Assembly (NCBI RefSeq): GCF_010730955.1
Contig: NZ_AP022577.1
Location: 930,001 to 994,000 of the forward strand
Direction of reading: 5' to 3'
DNA: 64,000 bases
Source of the DNA: Mycolicibacterium aubagnense
Lineage (GTDB): Bacteria > Actinomycetota > Actinomycetes > Mycobacteriales > Mycobacteriaceae
Below the pieces are notes generated by a model. The model searched no databases, was not told the origin of the DNA, and was given only the letters and a program-made list of their open reading frames with translations. Numbering within the stretch: position 1 is the first letter of the stretch; the number at the start of each line of letters is the position of its first letter. The position numbers and the translations under genes were made by a program. Positions 1-64,000 of the stretch are shown one piece after another.

Positions 1-1
1 C

Positions 2-262
2 CCGGGCAATCTCGATTTCGTGTTCATCGACCACGACAAGGCCGCCTACCTCAACGATCTGACGTCGATCATGGAGCGCGGTTGGCTGCGCCACGGCGCC
101 GTGGTCGTCGCCGACAACGTCAAGGTGCCCGGCGCGCCGGCCTACCGCGCGTACATGCGGGAGCAGGAGGGCAAGCACTGGCACACGCTGGAGCACCCCA
201 CCCACGTCGAGTACCAGAAGACGCTGCCCGACCTGGTGCTCGAGTCCGACTACTTGGGCTGA
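2..262 (+). CDS. O-methyltransferase, COMT-like (C-terminal part, 5' end outside window)
   Basis: The reading frame is open from the first bases of the window, so this is the C-terminal ~86 residues of a longer protein. The segment NLDFVFIDHDKAAYLNDL carries the D-H-x-K arrangement of metal-dependent catechol-type O-methyltransferases (metal and catalytic Lys region), followed by a GAVVVADNV strand typical of the class I SAM fold. In M. tuberculosis a catechol-O-methyltransferase-like gene (Rv1703c) lies near xerD, which agrees with this position. The true substrate cannot be read from the sequence. Its last 13 bp overlap the end of the convergent membrane-protein gene. Confidence 0.8.
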   Translation, partial: PGNLDFVFIDHDKAAYLNDLTSIMERGWLRHGAVVVADNVKVPGAPAYRAYMREQEGKHWHTLEHPTHVEYQKTLPDLVLESDYLG

Positions 263-627
263 CGGTCGTCCACCGGCTTGGCCGGGCGCTGCCACGGCCA
301 CGAACCGGTCATCTCGACCTGCAGCGAGAAGCTCAGGAAGGTTCGGATCGCGACGATGCCGGCGAGCACCGCGACGCTCTGCGCGGTCGGCGTGACGGCC
401 ACGGTCCGGATGATGTCGGCCGCGACCAGAAATTCGAGCCCAAGCAGGATCGAACGGCCGAGCTGCCTGCGGAACGCGTCGTAGACGCCGCCCGCCGATT
501 CGCCCTCAGTGCCGCGCACCCTGACCATCGTCGCGGCCAAGGCGATCACCGCACCGCCGACGATCACGGCGACACCGACGGCATCGATCACCTTGCCGGT
601 CGTCTCGACGACGTCGTAGAAGGCCAT
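250..627 (-). CDS. DUF1622 family small membrane protein
   Basis: 125 residues with about three hydrophobic helices (residues ~15-36, ~60-78 and ~82-105) and a short charged linker GTEGESAGG between the first two. The FRRQLGRSILLGLEFLVAADIIRT block is the hallmark of DUF1622 proteins, inner-membrane proteins of unknown function. ATG 627 is preferred to GTG 630 because a TAGCAT hexamer (634-639) lies exactly 6 nt upstream and there is no Shine-Dalgarno, so the mRNA is probably leaderless. It is convergent with the methyltransferase gene and overlaps it by 13 bp. Confidence 0.8.
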   Translation of the reverse strand: MAFYDVVETTGKVIDAVGVAVIVGGAVIALAATMVRVRGTEGESAGGVYDAFRRQLGRSILLGLEFLVAADIIRTVAVTPTAQSVAVLAGIVAIRTFLSFSLQVEMTGSWPWQRPAKPVDDRQPK

Positions 628-659
628 CACCGGATGCTAGCTCCGGCGAACCCTCATCC

Positions 660-1636
660 TTATCTGGCGCGCGGGTGCGCGCCGGCCCACACTTCACGCA
701 GGGCGCTGACGGTCACCAGGGTGTAGATCTGCGTCGTGGTGACCGATGCGTGGCCGAGTAGTTCCTGCACGACGCGCACGTCGGCGCCGCCTTCGAGCAG
801 GTGCGTGGCGAACGAGTGCCGCAGGGTGTGCGGCGAGACTGCCGCCGTGATGCCGGCCCGTTCGGCGGAGTCCTGCAACACCTGCCAGGCGCTCTGCCGG
901 GACAACCGGCCGCCGCGCGCGTTCAGGAAGATCGCGGGCGTGCCTTTGCCGCGGCGCGCCAGGTCGGGACGGCCCCGGACCAGGTAGGCGTCCAGTGCCG
1001 TGACGGCGGGCCGGCCGATCGGCACCAGCCGCTGCTTGCCGCCCTTGCCGTGCAGCATCACCGACCGGGACTCGGTGTCGACGTCGTCGCGATCGAGGCC
1101 CACGGCCTCGGAGATGCGCGCGCCGGTCGAATACAGCAGTTCCAGCAGGGCGCGGTTGCGCAGCGTCAGCGGATTGTCGGCGTCGCTGTCGCCGCCGGCG
1201 CCGTCGAGCAGGGCCAGCACGTCGTCGTAGCTGAGGCTCTTGGGCAGCCGACGGCCCGGTGTCGGCGGCTTCACGCTGCGCGCGACATCGGTGGCGGTAA
1301 GGCCTTCGGCGGCGGCGAACTTGTGCAGCCCGCGTACCGCGATGACGGCCCGTGCGGCCGATACCGACGACAAGGCGACGACGCCGTTTTCCGGGTCACC
1401 TTGTCGCAACGCGACCAGGAACTCGCTGACGTCGGTCTCGGTGACCGCGCCCAGATCATCGATGCCGCGGCTGGCCAGATGCGCGGTGTACCGCTTGATG
1501 TCACGCCGATAGGAGCTCAGCGTGTTCGCCGCGACGCCCCGCTCGATGCTGAGGTGGTTCAGGTAGCCCTGAACCTGCTCCTCGAGCCGAGAACGGACTC
1601 CCATTGAGGCCGCAGCCGCCGAAGCCGCCACCGTCA

Positions 1637-1637
<1 letters not shown>
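660..1637 (-). CDS. xerD: site-specific tyrosine recombinase XerD
   Basis: 325 residues, the usual length. It resolves chromosome dimers at dif with XerC. The N-terminal SAM-like core-binding domain spans residues ~15-110 and the catalytic domain ~130-325. All catalytic residues are visible: Arg174 ([10 protein letters not shown]), Lys201 (GKGGKQR), His270 and Arg273 ([12 protein letters not shown]), His296 (LLGHASV) and the nucleophile Tyr305 (TTTQIYT). The ATG at 1637 shares its A with the stop of the Nudix gene (TGATG), which indicates translational coupling. A longer in-frame extension to 1685 would run into the upstream gene and is rejected. Confidence 0.95.
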
Positions 1638-4049
<2,412 letters not shown>

Positions 4050-4080
4050 CTACCTGGGGCCTGCCGACCCACGGAGTTTC

Positions 4081-4086
4081 ACCCTA
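4081..4086 (-). promoter_or_regulatory. candidate -10 box for the pyrG operon
   Basis: On the minus strand TAGGGT (4086-4081) fits the mycobacterial SigA -10 pattern TAnnnT. Transcription would start near 4074 and give a ~64-nt 5' UTR for pyrG, which has its own Shine-Dalgarno. No convincing -35 was seen. Confidence 0.35.
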
Positions 4087-4142
4087 TCACCGACCGGCGC
4101 GAGCCGGGACTGACGCGCCGGTGACGGTCGCCACGACCCGGA

Positions 4143-5084
4143 TTACTGCAGGACGGTCACCGAGCTCGCACCGCGACCGATGCCGAGCTGCGCCGGATGG
4201 CCGCCGGAGATCAACTGCTGCAACGCCAGGACGGCGGTGATCCGGCCGGCCTGAGTGTTGATGTCATCGACGGTGCCGACCGCACCGGACAGTCCGGCGT
4301 CGGAGCGCACGACCGCCACCGCCGCCGTACCCGAGGCACAGCCGTCCCGGCCCGCCACCAACGTGCCCGTACCGCGCGGAGCCAGGCCCGAGGCCAGTCG
4401 GGCCACCGTGGCACCGCGGTTGCCGGCGTCGTCACCCAGCGCGCCGCCGGTGACGATCAGCGCCGTGTCGGCGACCCCGACGCGCTGACTGCCGTAGGTG
4501 ATGAAGCCGGTGTCACGCAGGGTGGCCAGCACGGTGTCGCGCTGCATGTCGTCCACGGGCAGCACCGCCGGGTTGCGGTCACGCAGCAGCGTGATGCCCA
4601 GCAGGTCACCGGCCTGCGACCCCTGATCGACGCTGCGGGTGCTCAGCTGACGCCCTGCCGGCACGATCGGCGAATTCACCACCGACAGCAGCTTCTCCGA
4701 GGCGTTGGCGTCCACGAACTGCTGGGTGAGCGCGATGGTGCCGGTCACCGAACCGCCGGCGGCCGCAACCAGTTTCGCGGCCGAGTCGACATCGTCAGTG
4801 GCAGCGTCGGGCGTGCGGAACACCACGACAGACTTCCCCGCCAGCGCGTCGCGCACCATGCGCGGTGACATCTGGGCGTCGAACTCGCCTGCCGCACTGA
4901 GCTTCTGGTTCAGTGCGTTCTTCTCGTCGGTGAGGGTGTTGATCTGGTTCTGCAACTCGTGTTTGTCGTCACGCAATCCGGACAGCAGCGTGTTGGACAA
5001 CAGACCGGAACCGAGCATCACCCCGATGGCCAGCGCCAGGAACACCGCGGCCAGCGAGATCGCATGCGAGCGTAGGGAAATCAT
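4143..5084 (-). CDS. mctB: copper-transport outer-membrane-associated protein MctB
   Basis: 313 residues, homologous to Rv1698 (MctB), reported in M. tuberculosis to limit intracellular copper and proposed as a channel-forming envelope protein. A single N-terminal hydrophobic segment (AISLAAVFLALAIGVMLGSGLL, residues ~8-29) can act as signal or anchor, followed by a coiled-coil stretch (DDKHELQNQINTLTDEKNAL). The rest is Ala/Gly/Val-rich and predicted exported. It starts 7 bp after the steA stop, so the two are cotranscribed. The copper role comes from the family; no metal motif is obvious here. Confidence 0.88.
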   Translation of the reverse strand: MISLRSHAISLAAVFLALAIGVMLGSGLLSNTLLSGLRDDKHELQNQINTLTDEKNALNQKLSAAGEFDAQMSPRMVRDALAGKSVVVFRTPDAATDDVDSAAKLVAAAGGSVTGTIALTQQFVDANASEKLLSVVNSPIVPAGRQLSTRSVDQGSQAGDLLGITLLRDRNPAVLPVDDMQRDTVLATLRDTGFITYGSQRVGVADTALIVTGGALGDDAGNRGATVARLASGLAPRGTGTLVAGRDGCASGTAAVAVVRSDAGLSGAVGTVDDINTQAGRITAVLALQQLISGGHPAQLGIGRGASSVTVLQ

Positions 5085-5091
5085 CGTCCGG

Positions 5092-6276
5092 CTAGCTCAC
5101 CAGTCCCTGGGCCCACAGCAGGAAGCGGTTCCAGTAGTCGGTCGCCAGGTGCAGGACAGTCGCGTCGGCGCGCGCGACGTACAGCGCGACGATGACGGCC
5201 ACCAGCATCGCCAGCACCAGCAGCGCGATGGCGCCGCCGGACACCCGGCTGCGGTACAGCGTCGCAACAGCTTTCGCGTCGACCAGCTTCTCCCCCACCT
5301 TCAGGCGGGTCAGGAACGTCGAGGGGGTGCTCGACTGCCGGGTGCGGTCGAAGAACTCTTCGATGTTGGCACGGTGGCCGGCGGTGACGATCAGCGCGGC
5401 ACCGTGGTGGTCGACGAGCAGCAGCGCCAGGTCCGCCGCCGAGCCGGCGGCCGGGAAGGTCATGGCACCGACGCCCAGATCCTGAATGCGCTCAAGTCCT
5501 TTGGCATGGCCGTCGGCGTCGGCGGGCAGCACCACCTGGGCGCCCGACCGCAACACGTCGGCGCTCATCTCCTCGGGGTCACCGACGATCAGCGCCGGCC
5601 GGTAGCCGGCTTTGCGCAGCGTGTCCGCGCCGGCACCGACACCGACGAGCACCGGCTGGTACTCCTTGATGAACGGCTTGATGGCCTTCAGGTCACCCTC
5701 CGCACTGGGGTCGTCGGTGACGACCACGACATGCCGGCGATTCACGTCGACGTCGATGTCGGGGATGCCCATGCCGTCGATCAGCAGCGGGCTCTCGCTG
5801 CGGATGAACTCGATGGTGTTGCCGGCGAAGGCTTCCAGATGCGCGACCAGGCCGCTCTTGGCCTCGTGCATCATCTCGTGAATCTGCTCGTCGCTGCGTT
5901 CGTTGCCGAGGACCAGGCGGCGGTCGCCGTTGTAGATGCCGCCGTTGTGCAGCCGCACCTTGGCGCCGTCCTTGACCTTCTTGAAGACGTCCGGGCCAGT
6001 CTCGTCGATCAACGTAACCCCGTTGGCGACAAGCACTTCCGGTCCCAGGTTCGGGTAGCGGCCCGAGATGGACGACGACGCGTTGACGACCGCGGCGACC
6101 TCGGCCTCCACCAGCGCGTCGGCGGTGATGCGGTCGAGGTCGAGCGCGTCGAGGATGACGATGTCCCCCGGACCGACGCGGCGCAGCAGTCGGTCGATGT
6201 CACGGTCTACGCGGGCGGTTCCAGTCACGCCCGGCTTCGGTCCGGCATTTCGGGTGAGCAGCGCAGCCATCTTCAT
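5092..6276 (-). CDS. steA: SteA-like cytokinetic ring protein
   Basis: 394 residues, orthologous in position and sequence to Rv1697. Actinobacterial SteA works with the membrane protein SteB in septal cell-wall hydrolase control during daughter-cell separation. A large cytoplasmic region shares blocks such as VVNASSSISGRYPNLG, VGVGAGADTLRKAGYRP and LPADADGHAKGLERIQDLG with thiamin-pyrophosphokinase-like folds. One transmembrane helix lies near the C-terminus (AIALLVLAMLVAVIVAL). ATG 6276 matches the family N-terminus and lies exactly 6 nt after a CAGAAT hexamer, with no Shine-Dalgarno, so it is probably leaderless. mctB follows after 7 bp. Confidence 0.88.
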   Translation of the reverse strand: MKMAALLTRNAGPKPGVTGTARVDRDIDRLLRRVGPGDIVILDALDLDRITADALVEAEVAAVVNASSSISGRYPNLGPEVLVANGVTLIDETGPDVFKKVKDGAKVRLHNGGIYNGDRRLVLGNERSDEQIHEMMHEAKSGLVAHLEAFAGNTIEFIRSESPLLIDGMGIPDIDVDVNRRHVVVVTDDPSAEGDLKAIKPFIKEYQPVLVGVGAGADTLRKAGYRPALIVGDPEEMSADVLRSGAQVVLPADADGHAKGLERIQDLGVGAMTFPAAGSAADLALLLVDHHGAALIVTAGHRANIEEFFDRTRQSSTPSTFLTRLKVGEKLVDAKAVATLYRSRVSGGAIALLVLAMLVAVIVALYVARADATVLHLATDYWNRFLLWAQGLVS

Positions 6277-6282
6277 GCGTCG

Positions 6283-6368
6283 ATTCTGTCGACGAACCCT
6301 CAAGTAGAGGTGGAGGCGCGCCGTAACAACAGCCTCAGAAGTTTTCTTTTGTCACATCTGTAACAGCC
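6283..6368 (-). promoter_or_regulatory. steA promoter region with MtrA-like direct repeats
   Basis: The -10 candidate CAGAAT (6288-6283) is placed for a leaderless start at ATG 6276. On the plus strand, GTCACATCT (6351-6359) and GTAACAGCC (6360-6368) form an adjacent 9-bp direct repeat of the GTnACA type described for the response regulator MtrA, and a third copy GTAACAACA lies at 6323-6331. The -35 is weak, as expected for an activated promoter. The regulator assignment is inferred from motif shape only. Confidence 0.45.
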
Positions 6369-6376
6369 AATCGGTC

Positions 6377-6934
6377 TCAATCTCGCTTCGCCGCATAGTG
6401 CCGAGCCGCCTTGGCGCGGTTGCCACAGGTCGTCATCGAGTGCCACCGCCGGGTGCCGTTCTTCGAGGTGTCGAAGAACCAGAGCACGCAATGCGGATGT
6501 GCGCATTGCTTGATCCGGCCGGCCGACTCGGCCAGCAGTTGCAGCAGGTTGTCGGCGGCGAGCCAGCCGGGCAGCCATTCAGATCGCGGCACCTCCACGT
6601 CGTCGCGCGGCCCGGAATCGGCGAGGGTCCGCCGGATGCGACCCTGGTCGAGGACGGCGTTGAGCTGATCGGCGGAACCGCTTGAACGCTCCAAGACCAC
6701 CCGCAAGACCGCCTCACGGGCCTGAACCAGGGCCGCGCGGGTCTTCTCATCGGCGCCACAGCGGTCGCCGAGATCGTTGGCCACCAGCCAACACCGGAGC
6801 CCAGCCACGTCGGTCAGCAGATCCTGTGGCCCGTCCGCCGACATCCACCGAGTGTTCAGCAGATCCAGCGCGAGGGGTTCGCCGACATGCGGCCGCGGAT
6901 CACGCATAGCTGAGATTAACCGCCTCTCCTGCAT
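6377..6934 (-). CDS. ABATE/CGNR zinc-finger domain transcriptional regulator
   Basis: 185 residues. The N-terminal ~120 residues resemble the ABATE (DUF1470) ligand-binding-like domain. The C-terminal ~45 residues form a CGNR zinc finger: CAHPHC, then WFFDTSKNGTRRWHS, then TTCGNRAKAARHY. Such proteins are presumed DNA-binding regulators. ATG 6934 was chosen over the adjacent TTG because GGGAGG (6946-6941) is 6 nt away. The gene diverges from the VOC/PNPOx pair, and a perfect inverted repeat lies in the shared intergenic region, so it is the obvious candidate regulator of that pair and of itself. Confidence 0.85.
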   Translation of the reverse strand: MQERRLISAMRDPRPHVGEPLALDLLNTRWMSADGPQDLLTDVAGLRCWLVANDLGDRCGADEKTRAALVQAREAVLRVVLERSSGSADQLNAVLDQGRIRRTLADSGPRDDVEVPRSEWLPGWLAADNLLQLLAESAGRIKQCAHPHCVLWFFDTSKNGTRRWHSMTTCGNRAKAARHYAAKRD

Positions 6935-6957
6935 CAACAGCCTCCCGACGGTCCCCT

Positions 6958-7010
6958 AACCATCAATCTTCATTTTGATGGTTGACACGCTGCGTCACCG
7001 ATTCTAACCT
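6958..7010 (+). promoter_or_regulatory. promoter with overlapping palindromic operator for the VOC/PNPOx pair
   Basis: AACCATCAA (6958-6966) and TTGATGGTT (6975-6983) form a perfect 9-bp inverted repeat with an 8-bp spacer. It overlaps a near-consensus promoter: TTGACA (6982-6987), 17-bp spacer, TAACCT (7005-7010). Transcription would start near 7017, and GGAGGA precedes ATG 7047. A factor bound at the repeat would cover the -35, which is a repressor layout. Confidence 0.7.
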
Positions 7011-7046
7011 TCAAATATCACTTAACTAGTTACAACGGAGGAACCG

Positions 7047-7508
7047 ATGACCACCGCCATCACAGCCAAGCTCGCCCCCGGCCATGTCGGGCTCAACGTC
7101 ACCAACCTGTCGCGTTCGGTCGAGTTCTACCGGCGCGCTTTGGGTTTCGAACAGCTCGGCATCAACGACGAGGGCGAGCACCGGTACGCCTTTCTGGGCT
7201 CCGACGGCACCCTGCGGCTGACCTTGTGGGAGCAGAGTGACGGTGCGTTCTCCACCCGGACTCCCGGGCTGCACCACCTGTCGTTCCAGGTCGACACCAT
7301 CGAGCAGGTGCAGAACGTGGAGTCGGCGCTCAAAGACCTGGGCGTGGCGTTCGCCCACGATGGCGTGGTGGCACACGGCGAGGGTGCGGCCTCGGGTGGC
7401 ATTTTCTTCACCGACCCCGACGGTATCCGGCTGGAGATCTACGCACCGAACGGTGCCGAGAGTGCGCCGGCGCCCAGTGGTGCCGCCCCCACCTGCGGAT
7501 TCTTCTGA
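7047..7508 (+). CDS. VOC superfamily (glyoxalase/dioxygenase-like) protein
   Basis: 153 residues, one vicinal-oxygen-chelate unit of two beta-alpha-beta-beta-beta modules. The opening GHVGLNVTNLSRSVEFYRRALGF is typical. Metal-ligand candidates are the His of PGHVGL, the His pair in PGLHHLSF and the Glu of GIRLEIYAP. The C-terminal tail (PAPSGAAPTCGFF) is unusual and ends with a Cys. The Shine-Dalgarno GGAGGA is well spaced. It is followed after 8 bp by a flavin-type oxidoreductase gene. A small-molecule detoxification or degradation role is likely, but the substrate cannot be named. Confidence 0.9.
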   Translation: MTTAITAKLAPGHVGLNVTNLSRSVEFYRRALGFEQLGINDEGEHRYAFLGSDGTLRLTLWEQSDGAFSTRTPGLHHLSFQVDTIEQVQNVESALKDLGVAFAHDGVVAHGEGAASGGIFFTDPDGIRLEIYAPNGAESAPAPSGAAPTCGFF

Positions 7509-7516
7509 GCCGCGCC

Positions 7517-8401
7517 ATGAACGCCTACCACGCCGGGGAGCTGGCAGTGCAGCGGCGCATGGGTCAGGCGGAGATCGCTGCCCGCGTCGGCCGGATGATC
7601 CGCAGGCAGATTCCAGCCGCGGCGGCGGCCTTCCTGGTCGAGCAGCCGATGGTCGTGCTGGCCGCGACCGACGACGCGGGCCGCGTGTGGGCCGGTTTGG
7701 TCACCGGCGCCGCCGGGTTCGTGCACGCCGACGACCAGACCATCGCCGTCGACGCCCTGCCCGTCCCCGGCGACCCGCTGCACAATGTCTTCCGCCGGCC
7801 GGACCAACAGGTCGGCATGATCGCGATCGAACCGCAGAGCCGGCGCCGCATGCGGGTGAACGGCACCGCCCAGCCAACCGAGCACGGGCTGCGCATCCAC
7901 CCGGACCAGGTGTACTCGAACTGCCCGAAGTACATCTCACGCAGACACATCGAATTGGTGGACGCCGACGGGCCCGAGCCGGCTGTTCGGCGCGCCGAGG
8001 TACTCGATGAGCGGACACAGCAGATGATTTCTCGCGCCGACACCTTCTTCATCGGATCGGCCGACCCTGAGGGGCACGCCGACGCGTCGCACCGCGGTGG
8101 CAATCCGGGCTTCCTGCAAGTACTTTCGCCGAACCGGCTGCGGTGGCCGGACTACCGCGGCAACTCGATGTTCATGACGTTGGGCAACATCAGCGCCAAT
8201 TCCCGTTGCGGACTGCTGATCCCCGACTGGGACACCGGGACCACCCTCCAGCTCACCGGCACCGCCGAGATCGTCTGGGACGGCGGCGGCCCGGGCCGGC
8301 AGGGTTCAGTGGAGTTCACCGTCGATGAGGTGATCGAGCTGACCGACGCCAGCCCGCTGCGGTGGGGCCACGCCGAGCTCTCGCCCGCCAACCCCACCTG
8401 A
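7517..8401 (+). CDS. pyridoxamine 5'-phosphate oxidase-fold (split-barrel flavoprotein) family protein
   Basis: 294 residues with a split-barrel PNPOx-like arrangement. An N-terminal unit (~30-110) is followed by SRADTFFIGSADPEGHADASHRG and RWPDYRGNSMFMTLGNI (~170-240), the region that contacts FMN in this family. The C-terminus GTGTTLQL-type strand then TGTAEIVWDG closes the barrel. It lies 8 bp behind the VOC gene and shares its promoter. Catalytic function is unknown; family members include FMN/F420/heme-binding enzymes. The convergent recN gene ends 2 bp away. Confidence 0.85.
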   Translation: MNAYHAGELAVQRRMGQAEIAARVGRMIRRQIPAAAAAFLVEQPMVVLAATDDAGRVWAGLVTGAAGFVHADDQTIAVDALPVPGDPLHNVFRRPDQQVGMIAIEPQSRRRMRVNGTAQPTEHGLRIHPDQVYSNCPKYISRRHIELVDADGPEPAVRRAEVLDERTQQMISRADTFFIGSADPEGHADASHRGGNPGFLQVLSPNRLRWPDYRGNSMFMTLGNISANSRCGLLIPDWDTGTTLQLTGTAEIVWDGGGPGRQGSVEFTVDEVIELTDASPLRWGHAELSPANPT

Positions 8402-8403
8402 CA

Positions 8404-10170
8404 CTACGGCGCGGCATGCTCCTGCTGCGCCGCCGCCAACAGCTCGCGGGCATGCGCGCGACCACTGTCGGTGTCGCCGAGCCCGGCCAGCATGCGGGCC
8501 AACTCGGCGACCCGGTCGTCATCTTCGAGGCGGACCACCCTGCTCGACTTCGGGCCGCTCTCCACCACCAGATGCACGTCACCGTAGGCCGCGACCTGCG
8601 GCAGGTGGGTCACGACGATGACCTGATGCGTGCGAGCCAGGCGCGCCAGCCGCTTGCCGATCTGCACCGCGGCGCGGCCACCGACACCGGCATCGACCTC
8701 GTCGAACACCATCGTGGTGCCCACCGAATTCGTGCGCGATGCGACCAGCACCACTTCGAGCGCCAGCATCACGCGCGACAACTCACCGCCCGATGCACTC
8801 TTGGCCAGCGGCAGCACGTCAGAACCGCTGTGCGGCGTGAAACCGAACTCGACGGCGTCGACGCCGTCATGGCCCGCATGTACGGCAGTGCCGTCCGGCA
8901 AGGTCAGCGGTGCGCTGTCGTCGGCGCGCGCCTCCAGCGGCGACACCGCGATGCTGAAGCCGGCCCCGCCCATCGCCAGCCCCGCGAGCTCGGCGGTCAC
9001 CGCCTTCGCCAGGGACTTCGCTGCCTTGGTACGTGCCTTGGTGACCTCGGCGGCGGCGAGCACGACCTTGTCGTGCCGTTCGTCGACCTGCTTCTGCAGT
9101 TCAGCCAGCGCCTCTTCGGAGACGTCGAGCGAAGACAGCCGCTGCCGGGCGTCGGCAGCCCACTGCAACACCCCGTCGATATCCGCGGCGTACTTGCGGG
9201 TGAGGTTGCGCAGCTCGGCCTGACGAGCCAGTTTTGTTTCCAAAGTACTTGCGTCACTGGGCAACTCGGACAGGTAGTCACCGAGCTCACCGGACACGTC
9301 GCCGAGCACCGCCAGCGCCTCACTCAGCCGGTCACCGAGCGCGCGCAGCGCCGAGTCGTCCGTCGCCGACAACACCGACTTGGCCTGTGCCGCGGCATCG
9401 AGTGCCGATGCGGCGTCGTCCGAGGGGCCGTCGCCGAGCTCACCCGACAGCGCGGCACGGGCCGTCTGCGCCGCGTCCCGCAGCGCATCCAGTTCGGACA
9501 ACCGGCGGATGTCGGCCACCAACGCGTCGTCCTCGCCGGCTTCCGGTGCCACGGTGTCGATCTCGTTCAGCCCGAACTGCAGCCGGTCGGCTTCCATCGC
9601 GAGATCCCGCGCCCGCCGCCGCCGGTCGATCAAATCTCTTCGAGCGGTGAGCCATTCGTCACGGAGCTTGCGGTACTTCGCCAGCAGCCCGGTCACGTCG
9701 ACGTAGCGGTCGAGCGCGCCGCGCTGCTCGTCGGGGCGCATCAGCCGCAGCTGGTCGTTCTGCCCGTGCAGGGCCAGCAATTCGGTGGTGAACGTCGCCA
9801 ACGATTTCGCCGGCACGCTCCGACCACCCAGGAACGCCCGTGACGGCCCGTCCTTGCTCACCGACCGCGCGGCGATGACGCTGCCGTCGTCGTCACGGTC
9901 GGCACCGGAAGCTTCCAGAATCTCGTCGACCCGTTCGGACACGCCGTCACCGAGTTCCGTTGTGGTGAAACGACCTTCGACGACAGCCCGGGCAGAGCCG
10001 GAGCGCACCCGGCTGGGATCGGCACGTGCGCCGCCCAGCAGATGCAGGCTGGTGACCACCATCGTCTTACCCGTACCGGTCTCGCCGGTCAGCACAGTCA
10101 GGCCACGGCCGAATTCGGCAGTGGCCGCACTGATGGCGCCGAGCGCCTCGATGCGAATCTCGGTCAGCAT
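8404..10170 (-). CDS. recN: DNA repair ATPase RecN
   Basis: 588 residues, an SMC-like ATPase for double-strand-break repair. Walker A is GETGTGKTMV (~30-40), the central ~170-370 region is coiled coil, and the C-terminal signature SASGGELSRVMLALE and Walker B TMVFDEVDAGVGG complete the ATPase head. ATG 10170 shares its A with the nadK stop (TAATG), so the upstream in-frame extension is rejected. It is the last gene of the tlyA-nadK-recN run, a gene order conserved in actinobacteria. Confidence 0.96.
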   Translation of the reverse strand: MLTEIRIEALGAISAATAEFGRGLTVLTGETGTGKTMVVTSLHLLGGARADPSRVRSGSARAVVEGRFTTTELGDGVSERVDEILEASGADRDDDGSVIAARSVSKDGPSRAFLGGRSVPAKSLATFTTELLALHGQNDQLRLMRPDEQRGALDRYVDVTGLLAKYRKLRDEWLTARRDLIDRRRRARDLAMEADRLQFGLNEIDTVAPEAGEDDALVADIRRLSELDALRDAAQTARAALSGELGDGPSDDAASALDAAAQAKSVLSATDDSALRALGDRLSEALAVLGDVSGELGDYLSELPSDASTLETKLARQAELRNLTRKYAADIDGVLQWAADARQRLSSLDVSEEALAELQKQVDERHDKVVLAAAEVTKARTKAAKSLAKAVTAELAGLAMGGAGFSIAVSPLEARADDSAPLTLPDGTAVHAGHDGVDAVEFGFTPHSGSDVLPLAKSASGGELSRVMLALEVVLVASRTNSVGTTMVFDEVDAGVGGRAAVQIGKRLARLARTHQVIVVTHLPQVAAYGDVHLVVESGPKSSRVVRLEDDDRVAELARMLAGLGDTDSGRAHARELLAAAQQEHAAP

Positions 10171-11093
10171 TACTGGCCGCGCCACCCTTTCACCGGCAAC
10201 CGGAATTTGCGCACCAAACGGTCGGAGAACGGGGCGCTGTCGAGCCGAACCCATTTCAGCGAGACATCACAGCGCGTGACCTCCAGCCGGCCGCCGGCCG
10301 GGACCACCATCTGGCGACGGCCATCGCAGAACACCATGGCGTCATTGTTGCCCGCTTCGACCTCGATCGCGATCGATGCGTCGGGGCTGGTCACCATCGG
10401 ACGGGCGAACAGCGCGTGAGCATTGTTGGGTACCACCAGGATTGCTTCGAGGTCCGGCCACAGGATCGGGCCGCCCGCGGAGAAGGCATAGGCCGTCGAC
10501 CCGGTAGGCGCCGAGACCAGCACACCGTCACAACCGAACGCCGACACCGGACGGCCGTCGACCTCCAGCACCACACTCAGCACACCGAACCGGCTGCTCT
10601 TCTCCAGACTCGCTTCGTTGAGCGCCCAACCGCGTTGCACGATCTCACCGTCAACCCGCACCCCGATATCGAGAGTCATCCGCTTTTCGACCCGGTAGTC
10701 GCGGTCGATGATGCGCTCGAGCACCTGGTCGATGGCCTCGGCTTCCGCTTCCGCCAGGAAACCGATGTGCCCGAGGTTCACCCCGACCACCGGAATCTCG
10801 GCATTGCGGGCCAGTTCCGCCGCCCGCAGGAAGGTGCCGTCGCCGCCGAGTACCAGCACCAGTTCGCAGCCGTCGGCCGCGTGCTGGTCGGGATCGACGA
10901 CCGTGATGTCGACACCCAGTGCCCGCATGTGGTCCGGCGCCAGGTGCAGAGCACCGCGGTCGACGGCCTCGGCGGCAAGCACCCGCAAACCGATTCCGTT
11001 GTCGCCCAGCACTTTTTCCACGCGGGTCGCGGTATCGGTGGCTTCATCGCGGCCGGTGTGGATCACCAGCAGCACGGTCCGTTCACGTGTCAC
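10170..11093 (-). CDS. nadK: NAD kinase
   Basis: 307 residues. Phosphorylates NAD to NADP using ATP or polyphosphate (PpnK). The diagnostic GGDGT motif is in [15 protein letters not shown] (~75-90), followed by the NE/D signature in [11 protein letters not shown] and [16 protein letters not shown] (~190-205), the conserved second motif. GTG 11093 overlaps the tlyA stop (GTGA), and the recN start overlaps its own stop, so translation of the three genes is coupled. Confidence 0.96.
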
Positions 11094-11899
11094 TGCGGCC
11101 CCTCGGCTACCGCACGACCGACGGCGGCGACGAGCGCGTCGCCCTCCAGCGGGTGATCAGTGGTGGTCCGCAAACGCAGGAAGTACTCAACGTTGCCGGA
11201 CGGGCCGGGCAGCGGGCTGGCTGTGACGTCGACCGCGTGCCAGCCGAGTTCCGCGGCGCGCCGCGCCACCGTCAACACGGCATCGGCGCGCAGTTCGGGG
11301 TCGGAAACCACGCCACCGGCTCCGACTCGATCCTTGCCCACCTCGAACTGCGGCTTCACCATGGGAACGATATCGGCTTGGGCCGACGCGCATGCGGTCA
11401 GTGCCGGTAGGACGGTCGCCAGCGAGATGAAGGAAAGATCGGCCACCACCAGATCGACAGGTCCCCCGATGGCCTCGGCCGTCAGCTCCCGGACGTTCGT
11501 GCGCTCCATGACGATGACGCGTTCGTCGGACCGCAGCGACCAGGCCAACTGGCCGTACCCGACGTCGGCCGCGACGATTTCGCGGGCACCACGGTCGAGC
11601 AGCACCTCGGTGAATCCCCCGGTGGACGCTCCGGCATCCAGGCAGCGCCGGCCCTCGGGCGAGACCCCGAACGCGTCGAGGGCCCCGATCAGCTTGTGCG
11701 CACCACGGGATACCCAGCTGCGTTCGGCAGATTCGGCGACCAGGAGATTGGCCGCGGGAGTGACGGCCGTCGATGCCTTGGACGCCCGCATGCCGTCGAT
11801 GGTCACGCGGCCGGCCTCGATCAGTTCAGCAGCCTGTTGACGAGACCGGGCCAGCCCCCGGCGGACGAGTTCAGCATCAACACGTGCGCGTCGCGTCAC
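11090..11899 (-). CDS. tlyA: TlyA, 16S/23S rRNA (cytidine-2'-O)-methyltransferase
   Basis: 269 residues. An N-terminal S4 RNA-binding domain ([20 protein letters not shown], ~5-60) is followed by an FtsJ-like Rossmann methyltransferase with SAM motif [17 protein letters not shown] (~85-105). In mycobacteria TlyA methylates C1409 of 16S and C1920 of 23S rRNA and so confers susceptibility to capreomycin and viomycin; the intact gene predicts susceptibility by this route. GTG 11899 starts 6 bp after the preceding small gene. Older haemolysin labels refer to the same family. Confidence 0.95.
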
Positions 11900-11905
11900 G
11901 TGCGA

Positions 11906-12076
11906 TCAGCCCTTCTCGACCGATTCCAGGGCCCGGACCAGCAGATTGTGGGCGTGGTCCAGACCCGCCGCGACCGCCTCGAGATCCGGGGTCTCGTCAC
12001 CTTCGCCGGACAGATCCGGCAGGTGGGACAGCAGGACCGCGATGTCTTCGCGGATCTGGTCAGGATCGGTACTCAT
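11906..12076 (-). CDS. small conserved acidic protein (Rv1693-like)
   Basis: 56 residues starting MSTDPDQIREDIAVLLSHLP, acidic and predicted helical, with no signal peptide or membrane segment. A gene of this size and position (Rv1693) exists in M. tuberculosis between the HAD phosphatase and tlyA. It is 8 bp after the phosphatase stop and 6 bp before tlyA, so it is clearly part of the operon. A longer in-frame start at 12193 would lie entirely inside the phosphatase gene and is rejected. Function unknown. Confidence 0.8.
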   Translation of the reverse strand: MSTDPDQIREDIAVLLSHLPDLSGEGDETPDLEAVAAGLDHAHNLLVRALESVEKG

Positions 12077-12084
12077 AGCGATGT

Positions 12085-13104
12085 TCACGCTAGCGGATCG
12101 GCGGCGTCGAGCAGCGACCACCGATCCAATGCTGCACGTGCCGTGTCGTCGCCGGCCGCGATACGCGTCCGCCCATTGGGCGTGCCGGCCCACAGGGCGC
12201 CGGCCGTCGCCCGGACCACCGACAGCTCGTCATCGACGGACGCACCCGTGGCGTGCACGGTGACTCCGGCGCCGGACACCTCGACCCGCCACGCGGGGTG
12301 CGGCCCGACCCGCAGCACGTCTGCCGACGTGGTCAACGAGCGCAGATCAGGCGCCAGGTAGCCGGGACGCTCCGCGGGGATGGCATGCACCATGTCGGCG
12401 GCGCTGCTGACCCCGGTCAGCACCATCAGGCTCGGCAGACCGGCGGCATTCGCCCCCGCAATGTCGGTATCGAGCCGGTCCCCGACGACCAGCGGAGCCG
12501 CATACCGGCCGCGCGCCAGGGCGTCGTTCATCAGCGTCGGCTGGGGCTTACCGGCGACCTGCGGGACCTGTTCGGTGGCGGTCTGCAGAGCGGCGACCAT
12601 CGAACCGTTCCCCGGCAGCAACCCGCGCTCCGACGGCAGCGTCTTGTCGCTGTTCGCCGCCACCCAAAGGCCACCTGCTCGGATGGTCAGCGCCGCCTCG
12701 GCGAGGTCGGCCCAACCGGTCTGCGGCGAATGGCCCTGCACGACCGCGACCGGACCGTCAGTGAACTGCCGCACCGGCCGCAGGCCGACATTGGCGACCT
12801 CGGCAGCCAGCGCATCCGTCCCGATGACCAGGACCTTTGCTCCCACGGGAAGCTGCAGCGCCAACAGGTGCGCCGCACTCTGGGCGCTGGTCACCACATC
12901 GTCGGCATGGGCGGAGAACCCGAGCGCGTCGAGGTGATCCGCCACCTCGACCGGGCTTCGTGACGCGTTGTTGGTGACGTAGAGCTTGCGCGCTGTCACC
13001 GCGGCAAGGGCGTCCACCGCTCCTTCCGTGGCCTCATGACCACGGAACACCGTGCCGTCGAGATCCAGGAGCAGACAGTCGTGCAGCTGAGCCAGCGTCG
13101 TCAC
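12085..13104 (-). CDS. HAD-superfamily phosphatase (glycerol-3-phosphate phosphatase type)
   Basis: 339 residues. The HAD motif I nucleophile is in LLLDLDGTVFRG (~12-23), motif II in LYVTNNASRSP, and motif III/IV in VVGDRLDTDIAGANAAGL, with an NagD-type C2 cap between. The M. tuberculosis orthologue Rv1692 is reported as a D-glycerol-3-phosphate phosphatase in glycerophospholipid recycling. GTG 13104 is one base after the TGA of the TPR gene, which decides the start; the longer frame upstream only overlaps that gene. A C-terminal ~70-residue extension beyond the HAD core is present. Confidence 0.9.
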   Translation of the reverse strand: MTTLAQLHDCLLLDLDGTVFRGHEATEGAVDALAAVTARKLYVTNNASRSPVEVADHLDALGFSAHADDVVTSAQSAAHLLALQLPVGAKVLVIGTDALAAEVANVGLRPVRQFTDGPVAVVQGHSPQTGWADLAEAALTIRAGGLWVAANSDKTLPSERGLLPGNGSMVAALQTATEQVPQVAGKPQPTLMNDALARGRYAAPLVVGDRLDTDIAGANAAGLPSLMVLTGVSSAADMVHAIPAERPGYLAPDLRSLTTSADVLRVGPHPAWRVEVSGAGVTVHATGASVDDELSVVRATAGALWAGTPNGRTRIAAGDDTARAALDRWSLLDAADPLA

Positions 13105-13105
13105 G

Positions 13106-13939
13106 TCAGCCCAATTCGGCGACGCGGTCCTCGGCGTCCGTGACGCCTTCCAGATCCGCGGCCGCGGCATGCAGGAACCACTGGAGTGCGTCGTTGGTGC
13201 GGTCGAGGGCCAGCAGCGTCTCGGCATACACATAGAACAACCGCGCCGCGGTCTGTCCGGTCCGCGTGGAATCCAGCGGGGGGTTCTGCAGCAACGCGAG
13301 CGCCTGTGCCGGCTGACCGAGGTCGCAGCGCGCACCGGCGAGCACGATCTTCAGCTCGTCGGCGTCGTCACCGGTGAGCTGCTCGGCTTCGGGGCTGCGA
13401 CCCAGTTCGATGGCGCGCTCCGGACGGCCGACCCCGCGCTCGCAGTCGGCGATGAGGGCCAACAGCGGTGACTTGCTTCCCATCCGGCGGGCGGCTCGCA
13501 GTTCAGAGAGCGCCTGCGCCCAATCACCACTGTGATAGGCCGCGATACCGACGGCTTCGCGAATCGCCGCGATACGCGAAGCCCGGTGCCGTGCCGCACG
13601 TGCGTGCTCGAGTGCCGCTTCCGGATCTTCCTCGAGTAGGTCGCCGGCCATGACCAGATGCTTGGCCACGTAGTCGGCGGTCGCCTTGTCGAGGGTCGTC
13701 AGCTCACGACGCACCTCGGGCGACAGCTGCTTGGCTTCGACATCATCGGGCAGCCTGGGACCAGACGGCCGGTCCGCGTTCGTGTCAGCGTCACGGAACT
13801 GAGGCGGCCGGCCGTTCCGATCGGAGCCCGGCCGTCGCGGTGCCTGCGTACGGTCACGCTGAGGCCGCTGTCCCCGCCGTGCGTCGCCGTCGTCTCTGCG
13901 CGAGGGGCGACGATCGCCGCCCTGCCTGTTGTCGACCAC
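13106..13939 (-). CDS. TPR-containing cytoplasmic protein (Rv1691-like)
   Basis: 277 residues. A highly basic, Arg/Asp/Gln-rich disordered N-terminus (RRPSRRDDGDARRGQRPQ) of ~65 residues could bind RNA. It is followed by helical TPR-like repeats (~85-270), for example EDPEAALEHARAARHRASR and YAETLLALDRTNDALQWFLHA. GTG 13939 has AGGAAAGG upstream. It is the first gene of the operon leading to recN and sits just beyond the rRNA terminator. Function unknown. Confidence 0.85.
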   Translation of the reverse strand: MVDNRQGGDRRPSRRDDGDARRGQRPQRDRTQAPRRPGSDRNGRPPQFRDADTNADRPSGPRLPDDVEAKQLSPEVRRELTTLDKATADYVAKHLVMAGDLLEEDPEAALEHARAARHRASRIAAIREAVGIAAYHSGDWAQALSELRAARRMGSKSPLLALIADCERGVGRPERAIELGRSPEAEQLTGDDADELKIVLAGARCDLGQPAQALALLQNPPLDSTRTGQTAARLFYVYAETLLALDRTNDALQWFLHAAAADLEGVTDAEDRVAELG

Positions 13940-14076
13940 TGGAACCTTTCCTACGAAACCTCAGGTCAGAATACGGCCCCCAGCCGCAAAACTCGCGATC
14001 CGATCGCCGGCAACGAACAGATCCGCTGCCTTCTCGGGGCCCGTTTCCGCGCCGAGAAATAGAAATTCCTCAAATA

Positions 14077-14110
14077 GAATCACCCCCCACATAAATGTGG
14101 GGGGTGATTC
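14077..14110 (-). terminator. intrinsic terminator of the rRNA operon
   Basis: A perfect 16-bp inverted repeat, GAATCACCCCCCACAT (14077-14092) and ATGTGGGGGGTGATTC (14095-14110), is followed on the minus strand by TATTTGAGGAATTTCTATTT. It lies ~8 nt beyond the 5S 3' end. Confidence 0.92.
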
Positions 14111-14118
14111 CTAATTTG

Positions 14119-14234
14119 TGTTCGGCGGTGTCCTACTTTTCCGCCCGTGCAGGGCAGTATCATCGGCGCTGGCAGGCTTAGCTTCCGGGTTCGGGATGGG
14201 ACCGGGCGTTTCCCTGCCGCTGTTGCCGCCGTAA
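14119..14234 (-). rRNA. rrf: 5S ribosomal RNA
   Basis: On the minus strand the sequence begins GTTACGGCGGC and ends GCCGAACAC. It contains the conserved CCCGAACCCGGAAGCTAAGC and GGTAGGACACCGCC-like segments of actinobacterial 5S. Length ~116 nt; the ends are accurate to a few bases. Confidence 0.93.
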
Positions 14235-14395
14235 CTCTATTTAATTACGCCTCCACCGGTTTTTTGGCACCCCCTTTTGTGGGGGTGTTATTTGGTGGTG
14301 GGGTGTGGTCTGTTCGACTTTTGTCGTGGATGTGGTTGCGGGCACGATGTGCAATGTTCTTCGTCTTGTTTTACACACAATTGGTTGTTTTTTGG

Positions 14396-19432
<5,037 letters not shown>

Positions 19433-19584
19433 ACAACCCAACCCCAAAAGGCCAGGTGGAATTCGAATCAGAAAAATCCGATCACAAACAAAAGACACCA
19501 AAAACTGGCATCAAAAAAACAACAACCACACCCCACAAACGGGAAAACACGGAGTGCAGTCAAAAAACAACAAACAAAAACCAC

Positions 19585-19656
19585 CAAACACACTATTGAG
19601 TTCTCAAACAACACGCCCGGCCTGACCGCGCAACAAACCCGCGGCTAAAAGCCGCG
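19585..19656 (-). promoter_or_regulatory. rRNA leader antitermination elements (box B-like hairpin and box A)
   Basis: On the minus strand the hairpin CGCGGC-TTTTA-GCCGCG (19656-19640) is followed by the conserved actinobacterial leader motif GTTTGAGAACTCAATAGTG (within 19614-19590). This is the order expected for NusB/S10-dependent antitermination and for 16S precursor processing. The A-rich remainder of the leader down to 19433 shows no gene. Confidence 0.75.
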
Positions 19657-19744
19657 ATCGGTGTGCGGGCAGTGAGGAACTCCCAACTTAATGGGTGTTA
19701 CTCTCGGATTTGGTCTTCGCTCTCCGGCGCTTGTCCGTGTCGCT

Positions 19745-19798
19745 CTGACCTGGAATAAGTTACGGCAGGGCTAACAGCGAGTCAAATCGCCAGGTCAG
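19745..19798 (-). promoter_or_regulatory. rRNA operon P1 promoter with flanking inverted repeat
   Basis: TTGACT (19785-19780), 17-bp spacer, TAACTT (19762-19757); predicted start near 19750. A perfect 9-bp inverted repeat brackets the core: CTGACCTGG at 19745-19753 and CCAGGTCAG at 19790-19798. The -35 is only 31 bp beyond the tyrS stop, the layout known for the single-promoter rrnB of rapid growers. No second promoter was recognised in the leader. Confidence 0.85.
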
Positions 19799-19815
19799 AA
19801 GGCCGTTTCCCCTGG

Positions 19816-21126
19816 TCACCGGGGGTCATTCCCCCTGGTCGGGGCCGTAACCCGCTGAACCCCGGCAATGTGGCGCTTGCCACGCCGCAACACCAGCCAG
19901 CGATCACCCAGAAAATCGGTCGGCTGTGGTACCCACTCGTCGCTTTCCACCCGTGCGTTGTTCACGTAGACGCCACCTTCGGCGACCGTTCGGCGTGCTT
20001 CCCCGCGACTCTTGGACAGACCCGTCGCAACCAGCAGGTCGGTGATCCCGTCGGGACCACCCGGTGCCAGCTCCGCGACCTGGCCATTGCTGGCCTCGGT
20101 CAGCGCCGCCGCCAGCGTCGACTCATCGAGATCCGTAAGTTCGGCGCGGCCGAACAGGGCCTGACTGGCCAATTCGACCGCGTCGGTCGCGGCCTGGCCG
20201 TGCACCAACGTCGTCAATTCCCGGGCCAGCCGACGTTGGGCAGCTCGTTCGTGGGCACGCTCCGCCGTTGCGGTCGCCAGCTCGGTGAGTTCGTCGGCGG
20301 ACAGGAAGGTGAACCAGTGCAGGTACCTGACGACATCGGCGTCGGCTGTGTTCACGAAGTACTGGTACCAGGCATATGGGCTGGTCAGCTCAGGGTCGAG
20401 CCACAGATTGCCGCCACCGGTCGACTTACCGAACTTCTTGCCGTCGGCCGAGGTGACCAGCGGAACCGTCAGCGCATGTGCGGTCGCACCCAGCTTCTGG
20501 CGCACCAGGCGGACGCCGGCGATGATGTTTCCCCACTGGTCGGAGCCACCGATCTGCAGGCTGCAACCGTGCTTCTTGTGCAGTTCGACGAAGTCGTTGG
20601 CCTGCAGGAGCATGTAGCTGAACTCGGTGTACGAGATGCCCTCGCCCTCAAGCCGCCGTCTGATGGTGTCGCGGTCGAGCATGACGTTGACCGAGAAGTG
20701 TTTGCCCACGTCACGCAAGAATTCGATGGCCGACATCGGCCCGGTCCAGGACAAGTTGTTCTCGACGATCGCACCGTTGCCGGAGTCGTTGAACTCGACG
20801 AATCGCTCCAGCTGACCGCGGATCCGTTCAGCCCAGTCGGCGACGGTGTCGGCGGTGTTCATGGTGCGCTCGCCGTTGTCCCGAGGATCGCCGATCAGGC
20901 CGGTCGCACCGCCCGCCAACACGATGGGCCGGTGCCCGGCCTGCTGGAATCGCCGCAGCGTGAGCAGAGGAACCAGGTGGCCGGCGTGCAGGCTGGGCGC
21001 GGTCGGATCGAAGCCGGCGTACACGGTGAGCGGTCCGTCCGTGGTTGCGGCGGCGAGCGCTTCGCGGTCGGTCGATTGCGCGATCAGCCCGCGCCAGTCC
21101 AGTTCATCGAGGATGCCAGTACTCAC
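19816..21126 (-). CDS. tyrS: tyrosyl-tRNA synthetase
   Basis: 436 residues, a class I enzyme that charges tRNA-Tyr. The HIGH-type motif is [12 protein letters not shown] (~46-57), the tyrosine pocket ~170-200 ([27 protein letters not shown]), and KMSKS appears as KFGKSTGG. The C-terminal ~80 residues are an S4 tRNA-binding domain ([18 protein letters not shown]). The start is GTG 21126 with GGGGAAG upstream. It is followed by the rRNA operon on the same strand; read-through into rRNA is possible, but the P1 promoter lies between. Confidence 0.97.
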
Positions 21127-21164
21127 GACGTTGATCTTCCCCTATTGCAGGTCACGGGCTGTCA

Positions 21165-21776
21165 TCAGTCGCTGGCACCCGGTACGGGCGCCCGGGGACT
21201 GCGCCGGTAGTTCGACACCTCGGGGGTGCCGGGCGACCAGAACCGCCAGGGCCGGTCGGCAGCCTGGCTGACGCCGACGCGCGGCCCGGCGTGCCCGCCC
21301 TGCGGCGCATTCAACTCCAGCCGGACCGGAGATCGGCGATCCATGAGATCAATACCGTTGTCCGCCAAGGTGATTCCCAAGGCTTCACACAGATTCCCCG
21401 GCCCACGGGCGAGCGCGGCAGGCGCAACGCCGGCCCGCCTGCGTACCCCGGCGACAGCACCGCCGTCGACGACGCGGGCCGCCCGGAGCAAGACGGCACC
21501 CGCTACCCCGTCGGTACCGCAGACGACGTTGGCGCACACGTGAATTCCGTGACTGCGGTAGGTGTACAGGTGGCCGGCCGGACCGAACATCACTGCACTT
21601 CGCGGCGTCGGACCGCGGAACGAGTGCGCTGCCGCGTCCGGCCAGGGCCCCGACGGCGGCCCGCCGTAGGCCTCGACCTCCACCACGGTGGCGACCACGT
21701 CGCGGCCGTACAACGTGGCGCCGAGCAGGCGTCGCGCCGCGGTAACCGGATCGACGGCGAGTTGCTCGGCGCTCAT
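21165..21776 (-). CDS. mpg: DNA-3-methyladenine glycosylase (AAG/MPG family)
   Basis: 203 residues. Excises alkylated purines in base-excision repair. Family motifs are [25 protein letters not shown] cut across ~27-50 (the catalytic Glu lies in VEVEAY), [23 protein letters not shown] (~51-73) and [20 protein letters not shown] (~145-165). The M. tuberculosis counterpart Rv1688 likewise neighbours tyrS. ATG 21776 is preceded by CAGAAT (21790-21785), 8 nt away, so a leaderless or near-leaderless mRNA is possible. It diverges from the ABC exporter operon. Confidence 0.93.
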
Positions 21777-21808
21777 GGCCTGTCATTCTGCCCGGCCCAA
21801 GCCCGCCA

Positions 21809-21868
21809 TTGACACGTGCACGCCGCGAGCGGACTATTCACCATATGATGAGTTCATCGCACGATGAA
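21809..21868 (+). promoter_or_regulatory. promoter and candidate TetR operator of the ABC exporter operon
   Basis: TTGACA (21809-21814), 17-bp spacer, GACTAT (21832-21837) would start transcription at about the ATG 21845 (leaderless; no Shine-Dalgarno). Just inside the gene, TTCATCG-CA-CGATGAA (21853-21868) is a perfect 7-bp inverted repeat of TetR-operator size. A TetR gene ends the operon, so autoregulation is plausible. Confidence 0.5.
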
Positions 21869-22609
21869 TTAACGTGCCGCGCCTCTGACGTGGCGATTCG
21901 GGTTGACAACCTGACCGTCGTCCGCGGTAAGCGAGGCGCAATCGACCGGGTGTCGCTGCAGGTACGGCGCGGCAGCATCACCGGACTGCTCGGCCCGTCG
22001 GGCTGCGGCAAGACCACCCTGATGCGCGCCGTCGTCGGCACCCAGATCATCACGAAGGGCACGGTCACCGTGCTCGGGAGGCCGGCTGGATCAGCGGAAC
22101 TGCGCCGCCGTGTCGGGTACGTGACCCAGGAGCCGACGGTCTACAACGACCTGCGCGTCATCGACAACGTCCGGTATTTCGCCGCACTGACGGGCGCCGA
22201 CAAGACCGCCGCCGACGATGCGATCGCCGCCGTCGGCCTGCACGAGAACCGAACTACGCTGTGCGGCAACATGTCTGGTGGTCAGCGGACGCGGGCGTCG
22301 TTGGCCTGTGCGCTGGTGTCCCAGCCCGACCTGCTGGTCCTCGACGAACCGACCGTCGGCCTGGACCCTCTGCTGCGTGTCGACCTGTGGGAACAGTTCG
22401 ACCGACTGGCCCGCGGCGGCACCACGCTGCTGGTGTCCAGTCATGTGATGGACGAGGCCGACCACTGCGGTGAACTGCTGCTGATGCGCGAAGGCCGGCT
22501 GCTGGACCACACCACGCCCACCCAACTACGAGAGGACACCGGATGTTCATCGCTGGAGGAAGCGTTTCTGACCATCATCCGGCGCAGCACCGCAGCCAAA
22601 GCCGGTTGA
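21845..22609 (+). CDS. ABC transporter ATP-binding protein (ABC-2 exporter type)
   Basis: 254 residues. Walker A GPSGCGKTTLM (~45-55), Q-loop in YVTQEPTVYND, signature MSGGQRTRASLACALVSQP, Walker B LLVLDEPTVGLD and H-loop SSHVMDEAD are all intact. It matches Rv1687c in gene order (mpg, ATPase, permease, TetR). ATG 21845 or the adjacent ATG 21848 is the start; upstream codons overlap the -35 and are rejected. It forms a transporter with the next gene. The substrate is not readable; drug or lipid export is typical of the family. Confidence 0.93.
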   Translation: MMSSSHDELTCRASDVAIRVDNLTVVRGKRGAIDRVSLQVRRGSITGLLGPSGCGKTTLMRAVVGTQIITKGTVTVLGRPAGSAELRRRVGYVTQEPTVYNDLRVIDNVRYFAALTGADKTAADDAIAAVGLHENRTTLCGNMSGGQRTRASLACALVSQPDLLVLDEPTVGLDPLLRVDLWEQFDRLARGGTTLLVSSHVMDEADHCGELLLMREGRLLDHTTPTQLREDTGCSSLEEAFLTIIRRSTAAKAG

Positions 22610-23361
22610 CGCTGCGGCCCTACCTGTCCACGACCACCCGCATCCTGCGGCAGCTCCGTGCCGACCACCGCAGCATGGCCATGATCCTGGTGGTGCCGAG
22701 CGCCGTCATCACCTTGATGTACTTCATGTTCGACGAACTGCCGCACCGCCCCGGCACGCTGTCCCCGTTCAACAACGCCTGCCTGATCCTGCTGGGCATC
22801 TTCCCGTTGATCGTGATGTTCCTGATCACCTCGATAACCATGCAGCGCGAACGGGTTTCGGGAACCTTGGAACGGATTCTTACCACTCCCCTGCGTCGGC
22901 TGGATCTGCTGGCCGCCTATGGCTCGGCGTTCTCCGTCGCCGCTGCCGCCCAGGCGACGCTGGCCTGCCTGGTGTCGTTCTGGTTCCTGGGATTCGACAC
23001 TGCGGGCAGCCCCGCACTGGTCTTCCTGATCGCGATCATCAACGCCGTGCTCGGTGTCGGGCTCGGTCTGCTGTGCAGTGCCTTCGCGCAGACCGAATTC
23101 CAGGCCGTGCAGTTCATGCCGCTGGTGATCGTGCCGCAATTGTTGTTGTGCGGCATCATCGTTCCTCGCGAGGTGCTGCCCGACTGGCTACGGTGGGTCA
23201 GTGACGCATTGCCCGCAACCTACGCGCTGGAGGCACTCCAAGAGGTGGCCGACCACGCCGAAATCACCGGTACGACGGTGCGCGACATCGTCATCGTGAT
23301 CGCGTTCGTCGTGGTCACCATGGTCCTGGCCGCCGCGACCCTGCGCCGTCGGACGCCATGA
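22543..23361 (+). CDS. ABC-2 type transporter permease
   Basis: 272 residues with about six membrane helices, including MAMILVVPSAVITLMYFMF (~46-64), ACLILLGIFPLIVMFLITSI, AFLIAIIN-type segments and a final DIVIVIAFVVVTMVLAAATL. The ERVSGTLERILTTPLRR loop after helix 2 is the ABC-2 coupling signature. ATG 22543 has a strong GAGAGGA upstream and overlaps the ATPase gene by 67 bp. A TTG at 22606 overlapping the ATPase stop is the alternative but has no ribosome-binding site. It is partner of the ATPase and followed by the TetR gene with ATGA overlap. Confidence 0.9.
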   Translation: MFIAGGSVSDHHPAQHRSQSRLTLRPYLSTTTRILRQLRADHRSMAMILVVPSAVITLMYFMFDELPHRPGTLSPFNNACLILLGIFPLIVMFLITSITMQRERVSGTLERILTTPLRRLDLLAAYGSAFSVAAAAQATLACLVSFWFLGFDTAGSPALVFLIAIINAVLGVGLGLLCSAFAQTEFQAVQFMPLVIVPQLLLCGIIVPREVLPDWLRWVSDALPATYALEALQEVADHAEITGTTVRDIVIVIAFVVVTMVLAAATLRRRTP

Positions 23362-23981
23362 CCACCACGGACCCGCGGCCCCGCCGCAAGCCCCCGGGCC
23401 GTCCCACCGGGCCGTCCGACACCAAGGACACCATCCTGACGTGTGCGCGGGATCTGTTCGCCCGCAACGGGTTCAACAACACATCGGTGCGGGCGATCGC
23501 CGCTGCGGCGAATGTCGACGCGGCGCTGGTACATCACTACTTCGGGACCAAGCAGCAGCTCTTCGCCGCGGCGGTGCACATTCCCGTCGACCCGCAACTG
23601 GTACTGGGCCCGCTGCGGAGCACCCCCATCGACGAACTCGGCCGCACGCTGCCGTCGCTGCTGCTCCCGATCTGGGACTCAGAACTCGGCGTCGGATTCA
23701 TCGCGGCACTGCGATCGATGCTGGCCGGCGACGAGGTGAACCTCATGCGCATCTTCCTGGAAGACATCATCACCACCGAAGTCGGTGCGCGCGTCGACAA
23801 TCCGCCGGGCACCGGACGAATCCGGGTGCAGTTCGTGGCATCCCAGCTGATCGGCGTGGTGATGGCCCGCTACATCCTGGAGCTGGAGCCCTTCAGATCG
23901 CTTCCGGTGCAACAGATCGCCGAAACGATCGGCCCGAATCTGCAGCGCTATCTGACCGGCGATCTGCCGGCGCCCAGCTAG
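23358..23981 (+). CDS. TetR/AcrR family transcriptional regulator
   Basis: 207 residues. The N-terminal helix-turn-helix (~22-70) reads ILTCARDLFARNGFNNTSVRAI then VDAALVHHYFGTKQQLF, a classic TetR domain; the C-terminal ligand domain resembles TetR_C_17-like tails (MRIFLEDIITTEVGARV). A Pro/Arg-rich 20-residue extension precedes the domain. The start overlaps the permease stop (ATGA), so it is the third gene of the exporter operon and probably represses it (compare Rv1685c). The candidate operator is at 21853-21868. Confidence 0.93.
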   Translation: MTTTDPRPRRKPPGRPTGPSDTKDTILTCARDLFARNGFNNTSVRAIAAAANVDAALVHHYFGTKQQLFAAAVHIPVDPQLVLGPLRSTPIDELGRTLPSLLLPIWDSELGVGFIAALRSMLAGDEVNLMRIFLEDIITTEVGARVDNPPGTGRIRVQFVASQLIGVVMARYILELEPFRSLPVQQIAETIGPNLQRYLTGDLPAPS

Positions 23982-24184
23982 CTCCGGGCGGCGTCGATCA
24001 GTCGCTGGTGTTCGGCGTCGTCGGTGACGTCGACCGCCTCGTCGATCAGCAACACCGGTACCCCGCCGTCGATCCGATAGGCCCGGCGCAACCGCGGGTT
24101 GTACAGGCATTCGTCCCCGACCAGCAGCAGTTCACCCCGGTCCTGCGGGCACACCAAGATCGCGCGCAACGCTTCATCGATCAT
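23978..24184 (-). CDS. Trm112/UPF0434 family small zinc-ribbon-like protein
   Basis: 68 residues: MIDEALRAILVCPQDRGELL then LRRAYRIDGGVPVLLIDEA. The CPxDxGxL start and the RIDGGVPVLL motif define the Trm112-like family, usually methyltransferase activators or zinc-ribbon proteins. Only one Cys of the ancestral CxxC pair region is seen near the N-terminus (LVCPQDRG), plus Cys in ECLYN. It ends with a 4-bp overlap with the convergent TetR gene and starts 6 bp after the exported-protein gene. Corresponds to Rv1684. Confidence 0.85.
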   Translation of the reverse strand: MIDEALRAILVCPQDRGELLLVGDECLYNPRLRRAYRIDGGVPVLLIDEAVDVTDDAEHQRLIDAARS

Positions 24185-24190
24185 CGTTCG

Positions 24191-24622
24191 TCAGCCACCC
24201 AACGGAATCTGCGAGCCACCAGTGCCCGGCACGAGGCCGGGCGGCAGGCCACCGGGCCCACCGATGACGATCGGGCTCTGCGGCTTCACCCCGGCGGCCC
24301 GTGCCTGGTTGCGCTTCTGGAACTTCACGGTGTCCTGCAACGCGTGGATCAGCGGCACCTGGTTGGGGCGCTGGTCGAGCGCAGCCTCGATATCGGCGAG
24401 GTTGCCCTTCGAGGGACCGAAGCCCTGGGCACGCAGCTTGAGCGCCGTACGAAGCAAGTTCGAGAGGTCACCGCCACTGGAACCGATGTCGTACTGACCG
24501 TCGAGGTCGTCGAGCACGTCGGCGTGCGCAGCCGCGGGAGTGATCATCACACCGGCAGCCAGAGCTCCCGCCAGAATCGCGCCGGCAACACCGCGCCGGC
24601 GACGGCTGGTGTGTGACGTCAT
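24191..24622 (-). CDS. small exported protein of unknown function
   Basis: 143 residues. The N-terminus has an Arg-rich n-region (SRRRRG), a hydrophobic core (AGAILAGALAAGVMITPAAA) and an AHA cleavage site near residue 34, which predicts secretion; there is no lipobox. The mature part is helical (LRTALKLRAQGFGPSKGN, ALDQRPNQVPLIHALQDTVK) and ends in a Gly/Pro tail (GGLPPGLVPGTGG). GGAGGA is 3 nt from ATG 24622. It follows the hydrolase/ligase gene on the same strand. I do not recognise a family; no catalytic motif is visible. Confidence 0.75.
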   Translation of the reverse strand: MTSHTSRRRRGVAGAILAGALAAGVMITPAAAHADVLDDLDGQYDIGSSGGDLSNLLRTALKLRAQGFGPSKGNLADIEAALDQRPNQVPLIHALQDTVKFQKRNQARAAGVKPQSPIVIGGPGGLPPGLVPGTGGSQIPLGG

Positions 24623-24710
24623 GCGTCCTCCATTCGGGTAACTGCGCAGACGGCGCGTGCTCCGTCCGACAAACCGCAGCCTAACAGCGCCGACCAGGTT
24701 GGGCGGGTGG

Positions 24711-27683
24711 TCACGACAGAGTGCCCTCCGCGGCCAACGCTGCGTACGCGGCCGGCGTGAACGGCACGAATGCGTCGCTGTCGACGTCGAACTGCCACGA
24801 GTTGCCCGATGATTCGGGCACGCCGGCGGCCCGCAACTCGGCGAGCACCGGGCGGTACGACGAATTGAGCGTCATCTCCGGCACCACGTGAATGAGGTCC
24901 GGCACCACCCCGACCGGCAGGTCGACGAACGCCTCACGGAGGTCGGCGGGCAGCACACTGCCGCCCGGACGCAAGCTCAACGCGGTGACCGCCAGCTCGC
25001 GATCACCGACGGGCACCCGGTAGGTGACGGCGATGTCGACCGCATCGAGGCGGCCGAGAGCGTTGCCGACCTCCTTGCCGAACACCGCGCCACGCGGGGT
25101 GCGGATGACCGAGCGCCGGTTGTCGACCATCCAGTAGTCGCCGTCGTCATCCCGACGGAACAGGAACTCGGTGGACACCCAGGTGTCACCCGGCGCGAAG
25201 ACGCCGCGCTTGACCGACGCCGTCGGGTCGACGGGGCCACGTGGCTTGGCCAGCAGCACGCCCACCTCGTTGGGTTCGGCGCGCGCCACGAAACCGTCGT
25301 CGCCTTCGAGGATGAGGTCGTCGTCGACGTCGTAGGCGGCGAGGGCGATCTGGCCGCCGCCCGGCAGCGGCCGGCCCTCGCTGCCGATCTTGAGACCCGA
25401 CACGTTGGCCAGTACGGCCTGGCCGTCGGTGGTCGTGAAGAACTCGAGGACGTGGGCGGGCTGGAACGCCTCTTCGACACGGCGCCACAACCCGGCCGGC
25501 ATGCCCGAGCCGATGAACAACCGCACGGGGTGAGTTCCGTTGAGCACGAACGACGGATCGTCGATGACGTCGCGCAGCATGGCCCAGGTGTAGGACACCA
25601 CGGTGACGCCGTACTGCCGCAGTTCGTGCACGAACCGGTCGGGCCGCAGGCCACGAGACAACGCGATGCGGGCACCGCCGACGACCGCGCCGCCCAGCGA
25701 CACCAGCAGTCCGGACTGGTGATGCAGCGGAGTCAGGCAGTAGACGGTGTCGCCGCGGCCCAGGTTGGCCGCCGAGGCGGTGCCGAAAGCCGAAAGGGCC
25801 CAACGGAAGTTGGTGATCTGGCGGGCCACCAACTCGCCGCCGATATTGGCGAACGCGACGTAGGCCAGGTCCTGCGCGTAGCCCGGGTTGGGCCGGTACC
25901 AGCCGGGCAACTCGACCACGTCGGGATCGATCTGCTCCATGTCCACGACGTCCGCGTCGTCGGACACCTGCAGGTCGCGGTTCTCGCCGCCACCGAGCAC
26001 CAACACGCGGGTCCGCAGCCGGCGTGCCGCATCGAGATTGGCCGGGTCGGAGATGATGTCGGTGACGCCACCGAGGCGGGCCGCCACGGCCAGGTCGGCG
26101 TCGGGTGGCATCAGCACCGCCACCGCGCCCAGACGCGACAGCGCGGCGATGGCGACCAGCGCGCTGGGCCGGGTCTCCATGAGCACGCCGACCCGAACGC
26201 CCTGCCGGACACCGACTTCGATCAGGCCCCGGACGACGTTGTTGATGCGGCGGTCCACCGCCTCATAGGTGTGCACGCGACCGTCGAACAGCAAGAACTC
26301 ACCGTCCGGCGCACCCTCGGCCTGCTCACAGATGATGCGGCCCAACGAGATTCGCGTGTGGTCGTTGATCTGCCCCAGCCGGGCCAGGCGCGGCAGGGTG
26401 CGAACCGTCTCGATGGCCAGCGCCCGCGTGGACTTGCCGGCCGACACCACGGCGTCGGCCGCGGTGCTGGCGAAGGTGAAGGCCATCTCGGTGGCGGCCG
26501 CGGCACCATGCGCCACGCGTGTCGCCAACGGCACCGACTCGCGCGGCAGTTCGGACTGCAGCGGCATGGGCACCACGTCGGCCGGCATCGGGCCGCCGGC
26601 ATCGAGCCACTTGACCCACGACGCCACCGTCGGCCAGCTCTGGCTGGCCGCCTTGGAACCCACGACAAGACCGAAATGCCCGACACGGATCAGATATTCG
26701 TAGACGTCGGCATCGGGGGCGGCCCGCTTGATGCCGCGCACCGCGGCGGGCTGGCCGATGTCGTCGACCTCGCCGACGACGGCGAGCACCGGGCAGGTGA
26801 TGTCCGACAGCGTCACCAGGTTGCCGTGAATGGCGAACCCGCCGGTCATCATGCGGTTGTGCGCAATGAACTGCTTGAGCAGCTCCGCGATGGCCGGCCC
26901 GGACCAGGCGATCCAACCGTCGCTGGCCAGGAACCGGCGCTGCTGTTCGCGCGGCAACAGCGCCTCGCGGTCGTGCAGCTGGCGCAGGAAGTCGAGCCGT
27001 GACTGCGCGGTCTTGATCGGGTCCAGCATCTGGAAACCGTTGCGCGCCAACCAACCCGGGATGTTGAGGCGGCTAAAGACGTGGTCGGCCATGAAATCGG
27101 CGACACCGGATGCCAAGTTGGCCGGCATGTTCATCGGCAGCGCGGCCAAGGTGTCCACCGGCGAACCGAAGGCCACGATGCTCGCCAGGTCGCGGGACTG
27201 CCGGTACGCGGCGGTCTGGTAGGCGAACATGCCGCCCTGCGAGTAGCCGGCCAGGTGCACGTCTTTGCCGGTGGTGGCCTTCACGGTGTCGATGGCGGCA
27301 CTCAGCCCCACCACGTGGTCCGCCAGATTGCGGTCCATGCCGCCCTCGACCTGATCGGGCGAGCCGAAGTCGATGACCCACGGGTCCAGGCCCGCGGCGT
27401 GCAAGATCCCGACGGCGCCGTCGTCACGCGTCACGTCCCACATGTCCGCGGACATCATCATCGGATGAACCATGAGCACCGGTGAACCTGCCGGGGCGGC
27501 GCCCGGACGGGCATCCGGCGGGAAGTACCGCCGCAGCCGGTACATCGGCACGCTCTCGACGATCTGGAACGGCGACGGCACGGCACCGGTCTCCAGCCCG
27601 CCGTAGCGCAGCACTTCCAGCCCGTTCTGGGCGGTAGCCACCAACCGCTCCACCGGAGCGGTGATCGCTGAAAAGTCCACCAC
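24711..27683 (-). CDS. fused alpha/beta-hydrolase (PHA-synthase-like) and acyl-CoA-synthetase-like protein (Rv1683-type)
   Basis: 990 residues. The N-terminal ~350 residues are a PhaC-like alpha/beta hydrolase with lid: MVHPMMMSADMWDVT oxyanion region and nucleophile Ser148 in LAGYSQGGMFAYQ. From ~450 an AMP-binding (acyl-CoA synthetase) fold follows. The ligase half is degenerate: the phosphate-loop motif expected as TSGTTGxPK reads YVAFANIGGELVARQITN, and the final motif reads LNSSYRPVLAEL, without the catalytic Lys. Rv1683 is annotated as a lipase/acyl-CoA synthase and linked to lipid storage. GTG 27683 has AAAGGGAG 7 nt upstream. Hydrolase or acyltransferase activity is more likely than adenylation. 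Confidence 0.88.
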   Translation of the reverse strand: MVDFSAITAPVERLVATAQNGLEVLRYGGLETGAVPSPFQIVESVPMYRLRRYFPPDARPGAAPAGSPVLMVHPMMMSADMWDVTRDDGAVGILHAAGLDPWVIDFGSPDQVEGGMDRNLADHVVGLSAAIDTVKATTGKDVHLAGYSQGGMFAYQTAAYRQSRDLASIVAFGSPVDTLAALPMNMPANLASGVADFMADHVFSRLNIPGWLARNGFQMLDPIKTAQSRLDFLRQLHDREALLPREQQRRFLASDGWIAWSGPAIAELLKQFIAHNRMMTGGFAIHGNLVTLSDITCPVLAVVGEVDDIGQPAAVRGIKRAAPDADVYEYLIRVGHFGLVVGSKAASQSWPTVASWVKWLDAGGPMPADVVPMPLQSELPRESVPLATRVAHGAAAATEMAFTFASTAADAVVSAGKSTRALAIETVRTLPRLARLGQINDHTRISLGRIICEQAEGAPDGEFLLFDGRVHTYEAVDRRINNVVRGLIEVGVRQGVRVGVLMETRPSALVAIAALSRLGAVAVLMPPDADLAVAARLGGVTDIISDPANLDAARRLRTRVLVLGGGENRDLQVSDDADVVDMEQIDPDVVELPGWYRPNPGYAQDLAYVAFANIGGELVARQITNFRWALSAFGTASAANLGRGDTVYCLTPLHHQSGLLVSLGGAVVGGARIALSRGLRPDRFVHELRQYGVTVVSYTWAMLRDVIDDPSFVLNGTHPVRLFIGSGMPAGLWRRVEEAFQPAHVLEFFTTTDGQAVLANVSGLKIGSEGRPLPGGGQIALAAYDVDDDLILEGDDGFVARAEPNEVGVLLAKPRGPVDPTASVKRGVFAPGDTWVSTEFLFRRDDDGDYWMVDNRRSVIRTPRGAVFGKEVGNALGRLDAVDIAVTYRVPVGDRELAVTALSLRPGGSVLPADLREAFVDLPVGVVPDLIHVVPEMTLNSSYRPVLAELRAAGVPESSGNSWQFDVDSDAFVPFTPAAYAALAAEGTLS

Positions 27684-27799
27684 CGGGCACTCCCTTTTGA
27701 TCAAATCGGTACAAATCCCCCTGGCTAAGACGCCATCATGGCACAACGTGCTGGTTACCCCGGTGTTACGGCGTGGCGCAAGCACCTCCGGCCGCCGCA

Positions 27800-27805
27800 T
27801 ATGAT
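27800..27805 (+). promoter_or_regulatory. -10 box of the ABC-F gene (leaderless or near-leaderless)
   Basis: TATGAT lies 9 nt before ATG 27815, and no Shine-Dalgarno is present between them. The 130 bp separating this gene from the divergent GTG 27683 hold the promoters of both genes. Confidence 0.5.
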
Positions 27806-27814
27806 CGGCGCCTG

Positions 27815-29608
27815 ATGGCGCATCTATTGGGGGCCGAAGCCCTGCATCTCGAGTTTCCGACCCGTGTGGTTTTCGATTCGCTGACGGTCGGGATCGAGGA
27901 GGGTGACCGGATCGGCATCGTCGGCCGCAACGGCGATGGCAAGTCCAGTTTGCTGGCGATGCTCGGCGGCCGGCTGAAACCCGACTCCGGCCGGGTGACG
28001 GTACGCGGCGGCGTCCGCATCGGAATGCTCGACCAGGGCGACACCCTCGACCACACCGACACCGTCGGGCACGCCGTCGTCGGCGACGTCCCCGAGCATG
28101 AATGGGCGGGCGACCCCCGCGGTCGCGACGTCATCGCCGGACTGCTCGGCGACCTCGACTGGAACGCGGTGATCGGCACCCTGTCGGGCGGCCAGCGCCG
28201 CCGGGTGTCGCTCGCGAAACTGCTGGCCGGTGACCACGATGTCCTCATCCTCGACGAGCCGACCAACCACCTCGACGTCGAAGCGATCACCTGGCTGGCC
28301 GCGCATCTCAAGAAGCGCTGGGCCGCCAATGCCGGCGGCCTGCTGGTCGTCACCCACGACCGCTGGTTCCTCGACGAGGTCTGCACCGCCACCTGGGAGG
28401 TGCACGACCGCATCGTCGAACCGTTCGAGGGTGGCTATGCGGCCTACATCCTGCAACGGGTGGAGCGGGACCGGCAGGCGGCGGCGTCCGAGGCCCGCCG
28501 GCAGAACCTGGCCCGCAAGGAACTCGCGTGGCTCCGGCGCGGCGCACCGGCGCGGACGTCGAAACCGAAATTCCGCATCGACGCCGCCAACGCGCTGATC
28601 GCCGACGTCCCCGAGATCCGCGACAAGGTGGCGCTGCAGTCGCTGGCCGTGACGCGGCTGGGCAAGCAGGTCGTCGACATTCTGGACGCGTCGGTGACAT
28701 ACGGCGAGCGCGAGGTGCTGCAGGACATCGAGTGGCGGATCGCCCCGGGCGAGCGCACCGGCATCCTGGGCGTCAACGGCGCCGGCAAGTCGACGCTGCT
28801 CGGATTGATCGACGGGTCGGTCGAGCCGACCAGCGGCCGGGTGAAGCATGGCAAGACGGTGCAGATCGCCGCGCTGACCCAGGGCGTCGAGAAGTTGGCG
28901 GACCATCTCGACGAGCCGGTGCGGGTGGTGCTGAGCCGGCTGGCCACGACCTACACGTTCGGATCCGGTTCCAAGGCAACCGAACTCACACCGAGCCAGC
29001 TGCTGGAGCGCCTCGGCTTCGCCAGTGCACAGCTGTCCACTCCGGTGCGGGATTTGTCCGGTGGGCAGCAGCGCCGCTTACAACTGCTGCTCATCCTGCT
29101 GGAACAACCCAACGTGCTGATCCTCGACGAGCCGACCAACGACCTGGACACCGACATGCTGGCCGCCATGGAGGACCTGCTGGACTCCTGGCCGGGCACA
29201 CTGATCGTGGTCAGCCACGACCGGTACTTCCTGGAGCGCGTCACCGATCAACAGTTCGGCATCCTCGGCGGCCGGCTGCGGCACCTCCCCGGCGGCGTCG
29301 ACGAATACCTGCGGCTGCGGGCTTCGCATGCAGCTCAAACCGGTACCGCCGCAGCCAAACCGGCTGCGGCGGTAGCTGAGGGTTTGTCAGGTGCCGAACT
29401 GCGCGCGGCGCAGAAGGAGATCACGGCCATCGAGCGACGGCTGGAGAAACTCGCCGGCCAGATCGACACCGCGCACCAGCGTCTTGCCGAGCATGACCAG
29501 GGTGATTACGAAGGCCTGCAACGTCTTACGGCGTCGCTGCGCGAGCTCGAAACCGAGGTGACCGAGCAGGAGGAACGCTGGATGGAACTGTCCGAGGAAG
29601 TGGGCTAA
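27815..29608 (+). CDS. ABC-F family ATPase (translation factor / ribosome protection type), intact
   Basis: 597 residues with two complete ATPase domains and no membrane part. Domain 1: Walker A GRNGDGKSSLL, signature LSGGQRRRVSLAKLL, Walker B VLILDEPTNHLD. Domain 2: Walker A GVNGAGKSTLL, signature LSGGQQRRLQLLLILL, Walker B VLILDEPTNDLD. The linker (~210-260) is basic, and the C-terminus is a coiled coil (EITAIERRLEKLAGQIDTA). Orthologue of the M. tuberculosis pair Rv1668c/Rv1667c, annotated there as two halves of a macrolide-transport ATPase; here the frame is unbroken. Such proteins act on the ribosome, sometimes giving macrolide tolerance. Confidence 0.93.
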   Translation: MAHLLGAEALHLEFPTRVVFDSLTVGIEEGDRIGIVGRNGDGKSSLLAMLGGRLKPDSGRVTVRGGVRIGMLDQGDTLDHTDTVGHAVVGDVPEHEWAGDPRGRDVIAGLLGDLDWNAVIGTLSGGQRRRVSLAKLLAGDHDVLILDEPTNHLDVEAITWLAAHLKKRWAANAGGLLVVTHDRWFLDEVCTATWEVHDRIVEPFEGGYAAYILQRVERDRQAAASEARRQNLARKELAWLRRGAPARTSKPKFRIDAANALIADVPEIRDKVALQSLAVTRLGKQVVDILDASVTYGEREVLQDIEWRIAPGERTGILGVNGAGKSTLLGLIDGSVEPTSGRVKHGKTVQIAALTQGVEKLADHLDEPVRVVLSRLATTYTFGSGSKATELTPSQLLERLGFASAQLSTPVRDLSGGQQRRLQLLLILLEQPNVLILDEPTNDLDTDMLAAMEDLLDSWPGTLIVVSHDRYFLERVTDQQFGILGGRLRHLPGGVDEYLRLRASHAAQTGTAAAKPAAAVAEGLSGAELRAAQKEITAIERRLEKLAGQIDTAHQRLAEHDQGDYEGLQRLTASLRELETEVTEQEERWMELSEEVG

Positions 29609-29967
29609 GGCTCGTCCGCACACCGGCCGTAGCCCGCCAGTTCCCTGGCGATGGTCGCCTTCCTCAGCAGAAACCTGCCTTCGTCCAACTTCTTTCGGCG
29701 CAACCAGCCGGTGACTTCGGCATTGCACTTGCTCGCGTTGCACGACCGGCACGCGGGCACCACATTGTCGAGCGTGTAACGCCCGCCCCGCGAGATGGGC
29801 TGCACACAGTCTTTCTGCAGATCGGTGTCGCCCGCACCGCAGTAGGCGCAGCCACCCCAAATCTCTTGCAGGGCAGCCCACTGCTGCGGCGTCAGGTCGT
29901 GGTCGACCTTCGCCATCCGACGCTTGCGACGTCTGGCATACACCGCGGCGCGGCTGCGAGCTGGCAC
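29605..29967 (-). CDS. HNH endonuclease domain protein
   Basis: 120 residues. A basic N-terminus (SRAAVYARRRKRRMAK) is followed by an HNH fold with zinc-type Cys pairs (CAYC near 40 and CRSC near 72) and the motif PISRGGRYTLDNVVPACRSC; the usual first His is replaced in the QPISRGG strand while Asn of LDNVVPAC is kept. GTG 29967 lies exactly 6 nt after TAGGCT (29979-29974), so the mRNA is predicted leaderless. It overlaps the ABC-F stop by 4 bp. It stands where M. tuberculosis carries a polyketide-synthase cluster. Cellular role unknown. Confidence 0.85.
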   Translation of the reverse strand: MPARSRAAVYARRRKRRMAKVDHDLTPQQWAALQEIWGGCAYCGAGDTDLQKDCVQPISRGGRYTLDNVVPACRSCNASKCNAEVTGWLRRKKLDEGRFLLRKATIARELAGYGRCADEP

Positions 29968-29994
29968 CGCCCGAGCCTACGGCCGCATCCGGGC

Positions 29995-31497
<1,503 letters not shown>

Positions 31498-31507
31498 GTA
31501 AGTGTGC

Positions 31508-32707
31508 TTACAGTCCCAGATCGCGCTTGGCGGAGATCTTGGAGCTCAGACCGTGCAGCTGGACGAAGCCCTTGGCCGCGCTCTGGTCGAAGCTGTCGCC
31601 CTCGTCGTAGGTGGCGAGGTTGAAGTCGTACAGCGACTCGCCCGAGCGACGGCCGTTGACGGTGATGTGGCCGCCGTGCAGGAGCAGGCGGATGTCACCG
31701 GAGACGTGCTGCTGGGTGTGCTCGACGAACGCCTCCAGCGAGGCCTTCAGCGGGCTGTACCAGAGCCCGTCGTAAGTCAGCTCGCCCCACTTGCGGTCGA
31801 CGCCGCGCTTGTAGCGGCCGAGCTCGCGCTCCAGGGTGACGTGCTCGAGTTCGGTGTGCGCGGTGATCAGCACCATGGCGCCCGGGGCCTCGTAGATCTC
31901 ACGGGACTTGATGCCGACCAGGCGGTCCTCGACGACGTCCAGGCGGCCGACGCCCTGCGCACCGGCGCGGGTGTTGAGCTCCTGGATGATCTGCAGCACG
32001 CTCAGCGGGCGGCCGTCGATGGCGACCGGGCGGCCCTTGTCGAAGCTGATGATCAGCTCGTCGGGGGTGTTGAAGTGGACCGTCGGGTCCTCGGTGTAGT
32101 CGTAGACGTCCTTGGTGGGGGCGTTCCACAGATCCTCGAGGAAGCCGGTCTCGACGGCGCGGCCCCAGACGTTCTGGTCGATGGAGAACGGCGACTTCTT
32201 GGTGACGTTGATCGGGATGTCGTTCTCCTGCGCGAAGGCGATGGCCTTCTCGCGGGTCCAGGCGTAGTCGCGAACCGGGGCGATCACCTCAAGTTCCGGT
32301 GCGAGGGTATTGAAACCGACCTCGAACCGGACCTGGTCGTTGCCCTTGCCGGTGCAACCGTGCGCGACGACGGTGCCGCCGTGGCTACGGGCAGCCTCGA
32401 CCAGATGCTTGACGATCAGCGGCCGCGAGATGGCCGAGACCAGCGGGTACCGGTCCATGTACAGCGCGTTGGCCTTGATGGTGGGCAGGCAGTACTCGTC
32501 GGCGAACTCGTCGCGGGCGTCGACCACCACCGCCTCCACGGCGCCGCAGTCGATGGCACGCTGCCGGACGACCTCCATGTCCTCACCGCCCTGGCCCAGG
32601 TCGATGGCCACGGCCACAACTTCCTTGCCGGTCTCCTTGCCGATCCAGCTGATCGCGACCGAAGTGTCCAGACCGCCGGAATACGCCAGGATGACGCGCT
32701 CGGACAT
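31508..32707 (-). CDS. argG: argininosuccinate synthase
   Basis: 399 residues. Joins citrulline and aspartate with ATP. The N-terminal ATP-pyrophosphatase P-loop is [12 protein letters not shown] (~8-19), with [17 protein letters not shown] (~113-129) binding substrate. Length is typical of the bacterial type-I enzyme. AAGGAG precedes ATG 32707, which is 25 bp beyond the argR stop, so it is most simply read from the same transcript as argCJBDFR. Confidence 0.97.
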
Positions 32708-32732
32708 GTGTCAATCTCCTTGTCTAGTACTG

Positions 32733-33206
32733 CTACAGGTTCTCGAAGGTGGCGGCGAGCTCGGCGCCGCTCATCGGTTCGCGGGCGACGACGAAAATGG
32801 TGTCATCACCGGCAATCGTGCCCACAACATAAGGCAGAGCCGCCCGATCTATCGCACTGGCCAGGTACTGCGCCGCCCCAGGTGGCGTACGTAACACGGC
32901 CAGATTGGCGCTGGCGTCGGTGGACACCAGCAGCTCGCCGAGCAGCCGGGACATCCGCTCGGTGCCGCCGGAAACGCCCTTGACGGGGCTGCCGTCCTCG
33001 GGAACGACGTAAACGCCGGTACCGCCGTCGGCGCCGCGCAGCTTGACCGCACCCAGTTCCTCCAGGTCCCGCGACAGCGTCGCCTGGGTGACGTCGATGC
33101 CCTCCTCGGCGAGCAGGGCCGCGAGCTCGGTCTGGCTGCGCACCGGGTTCGACGACAGCAGCGCGACGATGCGCGACTGCCGTCCAGCCCGGGTCGGTGC
33201 TGTCAT
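32733..33206 (-). CDS. argR: arginine repressor ArgR
   Basis: 157 residues. The N-terminal winged helix (~8-75) includes [22 protein letters not shown] and [18 protein letters not shown]. The C-terminal hexamerisation and arginine-binding domain carries the [12 protein letters not shown] motif. It represses arg genes by binding ARG boxes when arginine is present, and the box upstream of argC (38503-38526) is the likely target. It lies 7 bp after argF in the same operon, so it also controls its own level. Confidence 0.96.
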
Positions 33207-33213
33207 CGGAGCC

Positions 33214-35335
<2,122 letters not shown>

Positions 35336-35339
<4 letters not shown>

Positions 35340-36217
35340 GCTGCTACCACTTTCGTACCGGTGCCATCGTCGGTGAACAACTCGACCAAGACACAATGTT
35401 CGACCCGGCCGTCGATGACGTGCGCGCTCGGGACACCGTTCTCCACGGCCCGCAGGCATGCCTCGATCTTCGGCACCATGCCGGATTCGAGCTTCGGCAA
35501 CAGTTGCGTCAGCGCTGCGGTGTCGATTTCGGTGACCAGCGAATTACGGTCCGGCCAGTCGGTGTACAGGCCCTCGACGTCGGTGAGCATCAGGAGCTTC
35601 TCCGCGCCCAGCGCCTCGGCCAGTGCGGCCGCCGCGGTGTCGGCATTGATGTTGTGCACCACGCCGTCTGCGTCGGGACCGATGGTGGACACCACCGGAA
35701 TCCGGCCGGCGGCAATGAGATCGAGTACGGCAGCGGTGTTGACGTGCTCGACGTCGCCGACCAGTCCGATGTCGGTGAGCACCCCGTCGACCGTCACGCT
35801 GCGCCGCACCGCGGTGAACAGGTGCGCATCCTCGCCGGTGATGCCGACCGCGTACGGGCCGTGGGCGTTGATCAGACCGACGAGTTCGCGACCGACCTGG
35901 CCGAACAACACCATGCGCGCGACTTCGAGGACCTCGGGCGTGGTGACCCGGAAGCCACCCTTGAAATCACCTTCGATACCAAGGCGTTTCAGCATCGCGC
36001 TGATCTGCGGGCCGCCGCCATGCACGACCACCGGGTGGATCCCGCAGTTCCGCAGGAAGGCCATGTCGGCGGCGAAGGCCGCCTTGAGGGTGTCGTCGGT
36101 CATGGCGTTGCCGCCGTACTTCACCACGACGATCTTGCCGTGCAGCTGCTTGAGCCACGGCAGCGCCTCAGCGAAGACCGACGCCTTGGTGGTAGTGGAA
36201 AGTCCCGCCGTGGTCAT
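35336..36217 (-). CDS. argB: acetylglutamate kinase
   Basis: 293 residues, amino-acid kinase family. The N-terminal [14 protein letters not shown] (~29-42) binds the phosphates, [18 protein letters not shown] (~64-81) binds acetylglutamate, and [20 protein letters not shown] is the ATP-side motif. The usual arginine-sensing N-terminal helix ([16 protein letters not shown]) is present, so allosteric feedback by arginine is expected. It begins 31 bp after the argJ stop and overlaps argD. Confidence 0.97.
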
Positions 36218-36248
36218 GCGCGATCCGCCTTCGGCTCCTCGCTGGTGC

Positions 36249-38527
<2,279 letters not shown>

Positions 38528-38532
38528 ACCAA

Positions 38533-41018
38533 TTAGCGACGCTGTTCGGCACCCAGCCGCTCGATGGCCAGGGCCACCGCCGCGTCGCGGGAAGCACTGG
38601 CCTCGTCCTCGGTCAGCGTGCGGTCGGGCGCCCGGAACCGCAGGGCCAGGGTCAGCGACTTGCGGCTCTCCCCGATCTGCGGGCCGGTGTAGACGTCGAA
38701 CAACCGCGCGTCCTCGAGGAGCTCCCCGGCGCCCTCGCGCACGACGTCGACCACGGCCTGGGCCGCCACCTCGTCGACGACGATCAGGCTGACGTCCTGG
38801 AACACCGCCGGGTACGGCGACACCGACGGCACGATGGCGCGTTCGATGACCGGGATGGCGTCCAGGTTCAACTCGACGGCGCAGGTGCCATTCGGCAGAC
38901 CCATGCGCTCGATGACGGCCGGATGCAGTTGGCCGGCGTGGCCGACCACGGTGTCGCCCACCAGCACCTCGGCACAGCGTCCCGGGTGCCACGGCAGTTC
39001 CTGCGCGGCGCGCAGCGTCACCTCGACACCGCAGGCCCGGGCGATGATCCGCACGGTCTCCAAAGCGTCGGCGGCCTCGACCGCCCGGCCCGGACCCCAT
39101 GGGCCGGGCAGCTCGCGCAGGCCGGTGAGCACCGCGGCGACATGCAGCGGCTGATACGGCAGGGCCTGGTTGATCTCGGCCAGCTCTGCCTCGGTCGGAC
39201 GACGATCCACCGGGATCGGTGCCACGGCCTTGGTGTTCGGCGTCGCTTGCACGACCTGCTCGATACCGAAGAGCGCGACGTCGGCCGCGCCGCGAGACAC
39301 GTTGCGTACCAATGCTTCCAGCAGGCCCGGCAGCAGCGTGGTGGCCAGCGCGGGCCGGTCGGCCTCGAGCGGGTTGAGCACCGAGATGGTGGCACGCCGC
39401 GGGTCGTCGGCCGGCAGGTCCCAGGCGTCCAGCACACCGGCAGGCAGGAACGGCGTCGGCAGCACCTCGACGAAACCACCCAGCGCCAACGACTTTCCGA
39501 TGGCACGACGACGCTGCTGCGTCGCCGTCAGACCGCGGCCGGCGGGCGCCTGCGGCAGCACCGACGGAATGGCATCGAGCCCCTCGAGGCGCAGCACTTC
39601 CTCGACCAGGTCGGCGGGCTGTTTCATATCGGGCCGCCAGCTCGGCGGAACGACGGTAGCCGCGTCCCCGGACACCGTGACGCTCGCGCCGATCTGCATG
39701 AGGCGACGGGCCGTGGTGCCGTCCGGGTAGCTGACCCCGGCAATCCGGTCGGGCAGGTCGACGGCGATGGTCACCGGCGGCTGCGACCAATCTTGTGCAG
39801 CATCGGCGTCACGCCAGTCCGTCAACGTGGGTTCGACTGCACCACCGGCGATTTCCGCCAGCAGCGCGGCACAGCGGTCCAATGCGGCGCGGGAGATCGC
39901 CGGATCGACGCTGCGCTCGTAGCGGCGGCTGGCCTCGCTGACCAGGTGCAGGCGACGCTGGGTGCGCGACACCGCGGCCGGATCCCAGACCGCCGCTTCC
40001 AGCAGCACGTCGGTCGTGGTGTCGCGGACCTCGGTGGTGCCGGCGCCCATCACCCCGCCGATGGCGGCGGTGGCCACGTCGTCGACGATCAGCACGTCGC
40101 CCGGATCCAGTTTGCGCTCAACGTCATCGAGGGTGACGACCGTCTCCCCCGGCTTCGCGAAGCGCACGTCGAAGCCGCCGGTGATCAGCTTGCGATCGTG
40201 GGCGTGCATCGGGTGCCCGAGTTCGAGCATCACGTAGTTGGTGACGTCGACGGCCGGCGAGATGGCCCTGATGCCCGATAGCAACAGCCGGCGCTGCAGC
40301 CACCATGGCGATACCGCGGTCGGGTCGATACCGACGACCGGACGCAGCCCGAAACGCTGCACGCCGGTGCCGGGCTGGACCGTCAGCGGCCACGCCTCGC
40401 CTTCGGCGGGCAGCGCCGGCACATCAGCAGGGTCGACGAAATCCAGGTCGAAGGCGCACGCAATTTCGCGAGCCATGCCGCGGATCGACAGGCAGTAGCC
40501 GCGATCCGGGGTGATGGCGAGGTCGAACACCACGTCGTCCAGACCGAGCACCTCGGCGCCCGAGGCACCCGGCTCCGCGGTACCCGGCGGCAGCACGATG
40601 ATGCCGGAATGGTCTGAGCCGAAGTTCAATTCGGCTGCCGAGCAGATCATGCCGTCGGACACCCGGCCGTAGGTCTTGCGGGTGGCGATCTTGAACTCAC
40701 CGGGCAGCACGGTGCCGGGCAGGGCCGCGACGACCAGATCACCGACCGCGAAGTTGCGTGCGCCGCAGACGATGTCGCGCGGTTCGGCTTCACCCACGTC
40801 GACCTTGCAGGCCCGGATGGGCTTCTTGAACTCGGTCAGTTCCTCGATCTCGACGACGCGGCCGACCGTCAGCGGGCCGGTGACCGGCCCGGCGGCGATG
40901 ACGTCCTCGACCTCGTGGCCGATCCGGATGAAGGCCGCTTCCAGGTCTTCCGGCGACACGTCCCAACCGGGCGCTCCGGCCTGGACGGCTTCCCGCAGCC
41001 AGCTATAGGGAATACGCA

Positions 41019-41019
<1 letters not shown>
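38533..41019 (-). CDS. pheT: phenylalanyl-tRNA synthetase beta subunit
   Basis: 828 residues, full length. Domains in order: B1 and tRNA-binding OB domain (~40-155; [20 protein letters not shown]), B3/B4 editing domain (~210-400, including the [13 protein letters not shown] motif), B5 DNA-binding-like domain (~405-480), catalytic-like core, and a C-terminal FDX anticodon-recognising domain ending [15 protein letters not shown]. It starts on the A of the pheS stop (TGATG), so subunits are translated in ratio. The gene ends 41 bp before argC, with only the ARG-box promoter between. Confidence 0.97.
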
Positions 41020-42129
<1,110 letters not shown>

Positions 42130-42135
42130 CACTCA

Positions 42136-42270
42136 GTGCTCTTGCGACCGGTACTCATCGCGGGTCTGTGGTTGTGCGCGGCGCTCGCCGCCGTCGCGGC
42201 AGTGCTCGTCGATCTGCGATGGGCGGTGCCTGCGGCGCTGATCGTGGCCCCGGCAGTTATCGGCACCTGA
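42136..42270 (+). pseudogene. N-terminal membrane leader of the FMN glutamate-synthase-like protein, cut off by an in-frame TGA
   Basis: GTG 42136 opens 44 codons encoding a hydrophobic segment (VLIAGLWLCAALAAVAAVLV, then VPAALIVAPAVIGT), two membrane helices as found at the N-terminus of this family. The frame is identical to that of the catalytic part but meets TGA at 42268-42270. Directly after it come DLM and then MQKRHSILRAYPVLGH, which in relatives continues without interruption, with an aromatic residue (Tyr/Trp) before the Asp. A TGG-to-TGA change would explain it. Whether the downstream part is made by re-initiation at ATG 42277 cannot be told. Confidence 0.7.
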
Positions 42271-42276
42271 GATCTG

Positions 42277-43716
42277 ATGCAGAAGCGGCATTCGATCCTG
42301 CGGGCGTACCCGGTGCTGGGCCACATCCGGTTTCTGATGGAACTCGTCCGCCCAGAGGTGCGGCAGTACTTCATCGAGTCCGACACCGACGCCACACCCT
42401 TTGACCGTGAGACGCGCGATCTGGTCTACGAGCGGGCCAAAGGCACCAAGGGCAACGAGCCGTTCGGCACTCCCCGTGATGTCAACGCGGTCGGATACGA
42501 GTTTCTCCGGCATTCGCTGCGCGCCCGTGCCGCCGACGAACTCACCCCGCGGGTGCGGCTCGGCGGGCCAGACTGTTCCCAGCCGTACGACATCGCCCTA
42601 CTGAACGTGTCAGCAATGAGTTTCGGTGCGTTGTCGGCGAATGCCATCGAGGCACTCAACCGTGGCGCGGCACTCGGCGGATTCGCCCACGACACCGGCG
42701 AAGGCGGCATCAGCCCCTACCACCTGCATGGCGGCGACCTGATCTGGGAAATCGGCTCAGGGTATTTCGGCTGTCGGGACGCCGAAGGTCGTTTCGATGC
42801 AGAGGCGTTCGCCGAGAAGTCCGCGCTGCCGACGGTCAAGGCCATTTCGGTCAAGCTGTCGCAGGGCGCCAAGCCCGGCCTGGGCGGCGTACTGCCCGGC
42901 GCGAAAGTCAGCCCGGAGATCGCGGCCAGCCGTGGAGTCCCGGCGGGACGCACCGTGGTGTCTCCGCCGTCGCACAGCGCGTTTCACACGCCGACCGAGT
43001 TGATGGAGTTCATCGCCGAGCTGCGCCGGCTGTCCGGCGGCAAGCCGGTCGGATTCAAACTGTGCGTGGGCGCCAGAACCGAGTTCTTGTCCATCTGCAA
43101 GGCGATGCTGGCGACCGGCATCACACCCGATTTCATCATCGTGGACGGCTCCGAAGGCGGTACTGGCGCGGCGCCACAGGAGTTCGAGGACCACGTCGGC
43201 ATGCCACTCACCGAAGGCCTGATGCTGGTGCACAACGCGCTGGTCGGAACCGGGCTGCGCGAACGGATCCGCGTGGGCGCCTCGGGCAAGGTCGCCAGCG
43301 GCGTGGACATCGTCAGCCGGATCTGCCAGGGCGCCGATTTCACTTTGGCGGCCCGGGCGATGATGTTCGCCGTCGGCTGCATCCAGGCCCGCGCGTGCCA
43401 CACCAACCGCTGCCCGACGGGAGTGGCCACCCAAGATCCCGGACGGGCCCACGCGCTCGACGTTCCGGACAAGGCCGACCGGACCTACAACTTCCAGCGC
43501 GCAACGGTGGCCAGCGCGGCACAGATCGTCGCGTCGATGGGATTGGACGGCTTTCATCAGCTGGCACCGACGATGCTGAACCGGCGTGTGGACGGTCAGC
43601 ACACCTACAGCTACGCCGAGATCTACCGCTGGCTCGCACCGGGTGAACTGCTGACTCATCCACCCGAATCCTGGCGCGCCGACTGGGCCGTGTCCCGACC
43701 CGACGATTTCGTCTGA
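42277..43716 (+). CDS. FMN-binding glutamate-synthase-family protein, catalytic part
   Basis: 479 residues from ATG 42277. The domain matches the FMN/Fe-S barrel of glutamate synthase large subunits: SAMSFGALSANAIEALNRGA, DTGEGGISPYHLHGGDLIWEIGSGYFGCR, FIIVDGSEGGTGAAP, and the cluster region CIQARACHTNRCPTGVATQD with three Cys. No glutamine amidotransferase domain is present, so these are stand-alone FMN oxidoreductases of unsettled function. There is no Shine-Dalgarno; the natural start is probably GTG 42136, separated by an in-frame TGA. Its last 61 bp overlap the convergent rhomboid-like gene. Confidence 0.88.
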   Translation: MQKRHSILRAYPVLGHIRFLMELVRPEVRQYFIESDTDATPFDRETRDLVYERAKGTKGNEPFGTPRDVNAVGYEFLRHSLRARAADELTPRVRLGGPDCSQPYDIALLNVSAMSFGALSANAIEALNRGAALGGFAHDTGEGGISPYHLHGGDLIWEIGSGYFGCRDAEGRFDAEAFAEKSALPTVKAISVKLSQGAKPGLGGVLPGAKVSPEIAASRGVPAGRTVVSPPSHSAFHTPTELMEFIAELRRLSGGKPVGFKLCVGARTEFLSICKAMLATGITPDFIIVDGSEGGTGAAPQEFEDHVGMPLTEGLMLVHNALVGTGLRERIRVGASGKVASGVDIVSRICQGADFTLAARAMMFAVGCIQARACHTNRCPTGVATQDPGRAHALDVPDKADRTYNFQRATVASAAQIVASMGLDGFHQLAPTMLNRRVDGQHTYSYAEIYRWLAPGELLTHPPESWRADWAVSRPDDFV

Positions 43717-44480
43717 ACACGTCGGGACACCACGGCGGTGACGGTGGCACACAGCGAACTTGCCGGTAGTCCGATCAGCGCCAGCTCCGGCGTGTGGACC
43801 AACACGGCGTAACCGAAGCACACGCCCACGCCGAACACGACGGCTTCGCCACGCGTCCAGTGCGCTGGTGGTTCCAGCCGGGTCGACATCAACAAACCGA
43901 CTGCGAACGCGATCGCGTGACCAGCCTCGGTGAAGTCGCTGCTGACCACCAGTACCGCGACGGCGCCGGCCAGCCACCAGCCGAGCCACACCGGCTTCAG
44001 TCGCGCGGGCACCACTGCGGTCAGCGCTCCGACCACCGTCAACACCCCATAGCTGACCCCGACATCGGCCACTCGGCTGATGGACCGCGGCAACCATCCG
44101 AGCTCGACCGCGACCACCAACCCCGCGGCGACGACGAGCGTGGTGACGACATGGCCGACGAAGAACATCACCACCAGCCGGCGGCTTCGCCAGCGCAGTT
44201 CAACTGCCGCGAGCAGGCAGATCAGGCCGGGCAGCCAGAAGTAGAACAAGTCGTCATCGGCGATGAATGCACTGCTGAGCAAGGTGCCGAAGCGGCCGTG
44301 GGCCAGGTTGTGCAGATTGGTACTGGCGTACTCGATCACCCGGTCATGGACGCCAGGCCCCAGCGCCGCCATGACGGCCGTGACGGCGACCAGCAAGACG
44401 GCGTAGGCGACGGTGACCGGGACGCGGTGCAGGTGGCGCCACACCGTGCCGACCCTAGGCCTCAGCGAGCTCCCCGTCAT
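43656..44480 (-). CDS. rhomboid-like integral membrane protein (Rv1648-type)
   Basis: 274 residues, about six to seven membrane helices. NLHNLAHGRFGTLLSSAF (~55-72) matches the helix-2 region of rhomboids, and a possible Ser-His dyad is present: Ser143 in DVGVSYGVL and His188 in EAGHAIAFAVG. The Ser motif is GxSYG rather than GxSG, so proteolysis is uncertain. The start is either ATG 44480, overlapping the cyclase by 26 bp, or GTG 44444, which lies 7 nt after TAGGGT (44457-44452); the second would be leaderless. Rv1648 has the same neighbours. Confidence 0.75.
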   Translation of the reverse strand: MTGSSLRPRVGTVWRHLHRVPVTVAYAVLLVAVTAVMAALGPGVHDRVIEYASTNLHNLAHGRFGTLLSSAFIADDDLFYFWLPGLICLLAAVELRWRSRRLVVMFFVGHVVTTLVVAAGLVVAVELGWLPRSISRVADVGVSYGVLTVVGALTAVVPARLKPVWLGWWLAGAVAVLVVSSDFTEAGHAIAFAVGLLMSTRLEPPAHWTRGEAVVFGVGVCFGYAVLVHTPELALIGLPASSLCATVTAVVSRRVQTKSSGRDTAQSARQDSGG

Positions 44481-45357
44481 CGGGCTCGGTGCCCGCGTCC
44501 TTGCGCGGCCTGATCCAGTACATGGCCAAATCCTCGGGCACGCCCGACGCCTTCGCGGCGAACAGTTGCTTGCGCACCTTCTTGGGCGTGACGCCGAGGG
44601 CGTCGAGGTACTGCTGGTCGATCCGGTCGAGCGTGGCCTGCGAAATGATCAGCCCGCCCTTGGTGGCCCGCTCCATGACGCGGGCCGCGATGTTGACGTC
44701 GACGCCGAGCAGGTCCGACCCGATGCGCTGCGGGTGCCCGGTGTGAATGCCGGCCCGCATCTTTGGGTGATATCCGTCGATCTCGACGTCTTTGAGCGCA
44801 TCGAGTGCGCGGATGACCGACCGCAGCGCGGTGACCGGGTTGCTGAACACGGCCATGCACCCGTCGCCCATGCGTTTCACGATGTGGCCACCGGACTCCA
44901 GCAGCGGCGGCTCGAAGACCTGGGCCACACGACGAAGCAGCCGCAGCGTGGTCTCGTCACCGACACTCAGCGACCATTTCGAGAAGCCCACCAGATCGGT
45001 GAACACGACGGTCACTTCGGGGTTTGCCGGCCGCCCCGAGACCCTTTCGGTGAGCGCCTGCCACACCTGCAGCCCCGCCAGGCTGACCTCGTGCGACGCG
45101 CCGCCGCGAGGCAGCAGCCGATCTGCGGCACGCGCCGCCGCGCTGGGCCCGCCCACCCCGGCCACCGACAGCGGGTCACCGAATTCGGGGTCCCCCGGTA
45201 GCGCACGGCGAGCCCGTCGGATGAATCCGACGACAGCCGGACTGTGATTGGTGTTCTGCAACCACCCCAACGGTCCACTTGATCCTGGCGCAGCGTGCGA
45301 CGCTGGGCCGATCTCTCCGACACCGTCGGATCGTTCTTCGAACGATTCGACTTCCAC
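44455..45357 (-). CDS. class III adenylyl cyclase
   Basis: 300 residues, soluble. The N-terminal ~105 residues (with ARRALPGDPEFGDPLS) form a regulatory segment; the cyclase homology domain follows. All catalytic positions are found: metal-binding Asp121 (VFTDLVGFS) and Asp165 (RMGDGCMAVF), adenine-specifying Lys161 and Asp215, transition-state Asn222 and Arg226 (VNIAARVME). It should therefore make cAMP as a homodimer. Orthologue of Rv1647, described as pH-sensitive. GTG 45357 lies exactly 6 nt after TAGGGT (45369-45364), predicting a leaderless mRNA. Confidence 0.93.
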   Translation of the reverse strand: MEVESFEERSDGVGEIGPASHAAPGSSGPLGWLQNTNHSPAVVGFIRRARRALPGDPEFGDPLSVAGVGGPSAAARAADRLLPRGGASHEVSLAGLQVWQALTERVSGRPANPEVTVVFTDLVGFSKWSLSVGDETTLRLLRRVAQVFEPPLLESGGHIVKRMGDGCMAVFSNPVTALRSVIRALDALKDVEIDGYHPKMRAGIHTGHPQRIGSDLLGVDVNIAARVMERATKGGLIISQATLDRIDQQYLDALGVTPKKVRKQLFAAKASGVPEDLAMYWIRPRKDAGTEPDDGELAEA

Positions 45358-45523
45358 GACGCCACCCTAGGTGGCGGTCCGCGGCACCGGCAACGATCGC
45401 GACCGGAGCGTCGGCGTTGACGCACCTCATGCCTAGAGCGCTTTCGGAAAAGCGGCTGGTCACCGAGTTGTGGCGGGCCGATAGCCGCTCCGTAACGGTC
45501 CCGGCGACACCCGCCGCAAATCG

Positions 45524-45555
45524 TGGACAACACACGTTGTCACGATTATCGTGAC
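45524..45555 (+). promoter_or_regulatory. promoter with 17-bp palindromic operator for the oxygenase/acyl-CoA dehydrogenase pair
   Basis: TGGACA (45524-45529), 17-bp spacer, TATCGT (45547-45552); start near 45559. GTCACGATTATCGTGAC (45539-45555) is a perfect 8-bp inverted repeat around one central base and covers the -10. The size and symmetry suit a TetR-type repressor; no regulator gene is adjacent. Confidence 0.7.
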
Positions 45556-45594
45556 GACACAGAACCCTCGGTATCAACGCTGAGCGAGGACACG

Positions 45595-46632
45595 ATGACC
45601 TCACGAACGACACCCGCTGCCAAGCCGGCCGAGCCACTGGGCCCGGATTCCCTGACCTGGAAGTACTTCGGTGACTTGCGCACCGGCATCCTCGGCGTAT
45701 GGATCGGCGCGATCCAGAACATGTACCCGGAGCTGGGCGCCGGCGTGGAGGACCACTCGATCCTGTTGCGCGAACCGTTGCAACGGGTGGCGCGCTCGGT
45801 ATACCCGATCATGGGCGTGGTCTACGACGGCGACCGAGCCGCCGATACCGGGGCGCAGATTCGGGGCTACCACGAGACCATCAAGGGCGTCGATCACGAC
45901 GGTCGCAGGTACCACGCGCTGAATCCCGAAACGTTCTACTGGGCACATGCGACGTTCTTCATGCTGATCCTCAAGACCGCCGAATACTTCTGCGGCGGGC
46001 TGACCGAAGCCGAGAAGCGTCAGCTGTTCGACGAGCACGTGCAGTGGTACCGGATGTACGGCATGAGCATGCGTCCGGTCCCGGAGACCTGGGAAGATTT
46101 CCAAACCTATTGGGAGCAAAAGTGTTCCGAAGAACTGGAGATCAACCGGGCGACGCTCGACATCTTCACCATCAGAATTCCCAAGCCGTGGTTCGTGCTG
46201 ATGCCAACCCCGGTGTGGGATCAGATGTTCAAACCGCTGGTGGCCGGGCAGCGCTGGGTCGCGGCCGGCGTCTTCGACCCCGCGGTCCGGGAGCGCGCCG
46301 GCATGCGCTGGACACCCGGAGACGAGGTCGTGCTGCGGCTACTGGGCAAGGCCGTCGAACTCGCCTTCCTCGCCGTGCCAGATGAAATCCGTTTGCACCC
46401 AAGGGCTTTGGCCGCCTATCGCCGCGCCGCCGGGCAGCTGCCGCCCGACTCCCCACTCGTCGAGGCGCCCGGATTCATGGCCCCGCCCAAAGACCGCTGG
46501 GGCCTGCCGATGCATTATGTGCCACGTCACAAATCGTTGATGGAGCGTGCTGGGTCACTGGTACACACCACGTTCTCGTTGGCCGGTCTGCGTCCCGCGC
46601 GCAACCGTTCTGTCCCCGGAAAGGCTGCCTGA
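45595..46632 (+). CDS. MpaB-family (DUF2236) oxygenase-like protein
   Basis: 345 residues, homologous to Rv1645c. The family blocks EDHSILLREPLQRVARS (~48-64), YHALNPETFYWAHATFF (~101-117) and VQWYRMYGMSMRPVPETWEDF (~144-164) are intact; the conserved His and Asp/Glu residues there are thought to hold a heme or metal in MpaB/Lcp relatives. No signal peptide. GAGGA precedes ATG 45595. It is cotranscribed with the acyl-CoA dehydrogenase 4 bp downstream, which suggests lipid or aliphatic-chain oxidation. Reaction unknown. Confidence 0.85.
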   Translation: MTSRTTPAAKPAEPLGPDSLTWKYFGDLRTGILGVWIGAIQNMYPELGAGVEDHSILLREPLQRVARSVYPIMGVVYDGDRAADTGAQIRGYHETIKGVDHDGRRYHALNPETFYWAHATFFMLILKTAEYFCGGLTEAEKRQLFDEHVQWYRMYGMSMRPVPETWEDFQTYWEQKCSEELEINRATLDIFTIRIPKPWFVLMPTPVWDQMFKPLVAGQRWVAAGVFDPAVRERAGMRWTPGDEVVLRLLGKAVELAFLAVPDEIRLHPRALAAYRRAAGQLPPDSPLVEAPGFMAPPKDRWGLPMHYVPRHKSLMERAGSLVHTTFSLAGLRPARNRSVPGKAA

Positions 46633-46636
46633 ATAC

Positions 46637-47887
46637 ATGCTTGATTGGTCCGACGTCGATATCGCCGTGCGCGACGCCGTTCGCGAGTTCGTGGACAAGG
46701 AAATCCGGCCGCACCTCGATGAGCTCGAGGGCGGCGACATGGAACCGTATCCAATCATCCGAAAGCTGTTCGCCACCTTCGGAATCGACGTGATAGCTCG
46801 GGAGTCGCTGGAGCGGCGGCTGTCCCGCCTGCGCTCCGGTGAAGCGTCGGACGGCAAGCAGCGCGCGTCGGGCGGGATGTTCGGTGGCGGGCCCGACCAG
46901 GCCGGCATGGGCATGGTGCTGATCAGCGAATTATGCCGCGTCAGTTCGGGTCTCGTCACCGGCGTGGGCGTCAGCCTGGGCCTGACGGTGCCGACCATCC
47001 AGAGCCGCGGCACCCTGGCCCAGCAGGAGCGTTGGCTGCCCGGCCTGGTCACCTACGAGAAGGTCGGCGCCTGGGCCATCACCGAACCCGACTCCGGCTC
47101 GGACGCCTTCGGCGGCATGAAGTCCTACGTGGTGCGCGATGGCTCAGGAAACGGGGACTACATCCTCAACGGCCAGAAGACGTTCATCACCAACGGACCC
47201 GACGCCGACGTCGTCGTCGTCTACGCCAAGCTGGACGAGGGCGACGGGGCCGACAAGCGCGACCGCAAGGTGCTGACCTTCGTACTGGACCGCGGTATGG
47301 AGGGCTTCGTCCAGTCGAAGCCGTTCCGCAAGATGGGAATTCACTCGTCGCGCACCGGCGAGCTGTTCTTCAACAACGTCCGGCTGGGCCGCGACCGGCT
47401 GCTCGGCGAGACCGAGGACAATAAGGCCGGCGACGGCCGGGACAGCGCCCGCTCGAGCTTCTCGGCCGAGCGCATCGGCGTGGTGTCGATGTCGCTGGGC
47501 ATCATCGAGGAATGCCTTCGGCTGTCCGTCGACTATGCCAAGACCCGGACGCTGTGGGGCAAGGAGATCGGGCAGTTCCAGCTGATCCAACTCAAGCTGG
47601 CCAGCATGGAGGTCGCGCGAATGAACGTGCGCAACATGTTGTTCCGCGTGATCGAGTCCGGCCAAGCCGGCCGCCAGATTCCGCTCGCCGAGGCCTCGGC
47701 GATGAAGTGGTACTGCTCGCAGGCCGCCACCGACGTCGCAATGGACGCCATCCAGTTGTTCGGCGGCAACGGCTACATGACCGAGTACCGGGTCGAGCAG
47801 TTGGCGCGTGACGCCAAGTCGCTGATGATCTACGCCGGTAGCAACGAAGTGCAGATCACCCACGTCGCCAAGGGGCTGTTGGCGTAG
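46637..47887 (+). CDS. acyl-CoA dehydrogenase
   Basis: 416 residues, FAD-dependent. N-terminal helical domain (~1-130), beta domain with WAITEPDSGSDAF (~141-153) and IHSSRTGELFFNNVRL, and C-terminal helical domain with the flavin-binding DVAMDAIQLFGGNGYMTEYRVEQ cut at ~365-385, and the catalytic-base region RDAKSLMIYAGSNEVQ, where Gly precedes Ser. A 15-residue insert rich in Gly (ASGGMFGGGPDQAGMG) near 75 is unusual. ATG 46637 lies 4 bp after the oxygenase stop. The substrate chain cannot be assigned. Confidence 0.9.
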   Translation: MLDWSDVDIAVRDAVREFVDKEIRPHLDELEGGDMEPYPIIRKLFATFGIDVIARESLERRLSRLRSGEASDGKQRASGGMFGGGPDQAGMGMVLISELCRVSSGLVTGVGVSLGLTVPTIQSRGTLAQQERWLPGLVTYEKVGAWAITEPDSGSDAFGGMKSYVVRDGSGNGDYILNGQKTFITNGPDADVVVVYAKLDEGDGADKRDRKVLTFVLDRGMEGFVQSKPFRKMGIHSSRTGELFFNNVRLGRDRLLGETEDNKAGDGRDSARSSFSAERIGVVSMSLGIIEECLRLSVDYAKTRTLWGKEIGQFQLIQLKLASMEVARMNVRNMLFRVIESGQAGRQIPLAEASAMKWYCSQAATDVAMDAIQLFGGNGYMTEYRVEQLARDAKSLMIYAGSNEVQITHVAKGLLA

Positions 47888-47888
47888 G

Positions 47889-48659
47889 TCAGGACTGGGC
47901 GCGGGAGCTTTCGTACAGGCAGATCGACGCTGCGGCAGCCACATTGAGGCTCTCGGCACTCCCCCGCATCGGAATGCGGACGCGGCGGGTCGCGACGGCA
48001 GCAACCTCGGGGGGCAGGCCGTGCGCTTCGGGGCCGAACAGCCATGCGGTGGGCGCCGTCAGATCGGCGGAGCGGATGTCCACGGATGCATCGAGTGCGG
48101 TGGCCAGCACTTCGATGCCGCTGTCGCGCATGGCCGAAACCACCGCGGCCGCATCCGGATCCACCACGACCGGCAGGGAGAAGATGCTGCCCGCCGAGGA
48201 GCGCAGGCACTTGCCGTTGTAGGGGTCCACGCTGTGGCCGGCGAAGACGACGGCGTCGGCGCCCATGGCGTCGGCGATGCGGATCAGAGTGCCGGCGTTG
48301 CCCGGTTCGGACATGCCGACCGCCACTGCCACCAACCGCGGCTGCGAAGCCAGCACGGACTCCAGGGTCGCCGCGGGCAGCGTGCACACCGCAACGAGCC
48401 CCACCGGAGTGACGGTCTCCGACAACGCCTTTGCGGCCTTCTCGGTGACCACCGAAACCGGGGCACCGTCCAGCAGCGCGCCGAACCGGTCCAGCGCGGC
48501 TTCGGTCGCAAAGACCTCAGAAACGACACCACGCCGCAGCGCTGCCTCGACGAGGTTGGGACCTTCGGCGAGGAAGCGTGCGGCGTGACGACGCCCCGCG
48601 GGGCGCTGCAGCTTCAGCGCCGCAGCTACCCGGTTGGAGCGTTCAGTGAGGGGTGTCAG
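47889..48659 (-). CDS. tsnR: SpoU/TrmH-family 23S or tRNA 2'-O-methyltransferase (TsnR-like)
   Basis: 256 residues. An N-terminal substrate-binding domain ([21 protein letters not shown]) is followed by the SPOUT knot: motif 1 [20 protein letters not shown], motif 2 [10 protein letters not shown], motif 3 [21 protein letters not shown]. Corresponds to Rv1644. No ATG, GTG or TTG exists at the N-terminus expected from homology. A CTG (48659-48657) overlaps the rplT stop as CTGA, taking the place of the usual ATGA/GTGA junction, and is taken as the start. It is the last gene of the infC-rpmI-rplT-tsnR run and is convergent with the acyl-CoA dehydrogenase gene. Confidence 0.88.
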
Positions 48660-49045
48660 GCGGCTTCGCCGGACGGAGCGTTGACATCGGCGGGCAGAGC
48701 GGCCTTGGCCACCTCGACCAGCGCGGTGAACGCGGCGGGATCGCTGATCGCGATCTCCGACAGGTTCTTGCGGTCGACCTCGACGCCGGCCAGCTTCAGA
48801 CCCTGGATCAGGCGGTTGTAGGTGACGCCGTTCTCGCGGGCCGCAGCGTTGATACGCGTGATCCACAGCTTGCGGAAGTCACCCTTGCGGGCGCGACGGT
48901 CGCGGTAGGCGTAGGTCAACGAATGGAGCTGCTGCTCCTTGGCCTTGCGGTAAAGCCGCGAGCGCTGGCCGCGGTAACCCTTCGAGGCCTTCAGTACTGT
49001 GCGCCGCTTCTTCTGAGCGTTCAGTGCGCGCTTCACGCGTGCCAT
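48656..49045 (-). CDS. rplT: 50S ribosomal protein L20
   Basis: 129 residues. Starts [18 protein letters not shown], with the conserved [19 protein letters not shown] and [20 protein letters not shown]. Basic N-terminus inserts into 23S rRNA during early 50S assembly. L20 often regulates its own infC operon through the leader RNA. GAACATC-type spacing places ATG 49045 38 bp after rpmI. The C-terminus has a short Ala/Pro-rich extension. Confidence 0.97.
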
Positions 49046-49083
49046 GAGATGTTCCTATCGTTCGTTCGGGTAGCGGGGCTGTA

Positions 49084-49278
49084 CTAGCCGGCCAGCATCT
49101 TGGCGACACGCGCGGTGTCGTTGGCAGCAACCACGGCGCGACCGTCGAGACGACGGGTGCGCTTGGTGGCCTTGTGCTCCATCAAGTGGCGACGGTTGGC
49201 CTTCTGGCGCACGATCTTGCCGGTTCCGGTCTTACGGAACCGCTTCGATGCGCCACTGTGGGTCTTGGCCTTGGGCAT
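49084..49278 (-). CDS. rpmI: 50S ribosomal protein L35
   Basis: 64 residues: [20 protein letters not shown], then [21 protein letters not shown]. This matches bacterial L35 throughout. Second gene of the infC-rpmI-rplT operon, 70 bp after infC. Confidence 0.97.
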
Positions 49279-49348
49279 GTGTCCTCAGTTTCTTTCCAAG
49301 CGGTCACCCGCGGCGGCTGCAGGCCGCTGCGGGTGATCGCGACTGCTG

Positions 49349-49948
<600 letters not shown>

Positions 49949-50017
49949 GGGGCCTCCCGGGTTGTTCCAGTACTTGTTCAGTAGAGGTCACACCCGGCCC
50001 GGCCATCCGTTCGCATG

Positions 50018-50045
50018 AACAGAAAAGCCCTGCATATAGCAGGGC
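50018..50045 (-). terminator. intrinsic terminator/attenuator inside the infC leader
   Basis: On the minus strand GCCCTGC-TATAT-GCAGGGC (50045-50027) is followed at once by TTTTCTGTT. It stands ~80 nt upstream of the infC start and downstream of the presumed promoter near 50200, so it must be bypassed for infC-rpmI-rplT to be transcribed. Confidence 0.8.
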
Positions 50046-50205
50046 CCAAAGCCGACCGATCACGGCTGACGCCGCCTGCGCACAGCGCAGATCAGGCACG
50101 ATCAAGTGCCTGTGACCGGACCGCCAAGCCGCGAAGCCGACGGTGGGAGGTGGGACTCCACTTGCTGTCCTGACGTAAGCCAGGACGGTCGCGCATGACA
50201 CTCTA
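50046..50205 (-). promoter_or_regulatory. structured infC-rpmI-rplT leader with candidate promoter and uORF
   Basis: A TAGAGT -10 candidate (50205-50200) starts a ~245-nt leader. Hairpins in transcript order: GTCCTG/CAGGAC (50186-50167), CAGGCAC/GTGCCTG (50112-50093, loop TTGATC) and CTGCGC/GCGCAG (50090-50076), then the terminator. A possible 19-codon uORF starts GTG 50161 (AGGA 6 nt upstream) and its TGA (50104-50102) falls in the loop of the second hairpin. GCAGG (50079-50075) could pair with the terminator's CCTGC as an antiterminator. Confidence 0.6.
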
Positions 50206-50211
50206 GCAGTC

Positions 50212-50595
50212 ATGACCGACCCGAACCTAACCAGTGACGCCACCACCAACTCAGTGACTGCAGCTGATGAAGCCCAGGTACGGGAGCTGGCCGAGATCCC
50301 CGCGGTCGAGGTGATCACCCGCGCCGCCGTCATGCTGATGAGCGCCGCCGCCGAGAAGCTCGGGCTGGCCGACGCAGATCCCGACGAGAGCCCACACCGC
50401 GACCTCGACGAGGCCCGTCGCCTCATCACCGCGCTGGCCGGTCTGGTTCAGGCCTCGGCCGAGTATCTGGGACTGCACGCCGGCCCGGTCCGGGACGCGC
50501 TCAAGAGCCTGCAGCTGGCCTTCCGAGAGGCGAGCGTCGCGCCGGACGAGCCCGGCCAGGGTCCGGGCGAGAAGTACACCGGCCCGGTCTGGTAG
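50212..50595 (+). CDS. DUF1844 domain protein
   Basis: 127 residues. The core [22 protein letters not shown] (~33-54) and [19 protein letters not shown] match DUF1844, small helical cytoplasmic proteins of unknown function common in actinobacteria. The N-terminus is Thr/Asp-rich, the C-terminus ends GEKYTGPVW. There is no Shine-Dalgarno, and the ATG is only a few bases from the divergent infC promoter. lysX follows 50 bp downstream with its own -10 box. Confidence 0.85.
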
Positions 50596-50645
50596 CCCGG
50601 GGTCCTGCAGACACTTTCAGGTTTCACCGCATATTGTCCGAACTT

Positions 50646-53978
<3,333 letters not shown>

Positions 53979-54003
53979 CACACAGACACCTCCCAGCTTT
54001 CCG

Positions 54004-54024
54004 CGTCACCCTGGCACGGTGACG
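54004..54024. terminator. hairpin between convergent lysX and the accessory operon
   Basis: CGTCACC (54004-54010) and GGTGACG (54018-54024) are perfect 7-bp arms with a 7-nt loop, midway in the 97-bp gap between two convergent gene ends. No U-tract; a bidirectional role is plausible. Confidence 0.45.
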
Positions 54025-54075
54025 ATCGGGGCAGCGTCGTCGCGGTCCCTGTTGACGCCGCACGCCGGTGACGCT

Positions 54076-55143
54076 CTAGTAGTCGGCTTCAGCGGCCAGA
54101 ATCTCGGCAAGGAAGGCATCGGGGCCGGGCGCCGTGAGCCGGGCACGGACATAGCGCCGGACCCGGTCCCGAACGGCTTCCGTCTCGCCGGTCTGCGCAC
54201 CGACGGTCACCGTGGTATCGGTCCAATCATGGCCCCACGCTTGGGTTTCGGTGGCCGGCAACGGCAAAGTGGCATTGCCGTCGACGTCGAGCGTGCCGCC
54301 ACCGGTGATGGGCCCCGAGTCCAGGCGTACCGGTATCCCGTCTGCAGGGCCGATTGTGGCGACGCGGATATCGGCGACGACGGCACCGTCACGCGCGTGC
54401 ACGGACCAGTCGATGGTGTGCTCGGCGGCGTCGAATATCCGCGGTGGCACCGCGGTCCACGAGACCGATGCGACGCCGCCCGCGATGGCGCCGGTGTCGC
54501 CGCCACCGGGTTGCCCGGCGGCGAGCGCATAGTCGTCCCGCCTCGACTGTGCCCGCGCCCCAAGGACTTCCGACCAGTCCCCCAGGCCGGCGTCGTCGGC
54601 GAGGCCGATGCAGCGCCCGACCAGATCGAGCACCCGCGGATCACCGGAGGCCGCGAGGCGCGCCAACGCCTCACGGTGCGGGGTCAGTAGTCCGGCGATA
54701 TCCGAATCCAGAGTGTCCTGGCTGAAGTAGTCCTCCGACACCGCCGTCGACAGCGCGACCTCGGCGTCGAGCACCGCGGCGTCGAGCGGGGCGATGCCGT
54801 CACGCGCACTGGCGGGCCACCATCGCCGCAGCCAGTGCCCGACGGCCAGACGTCGAAGTGCGGCAAGGGGTTCGGGTAGCGGCAGCACGTCGGCAAGGTC
54901 GACGCTGCCGGCTTCCGTGGCTGTTTCAGCGGCGGCGACCACCGCCACGTGCCCGGCCTCCCCGACCAGCCGCCACAACCAGTCGGCCGCAGGCAGATCC
55001 GTGAACGTGATCCGGACCACCTGCGCTGCGTCGTGGATCGTCCACGCCAGGACCGCGCCGCTGACTTCGAGCACCGCAACCTCGGGTGGTGCCTCGACCT
55101 CGGACCCCAAGGCCCACAACCCGGAATCGACAGTCAGTTTCAT
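54076..55143 (-). CDS. unrecognised protein, last gene of the TPR-CHAT operon
   Basis: 355 residues, soluble, acidic. I do not recognise a family. The first ~100 residues are beta-rich with a repeated Trp/Val pattern (VLEVSGAVLAWTIHDAAQVVRITF). A helical middle follows (~120-200, LTPHREALARLAASGDPRVLDLVGR), then a beta-sandwich-like C-terminus (TIDWSVHARDGAVVADIRVATI, GGGTLDVDGNATLPLP), and a final helix (EAVRDRVRRYVRARLTAPG). No signal peptide or catalytic motif. It overlaps the preceding gene by 4 bp (ATGA), so it is made together with it. Possible substrate, effector or sensor for the CHAT protease. Confidence 0.75.
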   Translation of the reverse strand: MKLTVDSGLWALGSEVEAPPEVAVLEVSGAVLAWTIHDAAQVVRITFTDLPAADWLWRLVGEAGHVAVVAAAETATEAGSVDLADVLPLPEPLAALRRLAVGHWLRRWWPASARDGIAPLDAAVLDAEVALSTAVSEDYFSQDTLDSDIAGLLTPHREALARLAASGDPRVLDLVGRCIGLADDAGLGDWSEVLGARAQSRRDDYALAAGQPGGGDTGAIAGGVASVSWTAVPPRIFDAAEHTIDWSVHARDGAVVADIRVATIGPADGIPVRLDSGPITGGGTLDVDGNATLPLPATETQAWGHDWTDTTVTVGAQTGETEAVRDRVRRYVRARLTAPGPDAFLAEILAAEADY

Positions 55144-56459
55144 CCTGTCGCCTCCAATTCCAGCATCGCCTTGATGCGCTGGCGGTGATCGAGGCTGACC
55201 GATCTGGCGACCCCGTCCAAGAGGCCACGCACCTCGCCGGCATCACCGCAGGATTCCTGCCAGACGTCACGTCCGTGCAGTCGTGCCCACAGCCGGGAGA
55301 CGTAGGGACGGACGAACGCCGCGAGGTCGTCCACGACGTGCTGCTGTCGTGGGTGGACCGGGCCGCCGTCGGTCAGGTACCGGCGGGCGTGCAGCACATA
55401 CGCTTCCTTGCGGAGCCGGGCCTGGATCTGGCCTGCCAGGTGGTAGCGCGACCGGTGGTGCACCTCCAGAGGTGCCAGGTCCATCCCGATCTCGATGCCG
55501 GCGACCAGCGTGGCCTGATTGTCCTCGGCCAGCAGGCCCCACGGTGAAGCCGCGCGGTCCGCCTCTTCGGCGCACAGGGTCGGCAGGTCGGGCAGCTCGT
55601 CGCGGTCGAGAGCTCGGCGCAGTGTCGCCCGGACGCGGTCGACGACGCTGCGATCGAGCGGACGTTCGGCAGCGCGGGAGCCGACGACCGCCGGCTTCGA
55701 TTGCGGTGCCGCCGCGGACAATCCGATCTGGTCGACCGACCACGGCGCGGCAGCCGAGGCGTCACGCATCCGGGCACCGAAGTTGTACGGGGTGGCATCG
55801 CTGATCAATGCGGTCCAGACGCGCTGCCGTGCGGCGTCGGCGTTGTGTCCGCCCGACGGACCGAGCACCGTCGTCAACCCGGCGAAAAAAGGCGCGGAGG
55901 GCTCGCCTCCAGCCCGGACGTCACGCCAGCAGGCGTCGAGTTGGCGCGACAACGTCTCCAGCACTGCCGGATCGGCGAGATACTCGTGCAGCCGCTCCAC
56001 CGCGGTGCGGTCCCGGTCGCCGTGCACGTCGCGCAGCGCTTCTGCGACAACGTGTGAATCATCCTGTCCCGGTTCGCCTCTGGTGGCAGCCAGTTCGAAA
56101 CACACCGGGAAATAGAGCTCTTGGGCGTTACCGGTGGTGATGCGGTCGCGGCGGCGCTGCGCCTTGAGCAGCGCGAACCACATTGCCGCAGCGCGCAGCT
56201 GAGCCGCGTGATCGATGATCACCCGGCGCATCTCGTCGGCGATATCGACGGCGACCACGGGTGCCGAATATTCGGGGTGCACCCGGAGCCGGAGCACCAA
56301 CGGATCGATGATCCGCTTCACCGCGCGGCTCAGCGGACCGCCGTCGGGACTGCTCAGCAGTTCGAGCCCGGGCCCGATCGCACGCCACGCGGCGTCGATG
56401 ACGGCGCGACGTGGCTGCGGCCCGCTGGTCATCGGCTCAGGATAGGCGGTCGGCGGCAT
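55140..56459 (-). CDS. unrecognised helical protein of the TPR-CHAT operon
   Basis: 439 residues, cytoplasmic, mostly helical, Arg/Ala/Asp-rich. No domain recognised. Distinct blocks are RVHPEYSAPVVAVDIADEMR (~58-77), YFPVCFELAATRGEPGQDDS (~115-134), SPWGLLAEDNQATLVAGIEI (~305-324) and a strongly basic HHRSRYHLAGQIQARLRKEA. The WGLLA string recalls the WGLLAQP of the neighbouring CHAT protein but is too short to prove relation. ATG 56459 follows the CHAT stop by 2 bp, and its own stop overlaps the next start. Function unknown; association with the CHAT protease is inferred from linkage. Confidence 0.75.
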   Translation of the reverse strand: MPPTAYPEPMTSGPQPRRAVIDAAWRAIGPGLELLSSPDGGPLSRAVKRIIDPLVLRLRVHPEYSAPVVAVDIADEMRRVIIDHAAQLRAAAMWFALLKAQRRRDRITTGNAQELYFPVCFELAATRGEPGQDDSHVVAEALRDVHGDRDRTAVERLHEYLADPAVLETLSRQLDACWRDVRAGGEPSAPFFAGLTTVLGPSGGHNADAARQRVWTALISDATPYNFGARMRDASAAAPWSVDQIGLSAAAPQSKPAVVGSRAAERPLDRSVVDRVRATLRRALDRDELPDLPTLCAEEADRAASPWGLLAEDNQATLVAGIEIGMDLAPLEVHHRSRYHLAGQIQARLRKEAYVLHARRYLTDGGPVHPRQQHVVDDLAAFVRPYVSRLWARLHGRDVWQESCGDAGEVRGLLDGVARSVSLDHRQRIKAMLELEATG

Positions 56460-56461
56460 GG

Positions 56462-57661
56462 TCAGCGCGCGCCGTCGACGGTGAAGGTCATCAGGGCCGC
56501 CCAGTAGACGGGGCTGAGCGCGGCGTCACCGGTTCGCCAGCGGCGCAGGCAGTCTCGCTGCCAGCGGTTGACGGCACGGGCCGGCGTCGCCGCCTCGTGT
56601 GCCGTGTCGACGGCGATGATCACCTCGGACATCGGATCAGAGTCCCCAGAGGTGGCAGTCCGGTATCCGGCCGTCGTCGGCAGTGACCACAGGGTCGCGG
56701 TAACCACCTGTGCGCCACCCAGAATCATCGCCGCCACCAGTCCGGTGGCTTCGTCGAACCGGTAGTCGGCGCCCGATGCGCATGCCAACAACGCGACCCG
56801 GGGCGGGACTGCCCATCCCTTCACCATGATGTCGGCGGCGGTCAGCGGCTCGGGCTCGGCGAGATGCAGCGCGGCCTGGTCGGCCGAGCCATCGCGGTCA
56901 GGGGCCGCGCTGGCGTGGCCGACATACACCAGCCGTGCCGGCTGCTGCGCCAACTGATCCGCCAGCCAGTGCCGGTCGGCGTCAGCGCGGCGGAAGAGCT
57001 GCCCGGGTTCGGTGACCGCCGGCAGCGCGGGGCGCCCGGCGAAGTGCCGGGCCAGCACGGTATCCGACGAAGGTCGCCCCAGCACCGAGCCGAGTGCCGA
57101 ATCCGGCCGTTGGCCCGGTACCTTCGGGTCCAGCAGCAGAAGTGGTGGCCCGGCCGGATTCGCTTGGCGACGGGGCGCATTCGCGATGTTCGGCGGTACC
57201 GCGAGCAGGAGGTCGGTGAGTTCGATCAGGCGCCGGTCGTCGTTGCCCGTGGGCTGGGCGAGCAGGCCCCACGGCACGCGGCTCAGGCGGGCGCTCGGTG
57301 ACACGAACAGCACCGGCGGCTCCGGCTCGCCCGTGTACTGCCGCACCAGATCCCACGCCTCATCGGGTAGCAGTGCACCCAGCAACCGGGCGAGTTCGCG
57401 CTCCCGTGCGACGGTCGAGAACGGGCCGGCGGCGAGAGACCGGATCAGTGCATCGGAAATGTGTTCGTCGGCAAGCGGATCCGGCAACGCCTCGGCCAGC
57501 GCCGAGGTTACCGCGAGGAGAATATCCTCGGCCACCGTCCAGGTGACCAGCCGCTCGGGCGAGCCGACCACCCGCAGGCTGACATACGTCGCGATCCCGA
57601 CATCGGCGAAGCGCAGCACCAACGTCATTGTGGTGGTGTCGGTTACGGGCATGTCGACCAC
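56462..57661 (-). CDS. CHAT-domain caspase-like protease
   Basis: 399 residues. A ~130-residue N-terminal part with the RLSRVPWGLLAQPTGNDD lead-in typical of CHAT proteins is followed by the CHAT fold. The catalytic dyad is visible: His249 in RLVYVGHASAAPD and Cys294 in RVALLACASGADYRF, with the downstream AAMILGGAQVVTATLWSLP strand. CHAT peptidases (separase/caspase clan CD), usually fused to TPRs, act in programmed death and in phage defence. Here the TPR protein is separate and its gene overlaps this start by 19 bp. GTG 57661 has AGGA just upstream; ATG 57652 is an alternative. Confidence 0.9.
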   Translation of the reverse strand: MVDMPVTDTTTMTLVLRFADVGIATYVSLRVVGSPERLVTWTVAEDILLAVTSALAEALPDPLADEHISDALIRSLAAGPFSTVARERELARLLGALLPDEAWDLVRQYTGEPEPPVLFVSPSARLSRVPWGLLAQPTGNDDRRLIELTDLLLAVPPNIANAPRRQANPAGPPLLLLDPKVPGQRPDSALGSVLGRPSSDTVLARHFAGRPALPAVTEPGQLFRRADADRHWLADQLAQQPARLVYVGHASAAPDRDGSADQAALHLAEPEPLTAADIMVKGWAVPPRVALLACASGADYRFDEATGLVAAMILGGAQVVTATLWSLPTTAGYRTATSGDSDPMSEVIIAVDTAHEAATPARAVNRWQRDCLRRWRTGDAALSPVYWAALMTFTVDGAR

Positions 57662-59367
57662 GCGTCCTGATCCGCGGTGACGGCGCGGCCATACCGGGCC
57701 GCGGCCAGCTCACGGTAACGCGCCAGCACCGGCTCACCGTCCGGTTCCATCCGCAGCGGCGGCAGCGGCCCGAGGCGGATCAGGCCGGCAGCGCCGACAG
57801 CGACCGGCCCGGAGGCGACCGCGGCCAGCTGCTCGACATCGATGACCGGCGCCGCCGTCGTGGTGGCCCGGGCCCACTCCCTCGTCGCGTCCTTCGCAGC
57901 GCCGACGCTGAACGCACCTCGGGCGCTGTGATATTCGATCAGTTCGCCGACCAGGACCGGATCCTGCGATTCCCACGCCACCGCGAACGCTCCGGCAAGC
58001 AGCGGTGCGGCGACCCCGGTGGCCCAGCGTGCGCGGGCGTCGGCATCGGTGATCGAATACCGCACCGAATCGACGGCCAGGGCGGCCGGCACCTTCAGGT
58101 CGGCCGCGGTGGCCAATTTGGCCATACCGGCCCGGTATTGGTCGGTGCCCGGTTCGGCGGACCAGGCCCCGACGGCATTGCGATAGCGCGCTTCGGCCTG
58201 CGCCCACGTATCGGTCGGATTCCCCGCAGCGTCAAAGCCCAGGTCCGCGAGTCCCTCGGCGCGCCAGACCGTACCGAGCTGGTCGTCCAACCGGGCGTAC
58301 TGCAGCCAACTGCTGCGCGGCGAGGAATCCAGGCAGTCGCGGGCCTGACCGACGAGCGCCCGCGCTTCGTCATAGTGGCCACGGAAAATGGCGATCCAGC
58401 TGCGCTGCAACAGGATGCGGTGCACGTGCAGCGGCTTGCCGAGTTCTCGCCAGTGCCGCTCGGCATGGCCCCAGCATTCGTCGGCGGCCTGCAGCGCACC
58501 GACCGCCAGCCGGGTCAGCCCGAAGTACAGCCAGCAGCGGGATACCTCGTGGGCCCGCGCCTGCCGCGCGATCTCGGGATACGCAGCGGTGACGAGTGCC
58601 TCGGTGGACTGTTGGTCACCGGCCAGCCAGCTCACCGCCGCTCGCTCCAATTGTGCTCTGGCCGTGGCCAATTCCCAACCGCGGGCCTGTGCCCGGGCCT
58701 CGGCGCGACGCAGCCACGGCAGGGCCTCGTCGACCCTGCCGGTTTCAATGCAGAACCGCGCGTAGCCGAGTGCCCCGGTCAGCCAGAGATATTCACGCTC
58801 CGGGCCGTCCGCCGGCGTGGCGACCGTCGCCAGCACCCGTTCCCACAACGGCACCGAGCGAACGTGCAGGTCGTCGTCGCAGAGCGCCAGCGCACACAGA
58901 ATGCGGGCGTGGGTGAGGAGGTACGCGTGTTCGTCCTCCAGATCGGAGTACGGCGACCGGTTGTCCAGCGCGGTCAGGGACTGCGCCGCGCCCTCGTGGT
59001 CGCCGATGGCGGCGGCCAGGCCAGTCCGCAGGAACGTGGCCCGACGGCGGTAGCGGCTGAGCATGTGATCCGCGTCCTCGGGGGTGATGGTCATCTGCGC
59101 GACGATCTCGGCCGGCGCGCGGCCGGCCAGGATCGACGCGTAGATGTCGAGGCAGTCGTCGATCCGCCGGATGCATTCGCGCACGCCGTCCAGCGCGCTG
59201 CGGATCAGATAGATCTCGCCGAGCTGGGCGAAGACCTCGAGCATCTGGTCGTCGCGGTCGGCCGCTTCGATGGCGGGCATCAGCGACAGCAGGAGTTCTT
59301 TGGCTGTCGGCTCGTCGGCGGCGAACATCAGCGCGCGGGCGCGGGAGAGTTCGCCGGTGATCGACAC
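57643..59367 (-). CDS. TPR-repeat sensor-like partner of the CHAT protease
   Basis: 574 residues, cytoplasmic, built of helical TPR-type repeats from ~20 to ~430, for example EVFAQLGEIYLIRSALDGVR, ALPWLRRAEARAQARGWELA and AWIAIFRGHYDEARALVG-like units. The C-terminal ~130 residues (ARWATGVAAPLLAGAFAVAW, then LVGELIEYHSARGAFSVG) resemble the linker that in single-chain TPR-CHAT proteins joins repeats to protease. This looks like a fused ancestor split in two. GTG 59367 is exactly 6 nt after TATGAT (59379-59374), so the operon is leaderless. First gene of four. Confidence 0.82.
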   Translation of the reverse strand: MSITGELSRARALMFAADEPTAKELLLSLMPAIEAADRDDQMLEVFAQLGEIYLIRSALDGVRECIRRIDDCLDIYASILAGRAPAEIVAQMTITPEDADHMLSRYRRRATFLRTGLAAAIGDHEGAAQSLTALDNRSPYSDLEDEHAYLLTHARILCALALCDDDLHVRSVPLWERVLATVATPADGPEREYLWLTGALGYARFCIETGRVDEALPWLRRAEARAQARGWELATARAQLERAAVSWLAGDQQSTEALVTAAYPEIARQARAHEVSRCWLYFGLTRLAVGALQAADECWGHAERHWRELGKPLHVHRILLQRSWIAIFRGHYDEARALVGQARDCLDSSPRSSWLQYARLDDQLGTVWRAEGLADLGFDAAGNPTDTWAQAEARYRNAVGAWSAEPGTDQYRAGMAKLATAADLKVPAALAVDSVRYSITDADARARWATGVAAPLLAGAFAVAWESQDPVLVGELIEYHSARGAFSVGAAKDATREWARATTTAAPVIDVEQLAAVASGPVAVGAAGLIRLGPLPPLRMEPDGEPVLARYRELAAARYGRAVTADQDAWSTCP

Positions 59368-59373
59368 GGCCGC

Positions 59374-59379
59374 ATCATA
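59374..59379 (-). promoter_or_regulatory. -10 box of the TPR-CHAT operon
   Basis: TATGAT followed by 6 nt and GTG 59367, with no Shine-Dalgarno. It is the same spacing and hexamer as pheS. No -35 match at 17-18 bp, and no obvious operator in the 96-bp gap other than the lpqH-side hairpin. Confidence 0.6.
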
Positions 59380-59412
59380 AGGCTGGCGAGCGCAGCGACG
59401 GGAAGACCAGGA

Positions 59413-59444
59413 GCGGGTGCATCCGACTTCATGGATGCACCCGC
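59413..59444 (-). terminator. hairpin behind the LpqH-like gene
   Basis: GCGGGTGCATCC (59413-59424) and GGATGCACCCGC (59433-59444) are perfect 12-bp arms with an 8-nt loop, 20 bp after the lipoprotein stop. There is no U-tract, which is common for mycobacterial terminators. It may insulate the TPR-CHAT operon from lpqH transcription. Confidence 0.7.
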
Positions 59445-59463
59445 CCGGGCAGCCCTGGGCATG

Positions 59464-59949
59464 TCAGCCGCAGGTCACCTTGATCTCGAAGTTTTTCGAG
59501 ATCATCCCGGCCATCGGGTTCTTCATGTCAGCACCCGCGGCCTGACCGGTGATGGTGTACGTGCTGCCGTCGACCTTGACGTCGGCCGACCCGGTCTTCA
59601 TGCCGCCCATCTCGGACACCGCGAGTGCGTTGCCGTCGACCACCAGGCCCAGGGACTGCACCTTCGGCGGTGCCGCGTCGGTCATCACGACGCCGAGGCC
59701 CTGCGCGCCGCCGCCGATGGGAGCACTGGCGATATTGATGGTGCCGGCCTGCTTCACGCAGGTCACCGACTTCAGGTCCAGGCCGGCCAGGTCCTGGCCC
59801 TCGACCTTCACCACAGTGTTGCCGCCATTGCTCACCGAACCCGGGCCGGACGCCTTCGGACCGTCCCCCTTGTCGGTGGAGCAGCCGATCAGGGTGGCGC
59901 CCACGGCCAGCATGCCAATACCAGCGGCCAGAGTGCGATTGATGTTCAT
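59464..59949 (-). CDS. lpqH: LpqH-type (19-kDa antigen family) lipoprotein
   Basis: 161 residues. The signal peptide MNINRTLAAGIGMLAVGATL ends in the lipobox LIGC, with the acylated Cys23. A Gly/Ser/Lys-rich linker (STDKGDGPKASGPGSVSNGG) leads to the compact domain with two Cys (SVTCVKQ and KVTCG), as in the mycobacterial 19-kDa lipoprotein family. These are surface lipoproteins and TLR2 ligands. It could be one of several paralogues, so the symbol marks the family. A purine-rich AAGGAAGG lies ~12 nt before ATG 59949. Confidence 0.85.
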   Translation of the reverse strand: MNINRTLAAGIGMLAVGATLIGCSTDKGDGPKASGPGSVSNGGNTVVKVEGQDLAGLDLKSVTCVKQAGTINIASAPIGGGAQGLGVVMTDAAPPKVQSLGLVVDGNALAVSEMGGMKTGSADVKVDGSTYTITGQAAGADMKNPMAGMISKNFEIKVTCG

Positions 59950-60060
59950 GTCAGAGGGTTTCCCTTCCTTGTACGCCGCCCCGGTGGCGTCGTCGTGCCG
60001 TCAGTACACGTGGGCGCCGCGGCTACCGATCCCAAGTTTCCCGCGCGGTACGGTGAAGCC

Positions 60061-60378
60061 ATGGCCGACGAAACCGCCGCCGAGCAGCCGTCGAAGGATC
60101 CAAACGAGCCGATCGACGCGGAAATCGTGCCGCTGGACACGTCACCCGTCACCGCCCCGCCGGCCGTTTCGATCGATCCGGGCTACACCCCCGACGGCGT
60201 CCCGACATTCGAGTCGGTGCGGGAGAAGATCGAGAACCGGTACGGCACGGCGATCGGCTCTGCCGAGCTGGCCGCGGAGACGCCCGAGGTCCGATCGGTC
60301 GAGGAACAGTACGAGGCCCGGCAGAAGGCCGCCGCGGAACGGCTCGAGCAGATCCGTCGCTCGATGCACGACAGCTGA
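60061..60378 (+). CDS. small acidic conserved hypothetical protein
   Basis: 105 residues. A disordered acidic/Pro-rich N-terminus (AAEQPSKDPNEPIDAEIVPL) leads to PTFESVREKIENRYGTAIG and a charged helix (SVEEQYEARQKAAAERLEQI) likely to form a coiled coil. No signal peptide. ATG 60061 is exactly 6 nt after TACGGT (60049-60054), so it is probably leaderless, divergent from the lipoprotein gene. I do not recognise a family. Confidence 0.7.
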   Translation: MADETAAEQPSKDPNEPIDAEIVPLDTSPVTAPPAVSIDPGYTPDGVPTFESVREKIENRYGTAIGSAELAAETPEVRSVEEQYEARQKAAAERLEQIRRSMHDS

Positions 60379-60428
60379 CTTGCATACCTTCAGCATCGCC
60401 GAGCGGCGCGGCATCGAGCCTGGACGAG

Positions 60429-61535
60429 GTGACGCGGTCACTCGTCGGCCTGCACGGCACCGACCCCGCCACGCCGTACCTGTCGCTGTGGGCGCGGCTG
60501 CCCGGTTTCACCGTCACCGATCTGGACAGCGCGCTCTACCGCGACCGCGGTCTGGTCAAGCACATGGCCATGCGCCGAACGCTGTGGGTCGTGCACACCG
60601 CGGACCTGCCCGCGGTGCAGGCCGCGGCCAGCGATCGCGTGGCGGCCACCGAGCGCAAACGACTGATCGGCGACGTCGAGAAAGCAGGTATCGCGGCCGA
60701 CGGCGAGGCCTGGCTGGAGCTCGCGTCGGCCGCGGTCCGCGGGCACCTGGACGCGGGTTTGGTGGCCGGGACCGCTGCGCTCCGAGCTGCCTTGCCCGAG
60801 CTGGCGGGCAGCTGGGATCCGGCGCCCGGAAAGACCTGGGGCGGGAGTACTCCCGTTGCGCCGCGGGTCATGACCGTGCTGTCCGCGCAGGGCCAGGTAC
60901 TGCGCGGCCCCAACGACGGTATGTGGACGACGGCGCGCCCGCTGTGGGCCGCGGCGGCGCACTGGTTACCTGAACCGGCCGCTGCCCTGGACCCCGACGC
61001 AGCCCGCGCAGCGCTGCTGCGCCCCTGGCTGCGCACTTTCGGCCCCGCCACTGCCACCGACGTGAAGTGGTGGTTCGGCCAGACGCTGTCATGGGCCCGC
61101 GAGGGGCTGCGCTCGATCGATGCAGTGGCAGTGGCGCTGGAAGGCTGCGATGACGCCGGGTACGTACTGCCCGATGATCTCGACGCCGCTCCCCCGGTTT
61201 CCCCCTGGGGTGCACTGCTGCCCGGGCTGGACCCGACCGTCATGGGCTGGCAGGCCCGTTCGTGGTACCTCGGCCCGCACGCCGGGCAGCTGTTCGACCG
61301 CTCCGGCAATGCCGGGCCCACGATCTGGTGGGACGGCCGCCTCGTCGGCGCCTGGGGTCAGGACGCCGACGGCCGGGTGCGGCTCGAGTACGTCGAAGAC
61401 GTCGGGGCATCGGCACGGAAGGTGCTGCAGCGCAAGGCCTCCGAGCTGACGGACTGGCTCGACGGGGTACGGATCAAGCCGCGATTTCCCTCGCCGCTCG
61501 CACAGTTCCTGTCAGGAAAGGCCAGAACGCCTTGA
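60429..61535 (+). CDS. winged-helix DNA-binding (AlkZ/HTH_42-like) protein, N-terminus possibly disrupted
   Basis: 368 residues from GTG 60429. VTRSLVGLHGTDPATPYLSLWAR and KHMAMRRTLWVVHTADLPAVQ are the start of the tandem winged-helix HTH_42 family, which includes the interstrand-crosslink glycosylase AlkZ. The later GPATATDVKWWFGQTLSWAR and WWDGRLVGAW are also family motifs. Relatives usually begin some 25-30 residues earlier with an (M)xTFxxAERR motif; here LHTFSIAERR is readable from TTG 60380 in a different frame. A small out-of-frame deletion near 60410 would explain this. Catalytic competence is therefore uncertain. Confidence 0.82.
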   Translation: MTRSLVGLHGTDPATPYLSLWARLPGFTVTDLDSALYRDRGLVKHMAMRRTLWVVHTADLPAVQAAASDRVAATERKRLIGDVEKAGIAADGEAWLELASAAVRGHLDAGLVAGTAALRAALPELAGSWDPAPGKTWGGSTPVAPRVMTVLSAQGQVLRGPNDGMWTTARPLWAAAAHWLPEPAAALDPDAARAALLRPWLRTFGPATATDVKWWFGQTLSWAREGLRSIDAVAVALEGCDDAGYVLPDDLDAAPPVSPWGALLPGLDPTVMGWQARSWYLGPHAGQLFDRSGNAGPTIWWDGRLVGAWGQDADGRVRLEYVEDVGASARKVLQRKASELTDWLDGVRIKPRFPSPLAQFLSGKARTP

Positions 61536-61546
61536 TCGTCAGGCAG

Positions 61547-62404
61547 CTAAAGAATCGCATCGGCCAGTAGATCCAGTTGTTCGACGGCCGCGCCGGTCGG
61601 ATGGAACAGCAGCCGGTCGAAACCGAGTTCGCGATACCGGCGCACCGTTTGGCGGGCATCCTCCGCGGAACAGACCATATCGTCGACATTCACCTGCGCG
61701 TACTCCGGAGAGAAGCCGTAGTAGCGGGCCAAGTGCTCCCGACCTGCCGCGACCGCATCAGCCGGCCCGAGGCCGAAGTTCACCGATGCCTGCAGGTACG
61801 GACGGCCGGGTCGCCCGGCGGCCTGCCAGCCGGTGCGGATCTGCTCGGCCAACTCTGACTGGGCATCGTAATGACGCACGGCACCGGCTGCCCACCCGTT
61901 GCCGACGGCGATGACCCGCCGCACTGTGGCCGGCGACCGGCCGCCGAAAAGCAGCGGAATACTCGCGGGCGCAGGGCATAACGCGCCGCCATCGGCGACC
62001 GGATCGCCGGCCCACAGCCGGCGCATCCGCTCGACCTGCTCGTCGAGAATCCGGCCACGCCGTCCGAAATCCGAACCAGTACTGGCATAGTCGTCAGGCC
62101 GGTTGCCGACGCCAAGACCGACGACCAGTCGGCCGCCGCACATCTGATCCACGCTGGCGAGTTGTTTCGCGAGCGGAACAACCGGATACAACGGTGCCAG
62201 AAGAACATTCGTCACCAGTGTCAGCCCCTTGGTCGCACCCGCCGCCGCTGCCAGCGTGATCAGTGGGTCAACGCCCGGGTACAACATCCGGTCTATTGCG
62301 GTGACCGATTCGAACCCACGTTGTTCGGCACGGCGGGCCCAATCGATCAAGGTCGCACCCGACACACCGGCGATGTGGTTTGGCAGCCCGATTCCCAGTT
62401 CCAT
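61547..62404 (-). CDS. LLM-class (luciferase-like) F420-dependent oxidoreductase
   Basis: 285 residues, single TIM-barrel domain. MELGIGLPNHIAGVSGATLI, ITLAAAAGATKGLTLVTNVL, LASVDQMCGGRLVVGLGVG and RPDDYASTGSDFGRRGRILD follow the bacterial luciferase/F420 family in order. F420 rather than FMN use is the usual case in mycobacteria but cannot be proven here. GGAGG is 4 nt from ATG 62404, which rules out the longer frame. It is divergent from the tandem Lrp regulator, and a 12-bp palindrome lies 14 bp upstream of its start. Confidence 0.9.
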   Translation of the reverse strand: MELGIGLPNHIAGVSGATLIDWARRAEQRGFESVTAIDRMLYPGVDPLITLAAAAGATKGLTLVTNVLLAPLYPVVPLAKQLASVDQMCGGRLVVGLGVGNRPDDYASTGSDFGRRGRILDEQVERMRRLWAGDPVADGGALCPAPASIPLLFGGRSPATVRRVIAVGNGWAAGAVRHYDAQSELAEQIRTGWQAAGRPGRPYLQASVNFGLGPADAVAAGREHLARYYGFSPEYAQVNVDDMVCSAEDARQTVRRYRELGFDRLLFHPTGAAVEQLDLLADAIL

Positions 62405-62417
62405 CGTGCCTCCTTCG

Positions 62418-62429
62418 GTTGACGTCAAC
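62418..62429. promoter_or_regulatory. 12-bp palindrome upstream of the LLM oxidoreductase gene
   Basis: GTTGACGTCAAC is a perfect palindrome in the 130-bp divergent region between the LLM gene and the Lrp-type regulator. Its place just before the Shine-Dalgarno suits an operator. Binding by the neighbouring regulator is an inference. Confidence 0.45.
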
Positions 62430-62534
62430 TGGCCGGACTCCAGCTTCGGCGACACGTCGAACTTCGACAACAAGACTGGCCCTGATCGTCAAAAACAGGC
62501 AACTGATAGCAATATTCGGTAGATTATCCTCACC

Positions 62535-63515
62535 ATGGAGGCGATAGACGGTCATATTATGCACGCACTGCAGGTGGCACCGCGCGCATCGTTTCGACAC
62601 ATCGCCGAAGCCATCGGCGTCGGAGAACAGACCGTGGCGCGCCGCTACCGGGCCTTGCGACGCGACGGCGTGCTCCGTGTGGTCGGCGTGGTGAACCCGC
62701 GGGTCTACGGCGAATGTCAGTGGATCGTCCGCGTCCGCGCCAAGCCCGCCGATCTCCCTCGGCTCGCCGAAGCGCTGGTCCGTCGGCCCGACGTCACACA
62801 CGTCAACACGTTGTCAGGTGGCACCGAACTGGTGTGTGCGGTGCGTGCCCCGATCGGTGATGCCGCCGACGGACTACTGCACCGGCTGCCGCGCACATCG
62901 GCGGTCCTCGACATGCGAATCGAGTTGGTACTCAACGTGTTCGGCTCACCTACGGGCGGGTACTGGACCGGATACGGACAAGCGTTGGCGCCCGACCAGA
63001 TCGCCAGGCTGCGACCACTCGAACGTGCCCGCCCAGATCAGCCGGCCGCGCCAACCGCCGATGACCGAGCACTGCTGGACGCACTCGCCGACGACGGTCG
63101 AATCACCGACAGCGCACTGGCGACACTCACCGGCTGGTCACCGGCCCGGGTGAAGCGCCGACTGGCGGCATTGGCAGCGTCCGACACCCTGACCTACGAC
63201 CTCGACGTGTTGCCGGAGCGCCTGGGCTTCACGCTGAACGCGATGATCTGGATTTCCACGACGCCTCTACACCTCGCGTCGGTCGGCGAACAGATCACGC
63301 GCCATGACGAGGTCGCCTCGGTTGCCGCAGTTAGCGGTCCCGCAAACCTGATGGCCGTAGTGATCTGCTACGACGAACGACATCTCTACCGCTACCTCGC
63401 CGAGCAGTTGGCCACAGTCGACCACATTCAAGCGTTCGACGTGAGCATCCGCAGCAGGCGGCTCAAGCAGGTCGGCTCACTGGTCTCCCACGGTCGATTG
63501 ATCGGTGCCGGCTAA
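62535..63515 (+). CDS. tandem Lrp/AsnC family transcriptional regulator
   Basis: 326 residues made of two Lrp-like units. Unit 1: helix-turn-helix ~5-50 ([33 protein letters not shown]) and RAM-type domain ~65-150. Unit 2: helix-turn-helix ~175-215 ([20 protein letters not shown]) and RAM domain ~235-320 ([20 protein letters not shown]). Single-chain doubles replace the normal dimer. ATG 62535 has no Shine-Dalgarno; TAGATT (62520-62525) is 9 nt upstream. It diverges from the LLM oxidoreductase gene, its likely target. Confidence 0.9.
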
Positions 63516-64000
63516 AGCGCGGCGGCCTTGCGCCGTCGCTTAGCGGGTGCGTCCGACAGCACGACCGTGGGCAACAACTCCGCGAGGAACTGTCCGGTGT
63601 AGCTGTCGGGGCTGGCCGCGACGTCTTCCGGCGTGCCGGACACCACGACCGTGCCACCGCCGGCGCCGCCTTCCGGTCCCATGTCCACGATCCAGTCCGA
63701 CGTCTTGATCACGTCGAGGTTGTGCTCGATGACGATGACCGTGTTGCCCTTGTCGACCAGACCGTTGATCACCTTGAGCAGCTTGCGGATGTCCTCGAAA
63801 TGCAAGCCGGTGGTCGGCTCATCGAGGATGTAGACGGTGCGCCCGGTGGACCGCTTCTGCAGTTCGGCGGCGAGCTTGACGCGCTGTGCCTCACCGCCGG
63901 ACAGCGTCGGGGCAGGCTGGCCCAGCCGGACGTAGCCCAGACCGACGTCGACGAGCGTCTTGAGGTACCGGTGGATCGAGCTGATGGGCTCGAAGAACTC
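63512..64000 (-). CDS. uvrA: excinuclease ABC subunit A (C-terminal part, continues beyond window)
   Basis: 163 codons including the stop, the end of UvrA, the damage-recognition ATPase of nucleotide-excision repair. Visible are [20 protein letters not shown], the ABC signature [18 protein letters not shown], Walker [18 protein letters not shown], and [20 protein letters not shown]. The tail ends [15 protein letters not shown]. The stop overlaps the end of the convergent Lrp-type gene by 4 bp. The N-terminal ~800 residues lie outside the window. Confidence 0.96.

Follow-up and report, generated by a model that had tools for sequence, protein, structure and literature searches.

CHAT proteases belong among the bacterial relatives of the caspases, and we know of few with an established substrate. 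Proteases of the CHAT/TPR and caspase types occur in Craspase and in ternary-conflict systems (PMC10028731, PMC8195603). In Craspase, the type III-E assembly of Cas7-11, the TPR-CHAT protein Csx29, Csx30, Csx31 and CASP-sigma, the CHAT protease Csx29 cuts the two-domain protein Csx30, the N-terminal fragment of which seems unstable, and RseA and ClpXP are cited by the authors of that study (PMC10028731). Cleaved RseA has VAA as its C-terminus, and endoproteolysis can expose cryptic degrons (PMC8138137).

We describe here a gene set found in a window of 64,000 nucleotides (the whole stretch of Mycolicibacterium aubagnense DNA analysed), in which a protein hinge resembling the cell's own degradation tag suggests a protein-cutting switch. 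No account of this unit was found in the literature searched on Craspase and conflict systems, which does not in itself prove that it is unpublished.

Organization and distribution of the gene set

The original prediction of four minus-strand genes, joined by a 19-bp overlap (TPR/CHAT, 57643-57661), a 2-bp gap (CHAT/439-aa, 56460-56461) and a 4-bp overlap (439-aa/355-aa, 55140-55143), was borne out, with open reading frames at the positions and of the lengths expected. The features are as follows.

57643..59367, minus strand: TPR-repeat protein, 574 aa, leaderless GTG start; predicted sensor or scaffold
56462..57661, minus strand: CHAT (clan CD) protease, 399 aa, GTG start; Pfam PF12770
56915..56917, minus strand: codon of the catalytic His249 of CHAT
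56780..56782, minus strand: codon of the catalytic Cys294 of CHAT
55140..56459, minus strand: 439-aa all-helical protein, ATG start; family without Pfam entry
54076..55143, minus strand: 355-aa two-domain protein, ATG start; proposed CHAT substrate
54499..54552, minus strand: low-confidence linker, residues 198-215 of the 355-aa protein (pLDDT < 50)
54514..54531, minus strand: SsrA-tag-like YALAAG, residues 205-210, within this linker
59374..59379, minus strand: -10 element TATGAT, spaced for the leaderless GTG start of TPR
59414..59443, minus strand: terminator-like stem-loop separating TPR from the lipoprotein gene, read by eye
59464..59949, minus strand: 19-kDa antigen family lipoprotein (PF05481), 161 aa; probably the fifth gene of the unit

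The predicted TATGAT-N6-GTG start is also present, the -10 element being followed by six bases and then by the GTG of TPR at 59365-59367. Promoter and start are conserved, 71 of the 77 TPR genes from mycobacteria having TAnGAT-N6-(G/A)TG; two of the six genes without it are at contig ends. The exact TATGAT-N6-GTG arrangement was counted 67 times over the 2.58 million strand-bases of loci L030-L109.

The CHAT protein matched PF12770 with an E-value of 1.7e-14 and 54.4 bits (curated cut-off 24). Its dyad, His249 and Cys294, had been placed correctly and is intact in all 108 full-length rows of the alignment (a 109th row, a 99-aa fragment, was left out of the count), no loss being seen in orthologues. 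The TPR protein gave a weak Pfam match, the best (TPR_MalT, 7.6e-4) falling below the cut-off; in the relatives' loci compared, as here, the TPR family adjoins CHAT and the two are separate open reading frames. Neither the 439-aa nor the 355-aa protein matched a Pfam family at E ≤ 1, no noteworthy match to PDB sequences was obtained with the CHAT, 439-aa and 355-aa profiles, and no confident fold match was found for the 439-aa protein. A likeness of the 439-aa family to the helical partners of far CHAT/TPR loci was considered and rejected by profile comparison (hhalign E-values of 0.51 for the 567-aa partner in L122 and 0.56 for the 499-aa partner in L119).

In a sample of 295 genomes of the class, the 439-aa gene was present in 26, the 355-aa gene in 27, CHAT in 34 and all three in 25; in 24 of these 25 a single contig held the three genes within a span of about 6 kb, and in the remaining carrier (G173) CHAT was on a different contig from the other two. 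The carriers comprised 18 of the 23 congeneric genomes and, patchily, 7 of the 272 others. Of the five congeners lacking CHAT and the 439-aa and 355-aa genes, four gave generic weak TPR matches and one gave none, and no unit member was found around alkZ. The order is TPR-CHAT-439-355 in Mycobacterium versus 439-355-TPR-CHAT elsewhere, the four genes being together in both. Across genera the genes neighbour each other, and no loss of the anticipated co-occurrence was seen. The description of this region as a non-conserved stretch between lysX and uvrA fails for the genes themselves, given their presence in most congeners and the number of their homologues, which, with about 8000 candidates scored for each, came to 1131 for the 439-aa protein and 1303 for the 355-aa protein. 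Some relatives of the mycobacteria likewise have this small gene set, built around a caspase-like protease.

Distances between copies of the unit genes track those of lysX (r 0.82-0.87, 44 loci), and inheritance in mycobacteria looks vertical, as for a resident gene set. Co-evolution beyond common descent was set aside, the partial correlations being only 0.17-0.51 once lysX was removed.

The adjoining lipoprotein gene and the genomic context

A gene for a 19-kDa-type lipoprotein adjoins the unit at 78 places, beside TPR at 71 and beside the 439-aa gene at seven, and this adjacency holds in two orientations, two gene orders and several genomic sites. Around alkZ, the lipoprotein gene and the unit are both absent in all five genomes without the unit. 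Because of this adjacency and of the joint absence at the five empty sites, the lipoprotein gene is probably a fifth member of the unit; the grouping of the four genes originally predicted stands, but their list was probably incomplete by this upstream gene. The lipoprotein gene probably forms a transcript separate from that of TPR, because the stem-loop lies between them. Stem-loops like that at 59414..59443 are visible by eye in many of the relatives' upstream stretches that were inspected.

A functional unit of four genes, with the lipoprotein gene a mere neighbour, would accord with the separate stem-loop and promoter and with the lack of any adjoining lipoprotein match at the f17/f18 copies (save one 13-bit match in L162), but it leaves unexplained an adjacency that holds across orientations, orders and sites, and the disappearance of the gene together with the unit; we consider it rather unlikely. 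Similarly unlikely, in our view, is a regulator of envelope stress, not of immunity, in which the lipoprotein would be sentinel or client and cutting by CHAT would alter cell-wall or lipoprotein handling. The constancy of the lipoprotein gene beside the unit, in a genome that has five PF05481 genes, its absence from the empty sites and the resident-type distances are all consistent with such a regulator; against it count the f17/f18 copies, the Streptomyces plasmid copy L204, which likewise has no adjoining lipoprotein match, and the stem-loop that sets the lipoprotein gene apart, and we know of no envelope phenotype of the unit.

A role in defence or death, as originally proposed, drew no support: PADLOC (library of 2023) returned no family for the four proteins at E ≤ 1 and inheritance in mycobacteria looks vertical. 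The accompanying statement that neither CRISPR nor another defence gene lies beside the unit is in line with the searches: there are no CRISPR-like direct repeats at 40000-64000 of the window, and no match to Cas proteins was obtained in the four genes (Pfam, PADLOC) or in ten neighbouring open reading frames (PADLOC). Eight of these ten had no PADLOC match, and the other two gave weak matches to general enzyme types, one of 40 bits to a nucleotide-cyclase domain (44455-45357, some 9 kb from the unit) and one of 23 bits to an oxidoreductase (61547-62473); none of the ten is a clear defence gene. An anti-phage abortive system of the Craspase or ternary-conflict type, triggered by infection, would be consistent with the presence of CHAT/TPR and caspase proteases in such systems, with the patchiness outside the genus and with the homologues of the 439-aa protein on six plasmid records, five of them from Streptomyces. 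The same search, made with the 439-aa protein only, found the gene in no phage record, and this result, the silence of PADLOC, the neighbours and vertical inheritance together make such a system hard to favour.

A tag-like linker and the proposed switch

The fold model of the 355-aa protein (mean pLDDT 90.8, pTM 0.87) comprises an N-terminal strand/helix domain and a C-terminal Ig-like beta-sandwich, with a low-confidence linker between them; only residues 198-215 fall below 50, a low pLDDT being poor evidence of disorder. This linker holds a near-invariant xDYALAAG, in fuller form (R)x(D/E)YALAAG, and YALAAG ranks 10th for conservation among 350 six-residue windows. Within the profile-recognised family, (Y/F/L)(A/S)LAA is found in 100 of 106 rows, YALVAG in five, and one row is masked; among the 100, an Arg or Lys lies no more than four residues upstream in 93 and Gly follows ALAA in 98. 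The stretch that leads up to YALAAG, taken from the column of residue 185 in the alignment, is 5 to 37 residues long. P0244 and the far relatives L122 and L120 have an altered motif or lack it. Since the 467-aa protein of L122 matches the 355-aa profile (pairwise E-value 1.3e-6), a deeper family exists for the 355-aa part. The other predicted proteins of the loci (1460 proteins and 510,623 residues, from crude gene calls and including many mutual orthologues) contain (D/E)(Y/F)ALAA 0 times and (Y/F)ALAA 40 times.

The tmRNA tag of the same genome, ADSHQRDYALAA, was compared with the linker sequence SRRDDYALAA. Across 23 genomes, linker and SsrA tag have in common a C-terminal run of six residues in 13, five in four and four in six. 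In the seven genomes with F-type tags, the linker has F in one, L in four and Y in two. The D/E residue agrees in 13 of 16 genomes with Y-type tags, chiefly owing to the frequency of D in linker and tag alike. Compared for strict covariation, linker and tag gave a mixed picture, with F-type tags matched in one of seven genomes.

Among the roles originally offered for the two unrecognised proteins (substrate, inhibitor or effector), the analysis points to that of substrate for the 355-aa protein. We infer from these comparisons how the components might assemble and act. The unit would constitute a chromosomal proteolytic switch, in which the TPR protein and the CHAT protease form a sensing and cutting core, equivalent to a TPR-CHAT protein split over two genes, with the helical 439-aa protein as its partner and the 355-aa protein as a dedicated substrate. 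Upon a trigger, CHAT would cut the disordered interdomain linker near (R)x(D/E)YALAAG; cutting of the 355-aa protein in this linker is a tentative reading of the sequences, to which we give somewhat less than an even chance. If the cut fell after YALAA, the N-terminal domain would end like the cell's SsrA tag and be passed to a Clp protease, and its loss would free the Ig-like C-terminal domain, or a partner that the N-terminal domain had been holding, by the release logic of cleaved anti-sigma factors. Exposure of an SsrA-like Clp degron by the cut appears improbable, and equally doubtful is the broader proposal that the switch uses the tmRNA code, the linker hiding the end of an SsrA tag so that a single cut would make one half of the protein a substrate of Clp.

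Several points count against the cutting and degron reading. In F-type genomes the aromatic residue of the linker fails to track that of the tag, and ALAA, being alanine-rich, could be structural instead. For known clan CD proteases the residue before the cut is usually Arg, Lys, Asp or Asn, and not Ala. The cut site in Csx30 is a loop of the C-terminal domain and not the interdomain linker (PMC10028731). YALAAG might alternatively be a docking peptide that sits in a groove on either the TPR or the 439-aa protein and holds the complex, while CHAT cuts another protein, from the host or an invader. Short peptides are common ligands of TPR proteins, YALAAG is conserved while the length before it varies, and the core LAAG persists with no basic or acidic residue constant at P1, but docking gives no role to the likeness to the tmRNA tag and seems unlikely.

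Relation to known systems

The conservation of the genes and of the linker was in itself sufficient to nominate a protease together with its probable substrate and a specific candidate cut region, in a gene set that is carried by most of the congeneric genomes sampled and includes two protein families without a Pfam entry. If the proposed switch is correct, a CHAT/Clp switch would be resident in most mycobacteria (judged from 18 of 23 congeners), and through the tmRNA tag it would connect caspase-like signalling with the degrons of ribosome rescue.

We know of no counterpart in Craspase of the helical 439-aa partner or of the lipoprotein. The unit differs further from Craspase in having neither a Cas protein (Pfam, PADLOC) nor a CRISPR-like direct repeat in the 40-64 kb region, in encoding TPR and CHAT in two genes and not in one polypeptide, and in its mostly vertical inheritance in mycobacteria. 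CATRA, the caspase-dependent ternary conflict systems (PMC8195603), resembles it in combining a caspase-fold protease with family-specific partner proteins, but no CATRA model in Pfam matched the 439-aa and 355-aa proteins or the relatives tested (E ≤ 1); PF20270 (CATRA-C) gave no match in the genome itself, a search in which the controls were equally silent. With the anti-sigma factors RseA and RsiW, processed by site-1 and site-2 proteases and ClpXP, the unit would share the exposure of a C-terminal SsrA-like degron by an endoprotease (PMC8138137, PMC10028731), but its protease is of the CHAT and not of the DegS/RseP type, and no sigma factor was recognised in it with Pfam. In common with Craspase, the unit has TPR and a CHAT protease and further partner genes, and the neighbouring 355-aa candidate substrate, with two domains and a flexible linker in its model, recalls Csx30 (PMC10028731). 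We propose that the unit may work like Craspase and Csx30, while classing it as neither Craspase nor CATRA.

Organization and annotation of the unit

The original prediction described four minus-strand genes with a 19-bp overlap, a 2-bp gap and a 4-bp overlap, behind a TATGAT-N6-GTG start. All four ORFs, the three junctions and the start before the TPR gene were confirmed in the window sequence. The unit and its neighbors are as follows:

44455-45357, weak match to a nucleotide cyclase (40 bits to the PADLOC model PycC), separated from the unit by about 9 kb
54076-55143 (-), 355-aa protein
55140-56459 (-), 439-aa protein
56462-57661 (-), CHAT protein (399 aa)
57643-59367 (-), TPR protein (574 aa)
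59464-59949, 19-kDa-antigen-type lipoprotein, upstream of the TPR gene (PF05481, E 2.4e-30)
60429-61535, AlkZ-like DNA glycosylase (Pfam scan)
61547-62473, weak match to an oxidoreductase (PADLOC, 23 bits)

The CHAT protein has the only secure Pfam assignment of the unit (E 1.7e-14, 54.4 bits vs 24), and the TPR protein gave weak TPR matches. For the 439- and 355-aa proteins, the Pfam scan (E ≤ 1) returned no family, PADLOC returned no model, and the one NCBIfam match (16.5 of 163 bits) was far below the cut-off. PADLOC analysis of ten neighboring ORFs yielded two weak matches, both to general enzyme types; the product of 44455-45357 is probably an ordinary cyclase.

The dyad attributed to the CHAT protein (His249 and Cys294) was retained in 108/108 full-length rows, as were G248 and D299. 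The predicted structure of the 439-aa protein was all-helical (pLDDT 88.2, pTM 0.68), and a search for similar folds gave no confident match. The model of the 355-aa protein (pLDDT 90.8, pTM 0.87) comprises an N-terminal strand/helix domain and an Ig-like sandwich bearing C-terminal helices, joined by a linker (residues 198-215) with pLDDT under 50. The motif TAnGAT-N6-(G/A)TG was present at 71/77 mycobacterial TPR genes, 28 of these 71 starts sharing one identical 22-base string; leaderless transcripts are described as common in mycobacteria in PMC4633059. A stem-loop was read by eye between the lipoprotein and TPR genes of the window.

Distribution, gene order and inheritance

From about 8000 scored candidates each, 1131 homologs of the 439-aa protein and 1303 of the 355-aa protein were obtained at E 0.001; among the best 120 of each, the genus-named entries were Mycobacterium or Mycolicibacterium, bar one Microbacteriaceae MAG. 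With the 439-aa protein as query, 203 relatives were confirmed in named genomes; 78 of the best 80 bore Mycobacterium or Mycolicibacterium names, the nearest being Mycobacterium sp. ST-F2 and M. llatzerense (92% for the 439-aa protein). Among 121 family genomes, CHAT was found in 27 and the 439-aa protein in 23. The same 295 class genomes, searched with three alignments, contained CHAT in 34, the 355-aa protein in 27 and the 439-aa protein in 26, with all three in 25. The exceptions were genomes with CHAT and the 355-aa protein only (G312), a weak 355-aa match alone (G132), a 439-aa remnant with a stop (G208, around C1:4086685), and CHAT alone (eight genomes: seven weak or partial matches and a strong partial match with a stop in G134). 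Fragmentary CHAT or 439-aa remnants separated from the rest of the unit, in two fetched loci (L121:9761-10057 and L173:8394-8903) and in G208, apparently reflect decay.

All three genes were present in 18 of 23 congeneric genomes and none in five, in which the TPR profile gave weak generic matches (four genomes) or none (one). At the alkZ site of these five, all four genes and the lipoprotein gene were missing together (5/5); three had one short ORF between lysX and alkZ, and in two lysX lay outside the stretch. The lipoprotein gene travels with the unit, adjoining it at 78 places in relatives; this genome has five genes of this type, one of them beside the unit.

Gene order was counted in 111 loci (L030-L129 and L156-L166) picked for holding a 439-aa or CHAT relative, in which species may recur. 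All four genes were called in 93, the others being loci truncated at a contig end, loci with a missed call or loci retrieved solely for CHAT; a six-frame search recovered six missed 355-aa genes. The order in Mycobacterium is lipoprotein-TPR-CHAT-439-355. Often, CHAT and 439 are separated by an additional gene (about 100-227 aa), which is antiparallel in the examples displayed. This gene, absent from the window, forms one BLAST cluster of 60 relatives (L039:7330-7995, L040:7452-7907, L064:7618-7929 and 57 others), and three tested members had no Pfam match. In g15 and g22, which are further genera of the family, the lipoprotein gene is divergent from 439-355-TPR-CHAT. The order 439-355-TPR-CHAT also holds for f17, f18 and the plasmid records retrieved from Streptomyces and Nocardia, although L160 ends after 355. 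In L030, the 355-aa gene and lysX are separated by an esterase-like gene (PF00756, L030:10380-11753), with same-sized genes in L031-L034; it is absent from the window, where this gap is <100 bp. Far loci with CHAT, TPR and other helical partners (L122:9630-15961, L172:5330-13510, L120:8830-16887 and L119:8728-14000), two of which (L172 and L122) encode 355-aa-like proteins, possibly belong to a wider family of quartets.

In the 44 loci that have lysX, pairwise distances of the four unit proteins were correlated among themselves (r 0.78-0.87) and also with lysX distances (r 0.82-0.87; shuffled maxima 0.10-0.23), so inheritance looks vertical within this subset. Partial correlations after removal of lysX were 0.17-0.51, and mean distances of 0.29-0.43, vs 0.17 for lysX, indicate change about twice as fast. 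The 439-aa gene was found on six plasmid records, five from Streptomyces, and on none of the phage records searched.

The linker peptide and the tmRNA tag

The linker of the 355-aa protein contains R201-R-D-D-Y-A-L-A-A-G210. YALAAG (residues 205-210) ranked 10 of 350 six-residue windows for conservation, behind tryptophan-rich windows around residues 53-59 and 102-113; the preceding stretch varies from 5 to 37 residues. Among 106 profile-recognized rows, 100 had (Y/F/L)(A/S)LAA, five YALVAG, and one was masked. The motif was kept in three of four Microbacterium-type proteins (L172, P0242 and P0243, the fourth, P0244, having FSAGG) and lost in the far relatives L122 and L120. Chance is a poor account of it, because (D/E)(Y/F)ALAA was absent from the 510,623 residues of the 1460 other predicted proteins of the same loci, in which (Y/F)ALAA occurred 40 times.

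The recognition part of the SsrA tag for ClpX lies within ALAA, and an LVA variant is active and in laboratory use. For this genome, ARAGORN predicted the tmRNA tag ADSHQRDYALAA; it also gave tags in 25 others. Tag and linker were compared in 23 of the 26 genomes, leaving out G003 and G112 (no 355-aa gene by profile in the fetched stretch) and G030 (a far relative without the motif). ALAA was common to both in all 23, with six terminal residues shared in 13, five in four and four in six. Seven genomes have F-type tags and only one of them F in the linker, which counts against the SsrA-tag idea.

Proposed mechanism and known systems

The unit is co-inherited and combines an intact CHAT dyad with a two-domain partner, the linker of which is under strong constraint. 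The CHAT protein would cut the 355-aa protein in this linker, and a cut after YALAA would recreate RseA/ClpXP-type logic with the host's own tag. Judging from sequence, a cut after a basic residue is equally possible, given the Arg or Lys within four residues upstream of the motif in 93/100 rows; the degron reading would then fail, with the substrate reading still holding. Profile scans argue against identity with CATRA. The separate TPR and CHAT genes argue against identity with Craspase, and neither a Cas protein nor an array was found beside them, with no CRISPR-like direct repeats in 40-64 kb of the window. According to PMC10028731, Csx29 cuts Csx30, the N fragment of which seems unstable, and its authors draw a comparison to RseA and ClpXP; cleaved RseA, with its VAA end, is listed among ClpXP substrates in PMC8138137. 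Craspase offers a precedent for CHAT-type cutting of a partner, as the CHAT protein may do here.
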